Shown here: positions 1 through 56,369 of the stretch, piece by piece
Position numbering within the stretch: the stretch's first letter is position 1
How the letters are laid out: each line of letters starts with the position of its first letter
Source of the DNA: Anaerolineae bacterium
GTDB taxonomy: Bacteria; Chloroflexota; Anaerolineae; UBA4142; SHND01
DNA: 56,369 nt
Reading direction: 5' to 3'
Assembly (NCBI GenBank): GCA_022072245.1
Contig: JAJVIA010000032.1
Location: forward strand, 1-56,369
Notes under the pieces: model-generated
What the model was told of the DNA's origin: nothing
The model's input: only the letters and a program-made list of their open reading frames with translations
Database searches by the model: none
Translations under genes and position numbers: made by a program

Positions 1-372
1 GGCAGGATTGTTTCGGACGAATACGTTGAACCTGACGCACACGCGATTGCAGGCGCCATTGAACGCGCGAAAAATTTGAATGTAGATTGCATCATTCTGG
101 CGGGCGAAACGTCCATTATGAACACAAGCGACGTTACGCCGAGTGGGATTACTTTGGCGGGCGGAACGATTGAATTGTACGGCGCGCCCGTCGAGCCGGG
201 GAATTTGTTGCTGCTCGCATACGCGGACGATTTGCCCATCATCGGCGCGCCGGGCTGCGTGAAATCGCGTGATACGAATGTAGTGGATTTGATTTTGCCG
301 CGCGTGCTGGCGGGGGAACGCTTGAGAAAACAAGATATTGTCGCGTTGGCGAATGGGGGCTTGCTGCTCTAG
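1..372 (+). CDS. Molybdopterin-binding domain protein, C-terminal part
   Basis: The reading frame is open from base 1, so the N-terminus lies outside the window; 123 residues are visible. The run GETSIMNTSDVTPSGI, then PVEPGNLLLL, then IGAPGCVKSRDTNVVD matches the C-terminal part of the MoaB/MoeA-like molybdopterin-binding domain found in Mo-cofactor nucleotidyltransferase-type proteins, where the pattern is PVDPGNLL followed by GAPGC and a conserved Asn. Such proteins bind molybdopterin or its adenylate in the cytoplasm during cofactor maturation. Whether this one also had an N-terminal nucleotidyltransferase domain cannot be seen. It is followed directly by a strong terminator, so it ends its transcription unit. 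Confidence 0.7.
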   Translation, partial: GRIVSDEYVEPDAHAIAGAIERAKNLNVDCIILAGETSIMNTSDVTPSGITLAGGTIELYGAPVEPGNLLLLAYADDLPIIGAPGCVKSRDTNVVDLILPRVLAGERLRKQDIVALANGGLLL

Positions 373-381
373 AAACATAAA

Positions 382-409
382 GACGTTCCGCTGGAACGTC
401 CTTTTTTTT
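382..409 (+). terminator. Rho-independent terminator of the molybdopterin-binding gene
   Basis: The 8-bp perfect stem GACGTTCC/GGAACGTC has a 3-nt loop and is followed by a run of eight T. It starts 10 nt after the stop codon. It lies at the convergent junction with the DUF4058 gene, whose last bases overlap the T run. Confidence 0.9.
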
Positions 410-1205
410 ATTGCGGCGCATTTGCCGCGCGAATTTTTTCTTGGATCCACTGCGCGTCCGCCTGATTCAATTCGGGCGGCGGCGGCGGTTGCGTGTAATC
501 GAGCAACCGTTCGTAGCGCACCAATTTGAAACAGGCGTCCACCGCCGCTTGCAAATCGAGTACAACATCGGGGTCGGGCGGCAAAAGCGGAATCGGAATT
601 TTCGGCAATTTATCGCGCAAACCAAGCGGATAAACCAAAGTGCGCGGACGCCGTTCGGCGCGGCTCAAGAAAACAAAATACGGCGCGTCGGGCAATTTGC
701 CGATCAGTTGGATGCGCTTGCCTGCGCGCAGTAAATCAATTTCGACGAGATGCGTGCGCGTCCCCAAGAGTTTCGCGCGCTTGGCATTGTATTGTTCCCA
801 TCCTTTGCCGCGTTTGTTGCCGGGCGACAAAAGTTCAATCACGGTCACGAGACGCCGCTGCGCCACATCGCGTATTTCCACGCTCAACGCGGGAATCGTT
901 TGCGGAATTGGGCTTGTCAACTCGACCGCATCCGCGCGCGTTTCTTCCGCCACATATTCCGCCAACGCCTCTTGGACGCGCGCCGTCTCGACGATATGGA
1001 CATCGGGATATATGCTATCGCCCGGTTCCGAAACGATTTCGAGCGCGCCATCATCCAGCCAATAATGTTTATTCAACAAAGCCGTATAGCGTTCCGAGAG
1101 CGCGCGCAGCAATTGTTCGCTAATTTGATTTATCAAGCGGTCGTGAAATTCCATCCACATCTCGCCTTCGAGATACGGATCCATGCCGGGAAACGGTGAT
1201 GCCAT
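408..1205 (-). CDS. DUF4058 family protein
   Basis: This 265-residue protein begins MASPFPGMDPYLEGEMW, the hallmark N-terminus of the DUF4058 family common in Cyanobacteria and Chloroflexota. A downstream EIRDVAQRRLVTVIELLSPGNKR segment also fits the family; in sequence it resembles PD-(D/E)XK-like cores, but that reading is only suggestive. The function is unknown. I chose the ATG at 1205 because AGGGGAGG lies 5 nt upstream and because this ATG overlaps the stop of the GrpB gene in a TGATG arrangement, which indicates translational coupling. A GTG one codon earlier (1208) is also possible. Confidence 0.8.
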   Translation of the reverse strand: MASPFPGMDPYLEGEMWMEFHDRLINQISEQLLRALSERYTALLNKHYWLDDGALEIVSEPGDSIYPDVHIVETARVQEALAEYVAEETRADAVELTSPIPQTIPALSVEIRDVAQRRLVTVIELLSPGNKRGKGWEQYNAKRAKLLGTRTHLVEIDLLRAGKRIQLIGKLPDAPYFVFLSRAERRPRTLVYPLGLRDKLPKIPIPLLPPDPDVVLDLQAAVDACFKLVRYERLLDYTQPPPPPELNQADAQWIQEKIRAANAPQ

Positions 1206-1726
1206 CACAACCTCCCCTGAGCGCGTTCCGCGCGCGCCCGCGCTTCGATTTCGCGGATGAAGGGTGTTTTGGCTTCAGTGTACGCGGGACGGTCATTGCG
1301 AAATTTTTCTGCGAGCGCGTATTTCAATTCAGCGTACTCTTGCGCGGCGTCGCGATGCGCGCGTAGATAATCGCGAAAACCGAAATGGCGTTCGATTTCG
1401 GGATTCCCGCGCACGTAAAGATGAATGTGACACGGCTCGAACGCGCGACGGTCAAAATAAACACGCCCCGCAACTTCCGCCTCGCCAAAACAGGTATAGC
1501 CCATTCGCACCAGCGGCGTAATCGCGCGCAGGGCGTCTTCTGCCGATTCGACGATGATCGCAAGATCAAGAATCGGTTTTGCCGCGAGCCCGACGACGGA
1601 CGTACTGCCGATATGTTCAACCTCAGCGCGCAATTCGTCAAACGCGCTCAAAATCATTTCGCGTTCGGCTTTAAATTGAACCGCCCATTGTGGGTCATAG
1701 GGCAGCACGACGATTGGCTCACTCAT
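1205..1726 (-). CDS. GrpB/UPF0157 family protein
   Basis: This 173-residue protein has the UPF0157 (GrpB) signature: YDPQWAVQFKAE near the N-terminus, then VEHIGSTSVVGLAAKPILDLAI, a nucleotidyltransferase-fold core with the conserved GSTSV and KPxxDL elements, then HIHLYVRG and FRDYLRAH. The family belongs to the minimal nucleotidyltransferase superfamily, and members have been fused to CoaE kinase, but the substrate is not known. It follows era after 39 bp that hold a perfect inverted repeat, and it is coupled to the DUF4058 gene by TGATG. No clear Shine-Dalgarno precedes its ATG. Confidence 0.85.
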   Translation of the reverse strand: MSEPIVVLPYDPQWAVQFKAEREMILSAFDELRAEVEHIGSTSVVGLAAKPILDLAIIVESAEDALRAITPLVRMGYTCFGEAEVAGRVYFDRRAFEPCHIHLYVRGNPEIERHFGFRDYLRAHRDAAQEYAELKYALAEKFRNDRPAYTEAKTPFIREIEARARAERAQGRL

Positions 1727-1736
1727 ACGCGCTTGG

Positions 1737-1761
1737 TAGTAACGAATTGAATTCGTTACTA
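1737..1761. repeat. Perfect 10-bp inverted repeat between era and grpB
   Basis: TAGTAACGAA and TTCGTTACTA flank a 5-nt spacer and fill nearly all of the 39-bp gap between the era stop and the GrpB start. There is no T run on either strand, so it is not a canonical terminator. It could be an mRNA-stabilising or processing hairpin, or a palindromic protein-binding site. Confidence 0.7.
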
Positions 1762-1765
1762 TGCC

Positions 1766-2704
1766 TTACTCATAACCCAACTCGCGCAGCAAACGATCAT
1801 CGCGCCGCCACTGCGGACGCACCTTGACCGTCAACTCTAAATACACTTGATGCCCGAGCCACGCTTCGATTTCTTTGCGCGCGGCGGCGCCAACTTTTTT
1901 CAACATGCTGCCGCGTTCGCCGATTACAATCGCTTTTTGCGAATCCTTTTCCACCCAAATCGTCGCGGAAATGTACGTTAAATTTTCGGAACGCTCTTCC
2001 CACTCATCCACCTGCACCGCAATCGAATGAGGAATCTCTTGGCGCGTATTGATGAGCAATTGTTCGCGCACCAGTTCGCCCGCGAGAAATTGCATCGGCA
2101 TATCCGTAATTTCATCTTCGGGATACAGCGCCGGGCCCTCGGGCAAACGCGCCACAATCAGCTCTAAAAGTTTGTCCGCGTTTTCCCGTTTCGTCGCCGT
2201 CAAACGCATCCAATCCGCATGTTTCACCAAATCAAAAAACGCTTGCGTAATTTCGCCGATAGCATCGCGTTTGAGCAAATCCATTTTGTTGAGCGCGAGC
2301 AGGACGGGAGCTTGGACGCGCGTATTCAACATTTCGGCAACATCCTCGTCTTCGCGCGTCGGCATCTTGGAGCCGTCCGCCACAAACACGACCACATCAA
2401 TTCCGTCCAACACATCTACGGCGGAGCGCACCATAAATTTGCCGAGCGGATGAATCGGGCGATGAATGCCGGGCGTATCCACAAATACAATTTGCGCGTC
2501 GGGGCGCGTCAAAATGCCGCGCACGACGCGGCGCGTCGTCTGCGGTTTGTCGGACACGATGGTCACTTTGGCGCCGACATATAAATTCAATAGCGTGGAC
2601 TTGCCCACATTCGGGCGTCCGACAATGGCGCACAAACCGGCGCGAAATTTTGACGTGTCCGCGTCCGCCGGCGCCGGCGTTTCATTATTTTTAGGTCGTG
2701 GCAT
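1766..2704 (-). CDS. era: GTPase Era
   Basis: This 312-residue protein has the normal length for Era. The G1 motif GRPNVGKST is near residue 29, followed by SDKPQTTR (G2), DTPG (G3) and NKMD (G4). A C-terminal KH domain contains IVIGERGSMLKKVGAAARKE and ends in a typical short tail. Era binds 16S rRNA and helps mature the 30S subunit. I start it at the ATG at 2704 (MPRPKNNETP) because the frame upstream runs inside the YdcF-like gene and reads as non-family sequence. The start overlaps the end of that gene by 14 bp, so translation is probably coupled. Confidence 0.95.
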   Translation of the reverse strand: MPRPKNNETPAPADADTSKFRAGLCAIVGRPNVGKSTLLNLYVGAKVTIVSDKPQTTRRVVRGILTRPDAQIVFVDTPGIHRPIHPLGKFMVRSAVDVLDGIDVVVFVADGSKMPTREDEDVAEMLNTRVQAPVLLALNKMDLLKRDAIGEITQAFFDLVKHADWMRLTATKRENADKLLELIVARLPEGPALYPEDEITDMPMQFLAGELVREQLLINTRQEIPHSIAVQVDEWEERSENLTYISATIWVEKDSQKAIVIGERGSMLKKVGAAARKEIEAWLGHQVYLELTVKVRPQWRRDDRLLRELGYE

Positions 2705-3266
2705 AATTACGGAAAAGATAAAAATAGAATGCGGCAAATTCGCGCAGCACGCTGTACGTGTCGCGCCATGCCGGTCTACGGTCAACGGCCGCCGCCGAGA
2801 CCTCTGAAATCCCAAAACGATAAAAGGCGAGCAGCGCGCGGTGCAGATGAAAATAATGCGACACAATCACCGCCGAATGGAATCCTTGCGCGTCCATAAT
2901 CATTTTTGCGCTGCGCCCCGATTCATACGTATCATAGCCCGCGCGGTCGGTAAAAATTTTTTCGGTCGGCACGCCGCGCTGCGCCAGATATTCGCGCATC
3001 ACATCGGCTTCTTGAAATCCTTCGCGCCCGAGACCGCCGCTTACAATAATATACCGAACCGTTCCATTTTGGTACAATTCCAACGCGCGGTCAAGACGCA
3101 CGCGCAAATGAATGGAAGGGACCCCGCTGCGTTCCACGCGGTTGCCCAGCACGATGGCGACATCCGCTTGACGCGGCTGCGCCTTGACGCCGAGCCATAC
3201 CGTCAACGCCGAGTGCAAACCGACCCAGCTTGCCAATCCCAGCAAGATCAATAATCCAACCCGCAT
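2691..3266 (-). CDS. YdcF/SanA-like DUF218 membrane-anchored protein
   Basis: This protein of about 191 residues has one N-terminal membrane segment (VGLLILLGLASWVGLHSALTV) followed by a DUF218 domain: VAIVLGNRVERSGVPS, then VRYIIVSGGLGREGFQEADVM, then TYESGRSAKMIM and AVIVSHYFHLHRAL. DUF218 proteins such as SanA and YdcF are envelope proteins whose enzymatic role is unclear. The ATG at 3266 overlaps the stop of the upstream gene as TGATG; a GTG six codons earlier (3284) is an alternative. It sits between the ProRS-like gene and era in a tightly overlapping operon. Confidence 0.8.
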   Translation of the reverse strand: MRVGLLILLGLASWVGLHSALTVWLGVKAQPRQADVAIVLGNRVERSGVPSIHLRVRLDRALELYQNGTVRYIIVSGGLGREGFQEADVMREYLAQRGVPTEKIFTDRAGYDTYESGRSAKMIMDAQGFHSAVIVSHYFHLHRALLAFYRFGISEVSAAAVDRRPAWRDTYSVLREFAAFYFYLFRNYATT

Positions 3267-4774
3267 CACGTCGAATTCGTCCACTGTTCCAATTCTTGCG
3301 CCAGCGCATCCAACGTCACCAAACGCGCCGCCGCCGCTTGACGCGGTTTGAATTCTATGGCGTTCTGCGCGACCGTCTTGGGGCCCACCGTGATTCGCAA
3401 TGGCAAGCCGATTAAATCGGCGTCGTTGAATTTGACGCCCGCGCTCTCGCTGCGGTCATCCACAAGCGCTTCCAAACCCGCAAAGAGCAGCGCATCCTTG
3501 ACCTGCGCCAGCGCGTCCGCCACTTCGGGTTTATCCGCGTTCAACGCGACGATACAAACGTCATACGGCGCAATCGTCCGCGCCCACAGGATGCCCTTGT
3601 CGTCGTGATGCGCGCCAATGTGCGCCAATAAAATCGCGCCGAGATCGAGTTCCATCGTCACCGCGATAGGTTTTTGCGCCTTGCCGTTCACGTCGAGGAA
3701 ATTGGCGTCGAGCGCGTACGGCGCGGAAACTCGACCGAGTTCAATGCCGCGCGCGAGTTCGAGCGCGCCGTCGCCTTCAGGGCTCGCGTCGCCCACGCGC
3801 GCCAATGCAATATCGGTCACTATATTCGGCGTATAATCGCGCGGCACATTCGTATTGAGCAAATGATAATCGGCTTTGTTCGCGCCGGCGACCAGATTCG
3901 GCGAATTCAAAATCGAATCGTCTATCACAATCGTCGCGCCGCGCGTGCCGATGGGCGAAGCGAAACCGGGCAGCGCGCCCACACGCGCAATCTCGTCGTT
4001 CGTCGCCCAGCGCAGCGTCGGGACGTCCAGCGCGCGCTTGACCTTGTCCTCGTCAATTTGCAAATCGCCGCGAATGACCGCAAAAATCACGCGCCCTTCG
4101 GACGCATAAAAAACGGCTTTGGCGGTGCGACTCGGCGGCACGTTCAAAAAACGCGCGAGCGCTTCAATCGTATCGCAATGCGGCGTCGCCACTTCTTGAC
4201 GCGGCAGCGGCGCTTCGGCGGCGGCGGCAGGTTTCAACGGCGTCGCGGCGGCGCGCGTCGCCGCGTACGTGCGCGCGGCGTTGGTAAAAACTTCAAGGTC
4301 GCGCGCCGGCGCGGTGAGATACCACACGCGCGCGTCCGCCGTATCGCGCGCCATCTGCGGCGCGATGCGCGTATATTCAAAAAAATCGCGCGCGATTTTC
4401 TGAAACACGCGCCGCGTCTCTTCAGCTGCCTCACGGCTCGCTTCGAACGACGTCACATGCAAACGCGTGACGCCGCCGCTGCGCCAATAGATGCGCGCGG
4501 GCAATTGTTTGTACGATTGGATTTCGGCGGACGCGAACGCGTCCAACGCGAGATGAGGCGCGCCGCGAATTTCGTGCGCGTCGAGCTCGCGCAAATCCGC
4601 GCGCAGCATGTGGCGCATTTGTGAAATCACATTCGCAGCGAACGGCAGATAAATTATCTCGCCGCGTTCGGCGGGACGAATCAACCCCGCGCGAAAAGCC
4701 AAGCGCAGCGTTTCATCCGTCAGGTCGGACGGCGCCTCACGCTTGGTTTTGATAAAAAGTTGAGAATATAACAT
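3266..4774 (-). CDS. ProRS-like protein with editing and anticodon domains but eroded catalytic core
   Basis: This 502-residue protein is clearly derived from bacterial prolyl-tRNA synthetase. It starts MLYSQLFIKTKREAP and has a motif-1-like YLPFAANVI. An INS/YbaK editing domain spans about 195-325, with Lys219 in RTAKAVFYA, GFASP at 270-274 and His304 in DYHLLN. ARGIELGRV and an anticodon-binding domain from IAPYDVCIV at about 401 follow. What is missing is striking. The stretch that should hold the PTHEE region is deleted, motif 2 (FRDE...RGREF) is replaced by IYWRSGGVTRLHVTSFE, the GGSGSHEF region is gone, and motif 3 (GCYGIGVSR) reads AVTMELDLGAIL. It is therefore unlikely to activate proline. 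I infer a trans-editing factor for mischarged tRNA-Pro or a regulator. The frame is intact, so it is not a recent pseudogene. The ATG at 4774 follows a TATACT box by 7 nt, so the message may be leaderless. Confidence 0.75.
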   Translation of the reverse strand: MLYSQLFIKTKREAPSDLTDETLRLAFRAGLIRPAERGEIIYLPFAANVISQMRHMLRADLRELDAHEIRGAPHLALDAFASAEIQSYKQLPARIYWRSGGVTRLHVTSFEASREAAEETRRVFQKIARDFFEYTRIAPQMARDTADARVWYLTAPARDLEVFTNAARTYAATRAAATPLKPAAAAEAPLPRQEVATPHCDTIEALARFLNVPPSRTAKAVFYASEGRVIFAVIRGDLQIDEDKVKRALDVPTLRWATNDEIARVGALPGFASPIGTRGATIVIDDSILNSPNLVAGANKADYHLLNTNVPRDYTPNIVTDIALARVGDASPEGDGALELARGIELGRVSAPYALDANFLDVNGKAQKPIAVTMELDLGAILLAHIGAHHDDKGILWARTIAPYDVCIVALNADKPEVADALAQVKDALLFAGLEALVDDRSESAGVKFNDADLIGLPLRITVGPKTVAQNAIEFKPRQAAAARLVTLDALAQELEQWTNST

Positions 4775-4781
4775 TGGAGCA

Positions 4782-4787
4782 AGTATA
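4782..4787 (-). promoter_or_regulatory. -10 box for the ProRS-like gene, likely leaderless start
   Basis: TATACT lies 7 nt upstream of the ATG at 4774 on the minus strand, so transcription would begin at or next to the start codon. No Shine-Dalgarno is present. The -35 region is only a T-rich run shared with the upstream terminator. Confidence 0.5.
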
Positions 4788-4804
4788 ATCGTAATTGCGA
4801 AAAC

Positions 4805-4836
4805 AAAAAAGCAGCGAGGCAACAACTCTCGCTGCT
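4805..4836 (-). terminator. Rho-independent terminator after DUF2442
   Basis: On the minus strand a 9-bp stem AGCAGCGAG/CTCGCTGCT with a 9-nt loop is followed by six T. It closes the DUF2442 transcript 15 nt after its stop codon. By the insertion model it was originally the terminator of the glycoside hydrolase gene. Confidence 0.85.
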
Positions 4837-4848
4837 TTTTGCTTTGAT

Positions 4849-4879
4849 TTTTATTTCGGCATGGCTGCCAACGCATCAA
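4849..4879. repeat. 31-bp direct repeat, copy 1 (end of DUF2442 gene)
   Basis: This sequence is identical, base for base over 31 bp, to 5354-5384. It contains the last codons (DALAAMPK and stop) of the DUF2442 gene in the same frame as in the glycoside hydrolase gene. Confidence 0.95.
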
Positions 4880-5132
4880 CTCCCGGCGCGGGCGCGCCGC
4901 GCAGCAATCCTTCGGCGCTTAGATCTTCATCCACATCGGGCCAGTGAATTCCAAATCCAGCGCCTGCAATCTGCCAGTTTTCGCGCTGTTGTGGTGTAGC
5001 ATGTAACAAGCGTGGATACCACACGATGGGCGCCGTAATCGTTCGTCCATCCCACAGGTCAACGCTTAGCGTATCCTCCGTAAAGTGGACATCTTTAATT
5101 CTTTCCCCAGCCGGAACGTCGTAGATGTTCAT
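4851..5132 (-). CDS. DUF2442 family protein with a borrowed C-terminal tail
   Basis: This 93-residue protein has the DUF2442 pattern: DVHFTEDTLSVDLWDGRTITAPIVWYPRL, then HWPDVDEDLSAEGLL. DUF2442 genes usually sit next to DUF4160 genes, as here, and the pair is often discussed as toxin-antitoxin-like, though not proven. The last eight residues, DALAAMPK, are the same as the end of the neighbouring glycoside hydrolase and come from the 31-bp direct repeat. The native C-terminus has probably been replaced during insertion. The start overlaps the DUF4160 gene by 38 bp, so translation is likely coupled. Confidence 0.85.
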   Translation of the reverse strand: MNIYDVPAGERIKDVHFTEDTLSVDLWDGRTITAPIVWYPRLLHATPQQRENWQIAGAGFGIHWPDVDEDLSAEGLLRGAPAPGVDALAAMPK

Positions 5133-5349
5133 TCCATCCCTCCAATAAGATCCGCTGATTTTCTTGGATTATCCTTTCAATCAGGCGCAACTCTTTAGGG
5201 CTATAACCAAGATTTCGCGCCAGACCAATTGGTTGAATCCAAAATTTTGCAGATTGCGCATCGCGATCAACATGGACATGCGGAGGTTCATGCAGGTCGT
5301 GACTAACAAAATAGAAGCGGTACGGGCCCACGCGCAGAACGCTTGGCAT
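5095..5349 (-). CDS. DUF4160 family protein
   Basis: This 84-residue protein has the DUF4160 signature FYFVSHDLHEPPHVHVDRD followed by AKFWI and a C-terminal helix around ELRLIERIIQENQ. It is the usual upstream partner of DUF2442. The start ATG lies only 6 bp after the stop of the glycoside hydrolase gene and has no visible Shine-Dalgarno, so it may depend on read-through from that gene. The function is unknown; the pairing suggests a small two-protein module that moves as a unit. Confidence 0.85.
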   Translation of the reverse strand: MPSVLRVGPYRFYFVSHDLHEPPHVHVDRDAQSAKFWIQPIGLARNLGYSPKELRLIERIIQENQRILLEGWNEHLRRSGWGKN

Positions 5350-5353
5350 TGTA

Positions 5354-5384
5354 TTTTATTTCGGCATGGCTGCCAACGCATCAA
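5354..5384. repeat. 31-bp direct repeat, copy 2 (end of glycoside hydrolase gene)
   Basis: This is the second copy of the repeat at 4849-4879. The two copies bracket 474 bp that hold essentially only the DUF4160/DUF2442 pair. Confidence 0.95.
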
Positions 5385-8283
5385 AGGCGGGTTTCCCGGC
5401 GATACGGAAGGCGTCCAATTCGCCGCGGTCAAAATCCAACTGCCACGCGGTCATGACGCCGACCCATTTTTCTCGTTTAGCCCACTGATACGCTTCCACA
5501 TACCACTGCGCCGCTTGTTCGGGCGAGTTGTCCGCGCCGGCGGGATGACAGGGACCGCCGCCGCAAGAACCGCCCGTATGAGTGGGCCAACCAAACTCGG
5601 TGGGCCAAACTTGTTTATTGCCATCGCCGTATTTGAGCATGATATTGTGGTACGTCAACATCGTGCCAAGAAAACCCCAGCTGTGATGCCGACTGTCAAA
5701 CGGCGCGCGGAACGACGCTTCAGGCCGATTGCACGCGGGATCCATGATATTGCACAAGGCAGGCACATTGAAACCGCTCGGATGCGCGCCAATCGCGTCA
5801 GAATTTTCCTTGAGCCCGTTCTGATACATTTGCTCCAAGAACACGCCATCGTCAATCGCAACGACGCCATCATTCCACCCCGTCGGCGTCGGCGCGCCCG
5901 AAACGACAACAATGTTGGGACATGCGGCTTTGATGCGCGGATATGCCGCCTTGAGCATATCCATATACAACGGCGCGGACAACGGTTTGCCGTGCCATTC
6001 CGTCAAGAGATTGTGTTCGTTCCACACTTCAATCGCGCCGAGACCTTTGCCGCAGTAACGCGCTGCGAGCCCTGCCATGAAATCCGCCGCATCGTTCATG
6101 TTATCCGGCGGACCGCTACCGCCCGCGCCGCCATCGGAACGCGACCACGATGGCGCGCACACGACGCTAAAAAGCACCTGGATGCCGCGCGCGTTTGCCT
6201 TGCCGACAAAATCATCGGTTGAACCCAAGTCCGCGTTGCCCTTGGAACCTTCCATATCGCACCAACGCACCTGAATCTTGACCCAATTGAAACCCATGCT
6301 TTGCACTTGGTTCAATTCGCCATCGCGGTCTTTGTTGGTCCAATCCAATTGAATGCCATACGCAAATAAATTCTTGCCCCCAAAGTTTCCGGTGGTCGGA
6401 GGCGGCGGCGCGGCGGTGGTAGGTTTCGGCGTCGGGCTGTCCTGACCCGACGACTTGACCTCGGTTGGTTTTACTTTGACGACCTGCGGCGCCTCTTTGG
6501 TCGGCGGCGGCGGTTCCGTCGGTTTGGGCGTCGGTTTGGCTTCGGCAAGTTTTACCACGCCGCTCACGGGCAAACCCGCAATCACGCTGCCGTCCACCGA
6601 AAGGACGACTTCGACCGTGTGTTGTCCGCTGTCTTGGGGCGCTTGCCAAACCACGCGCGGGTCCGTCACAGAGGTCTGGCCGATTTCTTGGCCATCCACT
6701 TTCCAAATCAGTTGGAGGCGATTTTCGACAGAGGTGGGTTGAAGCGATTTGTAATTTTCCAACACCGTCCAGATGCGTCCATCCGCGCCGGTGTTGGCGT
6801 CGTAATTGGCGACGGCAATGCCGCCGAGATTGTATTTCAAAGCGAGCGCGACTTTGCGCGCCAACGAATCGGCGTTTTCAAGCCACACCGTGTGCGACTT
6901 GTTGCTGCCATCGGTATAGTTGAAATAAAACAATCCGCTCGGTTCGTGAACTTGAATGCCGCCCGCCTGCTTCAAACCTTGCATTTCCAATGTAACCTGG
7001 CTGCCCGGCTGCGCGTTTGGCGGAATGCTCACATTGCCAATCAATTTCAATGCGTCGCTGAACGTAACGGGTGAATACGTCTCGGCGGTGCTGTCGCGCC
7101 CTTCCATCGGCGCAATCAACAAAATTTTACTGCGGTCAATTTGTTTGACCGCCCACGCCAGATATTGGTCTTGGAGCGCGGGTTCCCCTTCAAAGGCGCG
7201 CGGGTCGCTGAGCAGCGGAATTTTTACTTGGTCGGCATAACGGCCGAGCAGCGCCCAATCGTAGCCCGTCGTATCAAATTCTTCTTCGGAAATCGGCGTC
7301 GGCGCGGGCAGCGTCACCATCAAAGTTTTTTGCTGCGCGTGCAGCGCGGCGGCTAATTGTTTAATGAACGCGGTGAACAACGCGCGGTCGCCCGCGCTCA
7401 ACCCTTCGTACGAAACGTTATAGCCGCGATACACTTTTTGCACCGCGAGGTCCACCAGCGCGTTAATGTGCGCGCGGCGCGCTTCGGGGTCATCCATCAT
7501 GTTGCCCGTCAAATCGGTGCGCGCGCCGTTCGCGTCCACATTCGTAATGGTCGGGACCACCGCGAAATTTGAAGACGCATTGGTTTCGGGCGACGTCAAC
7601 GGTTCGCCCGCGATGCTGCCCGCATCCGCCAATTGCAAGCCAATCGGATTCACCTCGACGACAACATTGTCCGCCGCAGCGGGCAATACATTGCGCGCTT
7701 GAATATCCGCCGCAATGACGGGCGCGCGCGGATTGGTTTGCGTAATTACGACCGCGCGCGGCGCAAAATTCAAATCCGATTCAACGCGCTCGTCGTCAAG
7801 ATTCAAACGAAACGGAATTTTAAACCACCGCTGATTGTACAGCGCAAACACATCGAGCGTTTCATACGGCTCGACATCCAACGGCAAGGGCAAACTCAAT
7901 AGAGTCGCTTTGGGTTGTTCGCCCTGCACTTGGATGGCGTACACCGGACTCACCACGTCCAAATTCGAAGGCAAGCTTTGCGCGTTCTGGCCCGCGTTCA
8001 ACGCTTCGAGCGTTGTCGTCGTCAAACGCAGCGCCGCGCCATCTTTTACGGCGTCCTCCGGCACAATGATTTCGGCGCCATCGGAATTGTTGATAGTCAT
8101 GCCTTTGCTGTTGACAGAGGTATAGCCCAAATTGCCAATGCGCGAAGGCAGCGCGAGCGGCGGCAAAACCAAAACGAGACACGCGAGCATGGGCAGCAAC
8201 ACAAAATAAATCAGCGCCGAGCCGGGATGTTTGCGTAACCAAAAGGTAAATTGTTCGACGGGATTGGAAGGACCTACGTTCAA
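5356..8283 (-). CDS. Membrane-anchored two-domain glycoside hydrolase (GH18-like plus GH5/GH39-like)
   Basis: This 975-residue extracellular protein has a membrane anchor at about 24-46 (ALIYFVLLPMLACLVLVLPP) and a beta-rich stalk. A YaaH-type GH18-like domain follows at about 235-555, with GYNVSYEGLSAGDRALFTAF and the catalytic-type Glu in VSYEG. Then come an Ig-like segment (about 560-625), a Pro/Thr/Lys linker, and a C-terminal TIM-barrel domain from about 680. That domain has an acid/base-type Glu near 754 in EVWNEHN and a nucleophile-type Glu near 894 in PTEFGW, as in clan GH-A families. Likely roles are peptidoglycan or exopolysaccharide cleavage at the cell surface. The TTG start at 8283 has AAGGAG 10 nt upstream. 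Its last codons are duplicated in the DUF2442 gene. Confidence 0.75.
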   Translation of the reverse strand: MNVGPSNPVEQFTFWLRKHPGSALIYFVLLPMLACLVLVLPPLALPSRIGNLGYTSVNSKGMTINNSDGAEIIVPEDAVKDGAALRLTTTTLEALNAGQNAQSLPSNLDVVSPVYAIQVQGEQPKATLLSLPLPLDVEPYETLDVFALYNQRWFKIPFRLNLDDERVESDLNFAPRAVVITQTNPRAPVIAADIQARNVLPAAADNVVVEVNPIGLQLADAGSIAGEPLTSPETNASSNFAVVPTITNVDANGARTDLTGNMMDDPEARRAHINALVDLAVQKVYRGYNVSYEGLSAGDRALFTAFIKQLAAALHAQQKTLMVTLPAPTPISEEEFDTTGYDWALLGRYADQVKIPLLSDPRAFEGEPALQDQYLAWAVKQIDRSKILLIAPMEGRDSTAETYSPVTFSDALKLIGNVSIPPNAQPGSQVTLEMQGLKQAGGIQVHEPSGLFYFNYTDGSNKSHTVWLENADSLARKVALALKYNLGGIAVANYDANTGADGRIWTVLENYKSLQPTSVENRLQLIWKVDGQEIGQTSVTDPRVVWQAPQDSGQHTVEVVLSVDGSVIAGLPVSGVVKLAEAKPTPKPTEPPPPTKEAPQVVKVKPTEVKSSGQDSPTPKPTTAAPPPPTTGNFGGKNLFAYGIQLDWTNKDRDGELNQVQSMGFNWVKIQVRWCDMEGSKGNADLGSTDDFVGKANARGIQVLFSVVCAPSWSRSDGGAGGSGPPDNMNDAADFMAGLAARYCGKGLGAIEVWNEHNLLTEWHGKPLSAPLYMDMLKAAYPRIKAACPNIVVVSGAPTPTGWNDGVVAIDDGVFLEQMYQNGLKENSDAIGAHPSGFNVPALCNIMDPACNRPEASFRAPFDSRHHSWGFLGTMLTYHNIMLKYGDGNKQVWPTEFGWPTHTGGSCGGGPCHPAGADNSPEQAAQWYVEAYQWAKREKWVGVMTAWQLDFDRGELDAFRIAGKPAFDALAAMPK

Positions 8284-8645
8284 GAGCGTTATACTCCTTG
8301 CAAAGATAGTTGCGTCATCGTGGCGTGCGCGCGCGCGGCTATCGCGCTGATACGCGGCGTCAGCGTCTCAAAACTGGCGCGCCGCCAAGCGCGGTTAGCA
8401 GTCACAAAATGATATACCACGACAACCATACGATGGAACAGGTGATACTGCGGAAGAAAGCGCTATGCTTTGGTACGACTGAATTTTTCGGGTAAAGCGC
8501 AACCGTGCGGAAATTTTAACGATAATATCCTCACGAACTGCGCGGAGCGAAAACGATACTAGCACAAGCCAACTAATCCCGCAAATTGGCAGATGTAGGG
8601 ATATGAGATGAAACTCATACTACATCTGGCTCGATAAAATCGTCC
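8284..8645. other. Intergenic region between glycoside hydrolase and malQ
   Basis: These 362 bp have no convincing gene; the short plus frame at 8310-8495 has no family features. The region must carry the promoter of the glycoside hydrolase gene, but I see no clear -35/-10 pair. The only notable structure is the hairpin at 8591-8627. Confidence 0.5.
8591..8627. repeat. Two-part hairpin downstream of malQ
   Basis: The outer stem AGATGTAG/CTACATCT encloses an inner stem ATGAG/CTCAT with a 6-nt loop. It lies 19 bp beyond the malQ stop. No T run follows on the minus strand, so it is at best a weak terminator or a 3'-end stabiliser. Confidence 0.6.
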
Positions 8646-10193
8646 TTATGTTTGCGCGGACGGCGCGGTTTCCGCGCTCTCTTGCGACGCGACGCGGCCA
8701 TAAATTTTGGTCAGGTCCAACAAACGTTCGCCCAATTCGTCCGTCAATGCGTCCGGCGCCATGCGCCAACACCAATTGGGCGGACCCGAAACGCCGGGCA
8801 AATTCATGCGCGCCGCATTACCCAATTGCAGCAAATCTTGCGTCGTCGTCATTGCCGTATTGGCGACCGACGCCCACGCCGCGCGGATCAAATCCCAAGC
8901 AATCTCGGCGCCGTCGCTATTCAAATAGCGCCGCGTAAAATGTTTTTCCGCCGCGCTGGCTGAATCCCACCAGCCGACGGCGGTATCGTTATCATGCGTG
9001 CCGGTATAGACAACCCAATCGCGCGTATAGTTGTGCGGCAAAAACGCGGCTTCGGCGGTCCCGCCAAATGCAAACTGCATAATCTTCATGCCGGGAAATT
9101 CAAATTGGCGCAGCAGCGCATCCAGCCCCGCGCGCGATTGCGCGTCAAAATCGCCGAGGTCTTCGGCGACGATACGAATATCGCCCAAATTTTCGCGGAC
9201 GACCTCGAACAATTTTCCGCCGGGGCCCGCGCGCCATTTGCCTTCGCGCGCGGTCTTGGCTGTCGCCGGCACTTCCCAGTAATTGTAAAACGCGCGGAAA
9301 TGGTCAATCCGCACGACATCGCTCAACGTCAACGCGCTGCGAAAACGCTCGACCCACCAACGATAATTTTGTTTGGCGATAACGTCCCAGCGATACAAGG
9401 GATGGCCCCAAAATTGGCCGTCCTGACTGAAATAATCCGGCGGCACGCCCGAAACCAAAGTCGGGTTCAGCGCCGCGTCCAGCGCAAACAATTCGGGATT
9501 CGCCCACACGTCGCAGCAATCGCGCGCGACGTAAATCGGAATGTCGCCGAACAGCGCAATGCGCTGCGCGTTCGCGTACGCCTTGAGAGTCAACCATTGT
9601 TCATAAAACATCCATTGCAAATACATTTGGCGCGCAATGTCTTGCGCCAAGTCGCGCCGCGCGCGCGCCAGCGCATCCGGTTCGCGCGCGCAAAGTCCCG
9701 GCTCCCATTCGTACCACGCGCTGCGATTGTGCGCCTCTTTGAGCGCCAAAAATAACGCGGCGTCGTCCAACCACGACGCGTTTTCAGAAACAAATTTCTC
9801 GAACGCCGCGCGCTGCGCCGCCTGCGCGCGCGTTTGAAAATTTTCGTGCGCGCGTCGCAACAGATTCATCTTCCACGTAATCACCCAACCGTAATCAATC
9901 CGTTCGGTCGGAAAGGCGGGCGCATTTTCCACATCGCGCGCGTCGAGATGTTCGCGCAAAACAAGATGGTCGAGACTGATGAGCAGCGGATTGCCCGCAA
10001 AGGCGGACAGACCTTGATACGGCGAATCGCCATAACCGGTAGGGCTCAGCGGCAAAACTTGCCAATAGCTCTGCCCCGCGTCGGCGAGCCAGTCCACAAA
10101 CGCGTAAGCGGCGTCGCCCAAATCGCCAATCCCATACGGACCGGGAAAACAAGACGGATGCATCAAAACGCCGCTGCGGCGCGGAAATTTCAT
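8646..10193 (-). CDS. malQ: 4-alpha-glucanotransferase
   Basis: This 515-residue GH77 amylomaltase transfers maltosyl and longer glucan units between 1,4-alpha-glucans in the cytoplasm, in glycogen or maltodextrin turnover. All catalytic landmarks are present: the N-terminal GVLMHPSCFPGPYGIGDLG, nucleophile region VRIDHFRAF, acid/base IVAEDLGDF and the third carboxylate YTGTHDND. I start it at the ATG at 10193 (MKFPRRSGV), which has GGAG 6 nt upstream. It appears to be monocistronic. Confidence 0.95.
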   Translation of the reverse strand: MKFPRRSGVLMHPSCFPGPYGIGDLGDAAYAFVDWLADAGQSYWQVLPLSPTGYGDSPYQGLSAFAGNPLLISLDHLVLREHLDARDVENAPAFPTERIDYGWVITWKMNLLRRAHENFQTRAQAAQRAAFEKFVSENASWLDDAALFLALKEAHNRSAWYEWEPGLCAREPDALARARRDLAQDIARQMYLQWMFYEQWLTLKAYANAQRIALFGDIPIYVARDCCDVWANPELFALDAALNPTLVSGVPPDYFSQDGQFWGHPLYRWDVIAKQNYRWWVERFRSALTLSDVVRIDHFRAFYNYWEVPATAKTAREGKWRAGPGGKLFEVVRENLGDIRIVAEDLGDFDAQSRAGLDALLRQFEFPGMKIMQFAFGGTAEAAFLPHNYTRDWVVYTGTHDNDTAVGWWDSASAAEKHFTRRYLNSDGAEIAWDLIRAAWASVANTAMTTTQDLLQLGNAARMNLPGVSGPPNWCWRMAPDALTDELGERLLDLTKIYGRVASQESAETAPSAQT

Positions 10194-10426
10194 AGAGCGC
10201 TCCATAGACGAGAAATAACTAGCTCTTTGACATTATGAAATTGCAGAGCGCGAAAGAGTAGCAAGACGTTCGCAAGCGCACTCTACTTGATAACGCCGCA
10301 TTATCACACGCCATTCACGCGCCAATGCGGGCTATACAATTTCATGTTGGTCGAACGCTAGCGCGCGCTAGTGTATCAGCTTTTGCGTCGCGTCAAAAAA
10401 ATAGCGGACGCGCGCGAATTAAATTT
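10194..10426. other. Divergent intergenic region malQ / histidine phosphatase
   Basis: This stretch separates malQ from the plus-strand promoter at 10427. It contains a perfect 14-bp palindrome CTAGCGCGCGCTAG at 10358-10371 that could be a protein-binding site. CATAAT at about 10232-10237 (minus strand) is a possible malQ -10 box without a convincing -35. No gene is visible. Confidence 0.45.
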
Positions 10427-10435
10427 TGGTATAAT
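10427..10435 (+). promoter_or_regulatory. Extended -10 promoter for histidine phosphatase
   Basis: TGGTATAAT is an extended -10 element (TGn plus perfect TATAAT). The expected start site is near 10442, giving a leader of about 48 nt before the proposed ATT start. No good -35 is seen, as is usual for extended -10 promoters. Confidence 0.65.
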
Positions 10436-10489
10436 TCAAGCGCAGCGACGCGCCGTCAAAAGCGCCAATTCCAATTTCAAGGAGTTCTT

Positions 10490-11098
10490 ATTAGTACCCG
10501 TTTCATCCTCATCCGGCACGGCGAAACCGAATGGAATCGCCAAGACCGTTTTCGCGGCCGTTCAGATGTTCCCTTGAACGCCAATGGTTTGGCGCAAGCG
10601 CAAAAAATCGCGGCGCGCTTTACAAACGTCCCGGTCAGCGCAGTCTATGCTAGTCTCTTGCCCCGCGCAATTCAAACGGCGGCGCCGCTCGCGCAAGCGC
10701 ATCAACTCGAAATTGAACAAACGGCTGATTTGTTGGATATTGATTACGGCGCGTGGGAAGGCATGGCGCGCGAAGACATCCTCGCAAAATTTCCCGACCT
10801 CTATGCGCAGTGGACGAAAACGCCCGGCAAGGTAAAATTTCCCGGAGGCGAATCGGTGCGTCAAGTGCGCTTGCGCGTCGAAAAGTTACTGGGCAATTTA
10901 CGCAAAGACCATTTGGGCGAAACCGTCGCGTTGGTCTCGCATCGCGTAACGTGCCACGTTATCTTGTGCGTGGCGCTCGATTTGCCCAACGATGCCATTT
11001 GGCGCATCCGTCAGGATGTCGGCTGCATCAATGAATTTGAAACGCGCGACGGGTTGTACGTCGTCACGCTCATGAACGAGACGAGCCATTTGCGCTGA
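10490..11098 (+). CDS. Histidine phosphatase (phosphoglycerate mutase-like), probable ATT start
   Basis: This protein of about 202 residues has the histidine phosphatase fold. The phospho-accepting RHGETEWN is at the N-terminus, followed by YASLLPRAIQTA, then YGAWEGM with the acidic proton donor, then VSHRVTCHVIL with the second histidine. Substrates in this family range from phosphosugars to alpha-ribazole phosphate and cannot be fixed here. Start choice is unusual. Between the promoter at 10427 and the RHG motif there is no in-frame ATG, GTG or TTG. An AAGGAG at 10479-10484 is followed 5 nt later by ATT, giving ISTRFILIRHGE. I take that ATT as the start. The next canonical codon would remove the catalytic motif. 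Confidence 0.8.
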   Translation: MSTRFILIRHGETEWNRQDRFRGRSDVPLNANGLAQAQKIAARFTNVPVSAVYASLLPRAIQTAAPLAQAHQLEIEQTADLLDIDYGAWEGMAREDILAKFPDLYAQWTKTPGKVKFPGGESVRQVRLRVEKLLGNLRKDHLGETVALVSHRVTCHVILCVALDLPNDAIWRIRQDVGCINEFETRDGLYVVTLMNETSHLR

Positions 11099-11136
11099 AC
11101 CGCGCAGCCCATTCTACAAAGGTTATCCCTCCGCCC

Positions 11137-11955
11137 ATGACACAAATTACAGAGAACGCCGGCGCGTCGCCGCTCATTCGCCTGCCCTTGCGTCACAATG
11201 CCACGCTGCAAACCATCATTGACCGCGTGAACGCCGACCAAGAATTGCACGCGCTGTGGCTCGCGCAAAATATCAACGCCGTTGACCGGCTCGGCATGAG
11301 CGACCATGGACCCGTCCACATGAACATTGTCGCCAACATTTCGCTGCGGCTCGCGCGCCTCTTGCACGAACGCGAGATTGCATTTTCGCTCACCCAAAAT
11401 TACGGCGCGTCGCACGGATTCACGTATTACGATTCCGAAGTCGTCGTCGTCATGGCGGCGTTGATGCACGATTTGGGCATGTCCATCCATCGCGTGGATC
11501 ACGAACAGTACAGTCTCTTTGTCGCGCAGCCGCTTTTGACGCGCTTGCTGCGCGACTTGTATCCCGTCGGCGCGGCGACGCTTTTGCGTTCTGAAATTTT
11601 GCACGCCATCATTTCGCACCGCGCGGACGGCCATCCGTTGACGGTGGAAGCGGGCATCGTGCGCGTCGGCGACGCGTTGGACATGTCGCAGGGTCGTTCG
11701 CGCATTCCCTTTCAAACGGGCAAACTCAACATCCATTCCGTCTCTGCCGCCGCCATTGACCAAGTGGAATTGAGTCACGGCGAAGAGCGTCCGATTCGCA
11801 TTCGCATCATCATGAACAATTCCGCCGGAATTTTCCAAGTGGACGAATTGATGAAAGATAAACTCAAAGGTTCTGGCATCGAACAATACGTCGAAGTCGA
11901 AGCCACAGTCACGGGCGAAACGGAAAAGAAATTGGTGACGCTCGTCAAAATTTAA
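11137..11955 (+). CDS. HD-domain phosphohydrolase
   Basis: This 272-residue cytoplasmic protein has an HD-type metal site: DHGPVHMNIVANI, then MAALMHDLGMSIHRVDHE, ISHRADG and VRVGDALDMSQGR, which together supply the His, His-Asp and Asp ligands of the family. Its N-terminus resembles conserved archaeal and bacterial HD hydrolases that lack other domains. The substrate is unknown; nucleotides or phosphoesters are usual. The C-terminus forms a small beta-rich domain (VELSHGEERPIRIRI and VEVEATVTGE). It follows the phosphatase gene after 38 bp, so the two may be cotranscribed. Confidence 0.8.
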   Translation: MTQITENAGASPLIRLPLRHNATLQTIIDRVNADQELHALWLAQNINAVDRLGMSDHGPVHMNIVANISLRLARLLHEREIAFSLTQNYGASHGFTYYDSEVVVVMAALMHDLGMSIHRVDHEQYSLFVAQPLLTRLLRDLYPVGAATLLRSEILHAIISHRADGHPLTVEAGIVRVGDALDMSQGRSRIPFQTGKLNIHSVSAAAIDQVELSHGEERPIRIRIIMNNSAGIFQVDELMKDKLKGSGIEQYVEVEATVTGETEKKLVTLVKI

Positions 11956-12067
11956 ACCGCCGCGCGGGTTGCAAAATTCGGCGCGGCGCGTATAAAATAG
12001 CCAAACTGTATTTTCGATTCACGCGACGCTTCGCGCGCGCATCTACTACAGCGAAAAAGGAGAAGCC

Positions 12068-13003
12068 ATGTTCAAAAAAATCATCGCCATCAGCTTGTTT
12101 GCCTTTTTGGTCATGTTGTCCGGCGGCATCGTATCCGCCCAAGGGCCCACGCCGACCAGTGGGTTCGGAAGTTTTTTCGATTCATTCGGTAACGCCACGC
12201 CGACTAGCGGCAGTTCGAGCAGTTCGAGCAGTTCGAGCAGTTCCGGCAGTTCTTTCGGCGCGTCGCAAACGCCGACGCCCAACCCGGTCGCCCAAACCTT
12301 GACTCGAGCGAATTACGTTGTCTATGCCGCGGGCAATTGGTACGACGCGCAAGGAAAAATCGCCAACGATTCGGTGTACGTCATGATGCAAGGCGTTTCC
12401 GCCGACCCGAAAAGCTCCGACTCGATTAAACAAATCACGTCCGGTCTTGCCGCGCTCGTGGATCAATATCCAAACGCGGCGACCTTTCACGTTTTGCTGC
12501 TGAACGGGCCGTATGTGCATGACGCGTCCACGACCGCCAAAACTTTACAACTGCTCAATTCGCGGCTGCTCACGCCCGAAAATTTTCTCAAAGATTTGCT
12601 CGCGCAAATTCGCACGACGAATCTGGTGAGCGGCGCGAGCAGCGGCGCCACCGGCAGCGCCACACCGCCGAGTACCAGCGCCGGCGCCACCGCCACGCGC
12701 GCGCCGACGCGCAAACCGACCACGAGCAGCTGCACACCGCCGGCGGGCCAAGCGCGCTTGTGGGTCAAGAACGGATACAGCGGCGTGATGCGTTTCACCA
12801 TCGGCGCGCCGGATGTAGGTTTCCAAAAAGATTTTGATGTTCCCGCCGATGGCCAATTCCATTACATTGACCTGCCGCCGAGCGCCAAATACACCTATTC
12901 GGCATCCATTCCCGGCGTCGGCAAAGCCAGTCAACGGCTCGCGGATATTTTTGGACCCTTTGTCGCCGGACAATGTTATTACCTGCCATTCCAATCCTCA
13001 TAA
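12068..13003 (+). CDS. Secreted protein with Ser-rich linker, function unknown
   Basis: This 311-residue protein begins with a signal peptide (MFKKIIAISLFAFLVMLSGGIVSAQ, cleavage after SAQ likely), then a low-complexity Thr/Pro/Ser stretch with a run of ten Ser coded by repeated AGTTCGAGC units. A globular region (about 80-200) is followed by a second Thr/Ala linker, and a beta-rich C-terminal domain runs from about 235 (GQARLWVKNGYSG to the end). I do not recognise a family. The layout resembles extracellular proteins of Chloroflexota. AAAGGAG sits 5 nt before the ATG, and a TATAAA-like box lies near 11990. Confidence 0.75.
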   Translation: MFKKIIAISLFAFLVMLSGGIVSAQGPTPTSGFGSFFDSFGNATPTSGSSSSSSSSSSSGSSFGASQTPTPNPVAQTLTRANYVVYAAGNWYDAQGKIANDSVYVMMQGVSADPKSSDSIKQITSGLAALVDQYPNAATFHVLLLNGPYVHDASTTAKTLQLLNSRLLTPENFLKDLLAQIRTTNLVSGASSGATGSATPPSTSAGATATRAPTRKPTTSSCTPPAGQARLWVKNGYSGVMRFTIGAPDVGFQKDFDVPADGQFHYIDLPPSAKYTYSASIPGVGKASQRLADIFGPFVAGQCYYLPFQSS

Positions 13004-13030
13004 CGATTGGGACGCTGACAAAACAATAAA

Positions 13031-13063
13031 AAAACTGCGCGCACTGATGCGCGCAGTTTTTTT
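13031..13063 (+). terminator. Rho-independent terminator of the secreted-protein gene
   Basis: The stem ACTGCGCGCA/TGCGCGCAGT, extended by A/T pairs to 13 bp, has a 4-nt loop and is followed by a T run. It lies 27 nt after the stop codon. Confidence 0.92.
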
Positions 13064-13086
13064 CTGCCCGTCCCGGTAAGGTGATG

Positions 13087-13092
13087 TATAAT
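13087..13092 (+). promoter_or_regulatory. -10 box for fchA-fhs
   Basis: A perfect TATAAT lies 17 bp before the fchA ATG, with a very short leader containing GGAG. No clear -35 is seen. It directly follows the upstream terminator, so fchA-fhs starts a new unit. Confidence 0.55.
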
Positions 13093-13108
13093 CTTGATGG
13101 AGCATCCC

Positions 13109-13717
13109 ATGACCCTCGAACAATTTCATGATGAATTGGCATCCGCCTCGCCCGCGCCCGGCGGCGGTTCTGCCGCCGCCATGGCTGGCGCGCTCGGCGC
13201 GGCATTGGTGGCAATGGTCGCGCGTTTGACCATCGGACGCAAAACGTATCAAGACGTCAGCGCCGAGTTTGAAAATCTTTTGCCGCGCGCCGACGCGCTG
13301 CGCGCAGAACTATTGCAGCTCATGGTTCACGACGCCGACGCGTATCGCCGCGTGATGGACGCGTATCAACTGCCCAAAGACACCGACGCGGCAAAGACCG
13401 CGCGCGCCGACGCGATTCAAAGCGCGTTACAACACGCGGCGAACGTTCCGCTGCGCGTCGCGCAAGCGTGCGCCGAAATTTTAGAAATGGCGCAACGCGC
13501 CGCCGCGCGCGGCAACAAGAACGCGGCGAGCGACGCGGGCGCGGGCGCGCTCATGGCAGAAGCCGGTTTGCGCGCGGCATTATTGAATGTCGAAATCAAT
13601 TTGGGTTTGATTCAGGACGAGCGCTTTGTCTCACGCTTGCGCGCGGAAATCCAACCTTTGGAACAGCGCGCCGCGCAGCGGCAGGCGATTCTCGATACGG
13701 TTCATACACGCTTGTGA
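13109..13717 (+). CDS. fchA: Methenyltetrahydrofolate cyclohydrolase / cyclodeaminase family
   Basis: This protein of about 202 residues belongs to the FTCD_C/FchA family. The folate-binding signature SPAPGGGSAAAMAGALGAALVAMVARLTIGR is near the N-terminus, and the rest is all-helical with NKNAASDAGAGALMAEAGLRAA. It most likely converts 5,10-methenyl-THF to 10-formyl-THF in the cytoplasm, because the next gene encodes formate-THF ligase and overlaps it by four bases (GTGA). Formiminotransferase cyclodeaminase activity is the alternative. The ATG at 13109 has GGAG 6 nt upstream. Confidence 0.9.
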   Translation: MTLEQFHDELASASPAPGGGSAAAMAGALGAALVAMVARLTIGRKTYQDVSAEFENLLPRADALRAELLQLMVHDADAYRRVMDAYQLPKDTDAAKTARADAIQSALQHAANVPLRVAQACAEILEMAQRAAARGNKNAASDAGAGALMAEAGLRAALLNVEINLGLIQDERFVSRLRAEIQPLEQRAAQRQAILDTVHTRL

Positions 13718-15414
13718 ATTCAGTCAACGCCTCTCCTCAACATATCGCGCGCATCGCGGAACAGCTGGGCCTCACGGCGGCGGACATTGAACCGCACGGC
13801 AATTTTCGCGCGAAACTTTCGCCCGACTTGCTGACGCGTCTGGCGGACAAACCCGACGGCAAATATATTGTCGTCACGGCAATGACGCCGACGCCGCCGG
13901 GCGAAGGCAAAACGACCACCGCAATTGGGTTGGCGATGGCGATGAATCGCATCGGATACCGCACCGCCGTTTCGCTGCGGCAGAGCGCGCTCGGCGCCGT
14001 GTTGAATTATCGCGGCGGCGCGGCAGGCGGCGGCAACGCGCGTCTCAGTCCGTACGCGGCGCTCAATCTGCACGCGAGCGGCGACCATCACATTATCGAG
14101 CTCGCCAACAATCTGCTCGCATCGTGCATTGACAATCATTTGCTGCGCGGCAACGCGTTGGACCTCGACCCGTTTTCGCTCGCCTGGACGCGCGTCGTTC
14201 AAATTAGCGACCGCGCGCTGCGCCAAGTGTTGACCGGTTTGGGCGGACGCGAAAACGGCACGCCGCGCGAAGCGCGGTTCGATGCGGTGACCGCTTCCGA
14301 AGTGATGGCGCTGTTGGGTTTGGTCAACGGCGCGGACGAACGCAGCGCGCTGCAAGATTTGCGCGCGCGCGTCGGGCGCATCACCATCGGACGCACGCGG
14401 CGCGGCAAGCCCATCACCGCCCAAGACCTGAAAGCGGCGGGCGCCATGACCGCGCTGCTTCAAGATGTGTTGAAACCGAATCTGATGCAAACGTGCGAAG
14501 GCACGCCCGCGTTGGTGCATACCGGCACGCTTGGTCATTTGGCGCACGGCGCGAGTTCGATTTTGGCAGACCGCATCGCGCTCAAAACCAACGCGTATGT
14601 CGTCACCGAAACCGCGTTCGGCAGCGACTTGGGGCTGGAAAAATTTATCAATATCAAATGCCGTGTGTCGGGCTTGATGCCCGATGCCATTGTCATTACG
14701 GCGACGCTGCGCGCGTTAAAAATGCACGGCGGCGTCGGCAAGGTGCAAGCGGGCAAACCGCTGCCCGACGAATTGTACAAAGAGAATTTGCACGCGCTGG
14801 AACGCGGCGCGGCGAATCTGGTCAAGCACATCGAAAATGCGCGCTTGTTTAACATTCCAACGCTGGTGGCGGTGAATCGGTTCGCGCAAGACAGCGACCG
14901 CGAAATTGCGCGCGTGGAACAAATCGCGCGCGCGGCGGGCGCGGAAGGGACGTACACTTCGGACGCGTACGCGCGCGGCGGCGCGGGCGCGATTAGTTTG
15001 GGCGAAGCCACCGCGCACGCCGCCAACAAACCATCGCAAGGAAAATTGTTGTACGCCGACGCGCTGCCGCTGCCGGACAAAATCGAACGCGTGGCGACGC
15101 AGCTGTACGGCGCCAAAGAGGTAGAATTTTCCAACGTCGCGCGCGACAAACTCGCGCAAATCGCCGAACAGGGGTTGAGTCATCTGCCGGTGTGCATCGC
15201 CAAAACGCATCTCTCGCTGACGGCGGACGAAAAAAACAAAGGGCGTCCGAAAAATTTTCACATTCCCATCCGCGACGTGCGTCTCGCCGCGGGCGCGGGA
15301 TATGTGATTGCGCTATGCAATGAAATTCGCACCATGTCGGGGATGCCTGCGCGGCCCGCGTTGGAAGAGATTGATCTTGACGCGGACGGCAATATCATTG
15401 GCGTCGAAGGATAG
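13714..15414 (+). CDS. fhs: Formate-tetrahydrofolate ligase
   Basis: This 566-residue protein, near the usual family length, makes 10-formyl-THF from formate, ATP and THF, or runs in reverse. The ATP-binding loop TPTPPGEGKTTT is at about 59-70. Other family blocks are GGAAGGGNARLSP, NLHASGDHHII, HTGTLGHLAHGASSILADRIAL and the C-terminal GYVIALCNEIRTMSGMPA. The GTG at 13714 overlaps the fchA stop as GTGA, a standard coupled arrangement. With FchA it forms two consecutive steps of the methyl branch of C1 metabolism. MetF, FolD and acetyl-CoA synthase are not in the window, so direction and pathway remain open. Confidence 0.95.
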   Translation: MNSVNASPQHIARIAEQLGLTAADIEPHGNFRAKLSPDLLTRLADKPDGKYIVVTAMTPTPPGEGKTTTAIGLAMAMNRIGYRTAVSLRQSALGAVLNYRGGAAGGGNARLSPYAALNLHASGDHHIIELANNLLASCIDNHLLRGNALDLDPFSLAWTRVVQISDRALRQVLTGLGGRENGTPREARFDAVTASEVMALLGLVNGADERSALQDLRARVGRITIGRTRRGKPITAQDLKAAGAMTALLQDVLKPNLMQTCEGTPALVHTGTLGHLAHGASSILADRIALKTNAYVVTETAFGSDLGLEKFINIKCRVSGLMPDAIVITATLRALKMHGGVGKVQAGKPLPDELYKENLHALERGAANLVKHIENARLFNIPTLVAVNRFAQDSDREIARVEQIARAAGAEGTYTSDAYARGGAGAISLGEATAHAANKPSQGKLLYADALPLPDKIERVATQLYGAKEVEFSNVARDKLAQIAEQGLSHLPVCIAKTHLSLTADEKNKGRPKNFHIPIRDVRLAAGAGYVIALCNEIRTMSGMPARPALEEIDLDADGNIIGVEG

Positions 15415-15470
15415 AACGCACACGCCAATCCATTCGTTTGGGAAAACGACAAAGGAGTCAAAGGACCAAA

Positions 15471-16862
15471 ATGAAAAAACAAAAACATTCAAACGGACAA
15501 ACTCGAACGCGCGAACGCACCGGCGGCGCGCGCATCATTACCCCGCCTCCGGGACCCAACGCGCGCAAATTGTTGGCGCGCGATAAAAAAGTCGTCTCGC
15601 CGTCGTACCCGCGCGATTATCCATTCGTGATTTCGCACGGGCGCGGCGCCGAAGTGTGGGACGTAGATCGCAATCGGTACATTGATTGGGCGGCGGGCAT
15701 TGCGGTAACGGCGACAGGACACAGCCACCCCAAAGTAGTTACGGCAATTCAAAAACAAGCGGAACAATTTTTGCACATTTCGTCAGATTATTATCACGAA
15801 TCTATGGTGCGGCTCGGCGAACGCATCAATGAAATCGCGCCCATCAAAGAAAACGTCGGCGTCTTTTTTGCCAATTCGGGCACCGAAGCCGTCGAAGCCG
15901 CGATTAAACTCGCGCGCTATGCCACCAAGCGCCAACGCTTTATCGGTTTTCTCGGCGCGTTTCACGGGCGCTCGATGGGTTCGCTTTCATTCACCGCGTC
16001 AAAATATGTTCAGCAAGAAAGATTTTTTCCGACCATGCCCGGCGTGGTGCATGTGCCTTTTCCCGACGCGTACCGCCCCGTCTTGGAAATGAAATCACAG
16101 GGCGATTACGGCGACGCGGTGATTGATTATATCGAGCGCGTTATTTTTCAAAGTATCCTGCCGCCCGATGAAGTCGCCGCCGTGTTGGTGGAACCGATTC
16201 AGGGCGAAGGCGGATACGTTGTGCCGCCGCCAAACTTTTTTCCGCGTTTGCGCGCTCTGTGCGACAAGCACGGAATTTTGTTGATTGCGGACGAAATTCA
16301 ATCCGGCGTCGGGCGCACCGGCAAGTGGTGGGCGATTCAACATTGGAACGTCGAACCCGATATTGTGTGCATCGCCAAAGGCATCGCGTCGGGCGTGCCG
16401 CTCGGCTTGATGGCGGCGCGTCAATCCATTATGAAAAAATGGGTGGCGGGCGCGCACGGCAACACTTATGGCGGCAATCCGCTCGCGAGTCAAGCCGCGT
16501 TGGCGACGCTTGATTTGGTCGAGAACGGCATGATGGACAATGCCGCCGCGATGGGCGAATTCATCATGGACGCGCTGGCGGAGATGCAAGTGCGGCATCC
16601 TTCAATGGGCGACGTGCGCGGCAAGGGTTTGATGATTGGCGTCGAGTTTGTCCAAGACAAAACGACCAAAGAACCCGCGCGCCAATTGCGCGAAGAAGTG
16701 GTGGCGTACGCGTTCCAACACGGACTCATTACGCTCGGCTGCGGGCGCAGTACCTTGCGCATCGCGCCGCCGCTCATGATTCAAAAACCGTTGGTCGAAG
16801 AGGCGCTCGAAATTTTTGAGGACGCCGTAACCGCCGCGGAAAAGAAACACAAAATGCTGTGA
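15471..16862 (+). CDS. Class III aminotransferase (GABA/acetylornithine aminotransferase-like)
   Basis: This protein of about 463 residues is a fold-type I PLP enzyme. It has FFANSGTEAVEAAIKLAR for phosphate binding, FLGAFHGRSMGSLSFTAS, EPIQGEGGYVVPP, ADEIQSGVGRTGKWW with the pyridine-binding Asp, and IAKGIASGVPLG holding the Schiff-base lysine. The architecture fits the acetylornithine/4-aminobutyrate aminotransferase family; omega-amino acid substrates are likely but not fixed by sequence. A basic N-terminal extension of about 30 residues precedes the conserved domain. The ATG at 15471 follows AAAGGA by 5 nt. It lies 56 bp downstream of fhs and could be cotranscribed. Confidence 0.85.
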   Translation: MKKQKHSNGQTRTRERTGGARIITPPPGPNARKLLARDKKVVSPSYPRDYPFVISHGRGAEVWDVDRNRYIDWAAGIAVTATGHSHPKVVTAIQKQAEQFLHISSDYYHESMVRLGERINEIAPIKENVGVFFANSGTEAVEAAIKLARYATKRQRFIGFLGAFHGRSMGSLSFTASKYVQQERFFPTMPGVVHVPFPDAYRPVLEMKSQGDYGDAVIDYIERVIFQSILPPDEVAAVLVEPIQGEGGYVVPPPNFFPRLRALCDKHGILLIADEIQSGVGRTGKWWAIQHWNVEPDIVCIAKGIASGVPLGLMAARQSIMKKWVAGAHGNTYGGNPLASQAALATLDLVENGMMDNAAAMGEFIMDALAEMQVRHPSMGDVRGKGLMIGVEFVQDKTTKEPARQLREEVVAYAFQHGLITLGCGRSTLRIAPPLMIQKPLVEEALEIFEDAVTAAEKKHKML

Positions 16863-16875
16863 GGATTCAAAGGAT

Positions 16876-16914
16876 GGGCGGCAGCGCGCGCGTCGGTCGC
16901 GCGCTCCGCCGCCC
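16876..16914. repeat. GC-rich hairpin before the wecG-like gene
   Basis: The outer stem GGGCGGC/GCCGCCC and inner stem GCGCGCG/CGCGCGC enclose a 7-nt loop, ending 9 nt before the next start codon. There is no T run. It may lower translation or transcription of the downstream gene or protect the upstream message. Confidence 0.65.
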
Positions 16915-16923
16915 GTCGCGGCG

Positions 16924-17685
16924 ATGATGAATTCGATTACGCTTTTGAATGTCCGCGTGGACGATGTGACGATGGGCGAGGCGCTGGCGCAATGCGATGT
17001 ATGGATGCAAGAGCCGCGCCTGCATCAGCTTGTCACCGTCAATCCCGAATTTATCATGACGGCGCAAAAAAATCCCGACTTTGCGGCGACGCTGGCGGCA
17101 AGCGATTTGAATTTACCCGACGGCGCGAACTTGGTGCGCGCGGCGGAATGGCAAAAGACGCCGGTGCGCGAGCGCGTCGCGGGCACCGATTTTGTGTGGT
17201 ATTTTTGCAGCGCGGCGGCAATCTGCGGCTGGAAAATTTTTTTACTCGGCGGCCGCGCGGGCGTCGGGCAAGCGGCGGCCGCGCGTTTGCAGGCGCGCTA
17301 TCCAAAATTAAATATCGTGGGCGTGTACGAGGGTTCGCCCGCGCCGACAGAGGAAAGCGCCATCACGGCGCGCATCCGCGCCAGCGACGCGGAAGTGTTA
17401 TTTGTGGCGTACGGCGCGCCCGCGCAAGATTTATGGATTCGGCGCAATCGCGCGCAGCTGTCTCAAATTCGGATTGCCGTCGGCGTGGGCGGCGCGTTCG
17501 ATTACATTGCCCAACGCGTCAAGCGCGCGCCGCTGTGGATGCAAAAAAGCGGCTTGGAGTGGACTTTTCGTTTGCTGATGCAGCCGTGGCGCGCGAAACG
17601 TCAAGCGGCGTTGGCGGGCTTTCTCTGGCAGCTCTGGCGTCAAAAGACGCCGCCCAAAAATTCGACGCTCCAAACCGACGGCTGA
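16924..17685 (+). CDS. WecG/TagA/CpsF family glycosyltransferase (GT26)
   Basis: This 253-residue enzyme has the GT26 pattern: NVRVDDVTMGEAL, then VNPEFIMTAQKNPDFAATL, LPDGANLVRAAEW, GTDFVWYFC, FLLGGRAGVGQAAAARL, VAYGAPAQDLWI and VGVGGAFDYIAQRVKRAPLWMQKSGLEW. These enzymes add ManNAc-type sugars to undecaprenyl-PP-GlcNAc on the cytoplasmic membrane face during teichoic-acid-like or capsule synthesis. Tandem ATGs at 16924 and 16927 are both possible starts; neither has a good Shine-Dalgarno. It is the last gene of its strand block and ends at a bidirectional terminator. Confidence 0.9.
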   Translation: MMNSITLLNVRVDDVTMGEALAQCDVWMQEPRLHQLVTVNPEFIMTAQKNPDFAATLAASDLNLPDGANLVRAAEWQKTPVRERVAGTDFVWYFCSAAAICGWKIFLLGGRAGVGQAAAARLQARYPKLNIVGVYEGSPAPTEESAITARIRASDAEVLFVAYGAPAQDLWIRRNRAQLSQIRIAVGVGGAFDYIAQRVKRAPLWMQKSGLEWTFRLLMQPWRAKRQAALAGFLWQLWRQKTPPKNSTLQTDG

Positions 17686-17695
17686 GGCAAAAAGC

Positions 17696-17732
17696 AACGC
17701 GCCAAACGAGGATTCGTTTGGCGCGTTTTTTA
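17696..17732. terminator. Bidirectional terminator between wecG-like gene and response regulator
   Basis: The 14-bp stem AACGCGCCAAACGA/TCGTTTGGCGCGTT has a 4-nt loop, T6 on the plus side and T5 on the minus side. It serves both convergent genes. Confidence 0.92.
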
Positions 17733-18392
17733 TTTTTCTTGGTCTTGGAGGCGGTATCCTTCGCCGCGTACCGTGACGAGCAAAGTCGGCGCGCTCGGAT
17801 TCGGTTCGATTTTTTCGCGCAGCCAGCGCATGTGCACGTCCAGCGTGCGCGTGTCGCCCAGATAATCGGTATTCCACACTTGCTGCATCAAGACGCTGCG
17901 CGAGACAATTTGACCCGGGCGCTGCATCAAAAATTTCAAGAGCGCGAATTCTTTGGGCGTCAGTTTGTGCGTGCGATTGCCGCGCGTGACGCGGCGGCGT
18001 TCGACATTGAGCGTCAACGCGCCGACGCGCATTTCGCGCGGCGGGCGATTGTCCAATGCCGCGCGCACACGCTGCGCCAATTTTTTGGGGGGGATTGTCT
18101 TGGGCACAATAATTTGCGCGTGATTCATGCCGTCCACGCGCGCGGGATTTTGCGCGATGAGCGCCAGAATCGCGTTCGAGTCGCGGCGCAGCGCGCGCGC
18201 CAGGCGTTTCACGCTCAAGCGCGGCGCGGTGGCATCCAACACAATGACGTCGGGCAAACGCGTTTTGACTTGGGCTAGCGCTTGACGACCGCTGTGCGCC
18301 GTCAAGACCGTATATTCTTTTTTATGAAACGCCGCCGCGTACATCGCGGTCACGTCCGGGTCATTCGCAATCAATAAAATTGTCGCAGTCAC
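17730..18392 (-). CDS. OmpR/PhoB-type response regulator with atypical receiver
   Basis: The protein has about 220 residues from the GTG at 18392, which has GGGAG 5 nt upstream. The N-terminal receiver keeps the phospho-acceptor-type Asp (VIVLDATAP) and Lys (IVPKTIPP). The acidic pocket reads IANDP instead of a DD pair, the Ser/Thr switch position reads LALIAQN, and the usual GADDY is absent, so phosphorylation control may be weak or lost. The C-terminal winged helix is typical: GALTLNVERRRVTRG, LTPKEFALLKFLMQRPGQIVSR, QVWNTDYLGDTRTLDVHMRWLREKIE and VRGEGYRL. An in-frame ATG at 18449 gives a longer form through the leader hairpin. No histidine kinase is adjacent. Confidence 0.85.
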   Translation of the reverse strand: MTATILLIANDPDVTAMYAAAFHKKEYTVLTAHSGRQALAQVKTRLPDVIVLDATAPRLSVKRLARALRRDSNAILALIAQNPARVDGMNHAQIIVPKTIPPKKLAQRVRAALDNRPPREMRVGALTLNVERRRVTRGNRTHKLTPKEFALLKFLMQRPGQIVSRSVLMQQVWNTDYLGDTRTLDVHMRWLREKIEPNPSAPTLLVTVRGEGYRLQDQEK

Positions 18393-18401
18393 GCAAACTC
18401 C

Positions 18402-18439
18402 CAAAAAAATACCAGCGCTCTTTCGTTCCGACGCTGGTA
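18402..18439 (-). terminator. Terminator-type hairpin in the leader of the response regulator
   Basis: On the minus strand the stem TACCAGCG/CGCTGGTA is followed at once by T7, then GGGAG and the GTG start. The promoter lies upstream, so the hairpin sits inside the gene's own leader and has the layout of an attenuator. Confidence 0.75.
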
Positions 18440-18458
18440 AAATTTTCATGCAAAGCGG

Positions 18459-18464
18459 ATTATA
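18459..18464 (-). promoter_or_regulatory. -10 box of the response regulator
   Basis: A perfect TATAAT on the minus strand predicts a start near 18452. This is just upstream of an in-frame ATG (18449) and about 60 nt upstream of the GTG with the Shine-Dalgarno. Confidence 0.6.
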
Positions 18465-18545
18465 GCGAACCTTAAGAAATGCGCAAATTCGCGGCGCGGC
18501 TTGATTTTTCAAAAAAAAGTTGCCGTGCCGTCCAAAAAATACCCG

Positions 18546-18575
18546 TTGACAATACGTCTTGGCGCATGGTATATT
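18546..18575 (+). promoter_or_regulatory. Strong sigma-70-type promoter for the RRM gene
   Basis: TTGACA and TATATT are separated by 18 bp, with an extended TGn motif before the -10. This is one of the two best promoters in the window. The predicted start is near 18582. Confidence 0.85.
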
Positions 18576-18581
18576 TTACAT

Positions 18582-18858
18582 GTCATGCCGTTGGGACATG
18601 ACGACTTACGTTGGTAAGTTTGGCTCTTTATGATTTCCCTTTGTTCAACTCTGGCTGAATTCATGGGGGGGCTTGCCCTTGAGCGTGAGTTGTTGCGGCA
18701 TCGCGTCCGAGAGTTGATGCCGCAGCCGGGAGAAAGGAGCGCCGTCGCGCTTCAGCGCCGCATCGTACGAGATTGCACAATTTCCATCCGCATCGTATTG
18801 GTTCGCCGATTCACCCCGGTTCGCTTTTTTTGAACCGCGCTCAAAGGAGACTCTGCAC
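18582..18858 (+). promoter_or_regulatory. Long structured 5' leader of the RRM gene
   Basis: About 277 nt separate the promoter from the ATG. Hairpins visible are CATGTC/GACATG (18579-18600), ACTTAC/GTAAGT with loop GTTG (18604-18619), TGCGGCAT/ATGCCGCA (18694-18724), and GGTTC/GAACC closing a T-rich loop just before the AAAGGAG. A 67-codon frame at 18630-18833 has no recognisable features and I do not call it a gene. The layout suggests a cis-acting RNA; it matches no riboswitch that I can identify. Confidence 0.6.
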
Positions 18859-19164
18859 ATGTCCGGCCAACGTCCGCGTTTGTATGTGGGCAACCTTCCC
18901 TATCAACTTACGTCCGAGGAATTGAAAGATTTTTTCGCCGCCGCCGGCCAAGTGACCGACGCCGCCATCATTATGGACCGCGAAACGGGCCGCTCGAAAG
19001 GTTTCGGCTTTGTGGAATTTGCCACCGACGAAGACGCGCAGCGCGCGCAAGCCATGTTTAACGGCGCGCAGCTGCGCAACCGCACCCTCAAAGTGGATCA
19101 TGCCAAACCGCGCGAAGACAAACCGCGCAGCGCCTCGGGCGGCGGCAGCAGCAACTTTGGTTAG
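18859..19164 (+). CDS. RRM-type RNA-binding protein
   Basis: This 101-residue protein is a single RNA recognition motif with a short Gly/Ser tail. RNP2 is LYVGNLPY (residues about 8-15) and RNP1 is KGFGFVEF (about 48-55). It resembles the cold-regulated Rbp proteins of Cyanobacteria and similar proteins in Chloroflexota, which bind U-rich or structured RNA. AAGGAG lies 9 nt before the ATG. A strong promoter and long leader suggest high expression with post-transcriptional control, perhaps autoregulation, which is my inference. Confidence 0.92.
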   Translation: MSGQRPRLYVGNLPYQLTSEELKDFFAAAGQVTDAAIIMDRETGRSKGFGFVEFATDEDAQRAQAMFNGAQLRNRTLKVDHAKPREDKPRSASGGGSSNFG

Positions 19165-19175
19165 ACGCTTCCGCT

Positions 19176-19216
19176 AAAAAAATGCTGCGCGAAATTTTTT
19201 TCGCGCAGCATTTTTT
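19176..19216 (+). terminator. Terminator of the RRM gene
   Basis: A long stem of TGCTGCGCGAAA paired with TTTCGCGCAGCA is flanked by A6 and T6, with a 4-nt T loop. It can act in both directions and lies immediately after the RRM gene. Confidence 0.93.
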
Positions 19217-19232
19217 ATTGTCCTATCACGCA

Positions 19233-19736
19233 ATGGCAAATCAAGACCCCGAACCGCCGACGGAACGCAAACGCCTGGATGTATCGAACCCCGCAAGCGC
19301 GGCGGAATATGATTCATGGATTGACGAAAAAATTCGCGACGCGATGGCGCGCGGCGCGTTTGATAATTTAAAAAATCAGGGCAAGCCGTTGAATCTGGCG
19401 CGCGACCCGAATGTGCCGGAGGACGTGGAGATGGCGTACAACCTGCTCAAGAACGCGGGGTATGCGCCGGACTGGGTTGAAACGCGTAAAGAAATAGACG
19501 CCGCGCGCGCGAAATTGTTTGCGCCGCTGGAACGTTTTCGCGCGCATCCGCCAAAAAATGCAGACGAATACGCGCGAACCCAGAACAAACTCGTCGAACA
19601 ATTTCGCGTCCAAGCCGCCGAACTCAACAAGTTGATTGACACCTACAACTTGAAAGCGCCGAATATGCAAGTGCATCTGCATCGCATACGCATCGAGGCA
19701 GAGGCGACGGCGTTTTTGAATTCGCGCGCGCCATAA
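19233..19736 (+). CDS. DUF1992 (DnaJC28-like) family protein
   Basis: The protein has about 167 residues. The DUF1992 core is clear: AEYDSWIDEKIRDAMARGAFDNLKNQGKPLNL, then DVEMAYNLLKNAGYAPDWVETRKEI. In eukaryotes this domain follows a J domain in DNAJC28; in bacteria it stands alone and its function is unknown. The C-terminal half is helical (KLVEQFRVQAAELNKLIDTYNLKAP). I use the ATG at 19233, because the frame upstream runs through the terminator hairpin. No Shine-Dalgarno is seen. Confidence 0.85.
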   Translation: MANQDPEPPTERKRLDVSNPASAAEYDSWIDEKIRDAMARGAFDNLKNQGKPLNLARDPNVPEDVEMAYNLLKNAGYAPDWVETRKEIDAARAKLFAPLERFRAHPPKNADEYARTQNKLVEQFRVQAAELNKLIDTYNLKAPNMQVHLHRIRIEAEATAFLNSRAP

Positions 19737-19765
19737 CGCAAATTGATTTTCGCCCGCGCTTTAAC

Positions 19766-22700
19766 TTATCGTTTGCGCGCCCACCACAAAATCAAGCCCT
19801 CCAACCGTTTCGGCATCAGTTTCCCCACAATCAGCCATTCGTCCGGCCCCAACGCGCCGGTGACAAGTAACGTCACGCCATACACCACCGACGCGATAAC
19901 CAGCGCAATAAAAATATTCTGCGGCACGAGAAAATAGAGCAGCGCGCCCATGACAAACGCCGCAACCGCCGGCCGCCAAAAAATGTCCAGAATCGGCAGC
20001 GGCGGCATGTGTTTGCGTAACGCGTAATAGAACGGCGCGAGGAGCGCCAATTCCGACAACACGGTGACGAGCGCGGCGCCGCGATACGACAATGCCGGAA
20101 TCGCAATCAAGTTCGCAATGATGTTAAAGACGAGACCGATTAAAAACGCGCGCGTGAGAAAACGCTGTTCGTTCAACGCAATCAAGACGTAATGCACCAC
20201 GCTGTTGATGAAACTGAACGGCAAAAACCAAATCAACCATTGCAGCGCCAGCGCGGAATCGGGAATGTACGCGATGCCCGCGAACAAGAGAATCAACGGC
20301 TCGGCAATAAACATGGTCGCCACCGCAATCGGCAGCGCAATCCACAGCAACAATTTGGTCGAGAGCAGCAGCGCGCGCTGCATCGCGTCCGTCGAACCCG
20401 TCGAAAGACGCGACAGCATCGGAAAGAGCGCGAGCGTAAATTTGGACGGAATGAAATTTAGCGCGTTCACAAATTTGTACGCCGCGTTGTAATAGCCCAA
20501 AACCGTCGCGCCCGCCAAGGGCAAAAGCAAAAACACGTCAATCCTAAAAAACAGATTCGAGAGCAAGTTATTCATCATTAACGGATACGATTCAAAAAAC
20601 ATCCAGCGCGCGAGACGGCGGTCAAATTGAAAATGCGGTTTAAACAACAAGCGCCGCACCAGATACCACATCACGCCCAACGTAAATAGATTGGTGAGAA
20701 TGGAAACGCCCGCCAACCCGACGATGCCCCAACCCGCCAACAACGCCGCGATTTGCAGCGCGACGCTGACGAGCGCCGTCGCAATCTCGATGGCGGTCGG
20801 ATACTCGAATTTTTCAAACGCATAAAACATGCCCGCCAGCGCGCCCGCGATATGATTGGGAAACAGCGAAACCCACAAGAGCAGCAGCGCGCCGAGCGTC
20901 ATGGCGTCCATATCGCCGGTATAGGCGTAAAACGCAATCACGCCCGCCAGCAGCACAATCGAGAGCAGCGTCAAACCCATTCGCAACAGAATCGCGTTGG
21001 TCAAAATCACATTCGCTTTGCTGTGGTCGCGCGCCACTTCACGCGTGGACAAGATGCCCAACCCAAATTCCGTAATCGCGCTGAGAAAAAACCAGACCGT
21101 CACCGCGAACGCATAGCGGCCGTTATTTTCGGGACCCAGCACGCGCAGGACGACCAACGCGAGCGCAAAGTTAATGAGCTGAATCAAAAATGACGCGCCC
21201 ATCGGCACGACCGAATTTTTTGCCACGCGGCGCACTTGGGAATCGCCCGCCGCGCCGACTTGCAAAACAAAACGCTGCCACACCAACGCGACGAGCGCGA
21301 GTAAAACCGCAATCACCGCGAGCAGCGTCAAGACCGAACCGACGCGGAACGAAAGCGGCGAATACTTGAATCGTACCGTGTGTTCGCCCGACGGCACAAC
21401 CACCGCGCGGAAATTGCCGTCGGCGCGATAAATCGGCGTATCCGCGCCGTCAATTTGACCAATCCATCCCGGAAAATAGGTATCGGTCAAAACCAAAAAC
21501 GCGGGCGCGGTGAGATTGGTCTTGAGAATAATTTCGCTGCCCGTGTATTTTTCAATCAGCGGCGGCGCGGGGTTCGCTTCATTCGGGGGCGGCGGCGCCG
21601 ACAGCGCGGTTTCTAACCACACTTCGCGCGTCGGGTCGAGGTTCGGCAGTTCGCGCAGCAATTCATCGCGGTTTTCAAAGACGCGCGCCCGATTCACAAA
21701 AAACGCGCGCGGCAAAACATTTTTGTTTTCGTAAATTTTTACTTGCGCGTCGTACGCCAATTCATAACCGGGATTCGGCACGGGGCGCGTGGTGACGATA
21801 TATTTCACGCCCAACAAATTTAGCAGCGGCGAACTCAACGGTTTGTAATCGTAAAACGCGGCGATGCGGTTGTACAGCAATTCATCCTGCGGCGCGAGCG
21901 CGCGCATGTATTCGACGTACTGTTTTGCAATAATCGAATCGTAGCCGCGAATATCTTGAAGATGAAAAGGCATCGCGCTGTTGGCATTGAGAACTTTTTG
22001 CCCGGGCTCGTCATACGTGGCGATGCGAAACAGCGATTTATCTTGCTGCAAAAATTGAATCGCGGGCGGAACAAAGGTTGCGAGTTTCGCGTCGGCGCGC
22101 GGATAAAAACCCATGCCCGCGCTAAATAAATCCACAACCAAAACAAACAGCGCGAACGGTTTCCACACGGCGACGCCGCGCACGCGAAAATTCGCGCGCG
22201 CGAGCAGCAAAACCATGCCCGCCAACAAAACGAACGCGCCAAACAAAACGAGATTGCGCGCTTGGTACGACCAAAATGCAGAGCCCGTTTCAAAAACGGG
22301 TTTCGCCAAATCCGACGCGTTGACGAACGCGTCCGCGAATTGTAAAAATGAATCGCGCATTGCCCACGTCAACACGACGCCAAACAACGCGAGCAAACCG
22401 ACGGCGCCGAGCGCGCCGCCGAACCATGCGAGCGCGCGTTTTGAAATGCCCTCCGCGAGGGATTGCGCGCCCAAGCCCGCCAAGAACGCGACGCCCAGCG
22501 TCCACGGAAAAATCCAGCGGAACGCAGTATGCAATTGACTCCACCCCGGCAGACCATAAAAAAGAATGGCATACAGCGGCGTCCCGAACATGAACAGCAG
22601 CGCGAGAATGACGAGTGTGAGAAAAAACCATTTCGCATTTCGGGTTTCGGCGTTCCGCTTGAAAATTCCGATTGCGGCTAGCGCGAGCGCGAGAATGCCC

Positions 22701-23806
22701 ACATACGCGCCCGCCTCGACATAGTTTTTGATGCCCCAAAAAATGGTTCCTTGCGGCGCGGGTTTCCACGCAAAATCGAAAATATCAAAATACGCGTGAT
22801 GCGTCGGATTGCCAAAAAAATCGGGAATGAAAAAGGTGAGGATTTGACGCGACGGCAGCGCCCAGCCCGCGACATCGGCGTACGAAGCGGAACCTTCGCG
22901 AAAATTCAAGCGCACCAATTCATACAACGGCAAAATTTGGATGGCGGCGAGCGCGAAACCGAGAGCGACAATGCCGCACACCCACGCGCCCGCGCGCGCG
23001 CTGCCGCGCCAATGCCGCGTTCGCGCGCGCCCGGCAACGTTCGCGCTCAAAATGCGCCACGCCGCGTAAAACGCGAGGACGAGCAAAATATAGTACGAGA
23101 CTTCGACGTGGCCCGCGAGAAATTGCACGCCGACGAGGACGCCGGCGCTCAGGGCAAAAAACAATTGCCGCGCAAACGAATAGGACGGCGCGTTGGCGTC
23201 CGGCGCGGCGCGTTTGAATTCTTCGCGCAGCGTCAATTCGACAAACGCCAGAATCGCCGGCAGCCACGCCGCCGCGCTCACCACCATCGGAAAGACGACG
23301 CTGACGACCATGAAACCGCCGAACGCGAAAATGATGCCGCTCACCGTCGCGGCGAACGGGCGCAAACGCAGCACGCGCGCGAAAAAATACATGGCGCACG
23401 CGGCAAGCCAATAATGCAGCGCGGCGAACGCCGCATACGCGGCAGTCAACGGCAAGAGAATAAAGAGGACGCTCAACGGATACAGCGCCGCGTTTTGGCC
23501 CGCCGCGAGAAACGGTTGGCCCGCGAAAATATACGGATTCCAAAGCGGCAGTTCGCCCGCGCGCAGCGATTCATTGATAAAACTTTTCCACGCGTAATTT
23601 TCGAGAATGAGGTCGTCGAGCAGCGGATTGTACGCCTGCGTCACGCCGTTTTGCGCGGCGAACGCGCGCCACGGCGGAAAGCGGTACAGATTGTCGAATG
23701 GCGCGAGGGTTTGATTGCCAAACAACACGGGCGCGAAAAACACGAGCGCCAGCAGCAGGAAAAAAAGAATCGCCGCCGCGTCGAGCCATTTTGCACTGCG
23801 CTTCAT
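19766..23806 (-). CDS. YfhO-type GT-C membrane protein fused to a Wzx/MATE-like flippase
   Basis: This 1346-residue integral membrane protein has two halves. Residues 1 to about 845 match YfhO: an N-terminal TM helix followed by [35 protein letters not shown], many TM helices, a soluble domain with [11 protein letters not shown] and KYIVTTRPV, and [14 protein letters not shown] before the last helix. From about 850 ([25 protein letters not shown]) to the end it is a polysaccharide-type flippase of 12-14 helices with [14 protein letters not shown] and [26 protein letters not shown]. YfhO proteins transfer sugars from polyprenyl-phosphate donors outside the membrane. The flippase half could supply those donors. 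The ATG at 23806 overlaps the GT2 stop as ATGA. Confidence 0.85.
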
Positions 23807-24567
23807 TTTGTGACGGGGAATTGCTGCGTAACGTACGCGGAGCGATTTTGCATCCGTCCGTAGCGGGAACGGATTTCCCAAACGCGCGAAGCGGCTTCCC
23901 ACTTTACGCGCATGGACATTTTGGACTTGCCGATGCGGCGGTCTTCAAAATAAATCGGATATTCCAAAATCCGCAAACCGTTCTGTTCCGCCAAGTACGC
24001 CATTTCGACTTGGAAGATGTAACCGTTGGCGCGCACTTGGGCCAGATTGATTTTTTCCAACGCCGCGCGCCGCCACATTTTGAAACCGGCGGTGGCGTCA
24101 TGCACTTGCAGACCCAAAATCAGACGGACATACACGCTGTTTGCCCACCAGCTCAAGAGGTAACGTCCGAAACTCCAGCGTTCGTCCAATTTACCGCCGC
24201 GCACATAACGCGAACCGACCACGACATCGTATTGTTCCATCTGCGGCAGAAATTGCAAGAGATAATTGGGCGAGTGGGAAAAGTCCGCGTCCATTTGGAC
24301 GATATAATCCGCGCCGTTTTGCAGCGCCAATAAAAAACCTTGAATGTACGCGGTGCCCAAACCCGATTTGGCGGGGCGGTGCAGCACACCCAAGCGCGGC
24401 GCAAATTCGCGGCTCAACGCATCCGCCAACGCGCCGGTGCCGTCCGGCGATTCATCATCCACAATCAAAAGATTCAAATCTGCGATGGGCAGCGCCAACA
24501 ACGCCTCGGTCAGCGCGCGCAAGTTTTCCGCTTCGTTAAAAGTCGGTATCACTACCGTCGTTTGCAT
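23803..24567 (-). CDS. Polyprenyl-phosphate glycosyltransferase (DPM1-like GT2)
   Basis: This 254-residue GT2 enzyme lacks TM helices, like DPM1. It has [25 protein letters not shown], the DxD in [21 protein letters not shown] and the DPM-like [30 protein letters not shown]. It should attach a hexose from a nucleotide sugar to polyprenyl phosphate on the inner membrane face. The next gene, coupled by ATGA, encodes a flippase/YfhO fusion that could flip and use this donor. The ATG at 24567 follows TATAAT by 8 nt with no Shine-Dalgarno, so a leaderless start is likely. Confidence 0.9.
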
Positions 24568-24575
24568 CGGCAAAG

Positions 24576-24603
24576 ATTATAAGCATAGAAACGTGAATCA
24601 CAA
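24576..24603 (-). promoter_or_regulatory. Promoter of the GT2 / YfhO-Wzx operon, likely leaderless
   Basis: TTGTGA and a perfect TATAAT are spaced by 16 bp on the minus strand. The ATG begins 8 nt after the -10 box, so transcription would start at or one base from it. Confidence 0.65.
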
Positions 24604-24615
24604 ATCCGCTGTACA

Positions 24616-24646
24616 CAAAAACGAGGCGGCATTTTTGCCGCCTCGT
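24616..24646 (-). terminator. Terminator of hppA
   Basis: The 11-bp stem ACGAGGCGGCA/TGCCGCCTCGT has a 4-nt loop and is followed on the minus strand by T5. It lies 8 nt after the hppA stop. Confidence 0.9.
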
Positions 24647-24653
24647 CGTTAGG

Positions 24654-26846
24654 TCAAATAAACAAGGGCGCTAGCACGAGCGTAATCGTCGCCAGCAATT
24701 TGATCAAGACGTGAATCGAAGGGCCCGCCGTATCTTTGAATGGGTCGCCCACCGTATCGCCGACCACCGCCGCCTTGTGCGACTCGCTGCGCTTCTTTTC
24801 CAGCTGTCCGGTGACGGGGTTCAGCACGCCTTCGGATTCAATCCATTTTTTCGCATTGTCCCACGCGCCGCCGCTATTGTTCAAAACCGTCGCGAGAATG
24901 ATACCCGCAATGGTGCCGACCATCAGCAAACCCGCTTCCGCTTCCCATCGCAAAATAATGCCGATGAGAATCGGCGCGCCGACGGCAAGCACGCCCGGCA
25001 GAATCATCGAGCGCAGCGCGCCGCGCGCCGTAATGTCCACCGCGCGCGCATAATCGGGCTTGCTCGTGCCAGCCATGATGCCCGGGTCCTCGCGGAATTG
25101 GCGGCGCGTTTCTTCAATGATTTTTTCCGCCGTCGAACCGACCGCGCGAATCGCCAACGCGCTAAAGAGGAAAATCAACATCGCGCCCAACATCGCGCCG
25201 ACAAACACTTCGACCTTGCCGAGATTCACCACATGCGCCGCCGCGAAAATCGCTTTGCCCGCGGCGGATTCGGGCGCGACGCCTTGCGTCACTTGCTGCA
25301 CCAACGCCACTTTGTCGAGATACGCGCTAAAGAGCAAGAACGCCGCGAGCGCCGCCGAACCAATCGCATAACCTTTGGTCAATGCTTTGGTCGTGTTGCC
25401 CGCCGCGTCGAGCGCGTCCGTGCCTTTGCGAACGTCTTCGGGCGCGCCGGACATTTCCACGATGCCGCCCGCATTGTCCACAATCGGACCGAACGTATCC
25501 ATCGCCAAAATATACGCGGCGGTCATTAACATGCCCATCGTCGCCACCGCCGTCGCATACACGCCCGCGATATACGGCTCCAGATTCAACTGCGCCGCCG
25601 CCTGCGTGCCGCACCAGTACGCGCCAATCAAAGCAATGCCGACCGAAATCACGGGCAGCGCGGTGTTTTCCAAACCGACCGCAAAACCGGTGATAATGTT
25701 TGGACCCGTGCCGCGCAAACTCGCCTGCACAATATCGCGCACGGGGCGAAAACGGCCTTCGGTGTAATACATTGTGATAATGACAAAGGCGACGCTGTTG
25801 AGCAATCCAATCAAGCCCGCAAACACAAACCACCAACTGCCGAGCAGCGGATAGGTGACGAGCGCCAAGACGATGGCGGAAAGAATGACCGCGACGGCGA
25901 AACCGCGATACAACGCGTTCGTCGGCTCTTCGCCGGTTTTGTATTTAATGCCGGGAAAACTCGTCGTCGCCATCACGCCCACAATCGAAATAATCAAACC
26001 GAACGAGCGAATGATGAGCGGAAAGAAAATCCAAATCGGATTGCCGCTCACCGCCGCAATGGCAACGCCCAAAATCATCGCGCCGATATTTTCGGCGACG
26101 GTAGATTCAAACAAATCCGCGCCGCGTCCCGCGCAGTCGCCCACATTGTCGCCCACCAAATCCGCGACGACGGCGGCATTGCGCGGGTCGTCTTCGGGAA
26201 TGCCCGCTTCGACTTTGCCCACCAAGTCCGCGCCCACGTCCGCCGCTTTGGTGTAAATCCCGCCGCCCAGCTGCGCGAACAGGGCGACAAAACTCGCGCC
26301 AAAGCCCATGCCCACAATCAAGTACGGCGCGATTTCGGGATGCTCCAAACCGCCGTACAACACAAACATGGTCGCCACGCCAATCAATGAAAGGCCCACG
26401 ACCAAAAAGCCGCTGACCGCGCCGCCGCGCAAGGCGACATTCAACGCTTGGGCGACGCCGGACCGCGCCGCGCTGGCGACGCGCACATTGGAACGCACGG
26501 CGACATACATGCCGATAATGCCGCTCAACGCGCTCGCCGCCGCGCCGACCAGAAACGCCACCGCCGTCATCCAACCCAAGTTAATGCCCTTGATTTGGGT
26601 TTCGGTCACTTGTTCGGTGGAAACGAGGACGCCAATGATAATGGCGACCACAATTGAAAGCGCCGCAATCGTCACATATTGACGGCGGATAAACGCAATC
26701 GCGCCTTCGTAAATCGTCGCCGCGACCGCCTTCATTTCGGCGGTCCCTTCGTCGCGGCGCAAAACATCCCACGCCAAATACGCGACAAACAGAACGGCTA
26801 GAATGCCAGAGATGGGCACCACCCAAAGCCAAGTCGAATAATCCAT
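24654..26846 (-). CDS. hppA: Membrane-bound proton-translocating pyrophosphatase
   Basis: This 730-residue protein with about 16 membrane helices couples PPi hydrolysis to ion transport. Substrate-site motifs are GGGIYTKAADVGADLVGKVEAGIPEDDPRNAAVVADLVGDNVGD and the C-terminal DNSGGAWDN-type segment (NNSGGAWDNAKKWIE), then HKAAVVGDTVGDPFKDTAGPS. The diagnostic loop reads GNTTKALTKGYAIGSA. Lys and Thr at those positions are the known signature of K+-independent enzymes, which are proton pumps. It most likely energises the membrane with biosynthetic PPi. The ATG at 26846 has GAAAGGAGCGAGCGA upstream. Confidence 0.95.
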   Translation of the reverse strand: MDYSTWLWVVPISGILAVLFVAYLAWDVLRRDEGTAEMKAVAATIYEGAIAFIRRQYVTIAALSIVVAIIIGVLVSTEQVTETQIKGINLGWMTAVAFLVGAAASALSGIIGMYVAVRSNVRVASAARSGVAQALNVALRGGAVSGFLVVGLSLIGVATMFVLYGGLEHPEIAPYLIVGMGFGASFVALFAQLGGGIYTKAADVGADLVGKVEAGIPEDDPRNAAVVADLVGDNVGDCAGRGADLFESTVAENIGAMILGVAIAAVSGNPIWIFFPLIIRSFGLIISIVGVMATTSFPGIKYKTGEEPTNALYRGFAVAVILSAIVLALVTYPLLGSWWFVFAGLIGLLNSVAFVIITMYYTEGRFRPVRDIVQASLRGTGPNIITGFAVGLENTALPVISVGIALIGAYWCGTQAAAQLNLEPYIAGVYATAVATMGMLMTAAYILAMDTFGPIVDNAGGIVEMSGAPEDVRKGTDALDAAGNTTKALTKGYAIGSAALAAFLLFSAYLDKVALVQQVTQGVAPESAAGKAIFAAAHVVNLGKVEVFVGAMLGAMLIFLFSALAIRAVGSTAEKIIEETRRQFREDPGIMAGTSKPDYARAVDITARGALRSMILPGVLAVGAPILIGIILRWEAEAGLLMVGTIAGIILATVLNNSGGAWDNAKKWIESEGVLNPVTGQLEKKRSESHKAAVVGDTVGDPFKDTAGPSIHVLIKLLATITLVLAPLFI

Positions 26847-26908
26847 TCGCTCGCTCCTTTCAAAAGATGCAAATCTGTCAGCGATTCACATCGTCATAAA
26901 ATGTATGC

Positions 26909-26950
26909 AAAAAAAAGTCACGCCGCGCCACAAAACGGACGCGGCGCGAC
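26909..26950 (-). terminator. Terminator-type hairpin upstream of hppA
   Basis: On the minus strand the stem CGCCGCG/CGCGGCG, extended by GTC/GAC across one mismatch, has a 12-nt loop and is followed by T8. It ends 62 nt before the hppA start. It is either a second terminator behind rpoD or a leader element of hppA, depending on where the hppA promoter lies. Confidence 0.75.
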
Positions 26951-27120
26951 AGTGCGTTTGCGTAGAATACGCGCGAAATCGAGGTAAAAATCTCGCGCGC
27001 ACAACGGTTGGGGATTCTACCATATTTTTTACAAGGCGCAACAATTCCGCGCTACGTCAGGACGCGGCAAATCCGCCAGCCCGCACGGTGTTGGCGCGTT
27101 CGCGCCAGACCGCGCGCGCC
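26951..27120. other. Spacer between rpoD terminator and the hppA leader hairpin
   Basis: No gene is visible. A possible minus-strand -10 (TATTCT, near 26965) lies upstream of the hairpin at 26909-26950 but lacks a good -35. Confidence 0.4.
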
Positions 27121-27156
27121 AAAAAAAAGAGACAAGCCATTTGACTTGCCTCTCTT
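27121..27156 (-). terminator. Terminator of rpoD
   Basis: On the minus strand an imperfect stem (AAGAGA and CAAG paired with CTTG and TCTCTT, 2-nt bulge) is followed by T8. It lies 10 nt after the rpoD stop. Confidence 0.85.
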
Positions 27157-27166
27157 GCTCACGAGT

Positions 27167-28468
27167 TTATTCCAAATAATCGCGCAGTTTACGCGAACGC
27201 GACGGATGGCGCAATTTACGCAGCGCTTTGGCTTCGATTTGGCGAATGCGTTCGCGCGTAACGCCAAATTTTTTACCGACTTCTTCGAGCGTGTGGCTCT
27301 TGCCGTCTTTGAGCCCAAAACGCAATTGCAGCACGCGCCCTTCGCGGGGCGAGAGCGAGGTGAGAATTTCTTCCATCTGCTCGCGCAAAAGTTGATGCGA
27401 CGCCGCGTCGGTGGGACCGAGCGTGGATTCATCGGGAATGAAATCGCCGAGATGCGAATCCTGCTCTTCGCCCACCGGCATTTCGAGCGACAACGGACGC
27501 TGCGAAATTTTGATGATGCGTTCCACTTTTTTCGGCGTCGTGCCAAGTTCTTTGGCGATTTCGTCCGGCGTCGGTTCGCGCCCCAGTTCTTGCACCAATT
27601 GACGCGAGACGCGCGTCAATTTGTTGATGCGCTCGCACATGTGCACCGGCACGCGAATCGTGCGCCCCTGGTCCGCGATCGCGCGCGTGATAGCTTGGCG
27701 AATCCACCACGTCGCATACGTCGAAAATTTAAAGCCGCGTTTGTAATCGAATTTTTCGACCGCGCGAATGAGGCCAATGTTGCCTTCTTGAATCAAATCC
27801 AAAAACGAAACGCCGCGCCCGATATATTTTTTGGCAATTGAAACGACGAGCCGAAAATTGGCTTTGATAAGTTTTTGGCGCGCGAGTTCGCCCTCGCGCA
27901 CTTTGGTCTCGAGCTTGGCGCGTTCGCTCGCGCTGCCGCCCGCCGGGCGAATCAATTGCTGCCGCGCGCGCTTGCCCGTCTCCATGGCTTTGGCGTATTC
28001 GACCTCTTGCTCGGCGCGCAAAAGCGGAATGCGCGAAATTTCTTTGAGATACAGCGAAACCGTATCGTCAATGCCAATTTCGTTCAAGTCCACCTGGGCG
28101 GGTTCTTCGATTTGTTCCGCTTTGGCGGCGTCTTCTTGATTCGTATCAACCAGTTGAATGCCTTCTTCAAAAAGAATAATATAGATTTCTTCCAACTGTT
28201 CCATGTTGGTTTCGGCTTCGGGCAGCGCGGTCATGATTTGGTCTTGGGACAACCAACCTTGCGCTTTGCCCTTTTCCAACAATTGCTGCACAATCGCGCG
28301 CGCGGCGGCTTGCGCGGGCAGCGGTTTCGTCGTCTGACTGGTCACAACGACGGCCTCCCGACGGACGCCGCCGTTCGCCTTGCGATGCCCGTTGCCGTTG
28401 CCGCTCCGCGTGCGGCTCGCTTTTGAAGAAACTCGCACCTGGCTACTGCGCGTAACTTGTTTTGACAT
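27167..28468 (-). CDS. rpoD: Primary RNA polymerase sigma factor
   Basis: This 433-residue sigma-70 family group 1 protein has region 1.2 with [16 protein letters not shown], and region 2 with [59 protein letters not shown], which covers core binding, -10 recognition and melting. Region 3 follows, and region 4 has [17 protein letters not shown] and [29 protein letters not shown] for the -35. The N-terminal 100 residues are basic and of low complexity, and a long region 1.1 insertion is absent. I prefer the ATG at 28468 (MSKQVTRSS), preceded by AGGTGAT; the ATG at 28474 is also possible. A near-consensus promoter drives it. Confidence 0.95.
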
Positions 28469-28546
28469 TCCCATCACCTACCTAGCCGATTTTTGCGTAC
28501 GCCCATCCTGACGTGACATCCAAATCTGCTGTGGATTGACATAATT

Positions 28547-28597
28547 ACGGCTCGCCCCGATGCCGCATGGCAATAAAATTGAGACAGGGCGAGCCGT
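28547..28597 (-). promoter_or_regulatory. 5'-end hairpin of the rpoD leader
   Basis: The 11-bp perfect stem ACGGCTCGCCC/GGGCGAGCCGT encloses 29 nt that contain a small inner TGCC/GGCA hairpin. The predicted transcription start is about 3 nt upstream, so the hairpin caps the 5' end of the rpoD mRNA. Confidence 0.75.
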
Positions 28598-28606
28598 CTC
28601 CCGAAC

Positions 28607-28635
28607 ATTATACGATGTTAGTACTCGCGCGTCAA
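28607..28635 (-). promoter_or_regulatory. Near-consensus promoter of rpoD
   Basis: TTGACG, a 17-bp spacer and TATAAT lie on the minus strand. The predicted start is near 28600, giving a leader of about 130 nt. Confidence 0.88.
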
Positions 28636-28896
28636 TACTTTTGTGCAATTTTTCTCAAAAAACCTACCAAATTGACCTGTTTTCGCGCGAAATTGGCGGA
28701 CGCGCGCCGCCAAAAACCACCTGACGGGGTGGGTCAAGCCGCAAACGCGCCTGATACCCATTCGGACGCCAAACGTAATACATGAATGACGGAATACGAG
28801 GTAAGAATTTACCGCGCGCGCTCACCTATCGCTGTAGCAGTGTAAAATTGAAACGATAACAAAGTTGCCAGACCATTATCAAGCTTGGAGTGCAAT
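28636..28896. other. Divergent intergenic region rpoD / hsp20
   Basis: This region must hold the hsp20-lon promoter. TGTAAAAT near 28842 is a weak -10 candidate. TTAGTACTC at 28618-28626 resembles one CIRCE half-site but has no matching second half. No gene is seen. Confidence 0.4.
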
Positions 28897-29367
28897 ATGG
28901 CGCGCGCAAAAGATTCGTCACCTTCGTTACACGAGTTTATCGGCTTTACCAAAAGTATGGACCGGATGTTGAATTCGCTCCTCTTGCCCGACGGCGGTCC
29001 AGCGTCAGCTATTTGGCGCCCACCGACGGATGTGTATGAAACCGAAGACGCCGTCGTCATCCTCATCGAAATCGCGGGGATGGACCCGGAAGAGATTCAA
29101 GTAGAATTCAGCGCCAAAGTTTTACGCGTTACCGGCGCGCGCGTGGATCAGCATCATCGCGCCGCCGCGCACTGTCTCGAAGTCCAATACGGCGAATTTG
29201 CCAGCGAGGTCTATTTGCCGGGGCAATACGTTGTGGACGAGATTGACGCCGATTATCAAGACGGCTTTCTCACGATTACGCTGCCAAAGGTAAAAACAGA
29301 AACGCGCACGCTGACGGTGCAAAATCAAAAAAGCGCAGACCGCTCCACCGCTGCTTTGCTAGATTGA
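28897..29367 (+). CDS. Hsp20-family small heat-shock protein
   Basis: This 156-residue protein has an alpha-crystallin domain: WRPPTDVYETEDAVVILIEIAGMDPEEIQVEFSAKVLRVTGAR, then YGEFASEVYLPGQYVVDEIDADYQDGFLTITLPK, which includes the usual beta strands and the GxLxI-like DGFLTITLP. The N-terminal arm includes FIGFTKSMDRMLNSLL, and the C-terminus is polar. It is a cytoplasmic ATP-independent holdase. The ATG at 28897 has GGAG 6 nt upstream. The lon gene starts 20 bp after its stop, so holdase and protease are probably cotranscribed. Confidence 0.93.
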   Translation: MARAKDSSPSLHEFIGFTKSMDRMLNSLLLPDGGPASAIWRPPTDVYETEDAVVILIEIAGMDPEEIQVEFSAKVLRVTGARVDQHHRAAAHCLEVQYGEFASEVYLPGQYVVDEIDADYQDGFLTITLPKVKTETRTLTVQNQKSADRSTAALLD

Positions 29368-29387
29368 CGCAATGAGGTGAAAAACAG

Positions 29388-31865
29388 ATGCCTATTTTCA
29401 AAAAGAACGAACCGGAACCGAAAGATCAAGAAACCGTGAATGAAAACACGCCCGTCATCCCGGAAGAATTGCCAATTCTCCCGCTCAAAGGCGTGGTCGT
29501 TTATCCGCTAACCGTTTTGCCGTTGAACGTCGGCCAAGCGCGCTCGCTGCGTTTGGTGGACGATGTCGTCAAAGAACCGAATCGCTTGATTGGGTTGGTA
29601 ACGATCAAGACCGATAAATTTGAGGACGCGGGCCCCGACGATTTGCACGAAATCGGTACGGCGGCGATTATTCATCGGATGCTGCGCGCGCCGGACGGAA
29701 CGGTGCGTTTGATTGTGCAAGGCGTCGAACGCATTCGGGTCAAGGAATTTTCCGCGCTCGAACCGTACCTCAAAGCGAAAATCGAACTCGCGCCCGAAGC
29801 CATCGACAAAGACGTGCAGGTCGAAGCGTTGATGCGTAACACGGTCGAACTGTTTCGCAAGCTGGTGAATCTATCGCAAACGCTGCCCGAAGAAATGTTG
29901 ATGGCGGCGCTGAATGTCGAAGACCCGCGCCAATTGGCGTACATGATTGCGACGAGTCTGCGGATTGATTTGCAAGACGCGCAAGAGCTGTTGGAACTCG
30001 ACGACATTCAAGCGAAACTCGTCAAACTGGACGCGCTGCTCACCAAAGAAGTGGACGTGTTGGAACTTGGCAAAAAGATTTCGGGCCAAGCGCAAGCCGA
30101 GATTGAAAAGAATCAGCGCGAATACATTCTGCGCGAGCAGATGAAGCAGATTCAAAAAGAACTCGGCGAGGGCAGCGAACAAGAAGCGGAAATCAAAGAG
30201 TACGAGAAAAAGATTGCCGAAGCGGGTATGAGCGCCGAAGCGGAAAAAGAGGCGCGGCGCGAACTAGAACGCATGAAGACGATGCCGCCCGCCGCCGCCG
30301 AGTATCACGTCATTAAAACGTATCTCGATTGGCTCGTAGATTTGCCGTGGAATAAAACGACCCAAGACAATCTCGACATTCCCAACGCGCGCCGCATTTT
30401 GGACGAGGATCATTACGACCTGCAAGAAATCAAAGCGCGCATTCTGGAATATCTGGCGGTGCGAAAATTGCGCGCGGAACGCGGCGGCGATACGGCGGAA
30501 GCGTATACTTATCGCGGCTCGATTCTGACGCTCGTCGGCCCGCCCGGCGTCGGCAAGACTTCGTTGGGGCAATCGGTGGCGCGCGCGCTGGGACGCAAAT
30601 TCATTCGCATGTCGCTCGGCGGAATGCACGACGAGGCGGAAATTCGGGGCCATCGCCGCACGTATATCGGCGCAATGCCGGGGCGTTTGATGCAATCCAT
30701 CAAACGCGCCGAAACCAAGAATCCGGTCATTATGCTGGATGAGGTGGACAAGGTGGGCGCGGATTATCGCGGCGACCCGTCGTCGGCGCTACTCGAAGTG
30801 TTGGACCCGGCGCAAAATAAAACGTTCCGCGACCATTATCTCGACGTGGACTTTGATTTGTCGCAAGTGATTTTCATTTGCACAGCCAACACTCTGGAAA
30901 CGATTTCGGGCCCGCTGCGCGACCGCATGGAAATTTTAATGTTGTCGGGATACACCGATTACGAAAAGACCCAAATCGCCAAGGGTTATCTGGTTCCGCG
31001 ACAAATGACCGAGAACGGACTCGAAGCGGGCGAAGCGACGTTTGACGACCAAGCGTTATACGCCATCATCCGCGATTATACGCGCGAGGCGGGCGTGCGA
31101 AATTTGGAACGCGAAATCGGACGCGTTGTCCGCAAATTGGCGACCAAAATCGCCGAAGGCGAAGCGACGCCGTTTCACGTGACTCCCGCGCTGGTGGGGC
31201 AATTGTTGGGCAAAGCGCGCTTTTACAATGAAGTGCGCGAACGCACCGAAACGCCCGGCGTGGCGACGGGTTTGGCTTGGACGCCGGTCGGCGGCGATAT
31301 TCTGTTCATCGAAGCGACGCGAATGCCCGGCGGCAAAGGTTTTCTCGTCACGGGCCAATTGGGCGACGTGATGCGCGAATCGGCGCAAGCGGCATACTCG
31401 TATGTACGCAGCAAATCCGCCGACTTGGGCATTGACCCGGAGATTATCGAAAAGAGCGATGTGCATTTGCACGTTCCCGAAGGCGCGACGCGCAAAGATG
31501 GTCCCAGCGCCGGCGTGGCGATGGCGACCGCGCTCGCCTCGTTGTTCACGAATCGCCGCGTCAAAGACAATATCGCCATGACGGGCGAAATCACGCTGCG
31601 CGGACGCGTGCTGCCCGTCGGCGGCATCAAGGAAAAAGTCTTGGCGGCGCATCGCGCAGGTTTGGATACGGTGATTTTACCGAATCGCAACGAACGCGAT
31701 CTAGAAGAGCTGCCGGACGAAATTCGCAATGACATGCGGTTCATCTTGGCGGAACACGTCCAAGAGGTGTGGAACGCGGCATTAGAGCCGAAAGCGACAA
31801 TGCCTGACCTGAATGGACACGAGCGCGATTTGACGCGGACGCCATCGCTCACGCACGTCAATTAA
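29388..31865 (+). CDS. lon: ATP-dependent protease Lon
   Basis: This 825-residue LonA protease has the N-terminal substrate domain ([22 protein letters not shown], residues about 28-220) and a coiled linker. The AAA+ domain has Walker A GPPGVGKT near 384 and Walker [12 protein letters not shown]. The Ser-Lys protease domain carries the catalytic Ser near 706 in [10 protein letters not shown] and the Lys near 749 in [14 protein letters not shown]. It degrades damaged and regulatory proteins in the cytoplasm. GAGGTG precedes the ATG, and the gene follows hsp20 closely. A strong terminator ends the unit. Confidence 0.97.
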
Positions 31866-31885
31866 CGCGACCTCTATCCACGCAA

Positions 31886-31932
31886 AAAAATTCCGGGTTC
31901 ACAAGCGCGAGCTTGCGGACGCCGGAATTTTT
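31886..31932 (+). terminator. Terminator of hsp20-lon
   Basis: The 11-bp stem AAAAATTCCGG/CCGGAATTTTT encloses an inner hairpin CAAGC-GCGA-GCTTG and ends in T5. It starts 20 nt after the lon stop. Confidence 0.88.
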
Positions 31933-31937
31933 CATTA

Positions 31938-32110
31938 TCGCGCGCGTAGGGGCAGCGTTAGAGAACGCTTTCTACGCGATGAGAAAATCGCATACACTGT
32001 CGCGCGCGTGTGTGCAGCGTTAGAGAACGCTTCCTACGCGATGGGGGAATCGCATACACTGTCGCGCGCGTGTGTGCGGCGTTAGAGAACGCTTTCTACG
32101 CGATGGGGGG
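31938..32110. repeat. 62-bp tandem repeat, about 2.8 copies, two hairpins per unit
   Basis: Units start at 31938, 32000 and 32062. Each has AGCGTT-AGAG-AACGCT, and the first two also have GCGAT paired with ATCGC across a short loop. Copies 1 and 2 differ at a few bases and copy 3 is cut short. In copy 1 the outer bases CGTAG and CTACG also pair. There is no coding potential. Confidence 0.92.
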
Positions 32111-32153
32111 AAAGCGCCAGTTTTAATGTCCCATTGCGACGGGTCAAGAGCAA

Positions 32154-32162
32154 TGGTATAAT
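32154..32162 (+). promoter_or_regulatory. Extended -10 promoter of the small acidic protein gene
   Basis: TGGTATAAT is followed 10 nt later by the ATG at 32173, so the transcript would have at most a 4-nt leader and no Shine-Dalgarno. Confidence 0.65.
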
Positions 32163-32172
32163 TTTTCCCGAT

Positions 32173-32409
32173 ATGGCGACTCGCAAATTAGCAAAAACAA
32201 AAACCAAACCGAATACTTTGCTCGAATATCGCAAATACGAAAAACGGCATGCTGAATTGGGCCAAGACCGTCCCAAACTGACGCCGGAAGAATTCGAGCA
32301 GTACGACGATGAATTGCTCGACTTGTTGGCGTTGGACGACGACGACATGACCGACGAAGAGATTGTGCGCATTCAGGAATTGGAATATCTGTTGATTGAT
32401 ACAGAATGA
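32173..32409 (+). CDS. Small charged protein, function unknown
   Basis: This 78-residue protein has a basic N-terminal third (MATRKLAKTKTKPNTLLEYRKYEKRH) and a strongly acidic C-terminal half (EEFEQYDDELLDLLALDDDDMTDEEI), likely helical. I do not recognise a family. Its stop overlaps the start of the phosphatase gene as ATGA, and it has its own extended -10 promoter with an almost leaderless start. The tight coupling suggests a role linked to the phosphatase. Confidence 0.75.
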   Translation: MATRKLAKTKTKPNTLLEYRKYEKRHAELGQDRPKLTPEEFEQYDDELLDLLALDDDDMTDEEIVRIQELEYLLIDTE

Positions 32410-32897
32410 AAAAACCGCTGCTCTTGATTGTTTGTACCGGCAATATCTGTCGTTCGCCGATGGCGGTCGCCTTGCTGCGCGCGTATGCCGCGCAGCAAGG
32501 CGACGCCGAACGCTATCGTATCGAATCCGCCGGAACGTGGTGCGTCAACGGCGTCCCGGCTTCGAGCGATGCCCAACTGACAATGCAGCGGCGCGGCTTG
32601 ACGCTGGAAGGACACGCCGCGCGAACGGTCTCGCCGGAATTAATGCGCGAGGCAGCCGTGATTCTGGTCATGACGCGCAGTCATCGCGATGCGCTCGGCG
32701 CCGAATTCCCGGACGCTCGCCGCAAAATTCATTTGTTTAGCGAATTGAACGGTTTGGAATATGACATTGCGGACCCGTACGGCCGCTCGCTTCAGACGTA
32801 CGAAACTTGCGCCGATGACTTGACGGCATTGATTGAACGCGGCTATCCGCGCCTCGTGGAATGGATGGAGCAAAGACAGCCGACGCCGCAACGCTGA
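32406..32897 (+). CDS. Low-molecular-weight protein-tyrosine phosphatase
   Basis: This 163-residue enzyme has the P-loop CTGNICRS (C-X5-R) at residues 10-17 and the general-acid Asp in DIADPYGRS, the normal layout for LMW-PTP. Relatives include Wzb-type phosphatases that act on tyrosine kinases of polysaccharide export, and arsenate reductases; the context of glycosyltransferases nearby fits the former, but no BY-kinase is in the window. It overlaps the upstream small gene by four bases. Confidence 0.9.
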   Translation: MKKPLLLIVCTGNICRSPMAVALLRAYAAQQGDAERYRIESAGTWCVNGVPASSDAQLTMQRRGLTLEGHAARTVSPELMREAAVILVMTRSHRDALGAEFPDARRKIHLFSELNGLEYDIADPYGRSLQTYETCADDLTALIERGYPRLVEWMEQRQPTPQR

Positions 32898-32975
32898 GAC
32901 TCTGGCGCTCCAATCTAAACAGTACGCCAAACGTAAGCAACCCAAAAAATTTCGAGCCACTCCCTTTCGGGAAAC

Positions 32976-34907
32976 ATGAACGGCGTCTCTCTCTTGCTCC
33001 GGCGGCTAGACCGTTTTTTTGCAAATCTTGTCACGCGCCTCCCTCCGCCCCTGAACGATCCGCGCGTGCGTTTTCGGCTGCAAGCAGGCGCCGCGATTGC
33101 GCTCGGCGTCTGTTTTTTTGTTTATCTCATCCTCTTTACAAATCTCCTCGCGCCGCTCAACCAACTGGCGACGGATTTTTTGTATCACCCCATTCCCGCC
33201 AATCCCAACGTCGTCATTATCGCCATTGACGGCAAAAGTCTGGACGAAATCGGAACGTATCCTTGGCCGCGCGCGGTCCACGCCGCCCTCTTGGACCGAT
33301 TGAGCGCGGAACCGCCGCGTCTCGTCGCGTTCGATATTTTATTTCCCCAACCTTCGCCGGACGATGCCGCCCTGGCGATGGCGATGGAAAAAAGCGGCAG
33401 CGCGCTGCTCGCGGCGAACGGCGTTTCGGCGGCGGCATATCCGCTCGAAGCGGAAACTCTGCCGACGTACGACGTGGTGATTCTGCCCGATGAAATTCTG
33501 CGCCAAGCCGCCAGCGCCATCGGGCATCGCACCGTAACGCCGGATGAGGATGGCGTTGTGCGCCGCATCGCCACCGCGATTCAAGCCAATGGTATTCAGT
33601 ATCCCGTCTTGGGGCTCGCGGCGGCGGCGCAAGCGCTCGGCGTTAAAAACATCGAATACGATTTACCCGCGCGCACGGTGCGCGTCGGCGCGCTCCAGAT
33701 TCCGGTGGACGAGTACGGCAGGATGCTGTTGAATTTTCCCAGCCCCAGCGCGGGCATCGCCACCTATTCGTATGTGGATGTTTTTCGCGGCGTCGTACCG
33801 GCAGCCACATTTCGCGACAAACTCGTCTTTATCGGCGGCGCCGAAAGTATCGAAAATCAAACCTACACCATCCCGCTCAGTTTGGATGGCGCCAAAGCGA
33901 ACGATATTCAATTGCAAGCCGATATTGCGAGTATGTTGCTCAATACGCCGCCCAACACCTTGCAGCCGCAAGGCGCGCTGGGTCAATTGGCGCTGACGCT
34001 AGCTTTCGCGCTGCTCGCCGGTTTGACTCTGCCGCATTTGCGTCCGCTGTATGCGATTGCGTTAACGCTGGTGTATCTGTTGGGGTTATTGCTTTTTACA
34101 TTCGAAGCGTTTAATCGCGGCGTCATAATCCAAATTTTATATCCCGCGCTCGCGCTGCTCATTACCGCCTTGAGCATCACGACGTTCCGCTATTTGTTTG
34201 AAGAACGCCGCCGCCGCTTTTTGACGCTGCTGTTTCGGCGCTATGTGCCGCCGGAAAGCGTGGGGCGCGTGGTGGATGCGATTGACCGGGGCGAATTGCC
34301 GCTCACCGGCGCGCGCCGCGTCGTAACCGTGTTGTATGCGGATTTGCGCGGCTTTGCCACCTTGTCGGATGAAACGACGCCGCAAACCGTTTTGCAATTG
34401 GTCAATCGCTATATCGAAATCGCCTTGCAACCGATTCAAGCGGAAGGCGGCACCGTTTCCAAACCGATGGGCGATGCCTTGATTGCGATTTGGAATGCGC
34501 CGCTCGACCAAGCCGACCACTGCGCGCGCGGCTTGCGGACGGCAATTCAAATTCAGCGCGATTTAATGCGCTATCAACAAAAGCGCGCAACCGAAGAAAA
34601 ATTAAATTTTGGCATCGGCATTGCCACCGGGTGGGCTGTTTTGGGCAATGTCAGCGCGCTGGGCAAAGTGGAATATACGCTCGTCGGCGATACGGTCAAT
34701 GTCGCCGCGCGCATCAGCGCCTTTGCCAACAACAATCAGATTTTGGCGGACGGCGCAACCGCCGGGACAAACGTCCCCGGCATTACCATGCGCGCCTTGA
34801 CGCCGGTGCGCGTGCGCGGCCGCAAAGAACCGCTGCCGGTTTGGGAAGTGCGAGACGACGAACCGCCCGCCGCGGTGAGACCTGACGCGGAAGAGAACGA
34901 CGTTTAA
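32976..34907 (+). CDS. CHASE2-domain class III adenylate cyclase
   Basis: This 643-residue membrane protein has a TM helix at about 40-60 and an extracytoplasmic CHASE2 sensor (about 62-330: PNVVIIAIDGKSLDEIGTYPWPRAVHA, then FDILFPQPSPDD). Three TM helices (about 335-405) and a cytoplasmic cyclase domain follow (about 440-625). Metal-binding Asp residues are in VLYADLRGFATLSD and the downstream KPMGDALIAIWNAP. YTLVGDTVNVAARIS carries the adenine-selecting Asp and the Asn/Arg transition-state pair. The active site looks complete, so cAMP production in response to an external signal is expected. It converges with the GT2 gene, overlapping by 4 bp. Confidence 0.93.
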   Translation: MNGVSLLLRRLDRFFANLVTRLPPPLNDPRVRFRLQAGAAIALGVCFFVYLILFTNLLAPLNQLATDFLYHPIPANPNVVIIAIDGKSLDEIGTYPWPRAVHAALLDRLSAEPPRLVAFDILFPQPSPDDAALAMAMEKSGSALLAANGVSAAAYPLEAETLPTYDVVILPDEILRQAASAIGHRTVTPDEDGVVRRIATAIQANGIQYPVLGLAAAAQALGVKNIEYDLPARTVRVGALQIPVDEYGRMLLNFPSPSAGIATYSYVDVFRGVVPAATFRDKLVFIGGAESIENQTYTIPLSLDGAKANDIQLQADIASMLLNTPPNTLQPQGALGQLALTLAFALLAGLTLPHLRPLYAIALTLVYLLGLLLFTFEAFNRGVIIQILYPALALLITALSITTFRYLFEERRRRFLTLLFRRYVPPESVGRVVDAIDRGELPLTGARRVVTVLYADLRGFATLSDETTPQTVLQLVNRYIEIALQPIQAEGGTVSKPMGDALIAIWNAPLDQADHCARGLRTAIQIQRDLMRYQQKRATEEKLNFGIGIATGWAVLGNVSALGKVEYTLVGDTVNVAARISAFANNNQILADGATAGTNVPGITMRALTPVRVRGRKEPLPVWEVRDDEPPAAVRPDAEENDV

Positions 34908-35692
34908 TTTTCGTTCAAGCTATATTTTTGGCGCGCCAGCTCTGCCGCCCACACCTGGCGCCAAAACGCGTAATACGCCATCAAGAGACTCAAACCCAAG
35001 CCGTGCAAGCCATCGCGATAACCGGACAAGGCGATGAAACGCCGATAAAATTCGCGCGCTGGCGCGCTTGGGAAACTCCGCCAACGCGGACGAATTCCTT
35101 CCGCCGCCATCATTTGCGCTTCAAAACGCGTATAGCGTACTTGTTTGCGCCGAAATTGCGCCAGCGTCTCGTAATTGTAATGCACCAACGGCGTTTCCAG
35201 ATAATCCTGTTTGCCGTCGGCAATCACCAATTCATGCACCGGACGCGCCGTATCAAAGCGCGCCCTGCCCTTTTTCAAAACGCGCGGCTGATAATCCGGC
35301 GCCCAGCCGGTGTGCCGAATCCATTTCCCAAAAATATAGTTCTGGCGCGGTACCCAAAAAAGAACCTGCTCCGTCATAGCGTTTTCACTATGCGAAATGC
35401 GCGCGCGGATTTCCTTGCCCAATCTTTCATTCGCCCGTTCGTCGGCGTCAATAAAAAAAATCCAATCGCCGCGCGCATATTCCAGCGCGGCATTGCGCTG
35501 CGCGGCGTAATTGTCGAACAGCCGCGTCACGATGCGCGCGCCGACGGCTTGCGCTAACGCCGCCGTTTCGTCTACGCTCGCGGAATCCAACACGAGCAGC
35601 TCGTCCGCAAAAGATTGAACCGATTCCAAACACGCGCGAATATGTTTCGCTTCGTTCAGCGTCAAGACAATGACGGACAACATATTTTTCAT
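34904..35692 (-). CDS. GT2 glycosyltransferase (WaaE/KdtX-like)
   Basis: This 262-residue enzyme has VIVLTLNEAKHIRACLESV, LLVLDSASVDETAAL, NYAAQRNAALEYARGDWIFFIDADER with the DxD-type motif, and WAPDYQPRVLKKG followed by VHELVI, the pattern of WaaE-like GT2 enzymes that add glucose or heptose-linked sugars to surface glycans. The C-terminal part is amphipathic with aromatic residues and probably contacts the membrane. Its ATG overlaps the stop of the upstream GT2 gene as ATGA. Confidence 0.88.
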   Translation of the reverse strand: MKNMLSVIVLTLNEAKHIRACLESVQSFADELLVLDSASVDETAALAQAVGARIVTRLFDNYAAQRNAALEYARGDWIFFIDADERANERLGKEIRARISHSENAMTEQVLFWVPRQNYIFGKWIRHTGWAPDYQPRVLKKGRARFDTARPVHELVIADGKQDYLETPLVHYNYETLAQFRRKQVRYTRFEAQMMAAEGIRPRWRSFPSAPAREFYRRFIALSGYRDGLHGLGLSLLMAYYAFWRQVWAAELARQKYSLNEN

Positions 35693-36630
35693 TCCAACGG
35701 CGCGCGACTGAGCGCAATGACCGCTTCGTACGCCGCCAACTGTCGCTGCAATGCGGCGTCAGTCATTTCGCCGCGCTGCGCTTTTTGTTTGGCGAGACGC
35801 AGCGCGCGCCGCAGCCCCGCCCGCACCAAAAGCCGCGCGCACACATTCCACGCGCGCGAATAATGTTTTTGAAATAATGTGAACCGCGCTTTCCACAACT
35901 CGACAAACATTTGGGCGCGGAATTGACGCGTGCTGCGCGCTTCATGGTGAACAATTTTTGCTTGCGGCACACACCAAATCTGCCATCCCGCGCGCCGAAT
36001 TCGCATACACCAATCCACTTCTTCGGCATAGATAAAAAAATCATTGTCCAAACATCCGACCTGCCGCGCCGTTTCAGCGCGCACGAGCAACGCCGCGCCG
36101 AGCGGATGGTCAATTGGAAACGGCGCGCCCTGTTCATACTTGCGAAAAGAATAACGGCCATTCCAGCGAGATTCGCGCAAGCGCCAATTGACGGGAAACA
36201 AATCCATATAGATTTGCGCCAAACTCGGAAAACGAAACGCGGAATGTTGCCGCGCGCCGTCCGCGTAAAACAAACTGGGTCCGCAGGCGCCGGCGCGCGG
36301 ATGCGTTTCCATAAACGCGACCATTTTTTGCAGCGCGTCGGCGTCTTGCGTCAAAATTTCAGTGTCGGGATTGAGGAGCAGCCAAAATTTTCCTTGCGCG
36401 CGTTCCAAACCTTGATTGTTGGCGCGCGCAAAACCTACATTCACATCATTTGCAATCAATTCCACCGCAGGAAAACGGTCGCGCGTCATGCGAACGGATT
36501 GATCCGTCGAAGCGTTGTCTATCACAATAATTTGCGTCGTGAGCGCGCGGCACGCGAGCGCCAGCGATTCCAAGCATCGTTCCAGCATGGCTTGCACTTG
36601 AAAGGACACAATGACAATCGTCAAATCCAT
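35689..36630 (-). CDS. GT2 glycosyltransferase (rhamnosyltransferase-like)
   Basis: This 313-residue enzyme has LTIVIVSFQVQAMLERCLESL, IIVIDNASTDQSV, NVGFARANNQGLERAQGKFWLLLNPDTEI, GPSLFYADGARQHSAFRFPS, GAALLVRAETARQVGCLDNDFFIYAEEVDWCMRIRRAGW and HHEARST, typical of rhamnosyl- and related GT2 enzymes in O-antigen or capsule synthesis. I place the start at the ATG at 36630 (MDLTIVIVSF), since the 17 residues upstream are not family-like. The pair of GT2 genes forms a two-gene operon for surface glycan assembly. Confidence 0.88.
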   Translation of the reverse strand: MDLTIVIVSFQVQAMLERCLESLALACRALTTQIIVIDNASTDQSVRMTRDRFPAVELIANDVNVGFARANNQGLERAQGKFWLLLNPDTEILTQDADALQKMVAFMETHPRAGACGPSLFYADGARQHSAFRFPSLAQIYMDLFPVNWRLRESRWNGRYSFRKYEQGAPFPIDHPLGAALLVRAETARQVGCLDNDFFIYAEEVDWCMRIRRAGWQIWCVPQAKIVHHEARSTRQFRAQMFVELWKARFTLFQKHYSRAWNVCARLLVRAGLRRALRLAKQKAQRGEMTDAALQRQLAAYEAVIALSRAPLE

Positions 36631-36900
36631 TTTGAAATCAAATCCGCATATTTTTCGAAACGCCTTGCTCTGCTGCCTCATTCGGCTCGACAGGTCTGCC
36701 CAAGCTCATTCACACCACAAATTGTAGGTTGCGTTGCGTGACCCACAAGATAACCGAGTATTACGTAAAATCTTGATGTTTCGGATAGTAAAGAAAGTAC
36801 TCTAATCCTATGGCGCTTGATGCGAAATGATGGCTATACTGCTTGAAAGGAGAAAAAAGTTAAAAATTCAAGTTAGATTTTTGTGATTTTCTGAAACGCT
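36631..36900. other. Intergenic region before the membrane/DRHyd module
   Basis: This is relatively A/T-rich sequence with no gene. A motif TGTAGGTTGCGTTGCGTGACCC near 36724 resembles small dispersed repeats seen in other genomes, but only one copy is present here. AAAGGAG at about 36847 lies 50 nt before the next ATG, too far to serve it. Confidence 0.45.
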
Positions 36901-38952
36901 ATGTTACGGATTTCCGTCTATCACTGGGTCCCCATCGCGGAAAACCTGTTGTTTGAAATCGAAAAACGCTTGCGCGCCTTGGCGCCCCACCAAGTCAGCG
37001 ATATAGAGATGGAACGTGACGCCGTTACGTTCCACACAACCTATCAATACAGTCGCGATTTTCGCACTGTGGCGTTTTTTCCCCTGCCCGGCAAAATCAA
37101 TCAGCGCGGTTTTTGTCAACACACGCTTACGATTGCGCCCATCCCCGGCATTGCGCTCAACGCGCTCTTGAATGACCTCGTACCGGATTTTGTTCAACGC
37201 GTCAGCGAGCTGCTGTATGCCGTGCTTCCCGATTCCGCGCGCAGCAAATTGGCAATCTTGAGCGCAGGCATTGCGCCATTTCAACAATTCCAAGTTACGA
37301 CTGTGGACCCGCCGGTGGAACAGGCGGCATGCGCGTTCTTGCAGCAAAATCAAGTGTCCGCCATTTTTTTGGATGAACGCTCCGCCGACGAGATGCGCGT
37401 CGGGTTTTCGATTCCCACATTGCATCTGGACGTTAAACCTTTTGCGGGCGACGCCATTGCCGCCACAAGCGGCAGCGGCAACAACATTCTTTTGTACGCT
37501 ACAGAATTTACGCCGGACGAATGGGCAACGCATGACAGCGTGATTTACAAATACTGCGCGCTCGTCCTGTATGCGCGCACATTAGATTCTGTGACGCTAA
37601 CGCTGCGCCAAGCGCGCGACCACATTACGCCGCTGCGCCGCCGCCTCGTGACCGCGCTGCAAGGCAATGTCGCCGAACAGCTTGAAACTTTGACTCAGCT
37701 CAAGCGGTATCTGATGTATGTTAATATCAAACTCCCCGTCATCCAAAAAGTCAGCCACCAACTGCGCGCCACGCGGCACACGCAAACTTTTGCCGCGAAA
37801 ATAGCGACGTTCGACGAACCCATCAAAGTTTTTGGCTATCCGACCATTCGCAGCATCGAAGATACGCTTTGGCAGCCGCCCTATTTGATTGGCAAAATTG
37901 ACGACGAAACGCGGCGCGCCGGTTCACAATTTGACGAGGATATCGAAGAAATCCAAATCATTTCGAGCGAACTCGCGCAGATGCTCGAAAGCAGTCTGCT
38001 ATCGGAACAGCTGCGGATTGCGCGCCAGACGCTGGACGCGGCGCAAACGAGTCTCGAAATCGAACGCAGCGCGAAAAATCTAACCAACGCGCTCAAGAGC
38101 GCCGCCGTACTTTTTGTTACGGGGCTGGGGATGCTCATTGCGGCGCAACAAGGGCTCGGTTTCGCGGGGATGGTCGCGGCAGGCATAACCTTTGCGGTCT
38201 TGGGCTATTTTGTCACCACGTTTGCGCTCAAGCGCCGCAAAGCATATTTTCGGCTCGTCATTCCGGTGCACGCGCCTTTTGCGCCCGATACGCTCGCGCG
38301 CTGGATTGGTCGGCACGCCTTGTTAAAGCACAAGGCGAACGGCAATCAAATTACATGCAGCTGGCAGCAAACGATTCCGGTGCGAATGATGGGGGCGGCG
38401 ACTCTGCCGGAAACGGCTTTGCGTCCCGCCCCATTTTTGCGCCAGCGTTTCGACGTGACCGTCGAGCTGGAACGGCGCGGCTTTATCCATACCATCACAA
38501 TCGAAACCGAATATCTGACGGCGGATTTCGAGAGCCGCGACATTGTCGAACACGTTCTGGGCGAATTGTTGACTAGCGAACAAGATGGGGCGCGCACACC
38601 CGCCGGGCAATCGGTCTATGTGCAAACGCTTTCCTTGCTCGGTCTGTCCCTCGAACAACAACTGCCCGCGCTCAATAATCTGCTCACCTTGCCGTCGGCG
38701 CAGCTCTCGCAGCTCATGACGACGGGCGATTATAAATTAGAGGACGCCAACTTGTCGCGCCCAGAGCTGTATGTTCTGCAAGATTTGAACGGGCAATTGC
38801 GCGCGTATCAAGAATGGCTGCATGAGACCTTGGAGAATCCGAAACGGCGGCGCTTGCTGGAACTCATCGGCGTACAAAATGTGCGCGACAAGTTGACGCT
38901 GCTCAAACAAATCGAGGAGGACCGCCACAAGTATGCACAACACTTTGTCTGA
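36901..38952 (+). CDS. Unrecognised two-helix membrane protein with coiled coil
   Basis: This protein has 683 residues. An N-terminal soluble region (about 1-340) starts MLRISVYHWVPIAENLLFEIEKRL; I cannot assign it to a family. A likely coiled coil follows at about 345-395 (FDEDIEEIQIISSELAQMLESSLLSEQL). Two TM helices lie at about 396-440 (SAAVLFVTGLGMLIAAQ and GMVAAGITFAVLGYFVTTFAL). A mixed domain (about 450-570) and a helical C-terminus follow. There is no signal peptide. The last 20 bp overlap the next gene, which encodes a DRHyd/TIR-like protein, so the two should act together. The ATG at 36901 is the first codon of the open frame; no Shine-Dalgarno is visible. A defence or stress-signalling module is possible. 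Confidence 0.7.
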   Translation: MLRISVYHWVPIAENLLFEIEKRLRALAPHQVSDIEMERDAVTFHTTYQYSRDFRTVAFFPLPGKINQRGFCQHTLTIAPIPGIALNALLNDLVPDFVQRVSELLYAVLPDSARSKLAILSAGIAPFQQFQVTTVDPPVEQAACAFLQQNQVSAIFLDERSADEMRVGFSIPTLHLDVKPFAGDAIAATSGSGNNILLYATEFTPDEWATHDSVIYKYCALVLYARTLDSVTLTLRQARDHITPLRRRLVTALQGNVAEQLETLTQLKRYLMYVNIKLPVIQKVSHQLRATRHTQTFAAKIATFDEPIKVFGYPTIRSIEDTLWQPPYLIGKIDDETRRAGSQFDEDIEEIQIISSELAQMLESSLLSEQLRIARQTLDAAQTSLEIERSAKNLTNALKSAAVLFVTGLGMLIAAQQGLGFAGMVAAGITFAVLGYFVTTFALKRRKAYFRLVIPVHAPFAPDTLARWIGRHALLKHKANGNQITCSWQQTIPVRMMGAATLPETALRPAPFLRQRFDVTVELERRGFIHTITIETEYLTADFESRDIVEHVLGELLTSEQDGARTPAGQSVYVQTLSLLGLSLEQQLPALNNLLTLPSAQLSQLMTTGDYKLEDANLSRPELYVLQDLNGQLRAYQEWLHETLENPKRRRLLELIGVQNVRDKLTLLKQIEEDRHKYAQHFV

Positions 38953-39664
38953 ACTGGAACATGTCCAGAGCATCCTGTCCGTCCTCGCGCAAATTTTGGC
39001 GCGCGGCTTGACCGGCGAACAGCGCGATACGGTTCTGCGCGGGATGCCCGTCGTTTTGGGCAAACGCAACGGCGATGAATTTTCTTTTTATCGCGCGCTG
39101 CTCGATACGTACGAAGCGCGCCAAGAGCTGGATTTTGTCGTTGACCTGACGCGGCGCATCGAAGGCACGCGCAGTTTTTATCAAGACGTCGGTCCCGACC
39201 TAGACCGCTTGCGTTTTTTGCTCAGCAAACATCAGCAGCAGATGCGCCACAATCAAACCAAGCCGTTTGTGTTTGTGCTGATGCCGTTCCGCCAAGAACA
39301 TTTTGCCATCTATGAACGCGCCATCAAACCGACGCTCGAAAATCTGAGCTGTCGCGTGGAACACGCCAAAGACGCGCACACGGTCGAACGCATCGTCGAG
39401 ATGATTTTTACGCAAATCGCGCGCGCGCGCTTTATCGTCGCGGACACATCGGGCAAAAATCCAAACGTGTTTTACGAAATCGGCTATGCTCACGCGCTCG
39501 GCAAAAAGGTCATCTTGCTCGTACAAGAAACCCAAGATATTCCGTTCGACATTGCCGGGTTGCGGCACATTCAATATAAACCGCACGCGCTCAACGCGCT
39601 GGCGGTGGATTTGCGCGCGACCGCGCAAGCGTTATTGCGCGAAACAACCGAAGCGGTCGCGTAA
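38933..39664 (+). CDS. Protein with N-terminal helical domain and DRHyd (deoxyribosyltransferase-like) domain
   Basis: This protein has 243 residues. The C-terminal domain (about 118-235) reads PFVFVLMPFRQEHFAIYERAIKP, AHTVERIVEMIFTQIARARFIVADTSGKNPNVFYEIGYAHALGKKVILLVQ, then IPFDIAGLRHIQY. This is the pattern of nucleoside 2-deoxyribosyltransferase-like (DRHyd) domains, Rossmann-like relatives of TIR and SLOG domains, with the conserved Asp in IVADTSG and Glu in NVFYEIGYAHA. Family relatives are thought to cleave N-glycosidic bonds of nucleotides and are common in bacterial conflict and signalling systems. The N-terminal helical domain (1 to about 110) may couple it to the upstream membrane protein, like an effector-associated domain. 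The start lies inside the upstream gene. Confidence 0.75.
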   Translation: MHNTLSELEHVQSILSVLAQILARGLTGEQRDTVLRGMPVVLGKRNGDEFSFYRALLDTYEARQELDFVVDLTRRIEGTRSFYQDVGPDLDRLRFLLSKHQQQMRHNQTKPFVFVLMPFRQEHFAIYERAIKPTLENLSCRVEHAKDAHTVERIVEMIFTQIARARFIVADTSGKNPNVFYEIGYAHALGKKVILLVQETQDIPFDIAGLRHIQYKPHALNALAVDLRATAQALLRETTEAVA

Positions 39665-39677
39665 GCGGGCGGCTGCG

Positions 39678-40484
39678 CTAATGCCAATCGCGGCGCGGCT
39701 TGATGGGAATTTGTTTGAACTCGCGCATCAATTCAATCAGACGTTCGACGGTGGCGTGAAACATTTTTTCGCCAAATTCGCGCGTGGCGACAGTCGGGTC
39801 GCCGGCGACGCCCGTTTTGGAAAAACGCGACCACCAATCCATCCACGCGTACGCAGCCGGTTTGGGATGATCCCAATTAAAGTATTTCAAATCCGGCACG
39901 CCCAATTCGCGCACCGCCTTGTCCATCTGCACCAAATCGGGCCGCAAATACAACATTAGCGCCGTTTCAAACTCGCAGGCGTGACCGATGCCGCCGTATT
40001 CCGATTTGCGATGCGCCGCAACCAAATCGCGAATCAATACATCGTCCACCGCCGCGTTGCCCGCCATCGCGCCAACAAGCGCCCCCGTTTGCAACACCGC
40101 TTTGCGCGCCGCCAATTCGACCAACGACGAATTCGAGCCGTGACCGTTGACCAACATGATATGCGTGAAACCATGCCGCGCCACGCTAATCGCCGCGTCC
40201 GCGAAAAAGGACAATAACGTTTCCATCGAAGACGTGAGCGAGCCGGGAAAATCCATGTGATGGTCTTCAAAGCCGACCGGTAAAACCGGCAGCGAAAGCA
40301 ACTCATCAGGCGCGCGGCGCGCCGCTTCAAAACACACCGCCTCGACAATCACATTGTCCGTATTCAGCGGCAGATGCGGACCATGGTCTTCAATCGAACC
40401 AATCGGCACGAGAATCGCTTTTTTCGCCGCAACCGCTTCGCGCACCTCGACCCACGTCAAATCATCATAACGAAACTTGGGCAT
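39678..40484 (-). CDS. Creatininase-family amidohydrolase
   Basis: This 268-residue protein has all family metal-site motifs: VPIGSIEDHGPHLPLNTDN, FEDHHMDFPGSLT, LVNGHGSNSSL and GHACEFETALMLYLRP. The superfamily includes creatininase, mycofactocin peptidase MftE and formamide hydrolases in riboflavin or F420 synthesis, so the substrate is open; cyclic amides are typical. I start it at the ATG at 40484 (MPKFRYDDL), with GGAGGAG about 11-13 nt upstream. It follows the peptide-type ABC importer genes on the same strand, so it could process an imported amide, with a weak hairpin in between. Confidence 0.9.
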   Translation of the reverse strand: MPKFRYDDLTWVEVREAVAAKKAILVPIGSIEDHGPHLPLNTDNVIVEAVCFEAARRAPDELLSLPVLPVGFEDHHMDFPGSLTSSMETLLSFFADAAISVARHGFTHIMLVNGHGSNSSLVELAARKAVLQTGALVGAMAGNAAVDDVLIRDLVAAHRKSEYGGIGHACEFETALMLYLRPDLVQMDKAVRELGVPDLKYFNWDHPKPAAYAWMDWWSRFSKTGVAGDPTVATREFGEKMFHATVERLIELMREFKQIPIKPRRDWH

Positions 40485-40533
40485 ACGCTTTGACTCTCCT
40501 CCCCTGTCTAGAAAGAATCTCTCCATGCAGAAA

Positions 40534-40563
40534 CGCCAAGAAGCACGCAGAGTGTTCTTGGCG
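40534..40563 (-). repeat. Intercistronic hairpin between oppC-like and creatininase genes
   Basis: The perfect 9-bp stem CGCCAAGAA/TTCTTGGCG has a 12-nt loop. Only TTT follows on the minus strand, so termination would be partial. Confidence 0.65.
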
Positions 40564-40622
40564 TCCGGTGGAATTGCTTGCAAAAAATTTTCGGCTCGGC
40601 GGACGAGCCATTGACGCGCGGC

Positions 40623-41567
40623 TCACTTGGCTAGCGTGCGCGGGTCGAGCGCATCGCGCAAGCCGTCGCCGAGAAAATTGATTGCCAGCACGGTAATCAA
40701 AATCATCAAGCCCGGAAAAAACCAGATGTGCGGCGCGCTTTCGATATAACGCGTCGCGTCTTCGAGCATGTTGCCCCAAGTCGCCGTCGGCGCGCGCACG
40801 CCCAAACCCAAAAAACTAATGTACGCCTCGGACAAAATCGCCGTCGCAATCCCCAGCGTCGCCGCCACAATAATCGGCGCGGTGGTATTGGGCAGAACGT
40901 GACGAAAAATAATGCGCGAATTTTTTACGCCCAACGCGCGCGCGGCGGTGACATATTCGCGTTCCTTGAGCGATAAAAATTCGGAACGCACAATGCGCGC
41001 CAGATACATCCAACTGGTGAAACCGATAATCAAAATAATGACAATCAGACTGCCGCTAAATTCGCGCCCAAACAAATTAAAATTTTGGATTTTATCGCCC
41101 GCATATTTCGCCGCAATAATCAAAAGAAACAACGTGGGGATATTCAACACCGCTTCGGTAAAACGCATCAGAATGCTGTCCGTCTTGCCGCTATAATAGC
41201 CCGCGAACGCGCCGACCAGCACGCCGACGATGAGCGCGATTGCCACCGAGGCGACGCCAATCGCCAGCGAAATTTGTCCGCCGTAAATCGTGCGCGCCAT
41301 AATATCGCGGCCAATCGGGTCCGTCCCAAAGGGATGCGCGGCGGACGGCGGTTGCAGCCGAATGTTCAAATCAGTGTGGTTGGCGTACTCTTCGGAAAAA
41401 ATAAACGACCCGCCAATGATGTACGCCAGCAGCAAGCCGAATAGAACCAATCCAAACATCGCCGCGCGATTTTGGCGCAGCTTGCGCCACGCCAATTGAC
41501 TGGGCGAGAGGTCATGCGATTTGGAATCGGGTTGCGCGGCGTTCACCGCTTCGGTTAGCGTTGCCAT
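40623..41567 (-). CDS. ABC transporter permease, peptide type (OppC/DppC-like)
   Basis: This 314-residue inner-membrane permease has an N-terminal helix (AAMFGLVLFGLLLAYIIGGSFIF) after a cytoplasmic lead with SPSQLAWRKLRQNR, the OppC_N pattern. The LGTDxxGRD element (FGTDPIGRDIMARTIYGGQISLAIG) follows, and the EAA loop that contacts the ATPase is in REYVTAARALGVKNSRIIFRHVLPN. It pairs with the OppB-like permease 8 bp upstream to form the channel. No ATPase gene is nearby, so ATPases must come from elsewhere in the genome. Confidence 0.93.
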   Translation of the reverse strand: MATLTEAVNAAQPDSKSHDLSPSQLAWRKLRQNRAAMFGLVLFGLLLAYIIGGSFIFSEEYANHTDLNIRLQPPSAAHPFGTDPIGRDIMARTIYGGQISLAIGVASVAIALIVGVLVGAFAGYYSGKTDSILMRFTEAVLNIPTLFLLIIAAKYAGDKIQNFNLFGREFSGSLIVIILIIGFTSWMYLARIVRSEFLSLKEREYVTAARALGVKNSRIIFRHVLPNTTAPIIVAATLGIATAILSEAYISFLGLGVRAPTATWGNMLEDATRYIESAPHIWFFPGLMILITVLAINFLGDGLRDALDPRTLAK

Positions 41568-41575
41568 GCGCTCTG

Positions 41576-42610
41576 CTAATGATAACGAATGCGCGGGTCG
41601 AGAAAGGTGTAGGTTACGTCGGTCACAATTTGAAAAAATACGACGGAAACGGAAATCAGCATCAAAATCCCCATCAAGACCGGCAAATCAGATTTGACCG
41701 CGTGGTCGTAAAACAGCCGCCCCATGCCGGGCCACGAAAAAATCGTTTCGGTCACCAGCGCGCCCGCGAGCAAAAATCCCAAATCCAATCCAATCAACGT
41801 CACAATCGGCAGCGCCGCGTTTTTCAGCGCATGTTTGAACAGAATCAAGCGTTCCGACAAACCTTTAGAGCGCGCGGTTCGCATATAGTCTTGGCTCGAA
41901 ACTTCGAGCATATTCGAACGGATGAAACGACTGTACGCCGCAATCGAAATGATGGCTAAAGTCGCAATCGGCAGCGCCATGTGCCAAAGCACTTGTTCGG
42001 GCGTCTTGCCCACCGACGGTTCAAACATGCCCACCGTCGGAAAATAGGGCAAGCCCGCGCGTTTCAAGTACACGCCAAAAATGTAAATCAAACCCAGCGC
42101 CAATAACGGCACCGGCATCGAAAAACCCACGAACGACAAACCGGTAAAAAGATTGTCGTACCACGAGTATTGACCTACCGCCGATAAAATGCCCAACAAC
42201 AACGCAAAAACGATAATGACAATTTCAGCCGTGAACATCAAGAGCAGCGTATTGGGCAAACGGTCGCCAATCATTTTGAGGACCGGCTGCTTGGTCACGA
42301 CCGAAGTTCCCAAATCGCCGCGCAGTACGCCGCGTCGTTCGCCCGGCGTATCCGGCGTTCCATCGCCGTTCGCGTCAATTTTCATCCAATCGTTGCCAAT
42401 CAACCAGACAATGTATTGCATGTACAGCGGCTGGTCGAGACCGAGTTGGCGAATCAAGCGCTCGCGGTCTTTGCCTTTGACCTGACCATTGCGCCCGGCA
42501 AACGAAACCAGCGGGTCGCCCATATTCATAATCAGCACAAACACAATGATACTGATGAGAAATAAAAGCGGAATCGCTTGCAGCAAACGACGAATGATAT
42601 ATCTGCCCAT
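41576..42610 (-). CDS. ABC transporter permease, peptide type (OppB/DppB-like)
   Basis: This permease of about 344 residues begins MGRYIIRRLLQAIPLLFLISIIVFVLI, the standard OppB start. A periplasmic loop carries ERLIRQLGLDQPLYMQYIVWL and GDLGTSVVTKQPVLKMIGDRLPNTLLL, and the EAA loop is QDYMRTARSKGLSERLILFKHALKN. The ATG at 42610 is preferred; a TTG three codons upstream is possible. A large hairpin separates it from the binding-protein gene. Confidence 0.93.
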   Translation of the reverse strand: MGRYIIRRLLQAIPLLFLISIIVFVLIMNMGDPLVSFAGRNGQVKGKDRERLIRQLGLDQPLYMQYIVWLIGNDWMKIDANGDGTPDTPGERRGVLRGDLGTSVVTKQPVLKMIGDRLPNTLLLMFTAEIVIIVFALLLGILSAVGQYSWYDNLFTGLSFVGFSMPVPLLALGLIYIFGVYLKRAGLPYFPTVGMFEPSVGKTPEQVLWHMALPIATLAIISIAAYSRFIRSNMLEVSSQDYMRTARSKGLSERLILFKHALKNAALPIVTLIGLDLGFLLAGALVTETIFSWPGMGRLFYDHAVKSDLPVLMGILMLISVSVVFFQIVTDVTYTFLDPRIRYH

Positions 42611-42617
42611 ATAGCGC

Positions 42618-42669
42618 AAGCCCTGACAAGTTTGCGCTGTCTTGCGTCGCGCAAAACCTGTCAGGGCTT
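42618..42669 (-). repeat. Large two-stem hairpin between binding-protein and permease genes
   Basis: The outer 11-bp stem AAGCCCTGACA/TGTCAGGGCTT and inner 7-bp stem TTTGCGC/GCGCAAA are both perfect. No T run follows. Such structures between binding protein and permeases often stabilise the upstream message and set unequal expression. Confidence 0.85.
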
Positions 42670-42676
42670 ATTGAGC

Positions 42677-44467
42677 TTATTGTGTCTTGTCCCACTGGTA
42701 CGCGTTCCAGAACGGCGTCGCGCCAGAGAATTTTACATCCGTGAGTTTTTTCGAGATGGTCCACAAATCGGGATCATCCCAAATGCTCACCCAGTACACC
42801 TTGTCCGCAATCATTTTTTGGATTTGGAAAAACAGTTCCGTGCGCGCTTTGGCGTCCACAGTGCGCGCTTGCTGTTGGAACAGCGCATCCAAATCTTTGT
42901 CGCAGATAAATTCCCAGTTATTGCCGGGCGGATTCGCTTCGGATGGAATTTCACTGCATAACCAATCCACCGTGTCGGGGTCCGGGAACTTGGGCGAATT
43001 GGACCATTGCGCCACATCATACTGCCCGGTCGCAACAGGACCCTTGTCGCCGAAACTGTTGAAAAAGACATCGGACGGATGCGTCACCAAATCGGCATCA
43101 ATGCCCACCGCTTTCCACGCTTGCTGCACAATCGCCTGCGTGTTCTTGCGAACCTCGCGCGTCGTCGTCAGATAGCGCAGTTTTAATTTTTCGCCGTCCT
43201 TTTCGCGAATTCCGTCCGCGCCCACTTTCCAGCCGGCGTCATCCAAAAGTTTCTTGGCGCCTTCGGGGTCGTATTTAATCGGTTCGATATTCGGGTCCGC
43301 TTGCGCCATGCCGTCCCAGAACGTCAACGCGGGTTTGGTCAAACCGTACAACAGCTCTTGGTCAATCTTGTCGCGGTCCACCGCCATCACAATCGCGCGG
43401 CGCACGTTCGCGTCTTGCAGCGCCGGGTGGCCCTTGGTCGCCTCGTCGGCGCTCATGTTAAAGTACCACGATTCTTTATAACCCGATTGCACTTTGGCAA
43501 TATCCACCGTGCCGAGTTTTTCCAATTCGGGAACGTCGGAGGGGCTGATAAAAACGCCAATGTCAACGTCGCCCGCTTTAATCGCAGCTAGCTGCGCGGC
43601 GTCGTCCGGCACAATGCGAAAGAAAATTTGGTCGGCTTTGGGTTTGCCCATCCAAAAATCGGGATTCGCTTGAAACGTGAGATGGCTGCCGGTTTCCCAT
43701 TCCTTGAACAGGAACGGCCCAACGCCCACCGTCGGCGCGCGATTCCATTCCGCGTTATCGAGCGTCCCATCTTTTTGGAATACCGGTTCGAGAATATGTT
43801 TGGGGAGCGCGACCGAGCTGTTGACGCGGCTAAAAATTGTGGTCATCCACGGCGCGTAGGGTTCTTTAAAAGTGACGACCAGCGTATGCGGGTCTGTCGC
43901 CTCCACTTTATCCACCACGCTGTCGAACGGGTCGCGGCTCGTCACCGTGTTTTTGTCGCTCATCACCATTTGCCAGGTGAAAACATAATCGTCGGCGGTC
44001 AGCGGAACGCCGTCCGACCATTTGACATCATCGCGCAGTTTGAACGTAATCACCTTGCCGTCGGCTGAAATGCCGCCATTCTCAATGGACGGAATTTCTT
44101 GAGCAATCCACGGCAGCGGTTCGTTCTTGTCGTTGAACGTAATCAGCGCATTGGCGAGGAATAAATCAAACAAGTTTGCGGTGAACCATTGATTGGTGTA
44201 CAGCGGACTGAGATTATTCGGCTCTTGCGTATAAGCAATGCTGATAACCTTGCCGCCGGTCGAAGGCGCGCTGGTCGGCTGCGCGGGAACGGCGGTCGGT
44301 TGCGCGGGCGCGGCAGTCGGCTGCGCGGGCGCCGCGGTTGGCTGGGCGGGCGCGGCAGTCGGCGGCGCCGTCGTAGGCGCGACGGCTGGCGCACATGCCG
44401 CCATGAGGGCGATGATTGCGCCAAGCGCCAATAACATCAAATTACGTTTTGAAAAAACGCAGTTCAT
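42677..44467 (-). CDS. Peptide-type ABC transporter substrate-binding lipoprotein
   Basis: This 596-residue SBP_bac_5 family protein has a lipoprotein signal peptide with the lipobox Cys at 25 (ALMAAC). A tether of repeated APAQPTA units (about 30-68) follows. The binding domain starts near 73 (VISIAYTQEPNNLSPLY), with the family motifs FKLRDDVKWSDGVPLTADDYVFTWQ and LQDANVRRAIVMAVDRDKI. It should capture peptides or similar solutes outside the membrane. AGGAGGAG lies 4 nt before the ATG. It is the first gene of the importer operon, and the tether repeats are also visible at DNA level. Confidence 0.93.
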   Translation of the reverse strand: MNCVFSKRNLMLLALGAIIALMAACAPAVAPTTAPPTAAPAQPTAAPAQPTAAPAQPTAVPAQPTSAPSTGGKVISIAYTQEPNNLSPLYTNQWFTANLFDLFLANALITFNDKNEPLPWIAQEIPSIENGGISADGKVITFKLRDDVKWSDGVPLTADDYVFTWQMVMSDKNTVTSRDPFDSVVDKVEATDPHTLVVTFKEPYAPWMTTIFSRVNSSVALPKHILEPVFQKDGTLDNAEWNRAPTVGVGPFLFKEWETGSHLTFQANPDFWMGKPKADQIFFRIVPDDAAQLAAIKAGDVDIGVFISPSDVPELEKLGTVDIAKVQSGYKESWYFNMSADEATKGHPALQDANVRRAIVMAVDRDKIDQELLYGLTKPALTFWDGMAQADPNIEPIKYDPEGAKKLLDDAGWKVGADGIREKDGEKLKLRYLTTTREVRKNTQAIVQQAWKAVGIDADLVTHPSDVFFNSFGDKGPVATGQYDVAQWSNSPKFPDPDTVDWLCSEIPSEANPPGNNWEFICDKDLDALFQQQARTVDAKARTELFFQIQKMIADKVYWVSIWDDPDLWTISKKLTDVKFSGATPFWNAYQWDKTQ

Positions 44468-44763
44468 TCTTCTCCTCCTGAGTTCGTGAACCCATCTTTT
44501 GCGCGGCGCAGTGAAATTTCAAGCGACGCGAATGTGGGGCAATGGACACTTGCGCGGAATTAAATTGGTATCGCTTTGATTGCGCCTCCTTTGAGCAGAA
44601 TGGACATGTGGATGTCGTTTTAACGGGGTTGAGGAAATCAATCGCCAGCGCTTTCGCTTGGGGTTGAGCGCATTATAAGATGGAGTTGCGGCATTTGTCA
44701 ATGGAAATTCGCAAATTTCAATTTACCATTACAATACGGACATCTTGTGGAGGATGATGCCCC
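44468..44763. other. Divergent intergenic region before the importer operon
   Basis: About 300 bp with no gene. TACAAT near 44731 with GGAGG at 44750-44754 likely serves the plus-strand membrane protein. I could not place the importer promoter with confidence. Confidence 0.4.
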
Positions 44764-45336
44764 GTGCTGTATGCTTTGTTGATAGCGCTTTTGACCGCAG
44801 GTTTGTACGCCAACAGCGCCTCTACCGTTTATGGCGCCATGATTCTGCCCGTCGCCATTTTGGCGGCGGTAATTACGTTTGTCTCGCTTTATCTGCCGCG
44901 CAAATTTTTCGCCTATCGTTTGGAGGATATTGCGCCCACCGTCTTGCAGCGCTTGATGCAGCGCGCCGCCATCGGAACCGGTTTGGCGTTGACGCTGCCG
45001 TTCGCCGTACTCGCGCTCATCGGCGGCTGGAACAACCCCCAATTTTTGGGCGAGTTGTATGTTTATACGCTCATCGCCATTTTTCTATTCCAAGCTATCG
45101 GCGAGGTCCTCACCAACCATGTTTTGTATTTGCAGCGCACGCATCAATACAATTCCAATCAATTGTTTGCGCTGCTCGCAAGTCTCGCGCTCTTGTTCTT
45201 TGTTTTGATTTTATATTTTCTCGCCTTTGACCTCGCGCAGCCGCCGCAGCTCAAAAATTACACGCGCGACATGCTCGCCATAACGCTGATTCTGGTCGGA
45301 TACGGGCGCGCGGTTTTTTTAATGGCGCATCATTAA
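44764..45336 (+). CDS. Integral membrane protein, function unknown
   Basis: This 190-residue protein has about six predicted membrane helices: residues about 2-20, 24-45, 68-90, 97-118, 135-158 and 170-187. The longest polar stretch (about 45-66, LPRKFFAYRLEDIAPTVLQRLMQRA) is between helices 2 and 3. I do not recognise a family. The GTG start at 44764 has GGAGG 10 nt upstream. It stands alone between divergent and convergent neighbours. Confidence 0.7.
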   Translation: MLYALLIALLTAGLYANSASTVYGAMILPVAILAAVITFVSLYLPRKFFAYRLEDIAPTVLQRLMQRAAIGTGLALTLPFAVLALIGGWNNPQFLGELYVYTLIAIFLFQAIGEVLTNHVLYLQRTHQYNSNQLFALLASLALLFFVLILYFLAFDLAQPPQLKNYTRDMLAITLILVGYGRAVFLMAHH

Positions 45337-45353
45337 GCGCTCCGCGCGGCATT

Positions 45354-46307
45354 TTACTTGGCACGCGCGGCGAGGTCGCGTTTCAGATGCCGAAATAATT
45401 CTTGCATCCGCGCTTCCAACAGCGCCGCGCCATCGCGCTGCGACCAATCATAGACGCCCTGCCCGTTCGGCAAACCGCGCCGCCCTTGGCGCGTGAGCTC
45501 TTGAATTTTTTCCGGCGGCGCGCGGCGCGTATCCAATTCGGGAAAGAGAAACGCGGCGAACGCGTCGAACGTATCCAACCCGCCGACATCCGCCGATTCG
45601 ATGGGTCCCGTAATCGCAAGGCGGCGGCCGAAACTGTTACGCACGACGGCATCAATCGCTTCCGCCGACGCCGCGCCGGACGCCCACAACGCCCACGCCT
45701 CGCGCAGCAACGCAAACTGCAACCGATTGCCGATAAAGCCGGGAATTTCGCGATTGAGAATCACCGGCTCTTTATTTGCCGCGCGCAACTGCGCGCACAC
45801 CCAATCCGTCACAGCGGGCGCGGTTTCAGGTCCCGCGCAGACCTCGACCAACGGAATCAATTGCGGCGGATACCAAAAATGCGTCGCAATGACGCGCTCG
45901 CGCCGCGCGACTTTATTGACCAAGTTGCTCGCGGGTTGTCCGCTCGACGATGCCAGAATCGTCGGCGGCGGACAGAGCGCGTCGAGCTGTTCAAAAATAT
46001 CGTGCTTGAGCGCGAGATTTTCCGTGACCGCTTCGATGACCATTTGCGCCGCGCGCGCGTCGCGCAGCTGCGTCGAAAGCGTGACGCGTTCCAGCGCGGC
46101 TTGCGCCGCGTCCGCCGTCAACAATTCATGCGCCACGAATTGCGCGAGCGACGCCCGTATTTTTTCGCGCGCCTGCGCCAGACTGTTTTCGTTCCGACCA
46201 ATCAGAATGACCGGAACGCGCGCCATCGCAAAAATTTGCGCGATGCCGTGACCGATAATGCCATTGCCAATGACGGCAAGTTTTTCCAATGTCGCGGGAA
46301 GAGTCAT
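45354..46307 (-). CDS. 3-hydroxyacyl-CoA dehydrogenase family protein
   Basis: This 317-residue protein has the NAD-binding loop VIGNGIIGHGIAQIFA near the N-terminus, the acidic EAVTEN, SSSGQPAS, and the catalytic-type His in THFWYPPQLIPLVEV with the partner Glu. The C-terminal helical domain includes GFIGNRLQFALLREAWAL and FGRRLAITGPIESADVGGLDTF. Members oxidise 3-hydroxyacyl-CoA or related hydroxy acids such as L-gulonate and 3-hydroxybutyryl-CoA; the substrate is open. It starts one base after the stop of the LysM hydrolase gene (TGAAATG), so the two are cotranscribed despite unrelated roles. Confidence 0.88.
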   Translation of the reverse strand: MTLPATLEKLAVIGNGIIGHGIAQIFAMARVPVILIGRNENSLAQAREKIRASLAQFVAHELLTADAAQAALERVTLSTQLRDARAAQMVIEAVTENLALKHDIFEQLDALCPPPTILASSSGQPASNLVNKVARRERVIATHFWYPPQLIPLVEVCAGPETAPAVTDWVCAQLRAANKEPVILNREIPGFIGNRLQFALLREAWALWASGAASAEAIDAVVRNSFGRRLAITGPIESADVGGLDTFDAFAAFLFPELDTRRAPPEKIQELTRQGRRGLPNGQGVYDWSQRDGAALLEARMQELFRHLKRDLAARAK

Positions 46308-46308
46308 T

Positions 46309-47805
46309 TCAATTTCCTTGAACGGGAATTTTCAAACGCGTGCCGGGTAAAATTTCGCCGCGCCTGCCGACGCGATTCTTGTCGGCAAGCGCCTGCGCGT
46401 CCACTTGAAACAGTTCCGCTATGCGCGCAATCGTATCGCCCTTGCGCGTCACATAGACGCGCGCGGCGGGCTTGGTTATTTCAAAAGTCGCCGCGCTCAA
46501 CACCAACGCGGCGGGCGGAATTATTAGCTGTTGTCCGGGCCGAATGAGCCGCGGGTCCGTCAAATGATTCGCGTCCACAATGGACTGCACCGTCACGCCC
46601 AAGCGCGCCGCAATCGCGCTCAACGTATCGCCGCCGCGCACCACATACACGACGGCGGTCGTTTCGAGCGCGGGCGCGGGTACGGGCGGCGGCGCCGCGT
46701 CCGTTATCGGCGGTTTCACGTCGGACGCGGGCGCGTCAGCCAAGCCGGGGATTCGCAAACGCTGTCCCGCGCGCAGCGCGCGCGCGTCCGCAATCGCGTT
46801 TTCATTCATCAACGCCAAAACGGTGACGCCAAAGCGCTTGGCAATTGCCGAAAGCGTATCGCCAGGCGCGACAAGATATTCGCCGGACGCGGGCGCAGGT
46901 TGAATCGGCGCGGATGGCGCGGGCGCGGGTTTTGGCCGCGTCATCAATGGCGGCGCGGGCGGCACGGGCGGCAAACTCGCGGGCGCGTCTTTGGGCGTAT
47001 GACGCAGCGTTTGCGCTAACGCGCCGCTGCGTTGAATCACGTTCAACGCATTTTCCGGCGCGGCATCGGAATCCCAAATAAAAAATGTCGCGCCTTCCAC
47101 ATACGGATAATGATAGAGCGAGTGCATGAACGTAATGTATTGGTCGGGCGAACGAGCATCCTGCACCGCAAAGTTGCCGCACTCGGAAATAAAAATGGGT
47201 TTATCGGGAAAATAGCTGTGCGTGTAGGTAAAGCGTTGACCGCCGTCCAGCGTGAGCGGGCCATCGTCGGGACGCCAATAGCAATGACAATCCATCACGT
47301 CCGCGCGTTCGATGCTCGCGCGGCAAATTTCTAAACCGACATAGCCGCCTTGATTTTTGTCGTCGCTGTGGTCATTGGCAAACGCGGGATAGTGCAAACG
47401 CGCCCAAGGAATTTTTTCGCGCAAGCGCCGAATCATTTCCAGATTCCACACGTCAATATCCTGATATAACGACGCGGGCGGAACGGGTTGCTGCATACTT
47501 GCGCCTTGCGGATGACCTTCCAAATCGAGGTTCTGCTCATTCGCCCACGTGATTTCATTGGTAAAGGGGCGCAAGCGTTCGGCGTTTTCAATCACCGCGC
47601 GCGCCCATTCTTCGGGTTGCGTCGCATACCAATTTTGCAAATACATGCGAATCAAAATGCGCGCGTGCGGATATTTTTCGCGGATGAGAGGAACGAGGTC
47701 GGCGTTCACATGGAGAACCGTATAATTTTGAAAACCTGCCGCGTAGAAATCATCCATCCGGCGAAAACCGGCGTTCGGCGCGTGAATCCCCCAACGATTG
47801 CGCAT
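46309..47805 (-). CDS. Glycoside hydrolase-like protein with three LysM repeats
   Basis: This protein of about 498 residues has an N-terminal TIM-barrel domain (about 1-270) with an acid/base-type Glu in EITWANEQNLDLEG and a nucleophile-type Glu in IFISECGNF, as in clan GH-A hydrolases. A Pro/Ala linker follows. Three LysM motifs follow: EYLVAPGDTLSAIAKRFGVT, VYVVRGGDTLSAIAARLGVT and VYVTRKGDTIARIAELFQVD. LysM binds GlcNAc-containing polymers, so cell-wall or glycan binding is likely. No signal peptide is obvious from this start, which is odd for a LysM protein. The ATG at 47805 has AGGAGG 7 nt upstream. Confidence 0.85.
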   Translation of the reverse strand: MRNRWGIHAPNAGFRRMDDFYAAGFQNYTVLHVNADLVPLIREKYPHARILIRMYLQNWYATQPEEWARAVIENAERLRPFTNEITWANEQNLDLEGHPQGASMQQPVPPASLYQDIDVWNLEMIRRLREKIPWARLHYPAFANDHSDDKNQGGYVGLEICRASIERADVMDCHCYWRPDDGPLTLDGGQRFTYTHSYFPDKPIFISECGNFAVQDARSPDQYITFMHSLYHYPYVEGATFFIWDSDAAPENALNVIQRSGALAQTLRHTPKDAPASLPPVPPAPPLMTRPKPAPAPSAPIQPAPASGEYLVAPGDTLSAIAKRFGVTVLALMNENAIADARALRAGQRLRIPGLADAPASDVKPPITDAAPPPVPAPALETTAVVYVVRGGDTLSAIAARLGVTVQSIVDANHLTDPRLIRPGQQLIIPPAALVLSAATFEITKPAARVYVTRKGDTIARIAELFQVDAQALADKNRVGRRGEILPGTRLKIPVQGN

Positions 47806-47866
47806 ACGCAAACCTCCTGTGGCGGCAATTCTATGCCGAGCGCGAACGGATGTCAATCGAGTTTCG

Positions 47867-47896
47867 GCAGGCAATCAGGATTGGCGCATTGCCTGC
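47867..47896. repeat. Hairpin upstream of mrp
   Basis: The perfect 9-bp stem GCAGGCAAT/ATTGCCTGC has a 12-nt loop in the divergent region. It abuts the dispersed repeat at 47896-47932. Confidence 0.75.
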
Positions 47897-47932
47897 AAGA
47901 CCCCAAGCGCTTTCGCCGCGTCGCGCGACGCG
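47896..47932. repeat. Short dispersed repeat, copy 1, upstream of mrp
   Basis: It begins CAAGACCCC and ends GCGCGACGCG. It aligns without gaps to 49168-49204, with most of the 37 positions identical. Confidence 0.65.
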
Positions 47933-47974
47933 AAATTTTTACGCGTTTTGAATGGACGGGCAATTTTTTTCGGT

Positions 47975-47980
47975 TATAAT
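47975..47980 (+). promoter_or_regulatory. -10 box of mrp
   Basis: A perfect TATAAT predicts a start near 47987 and a leader of about 60 nt before the ATG with its AAGGA. The -35 is not clear. Confidence 0.55.
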
Positions 47981-48048
47981 GACGCGCACGCGCGGCTATC
48001 CGACGCGCCATCGCTTATCGGGAATTTTTAATTTAACAAGGAATAGCA

Positions 48049-49146
48049 ATGATTACCGAACAACAAGTTATCAACGCGCTTGCAACCGTAATTGAACCAG
48101 AATTGCATCGTGACTTGGTTACGCTCAAAATGATTCGCGACGTTTCCGTACAAGGCGACGCGGTCAACTTTACAATTGTCTTGACGACGCCCGCGTGTCC
48201 GCTGCGCGGGCAGATGGACGCCGAAGCCACTGCCGCCGTGAAAAAAATTCCCGGCGTCAAAACCGTCAATATCAAATGGGACGCCAATGTGCCATCCGAC
48301 GCGCGCATCAGCGGACGCCTGCAAATGGATGTGCGCGCGACGATTGCGGTGGCGTCGGGCAAAGGCGGCGTCGGCAAATCTACCGTCGCCGTCAATCTTG
48401 CCATCGCGCTCGCCCAAGCCGGCGCGCGCGTCGGTTTGCTTGACGCCGATATTTACGGGCCCAACATTCCCATCATGCTCGGCTTGGAACATCAAAAACC
48501 GCTCGCGCAAAACGATAAACTCATTCCGCTCGAAGCGTTTGGCTTGAAACTCATGAGCATGGGTTTTCTCGTTTCGCCCGAACAAGCCATGATTTGGCGC
48601 GGGCCCATGTTACATTCCGCCATTCGCCAATTTCTGACCGATGTGGAATGGGGCGCGCTCGATTATCTGGTGATTGATTTGCCGCCGGGGACGGGCGACG
48701 CGCAATTGACGCTCGCGCAAACATTGCCCTTGACCGGCGCCGTAATCGTGGCGACGCCGCAGGATGTGGCGCTCTCGGACGTGGTGCGCGGCGTCAATAT
48801 GTTCAAGCGGCTCGAAGTGCCGGTGCTGGGCGTCGTCGAAAACATGAGCTATTTTGTCTGCCCGCATTGCGGCGAGCGCACCGCGATTTTTGACCACGGC
48901 GGCGCGAAACACATGGCAGCCAAAATGAACGCGCCCTTTCTCGGCGAAATTCCGCTTGACCCCAAAATTCGCATGGGCGGCGATACCGGTTTGCCGGTCA
49001 CAGTCACCGAAGCGGACTCGGCGCTGGGGCAGGCGTTCAAACAGGTCGCGCAGCAAGTCGCCGCCAAAGTCAGCGTCTTGAACGCGCAAGCCGCGCAAGG
49101 CGAATTGATTGCGGCGGGCTCTATTCCCATCATCAAACGAAATTGA
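48049..49146 (+). CDS. Mrp/NBP35-family iron-sulfur cluster carrier ATPase
   Basis: This 365-residue protein has an N-terminal MIP18/DUF59 domain (1 to about 85, [23 protein letters not shown]). A deviant Walker A P-loop follows at about 104-111 ([11 protein letters not shown]), with [34 protein letters not shown] and the CPHC pair near 271-274 that binds a bridging 4Fe-4S cluster between subunits. It delivers Fe-S clusters to cytoplasmic apoproteins. AAGGA lies 6 nt before the ATG. Degenerate copies of one short repeat flank the gene. Confidence 0.95.
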
Positions 49147-49167
49147 GGGAATTGTCAGGCGGCATAG

Positions 49168-49238
49168 CAAGACCCCGAACATTTTAGCCGCATTGCGCGA
49201 CGCGCAGCGCCAAGCATGGCAAAACAGTTGGGGTCTTG
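49168..49238. repeat. Short dispersed repeat, copy 2, with inverted end, downstream of mrp
   Basis: Bases 49168-49204 match the copy at 47896-47932. Its CAAGACCCC end is mirrored by GGGGTCTTG at 49230-49238, so the whole unit can fold into a long hairpin after the mrp stop. Confidence 0.65.
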
Positions 49239-49283
49239 GCGCACTCGTGGTAAAATTTTTACATTCCAAATGGAGAAGCGGAG

Positions 49284-49652
49284 ATGCCATCAAAATCGAA
49301 AGCAGCGTCCAATACGTCGCCGGTATTGACGCCGGAACAAGCCATCGAAAAATACTCGACCGAAGCCGCCAGTCAAGCGACTGCCGCAAACTATCTGGAA
49401 CTCGGCGCCGCGTACTATGTCGCGCATCGTTGGCAAGACGCGATTCAAGCGTTTGAAAAAACCATTGCGCTCGACCCCAATCAAGCGTTCGCGTATTTTT
49501 ACCTCGGCATCCTGTACGCGTCGCAAGGACAGCGCGAAAAAGCGGACGCCGCGCTAGCAAAGGTGCTCCAAGTCAGCGCCAATCAAATGCTCAAGGAGCA
49601 AGCGCAAGCGCGCATTCCGCACATCCAAAGCGTTGCCGACCTCGGCAATTAA
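49284..49652 (+). CDS. Small TPR-repeat protein
   Basis: This 122-residue protein has about two tetratricopeptide repeats: ANYLELGAAYYVAHRWQDAIQAFEKTIALDPNQ and AFAYFYLGILYASQGQREKADAALAKVLQ. A short Ser/Lys-rich N-terminus precedes them. It has no signal peptide or TM helix, so it is a cytoplasmic protein-protein interaction module with unknown partners. GGAG lies 8 nt before the ATG. Confidence 0.85.
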   Translation: MPSKSKAASNTSPVLTPEQAIEKYSTEAASQATAANYLELGAAYYVAHRWQDAIQAFEKTIALDPNQAFAYFYLGILYASQGQREKADAALAKVLQVSANQMLKEQAQARIPHIQSVADLGN

Positions 49653-49658
49653 AGTTGC

Positions 49659-49684
49659 AAAAAGGCGGAGTCGTCCGCCTTTTT
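49659..49684 (+). terminator. Terminator of the TPR gene
   Basis: The 11-bp stem AAAAAGGCGGA/TCCGCCTTTTT has a 4-nt loop and ends in T5. It lies 6 nt after the stop codon. Confidence 0.93.
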
Positions 49685-49711
49685 CGTGTACCATACCATT
49701 TCATCACAGTT

Positions 49712-49748
49712 GAATAAACGCAACGCCGCAAACCCGATGCGTTTATTC
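49712..49748 (+). promoter_or_regulatory. 11-bp inverted repeat upstream of fumC
   Basis: GAATAAACGCA and TGCGTTTATTC flank 15 nt and end 14 nt before the fumC ATG. There is no T run. It may be an operator or a leader hairpin; fumC has no visible Shine-Dalgarno. Confidence 0.65.
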
Positions 49749-49762
49749 GGCTCTCTATCATC

Positions 49763-51214
49763 ATGTCACAGCGCATAGAAAAAGATTCGATGGGCGAACT
49801 CCAAGTCCCCGCCGACGCTTTGTGGGGCGCTCAAACGCAGCGCGCCCTGCACAATTTTCCGATTAGTCATCTGAAACAACAACGCGCGTTCATCTGGAGC
49901 ATGGCGCTCATCAAACGCGCCGCCGCCGAAGTGAACCGCGATTTGGGTTTGCTCGACGCCAACCTCGCGAACGCCATCGCGCAAGCCGCGCAAGAAGTGA
50001 TGGACGATAAACTCGCGCGCCATTTTGAACTCAATCCGTTCCAAGCCGGCGCCGGCACGTCGCACAATATGAACGTGAACGAAGTGATTGCCAATCGCGC
50101 CAATCAAATGCTCGGCTTTGATATTGGCGACAAGAATAAACCGGTCAATCCCAACGACCACGTGAACATGGCGCAAAGCACCAACGACACGATTCCGACC
50201 GCCATCCGTTTGGGCATTCTCTTTATGCTCGACGCGCTGCTCGCGGCGGTGGACGGTTTGGCGGACGCGCTGCAACAAAAAGCCGTCGAGTTTGACGACA
50301 TTGTAAAATCGGGACGCACGCATTTGCAGGACGCGGTGCCGGTGCGAATGGGCCAAGAATTTGGCGGTTACGCGCAAGCGATTCGCAACGACCGCGAACG
50401 CATTGCCACCGCCGCCGACCGCGTGCGCCGCTTGGGCATTGGCGGCACTGCCGCCGGGACCGGTTTGAACGCGCATCCCGAATATCACGCGCGCATGATT
50501 AAACGCCTTAACGAATTGACGCATTTCAATACGCGCTCGTCCGGCAATCTCTTCGAGTCCATGCAAAGCAACGCGGACGCCGCCGATTTTTCCGCCGCGC
50601 TCAATACGCTCGCGCTGACCTTGACGCGCATCGCAAATGATTTTCGTTTGTTGGCATCGGGTCCGACCACCGGCTTGGATGAAATCCGCTTGCCCGCCGT
50701 ACAACCCGGCTCTTCGATTATGCCCGGCAAAGTCAATCCGGTGTTGGCGGAAATGTTGAACATGGTTTGCTATCACGTCATGGGCAACAATCTCACAGTG
50801 CAGTTGGCGGCGGCGGCGGGCCAATTGGAATTGAATGTAATGATGCCGGTCATTGCGTACGATTTATTCGAGGCGATGGAAATTTTGACCAACGCGCTCG
50901 CGGCGTTCACGACCAAATGCGTGGTCGGCATCCAAGCCAATCGTGAAAAAGCGGAAGGTTGGCTCGGCAAGAACGTAATTATCGTTACGGCATTGAATCC
51001 GGTCATCGGCTATAATGCCGGCGCGGCTTTGGCCAAAGAAGCCACCGCGCGTAATCTTTCGCTCCGCGAAGTGGCGGTGGAAAAAATCGCGGCGGGAACC
51101 TTGAAACATCGCGACCAGGACCGCCCCGTTTCCATTCAAGAAGTTGACGCCGTATTGAATGATTTGCGTTCGTTGACCGAAGGCGGCGTTCACGGCGGCG
51201 GCGGCGGCGGCTAG
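49763..51214 (+). CDS. fumC: Class II fumarate hydratase (aspartase/fumarase superfamily)
   Basis: This 483-residue protein begins RIEKDSMGELQVPADALWGAQTQRALHNFPIS. It has GTSHNMNVNEVIANRA, the catalytic His in GRTHLQDAVPVRMGQE and the mobile loop GSSIMPGKVNPVLAEM with the catalytic Ser. The RIEKD.MGE.QVPADALWGAQTQR start favours fumarase over aspartase, but NFPIS and GKVNPV are not decisive, so aspartate ammonia-lyase remains possible. It should interconvert fumarate and malate in the TCA cycle. The C-terminus ends in an unusual run of six Gly. A perfect inverted repeat precedes the start. Confidence 0.85.
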   Translation: MSQRIEKDSMGELQVPADALWGAQTQRALHNFPISHLKQQRAFIWSMALIKRAAAEVNRDLGLLDANLANAIAQAAQEVMDDKLARHFELNPFQAGAGTSHNMNVNEVIANRANQMLGFDIGDKNKPVNPNDHVNMAQSTNDTIPTAIRLGILFMLDALLAAVDGLADALQQKAVEFDDIVKSGRTHLQDAVPVRMGQEFGGYAQAIRNDRERIATAADRVRRLGIGGTAAGTGLNAHPEYHARMIKRLNELTHFNTRSSGNLFESMQSNADAADFSAALNTLALTLTRIANDFRLLASGPTTGLDEIRLPAVQPGSSIMPGKVNPVLAEMLNMVCYHVMGNNLTVQLAAAAGQLELNVMMPVIAYDLFEAMEILTNALAAFTTKCVVGIQANREKAEGWLGKNVIIVTALNPVIGYNAGAALAKEATARNLSLREVAVEKIAAGTLKHRDQDRPVSIQEVDAVLNDLRSLTEGGVHGGGGGG

Positions 51215-51228
51215 AATTTTGGTTCAGC

Positions 51229-51277
51229 GCAAGGCGCTGGCGCGCTCGACACGCGCCGGCGCCTTGCTCCCAATTTT
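51229..51277 (+). terminator. Probable terminator of fumC
   Basis: A GC-rich stem of 9 bp (GCAAGGCGC/GCGCCTTGC) is extended by GGCGCG/CGCGCC across one mismatch. It is followed after 5 nt by T5. The gap before the T run makes it weaker than others here. Confidence 0.65.
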
Positions 51278-51300
51278 TCCATCGCGTTTCCATCAAACGG

Positions 51301-54300
51301 ATGAATCCTCTGGATGTTTCGGCAGCGGCGGACGCTTTTGAAAACGACGCGCTTGCGATGAACCAAGCGACGCGACGCGCGGCGCAGGAAAATCAACTAT
51401 TACGCCTCCTCGCGCATTGGGTCGCCCGCGACTTGAGCGCCGAAGACCTCTTGACGCAGCTGCGTAAAACGCTGGCGGACCTGATGCCCGCCGACCGAAT
51501 TCTGCTTTTGCAGGATACCGAAACGCCGCGCGTCCTCGTGACGCCGCCCGCGCCAACGGGAAATCCCGCCGCGTACGCGGCGGCTTTGGCGCAAACGCTG
51601 ACCGCCCAAAATGTCGCGTTCTGGCTCACGCACGCCCAAGTCGCAGCCGCGCTCGGGACCAACCTCGCCGCAGCGCTTCCGCCCGCGCTCGCGTCGCTCA
51701 TTCTCGCCCCGCTCTGGTTTCACAATAATTTGCGCGGCGCGCTGATCGTCGAAGCCCATCACGCCGCCTCTGAATTCACCGCAGACGATGTGACGCTCGT
51801 TGAAACTATCGCGCTACATATCGTCAGTATGCTCGAACGCGACCAAGCGTTATTCGAGTCGCGGCAGCGAATGGAGCAAATGAGCGCGTTCAGCGCTATG
51901 GCTTCGACGGTGAACGAATGGGTGGACGTAGAACAATTGGCGCGGCGTTTCTTGGCGGTCTTTCTCAATACCACGCATACCGGCTATGGCCTTTTTTACA
52001 TCTTGGAAGCGGAAGAAGAAATGCGTCTGGTCGCGCATTTTGGCGTGCCAACCGAATTGGTCGAAGCGCTGCGCCTCGGTCATTTGTCATTAAATCCCAA
52101 AGTCAAGCGCACGTTTGAAGAGGGACATCTCGCCATTCTTGGCAATTTGACCGACACGAATTTGAGCGAGGGCGCGCGCGAAATCGCCGCGCTGCTGCGT
52201 TTGCAAAGCGTTCTCCTGCTGCCCTTGCGCGTCAAAGGCCGTGGGCTGGGCTTGATTGCGTTGGGCAATAACGAAGATACAATCCAAGTCGAAGACCGCG
52301 AGTTCATGCAGGGCTTGGCGGACCAAGCGGCGCAAGCGATTGAAAACGCGCGGCTCTTTGCCGAATCGCAACGCCGTTTCCAAGAACAAAGCGCGCTGCG
52401 TGAATTGGCGCAGCGTTTTTTGAGCGCCATCACGCCGGACGAAGTGTTGGAACGCACGTTGGACACGTTAGTCAATTTACTGCCCGGCGATTTTTATGAA
52501 GTCTTGCTGCCCGGCGCCGACGGCATGTTCTTGTTGGCGAATGGGCGCGGCTGGAAACGCGGCGTCGTCGGCCGCACCCTCACCGCGAGCGACCCGCATC
52601 TGCACGCGGGCTATGTGCTGCGCGCGCAAAATCCCGTCCTCGTCGAAGATTTCAAGCTCGAGACGCGTTTTCAATCGTCCGATTATTTAATTCGCCATCA
52701 AGTCGTTTCGGGCGTCTGCGCGCCAATGCTCGCCGAAACGCGCGTGATTGGTTTGTTGGGCGTGTACAGCCGCACGCCGCGTCAATTCACCGAAGAGCAA
52801 TCGCACTTTTTGTATCTCGTCGCCACGCAAACGGCTATGGCGCTGGAAAAGGCGCGTCATTTGCAAGCGGCGACGCGGCGCCTGGACGAATTGATTTTAT
52901 TGAACGATGTGATTGCGGCGACGAACGCCGAGGTTTCGCTCGACCGCGTGTTAGCCATCGTCATGGCGGAAATTCGTGAATTGCTCCAGAGCGACGACGC
53001 GCAAATGTATTTTGTGCGCGAAAGCGGCGGCGCGCTCAAATTGGAACCCGCGCTGCCCGATGCCGAAGCGCTTGAACAACCCTGGAGCCGCACTGTCGCG
53101 GAATGGGTGGCGCGTGAAGGCGACCCCTTGTTGATTCAAGATTTGACGCGCGACTTGCGCTTTAACGGCCCGACGCAGTCATTGCGCGCGTGTTTGGGCG
53201 TGCCGATGCGGATTGGCAAACGCATTGTGGGCGTCATTGCCGTGGCGCATCTCGAACCCGGTCGTTTTGACACAAACGATTTACGCTTGCTCACGACGTT
53301 GGCGGGACAGATTGCGGCGGGCATTGCGCGCGCGCGTTTGTTGGACGAAACCGCGCGCCGTCTGGACGAAATTAGCGCGATGTTTGAATTTTCCGACAAA
53401 CTGCGTACCGCCGCCACCGAAGCGCGTTTGCACGAATTGATTGTGAACGATACGGTCAACATGCTGCAAGGCGCCGGCGGTTCACTCCAAATCCTTTCCG
53501 AAGACGGCAGCAACCTGACTGTGGTCGCGACGCGCAACATGCCGCATCGCGGCATGGAACATGAGCGCAGTCAGGGCGGCTTGTCATGGGTTGCGCTCCA
53601 GACCGGCGAGCCGTTTGTCATCGCGGATGTAAGCGCCGATGAGCGCGCGCAATTGCACGGCGTTTTTGCCGATATGCGCGGCGGCGTCGTCGTCCCCTTA
53701 CGCACGCCTTCCGGCATGTTGGGGACTCTGTTTGTCGGTTTTACAGAACAGGGCGCGCCGGGGTACGACAAGTTGCAATTGACGACGACGATTGCCAATC
53801 TCTCCGCGCAAGCATTGCAGCGGGTGCGCTTGCACGAACAGACTTTGGAACAAGCCGCCTCGTTGGCGATTGCGCTCAACAATTTGGCGGATTCGTATCA
53901 AGCGACCTTGCGCGCGCTGTCCGCCGCTTTGGACGCGCGCGACAGTGAGACCGAAGGTCATTCGCAACGCGTCACCAAATTGGCGCTGGCGATTGGCGCG
54001 GCGCTGGAACTTTCATCAGAGGAATTGATTAATTTAGAGCGCGGGGCGCTGCTGCATGACGTGGGAAAAATCGGCGTGCCGGACCATATCTTGCTCAAAT
54101 CCGGCCCGCTCAACAAAGCCGAACGCGAATGGATGAATCGGCATCCGCAGCTCGGCTATGACATGCTCAAAGAGATTTCGTTTCTGCAAGACGCGCTGCC
54201 CGTCGTGCTGCATCATCAAGAAAGATGGGACGGCAGCGGTTATCCCGAAGGTTTGCGCGGCGAACAAATTCCGTTGGGCGCGCGCATCTTTGCCGTCGCG

Positions 54301-54459
54301 GACACGTACGATGCCATGACTTCGACCCGCCCGTATCGCCGCGCGCTGTCGCACGAAGAAGCGTTGACGGAAATCCGACAGTGCAGCGGCACCCAATTTG
54401 ACCCGCGCATCGTCGAAGCGTTCTTGTCGTTATTTCAACAAGATTCGGATTTGTTTTGA
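51301..54459 (+). CDS. Multi-GAF sensor with C-terminal HD-GYP domain
   Basis: This 1052-residue protein has about five tandem GAF domains (roughly 25-190, 195-355, 365-530, 535-690 and 700-860) and a C-terminal HD-GYP domain (about 870-1045). There is no TM helix, so sensing is cytoplasmic. The catalytic elements are GHSQRVTKLALAI (first His), LLHDVGKIGVPDHIL, RHPQLGYDML, HHQERWDGSGYPEGLRGEQIP and ADTYDAMTSTRPYR. These residues are those needed for c-di-GMP (or cGAMP) phosphodiesterase activity, which GAF ligands probably control. The boundaries of individual GAFs are approximate. A second ATG at 51361 could also serve as start. Poor Shine-Dalgarno. Confidence 0.92.
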   Translation: MNPLDVSAAADAFENDALAMNQATRRAAQENQLLRLLAHWVARDLSAEDLLTQLRKTLADLMPADRILLLQDTETPRVLVTPPAPTGNPAAYAAALAQTLTAQNVAFWLTHAQVAAALGTNLAAALPPALASLILAPLWFHNNLRGALIVEAHHAASEFTADDVTLVETIALHIVSMLERDQALFESRQRMEQMSAFSAMASTVNEWVDVEQLARRFLAVFLNTTHTGYGLFYILEAEEEMRLVAHFGVPTELVEALRLGHLSLNPKVKRTFEEGHLAILGNLTDTNLSEGAREIAALLRLQSVLLLPLRVKGRGLGLIALGNNEDTIQVEDREFMQGLADQAAQAIENARLFAESQRRFQEQSALRELAQRFLSAITPDEVLERTLDTLVNLLPGDFYEVLLPGADGMFLLANGRGWKRGVVGRTLTASDPHLHAGYVLRAQNPVLVEDFKLETRFQSSDYLIRHQVVSGVCAPMLAETRVIGLLGVYSRTPRQFTEEQSHFLYLVATQTAMALEKARHLQAATRRLDELILLNDVIAATNAEVSLDRVLAIVMAEIRELLQSDDAQMYFVRESGGALKLEPALPDAEALEQPWSRTVAEWVAREGDPLLIQDLTRDLRFNGPTQSLRACLGVPMRIGKRIVGVIAVAHLEPGRFDTNDLRLLTTLAGQIAAGIARARLLDETARRLDEISAMFEFSDKLRTAATEARLHELIVNDTVNMLQGAGGSLQILSEDGSNLTVVATRNMPHRGMEHERSQGGLSWVALQTGEPFVIADVSADERAQLHGVFADMRGGVVVPLRTPSGMLGTLFVGFTEQGAPGYDKLQLTTTIANLSAQALQRVRLHEQTLEQAASLAIALNNLADSYQATLRALSAALDARDSETEGHSQRVTKLALAIGAALELSSEELINLERGALLHDVGKIGVPDHILLKSGPLNKAEREWMNRHPQLGYDMLKEISFLQDALPVVLHHQERWDGSGYPEGLRGEQIPLGARIFAVADTYDAMTSTRPYRRALSHEEALTEIRQCSGTQFDPRIVEAFLSLFQQDSDLF

Positions 54460-54470
54460 CGCCAACCGTC

Positions 54471-55706
54471 TCATGTGTCACGCGGCGGCGATTCGGACGG
54501 CGCGGGCGCGTTCGCAAGCAATTCGTTTTCGGGCGACGGCGTTTCGGCATTATCCTGCTGCACAATCGAAGAGGTCCACTCGGCAAGCCGCTGACGGCGG
54601 CGAATGATAAAAGCGCCAAACGCGGAAATAATCCCCGCCAACGGCATGGCAAAAAAGGCGCCCCAAAAGCCCGCCACTTTGACCCCCACCAAGAGCGACA
54701 CAATAATCACCAATGGATGCAAACCCAACGCGTCGCCCATGACGCGCGGCATCAATATATTCACGACGACGATTTGCAAGACCACAATGGGAATCATCAC
54801 CCACAAAATCTTGGTGGGGTCCGTCAAGATAGTCGCCAAAAGCGGCGGCAGCATACAAAGGATTGGCCCCAGCAGCGGAATGAGCATAAACAATCCGGCA
54901 AACGCGGCAGCGACCAGCGCGGCTTGAACGCCAAAAAAGGTCAGGATAATGCCGGTGCCCAATCCAATGAGAAACGCCTGCAAAATTTGCGAACGCAAAA
55001 AACCGCCGAACGCGCGGTCTGTCGCCGCAAAAAATACGCGCGCTTCTTGATGCAATCGTTGCGGCAGCACGTCAAATAACATTTTACCGAAACGCGGACC
55101 GTCGAGCGCCAAAAAAAACGAAAGCAAAATCACCAACAGCGCGTTGCCCAATAAAGCCAGCGCGCCCGTCAACAGCGCAATCGTGTTTTGCAAAATCGGC
55201 GTGGCGAGCGCTTGCAAGCTTTGGAGCGCGTTATCAATCAAGCCCTGCACATTGACCGCAAGGTTCAAGCGCTCTAACACATTTTCAAACAAACTCGTAA
55301 ACGCCAATTGCGCCATATCGAGCCGACTCAATTGCGGCGCGATTGTTTTAACCTGCTCCACAATCGTCGGAATCAACGAGGCGACCATGACGACTACCAA
55401 CACCACCAAGCCAAGATACACCACGGCGACGGCAAGCCCGCGCGACACGCGAAACGCCGCGAGACGGTCGCCCAGCGCGCGCGTTCCCACACGCGTCCCC
55501 AATGTCGTCAAGCCGCGCGGCAAGGGACGCTCATTCAGCAATTCCACCAGCGGACTGAGCGCGTACGAGACCAGCCACGCAAGCGCGAGGATGAGAATAA
55601 TGTCCGAAAAGCCGCTCAAGAAATTCAAGAGGACTTGGGCGACATAGGACGCGGCGATAATGACCAGCAGAATAATGAGCAGGTTGAGCCAGGTGGAACG
55701 CGGCAT
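54471..55706 (-). CDS. AI-2E family transporter (PerM/TqsA family)
   Basis: This protein of about 411 residues has about eight membrane helices and the family C-terminal block GFLRSQILQAFLIGLGTGIILTFFGVQAALVAAAFAGLFMLIPLLGPIL, then MGDALGLHPLVIIVSLLVGVKVAGFWGAFFAMPLAGIISA. Members include TqsA (AI-2 export) and Na+/H+ antiporters, so the substrate is open. I use the ATG at 55706 (MPRSTWLNLL); the 17 upstream residues are polar and unlike the family. It converges with the HD-GYP gene 11 bp away. Confidence 0.9.
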   Translation of the reverse strand: MPRSTWLNLLIILLVIIAASYVAQVLLNFLSGFSDIILILALAWLVSYALSPLVELLNERPLPRGLTTLGTRVGTRALGDRLAAFRVSRGLAVAVVYLGLVVLVVVMVASLIPTIVEQVKTIAPQLSRLDMAQLAFTSLFENVLERLNLAVNVQGLIDNALQSLQALATPILQNTIALLTGALALLGNALLVILLSFFLALDGPRFGKMLFDVLPQRLHQEARVFFAATDRAFGGFLRSQILQAFLIGLGTGIILTFFGVQAALVAAAFAGLFMLIPLLGPILCMLPPLLATILTDPTKILWVMIPIVVLQIVVVNILMPRVMGDALGLHPLVIIVSLLVGVKVAGFWGAFFAMPLAGIISAFGAFIIRRRQRLAEWTSSIVQQDNAETPSPENELLANAPAPSESPPRDT

Positions 55707-55778
55707 AGCTGTAATTTTGATTTGGATTTTTGATTTTGAATTTTTGACGGACGTCAAACGTCAATCAACCATTCGAAA

Positions 55779-56369
55779 TCATACATCCAACACCTTTCCC
55801 CAAAAATGTTCTTCGCGAAAGGCGAGGCGGCGCACAAGGCGGCTCGGCGTTTCCAACGCGGGCGCGGCGGACGCGGCGCAATCTTGCAAACAGTTTGCCA
55901 ACTGGAGCCATTCGTTCACAATTTCGGACAATTCTGTTTGCGCGGCGGATGTCGGAACAAACGACGCGCAGGTCTGCAAAAATTCCAAATAAATGCGGCG
56001 ATACAATGCGTCGCTGTCCAAAATCGTACGCGCCATCGCTTGCAGCGAAACGCGCCAGTCCGGCAGCGCGTCGTAAAACGCCAATTCTTCAGCCCACAGT
56101 TCCATCCCCAACAATGCGGCGGTCGGCTGCCGATCCAAATTGAACCACAGCGCGTTTTCGCGCAGCGCCGCGCGCACCGTCTGCTCCGGCGCCGCGGCAT
56201 ATTGCGGCGCGCGCTGCGTCAAAGTCGTCGGCGCGGCGCGATGCAAACCGGTGATAAAACGCGTCGGCGCGGGCGACGGGCGACGATAGTATTCAAAATA
56301 AACGCCCGCGCCCAACCCCAATCCCATTGCCGCCGAAAGATTGTGGCTCTGCGCGCATGAAACGAGTTC
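55779..56369 (-). CDS. BtrH-N/DUF4872-like protein, partial
   Basis: The frame stays open to the right edge, so the true N-terminus is outside; 196 residues are visible. The sequence near the edge, CAQSHNLSAAMGLGLGAGVYFEYYRRPSP followed by FITGLHR, resembles the BtrH N-terminal domain, in which a Cys, a SEA-type helix and a GLGxGxxFxY turn form a papain-like acyltransferase-type site. The rest is helical (AALLGMELWAEELAFYDALPDW, NEWLQLANCLQDCA), as in the DUF4872 partner domain. Homologues of butirosin BtrH transfer acyl groups, but most members are uncharacterised. Confidence in the family is moderate because the key N-terminal part is cut off. Confidence 0.5.
   Translation of the reverse strand, partial: ELVSCAQSHNLSAAMGLGLGAGVYFEYYRRPSPAPTRFITGLHRAAPTTLTQRAPQYAAAPEQTVRAALRENALWFNLDRQPTAALLGMELWAEELAFYDALPDWRVSLQAMARTILDSDALYRRIYLEFLQTCASFVPTSAAQTELSEIVNEWLQLANCLQDCAASAAPALETPSRLVRRLAFREEHFWGKVLDV

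Follow-up and report, generated by a model that had tools for sequence, protein, structure and literature searches.

The window analysed here, a stretch of 56,369 nucleotides from an Anaerolineae bacterium, contains two genes on the forward strand, ORF1 and ORF2, which encode proteins of 683 and 243 amino acids and share 20 bp, just as the initial annotation had stated. The features of the locus are the following.

36682..36900, no strand assigned: divergent intergenic region before ORF1, 219 bp, low GC (39.7%), presumed promoter region
36901..38952, + strand: ORF1, 683 aa, ATG start; membrane-anchored protein of an undescribed family, carried by 4/6 genomes of the genus
37879..38094, + strand: ORF1 residues 327-398, long predicted helix running into the membrane segment (low-confidence model), coiled-coil-like
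38095..38235, + strand: ORF1 residues 399-445, membrane hairpin whose two helices are joined by a very short loop, from hydropathy in 4/4 carriers
38914..38921, + strand: GAGGAGGA, ribosome-binding-like stretch within the ORF1 3' end, upstream of the ORF2 ATG
38933..39664, + strand: ORF2, 243 aa, ATG start; helical N-terminal domain and DRHyd C-terminal domain
38933..39253, + strand: ORF2 residues 1-107, helical domain without a convincing family match
39260..39661, + strand: ORF2 residues 110-243, DRHyd (NDT/TIR-like) domain
39476..39478, + strand: codon of ORF2 E182, which matches the Glu of the Rcl/DNPH1 YELG motif in the alignment

The overlap recurs in the four carriers of the pair among the six genomes of the genus examined, measuring 20, 20, 14 and 29 nt, and a purine-rich stretch resembling GAGGAGGA is found ahead of ORF2 in each of them. 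As this ribosome-binding-like stretch lies inside the end of ORF1 and before the ORF2 ATG, the two genes are probably translationally coupled. The promoter scan returned two promoter-like and seven terminator-like sites, compared with shuffle means of 2.0 and 6.2, and located no promoter-like site in the 219-bp region 5' of ORF1. An Rfam scan of positions 36500-39800 gave no match.

In the four carriers the pair occupies a single locus, while in the other two genomes the flanking genes abut, leaving a clean empty site from which both genes are missing together. The neighbourhood survey proposed in the initial annotation had asked whether the pair is kept beyond its source genome, which its presence in four of the six genomes confirms; no such pair was found outside this one genus. 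The dN/dS ratio was 0.14-0.21 for ORF1 (four of six genome pairs, those without saturated dS) and 0.08-0.14 for ORF2 (all six genome pairs), and both genes are under purifying selection. The rooted tree suggests that the common ancestor of the genus already had the pair and that a single loss followed. The pair is inherited vertically as a unit at one locus, and it is dispensable, being absent from two of the six genomes. Since the absence of both genes may result from a single deletion, their co-loss is weak evidence for joint function.

In ORF2, the motifs MPFRQEHF (residues 117-124) and ARFIVADTSGKNPNVFYEIGYAHALGK (residues 165-191), previously read as the mark of a DRHyd domain, are both present, and the assignment is borne out by a confident structure model, by its Foldseek matches and by an aligned catalytic-type Glu. 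From residue 111, the 10-residue blocks of the model reach pLDDT 85-98 (last block 75), and those of residues 1-107 reach 54-77; the N-terminal domain is helical in the model, as had been proposed. Foldseek returned 95 PDB matches at E<=0.001, with NDT and DNPH1 leading the best 50 of the 95; the matches listed include NDT 8qc0 (E 2.6e-6), DNPH1 and the CMP N-glycosidase 4jen, and the TIR domains of SPARTA and SARM1 stand lower among them. Residue E182 is invariant in 34/34 aligned rows, and in the HMM alignment it pairs with the Glu of the Rcl/DNPH1 motif YELG. According to a passage of one report, the active-site Tyr of NDT/DNPH1 enzymes is hydrogen-bonded to the Glu (PMC11204291); the HMM alignments of ORF2 end short of the strand concerned. 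The DNPH1 residue D80, changed in 8rpt/8rps (D80A/D80N), falls on Ile158 of ORF2 when the mapping is read by eye, which speaks against ORF2 as a simple deoxynucleotide hydrolase. Four Pfam matches were obtained for ORF2 at E<=1; PF05014 scored 24.9 bits, under the Pfam gathering score of 28.8, and PF10137 matched weakly (E 0.004). The best match in the defence library was to the TIR part of PDLC00733, 'Effector, TIR' (E 4e-13), spanning only positions 263-356 of the 388 in the profile, and the ThsB matches were weak (E 0.016 and 0.045). Judged from the model, the assignment of the C-terminal half of ORF2 as a DRHyd (NDT/TIR-like) domain with a catalytic-type Glu is right, and for ORF2, as a putative DRHyd/TIR-like N-glycosyl hydrolase, NAD+ or a related nucleotide is the most likely substrate. 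Relatives of this domain are common elsewhere, beside other neighbour genes.

The two transmembrane helices expected in ORF1 correspond to two hydrophobic segments at about residues 399-445, a few residues apart by hydropathy in 4/4 carriers and followed by basic residues (KRRK/KRH/QRRH). Sensing or anchoring had been proposed for the membrane protein; sensing of the outside is unlikely, because the segments are so close together and the protein shows no extracytoplasmic domain. The structure model of ORF1 is poor (mean pLDDT 47); it predicts a long helix before the hydrophobic segments, which together with weak coiled-coil-type matches points to a possible coiled-coil character, and, with low confidence, a strand-rich stretch after the hairpin, where about 238 residues lie. 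The description of ORF1 as unrecognised holds, as the window protein had no match at E<=1 in either Pfam or NCBIfam. Weak Pfam matches to ThrE (E 0.023), S_4TM (0.045), DUF6232 (0.073) and 7TMR-HDED (0.16) each occurred in one of the four ORF1 members only and were taken as chance. An internal duplication, considered for the alike secondary structure before and after the hairpin, was discarded at an hhalign probability of 0.1%. All four members weakly matched LeoBC (PADLOC; best E 0.0013), which we take to be a dynamin-type GTPase, but a dynamin-like identity was rejected because the P-loop GxxxxGK[ST] is absent in 4/4. No convincing relative of ORF1 was found in samples of 396 genomes of the class and 400 of the phylum, in plasmids or in viral contigs, the last scanned twice and without relatives; remote matches in four genomes (G123, G387, G701 and G737; E 0.004-0.009) were short, covered only the long-helix or TM stretch and were likewise taken as chance. 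As far as searched, ORF1 represents an undescribed family of membrane-anchored proteins seen in one genus only.

The pair could serve in signalling or defence. The reading that we favour, tentatively, casts ORF1 as a sensor or scaffold that works in the cytosol, is anchored to the membrane and restrains or positions ORF2, which would cleave NAD+ or a nucleotide. The two genes would form one translationally coupled unit, and we infer a topology in which the two-helix hairpin holds ORF1 in the inner membrane with its N- and C-terminal parts both cytosolic. ORF1 would bind ORF2, probably via the helical N-terminal domain of the latter, and keep it membrane-located and inactive. An internal signal, possibly the activity of a phage or some other stress that affects the membrane or nucleotides, would then cause ORF1 to release or cluster ORF2, and ORF2, once freed or clustered, would deplete its putative substrate. 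In a passage of the report on Swarozyc, a related TIR-like NADase stays inactive until triggered (PMC13174449), and the idea that ORF2 is held in check by ORF1 gains support from it.

The tested neighbours of the pair are ordinary (glycosyltransferases, creatininase, oligopeptide transporter, Lon, sigma-70 and similar) and the pair evolves at a rate like that of its flanks, unlike typical mobile defence genes; the locus is therefore no defence island, the setting raised for it in the initial annotation. These neighbours and this rate, with vertical inheritance at one locus, would also suit a somewhat unlikely alternative, a lineage-specific metabolic or stress module without a defence role, in which ORF2 would work at the membrane to salvage or sanitise a nucleotide or nucleoside, with ORF1 as its membrane-bound partner or as a transporter-like protein of CorA-like topology. 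The low-confidence ORF1 model is indeed weakly alike to CorA by Foldseek (best E 4.4e-3, TM-score 0.28; no match of any kind at E<=0.001). In CorA, a GMN motif follows TM1, and the part of about 238 residues that ORF1 has after the hairpin is missing. The motif is absent from ORF1 in 4/4 carriers and the fold score is weak, and CorA was rejected as its identity. The metabolic alternative is further opposed by the extra residues after the hairpin, by the unconserved DNPH1 Asp80 position in ORF2 and by the dispensability of the unit, missing from two of the six genomes.

An order of events opposite to that favoured is unlikely as well: ORF2 would sense and make a nucleotide signal (e.g. an ADP-ribose derivative), and ORF1 would bind it in the cytosol and perforate the membrane, as in TM-macro Thoeris, the PycTM of Pycsar or Panoptes. 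Small operons of an enzyme and a TM effector are described in passages on Panoptes (PMC12657218), TM-macro Thoeris (PMC11204291) and PycTM (PMC11224242), and the 2TM hairpin of ORF1 followed by a predicted strand-rich stretch is in keeping with such an effector. However, the window ORF1 has no Pfam match to macro, SLOG, CARF, SAVED or S-2TMbeta at E<=1, the nearest being the S_4TM match of a single member. Large parts of ORF1 flank the hairpin on both sides, and most of the conserved mass is N-terminal to it. Conservation peaks in the helical region 205-326, where the identity of three relatives with the window protein reaches 86, 79 and 66%, and is among the lowest in the membrane segment (47, 43 and 43%), a pattern more in line with an anchor than with a pore.

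It is quite improbable that ORF1 and ORF2 are mere neighbours overlapping by compaction and working separately, a view favoured by the few independent events (a single locus in a single genus, with one or two losses), as the order and overlap persist in 4/4 carriers at 52-72% ORF1 identity and the N-terminal domain of ORF2 was found convincingly only beside ORF1 in the genomes searched. Matches to this domain in four other genomes (E 1.6e-4 to 6.4e-3) were set aside, no DRHyd protein being seen by eye at L063, L064 and L065 (L066 left out). Two plasmid matches (H1/H2) reaching the N-terminal half were dismissed too, their N-termini being of different make-up in the alignment.

Immune systems widely use DRHyd and TIR-like enzymes as executioners and signal makers, and to our knowledge many of their partners are still to be identified. 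Here the genes of such an enzyme and of an orphan membrane protein overlap in one operon. It is somewhat doubtful that the pair represents an undescribed two-gene system for immunity or stress, with a DRHyd NADase or nucleotide-signal enzyme co-translated with and controlled by a new membrane-hairpin family. The empty site that sister species naturally have makes the contribution of the pair directly testable, and the narrow range of the pair (a single genus in the searches made) limits its general importance.

The pair falls outside Pycsar, Thoeris, Swarozyc and CorA. CorA shares with ORF1, weakly and on the low-confidence model, an N-terminal domain, long helices and two TM helices, whereas ORF1 lacks GMN in 4/4 and has a large part after TM2. 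With the NDT, DNPH1 (Rcl) and CMP N-glycosidase enzymes of PF05014, ORF2 shares the Rossmannoid fold and the aligned Glu of YE(I/L)G, but it differs in its score below gathering, in Ile158 for Asp80 and in an extra N-terminal helical domain. An NDT-like domain also serves in defence in retron-associated effectors, whereas here no reverse transcriptase was found among the 19 window proteins scanned and no Rfam match at the pair. The C-terminal domain of ORF2 resembles PycTIR (Pycsar) and Cap12 through PDLC00733, presumably a Pycsar model given that the next accession, PDLC00734, is PycC, and weakly through PF10137; unlike them, ORF2 matches none of the Pfam families for cyclic-nucleotide binding at E<=1, and the PDLC00733 match is partial. 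No dedicated pyrimidine cyclase PycC adjoins the pair. A CHASE2 class III cyclase lies 2 kb off behind two opposite genes (E 1.5e-23 to a PycC model), but a Pycsar-like link was rejected because the cyclase occurs in 6/6 genomes, including the two without the pair. TM-macro Thoeris and Panoptes, like the pair, are small operons of a nucleotide enzyme and a membrane protein with TM helices, whereas the window ORF1 has no Pfam match at E<=1 to the SIR2-SLOG or TM-macro forms of ThsA, nor one to the S-2TMbeta effectors of CBASS/Panoptes, and bears large parts on both sides of its hairpin. DUF4062 is absent among the four Pfam matches of ORF2. As far as a passage on Swarozyc goes, that system resembles ORF2 in its TIR/NDT-related NADase type, conserved Glu and auxiliary domains, and differs in being a DUF4062 protein triggered by phage portal, where ORF2 has a membrane partner gene instead (PMC13174449).

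The overlapping pair picked out by the initial annotation consists of two genes:

36901-38952, + strand: ORF1, candidate membrane protein gene, 683 aa
38933-39664, + strand: ORF2, gene for a protein with a DRHyd (nucleoside-deoxyribosyltransferase (NDT)/TIR-like) domain, 243 aa

Both ORFs act as real genes, and the observation of an overlapping pair is sound. Of the six genomes searched in the genus, the window's own among them, four carry the pair, with identities in the other three carriers of 72, 62, and 52% for ORF1 and 85, 80, and 77% for ORF2. The overlap, which is 20 bp in the window, is kept across the four carriers (20, 20, 14, and 29 nt), and a purine-rich stretch precedes the ORF2 start in each. 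The dN/dS was 0.14–0.21 for ORF1 (four genome pairs with unsaturated dS; two of the six pairs are saturated), 0.08–0.14 for ORF2 (all six pairs), and 0.04–0.21 for the four flanking genes tested where dS was measurable, all rough ratios because synonymous sites are near saturation. The GC and GC3 of the pair fall inside the range of its neighbours. The pair is genuine but narrowly distributed, and its membrane partner is undescribed.

The order CHASE2-cyclase, glycosyltransferase, glycosyltransferase, pair or nothing, creatininase, OppC is found in all six genomes, several of the matches being partial, at the ends of the stretches compared; OppB was located in five, with no match in the stretch compared from G001. 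Neither ORF was found in G002 and G004, in which the glycosyltransferase and creatininase lie 21 and 12 bp apart (longest reading frames). As both flanks are on one contig at these distances, this is a true empty site and not an assembly gap. A Lon + pyrophosphatase tree, which took in 15 of 20 genomes of the order and was rooted on the sister family, reads ((G000,G003),(G001,(G005,(G002,G004)))), where G000 is the genome of the window; support for G002 with G004 is 97% for the two proteins together, 85% for Lon alone, and 58% for pyrophosphatase alone. On this tree, the ancestor of the genus would already have had the pair, and a single loss would have followed. The tree of the four flanking genes groups G002 with G005 instead (78%), a topology that would imply two losses. 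Whether one loss or two, the pair is dispensable and not visibly mobile.

A signalling or defence module had been proposed, and the locus was concluded not to be a defence island. By Pfam, the 19 selected window proteins scanned are ordinary: H+-pyrophosphatase, sigma-70, HSP20, Lon, CHASE2-cyclase, two glycosyltransferases, creatininase, oligopeptide permease and binding protein, 3-hydroxyacyl-CoA dehydrogenase, LysM protein, Mrp/NUBPL-type NTPase, fumarase-type lyase, GAF-HD protein, formate-THF ligase, class III aminotransferase, and DnaJ-28-type protein, with one of the 19 lacking a Pfam match. Three of ten neighbours tested gave PADLOC matches at E<=1e-5, namely sigma-70 to MzaA (E 5e-70), Lon to BrxL (1e-14), DolB, and IetA, and the CHASE2 sensor with class III cyclase domain (32976-34907, + strand) to the Pycsar cyclase PycC (E 1.5e-23), a score for which the cyclase domain by itself could be sufficient. 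Because each protein is explained by Pfam, the matches are read as due to common domains of a housekeeping type: sigma-70 regions, Lon/AAA, and class III cyclase.

The DRHyd call for ORF2 proved correct. In Pfam, the protein matches nucleoside 2-deoxyribosyltransferase (E 2e-5, which falls short of the gathering score) and, at E 0.004, the CAP12/Pycsar TIR domain. In PADLOC it matches the TIR effector model PDLC00733 (E 4e-13, residues 127-217), with weaker matches, at E between 4e-4 and 0.045, to TIR effector, PDC-S35, PD-T7-5, and ThsB models. Its predicted model, built from a 34-row alignment, has a mean pLDDT of 81 and 85–98 across nearly the whole domain, and Foldseek returned NDT, DNPH1, and CMP N-glycosidase, then the TIR domains of SPARTA and SARM1. 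In HMM alignments to Rcl/DNPH1, mapped by eye, E182 takes the position of the catalytic-type Glu, and Ile158 falls in the column of DNPH1 Asp80. An active-site tyrosine marks deoxy-specific enzymes, according to part of PMC11204291. Residues 1-107 are predicted helices of lower confidence (pLDDT 54–77) with no convincing family (of the four members, one matched IMS_C at E 0.005 and one ARTD15_N at E 0.16), and were matched at E<=0.01 in five of 400 phylum genomes, the own genome and four weakly.

A DRHyd match at E<=0.001 occurs in 17 of 60 relatives, four in the genus and 13 of the 54 outside it, and ORF1 was found in none of these 54. The domain type is also present at 53 viral-contig loci and in 72 plasmid and 39 phage records, none of these records spanning 80% of ORF2; few neighbourhoods were inspected. 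On a Sphingorhabdus plasmid (L078, NZ_CP022549.1, 4695-6315, +), two consecutive DRHyd-type proteins of 279 and 243 aa are encoded in a restriction-modification locus, immediately after a Dcm methylase, a very-short-patch-repair endonuclease, and a restriction enzyme of type II. Another plasmid copy is a few genes away from an AbiE-type toxin-antitoxin pair. In Streptococcus phage Javan37 (L081, 3947-4642, +), a DRHyd-type protein lies in the lysogeny module of the prophage, with the cro/antirepressor region on one side and the repressor gene on the other, a usual site of cargo genes. One Chloroflexota copy comes from a different genus of the order (L071, G006:C14:26000-36000, 4291-5262, -); there the DRHyd protein adjoins a DUF1156 gene, with DUF499 one gene further on the opposite side, which looks like a defence-type operon. 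At L075 (G025:C167:4500-15000, 4985-8657, -), the gene for an AAA_35 ATPase that ends in a CAP12/Pycsar TIR-type domain is adjacent to one for a protein of 677 aa that combines two hydrophobic segments with an AAA_22/nSTAND1-like domain, possibly another enzyme and membrane protein pair; ORF1 has no match in this genome. At L070 (G031:C291, 3970-5235, -), a single protein has a DRHyd domain and then a further one, presumably a formylglycine-generating-enzyme (FGS) domain. Going by the first four of these examples, the family can occupy conflict settings, but the pair's own locus does not look like one.

The window ORF1 matched no Pfam or NCBIfam family at E<=1; other searches gave weak Pfam matches in single members only, a best E of 0.87 among PDB sequences, and a weak match to PADLOC LeoBC in all four members (best E 0.0013). 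The class sample (396 genomes) yielded the four carriers and two weak matches, and the phylum sample (400 genomes) the own genome and two weak matches; no relatives were found among plasmids or viral contigs, and a pattern scan of contigs from 84,980 species returned two loci, apparently those of G003 and G001. The predicted model is poor (mean pLDDT 47, from 3 rows), with an N-terminal alpha/beta domain (pLDDT 59–73 over the first 120 residues), then long helices, a two-helix hairpin around residues 399-445, and a C-terminal part that is first strand-rich and then helical. With a loop of only a few residues, the hairpin leaves no sizeable part of the protein outside the membrane, and the basic residues that follow it suggest a cytosolic location for both ends. 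Identity of the three relatives to the window protein is 86/79/66% in the helical region, 80/64/61% in the N-terminal domain, 62/54/39% in the strand-rich part, and 47/43/43% in the membrane segment.

A role outside defence is a serious rival for the pair, because its evolution is vertical, fixed, and flank-like. As to mechanism, ORF1 would be an anchored regulator and ORF2 its partner, a predicted N-glycosyl hydrolase; this is favoured because conservation in ORF1 lies in the helical part while the membrane segment can vary freely, and because the helical domain of ORF2 would be the natural contact between them. The reverse order, in which ORF2 would make a signal and ORF1 perforate the membrane, copies known systems, but is a poorer fit to the weakly conserved membrane segment.

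For a DRHyd or deoxyribosyltransferase protein with a membrane partner of this kind, no description was recognised in the titles and abstract openings of the open-access papers searched. The accounts consulted, each in part, were those of Swarozyc (PMC13174449), NAD-ADPr systems in review (PMC9503650), NTP-dependent conflict systems (PMC7159879), bacterial death domains (PMC8195603), Panoptes (PMC12657218), TM-macro Thoeris (PMC11204291), and the Pycsar structure (PMC11224242).
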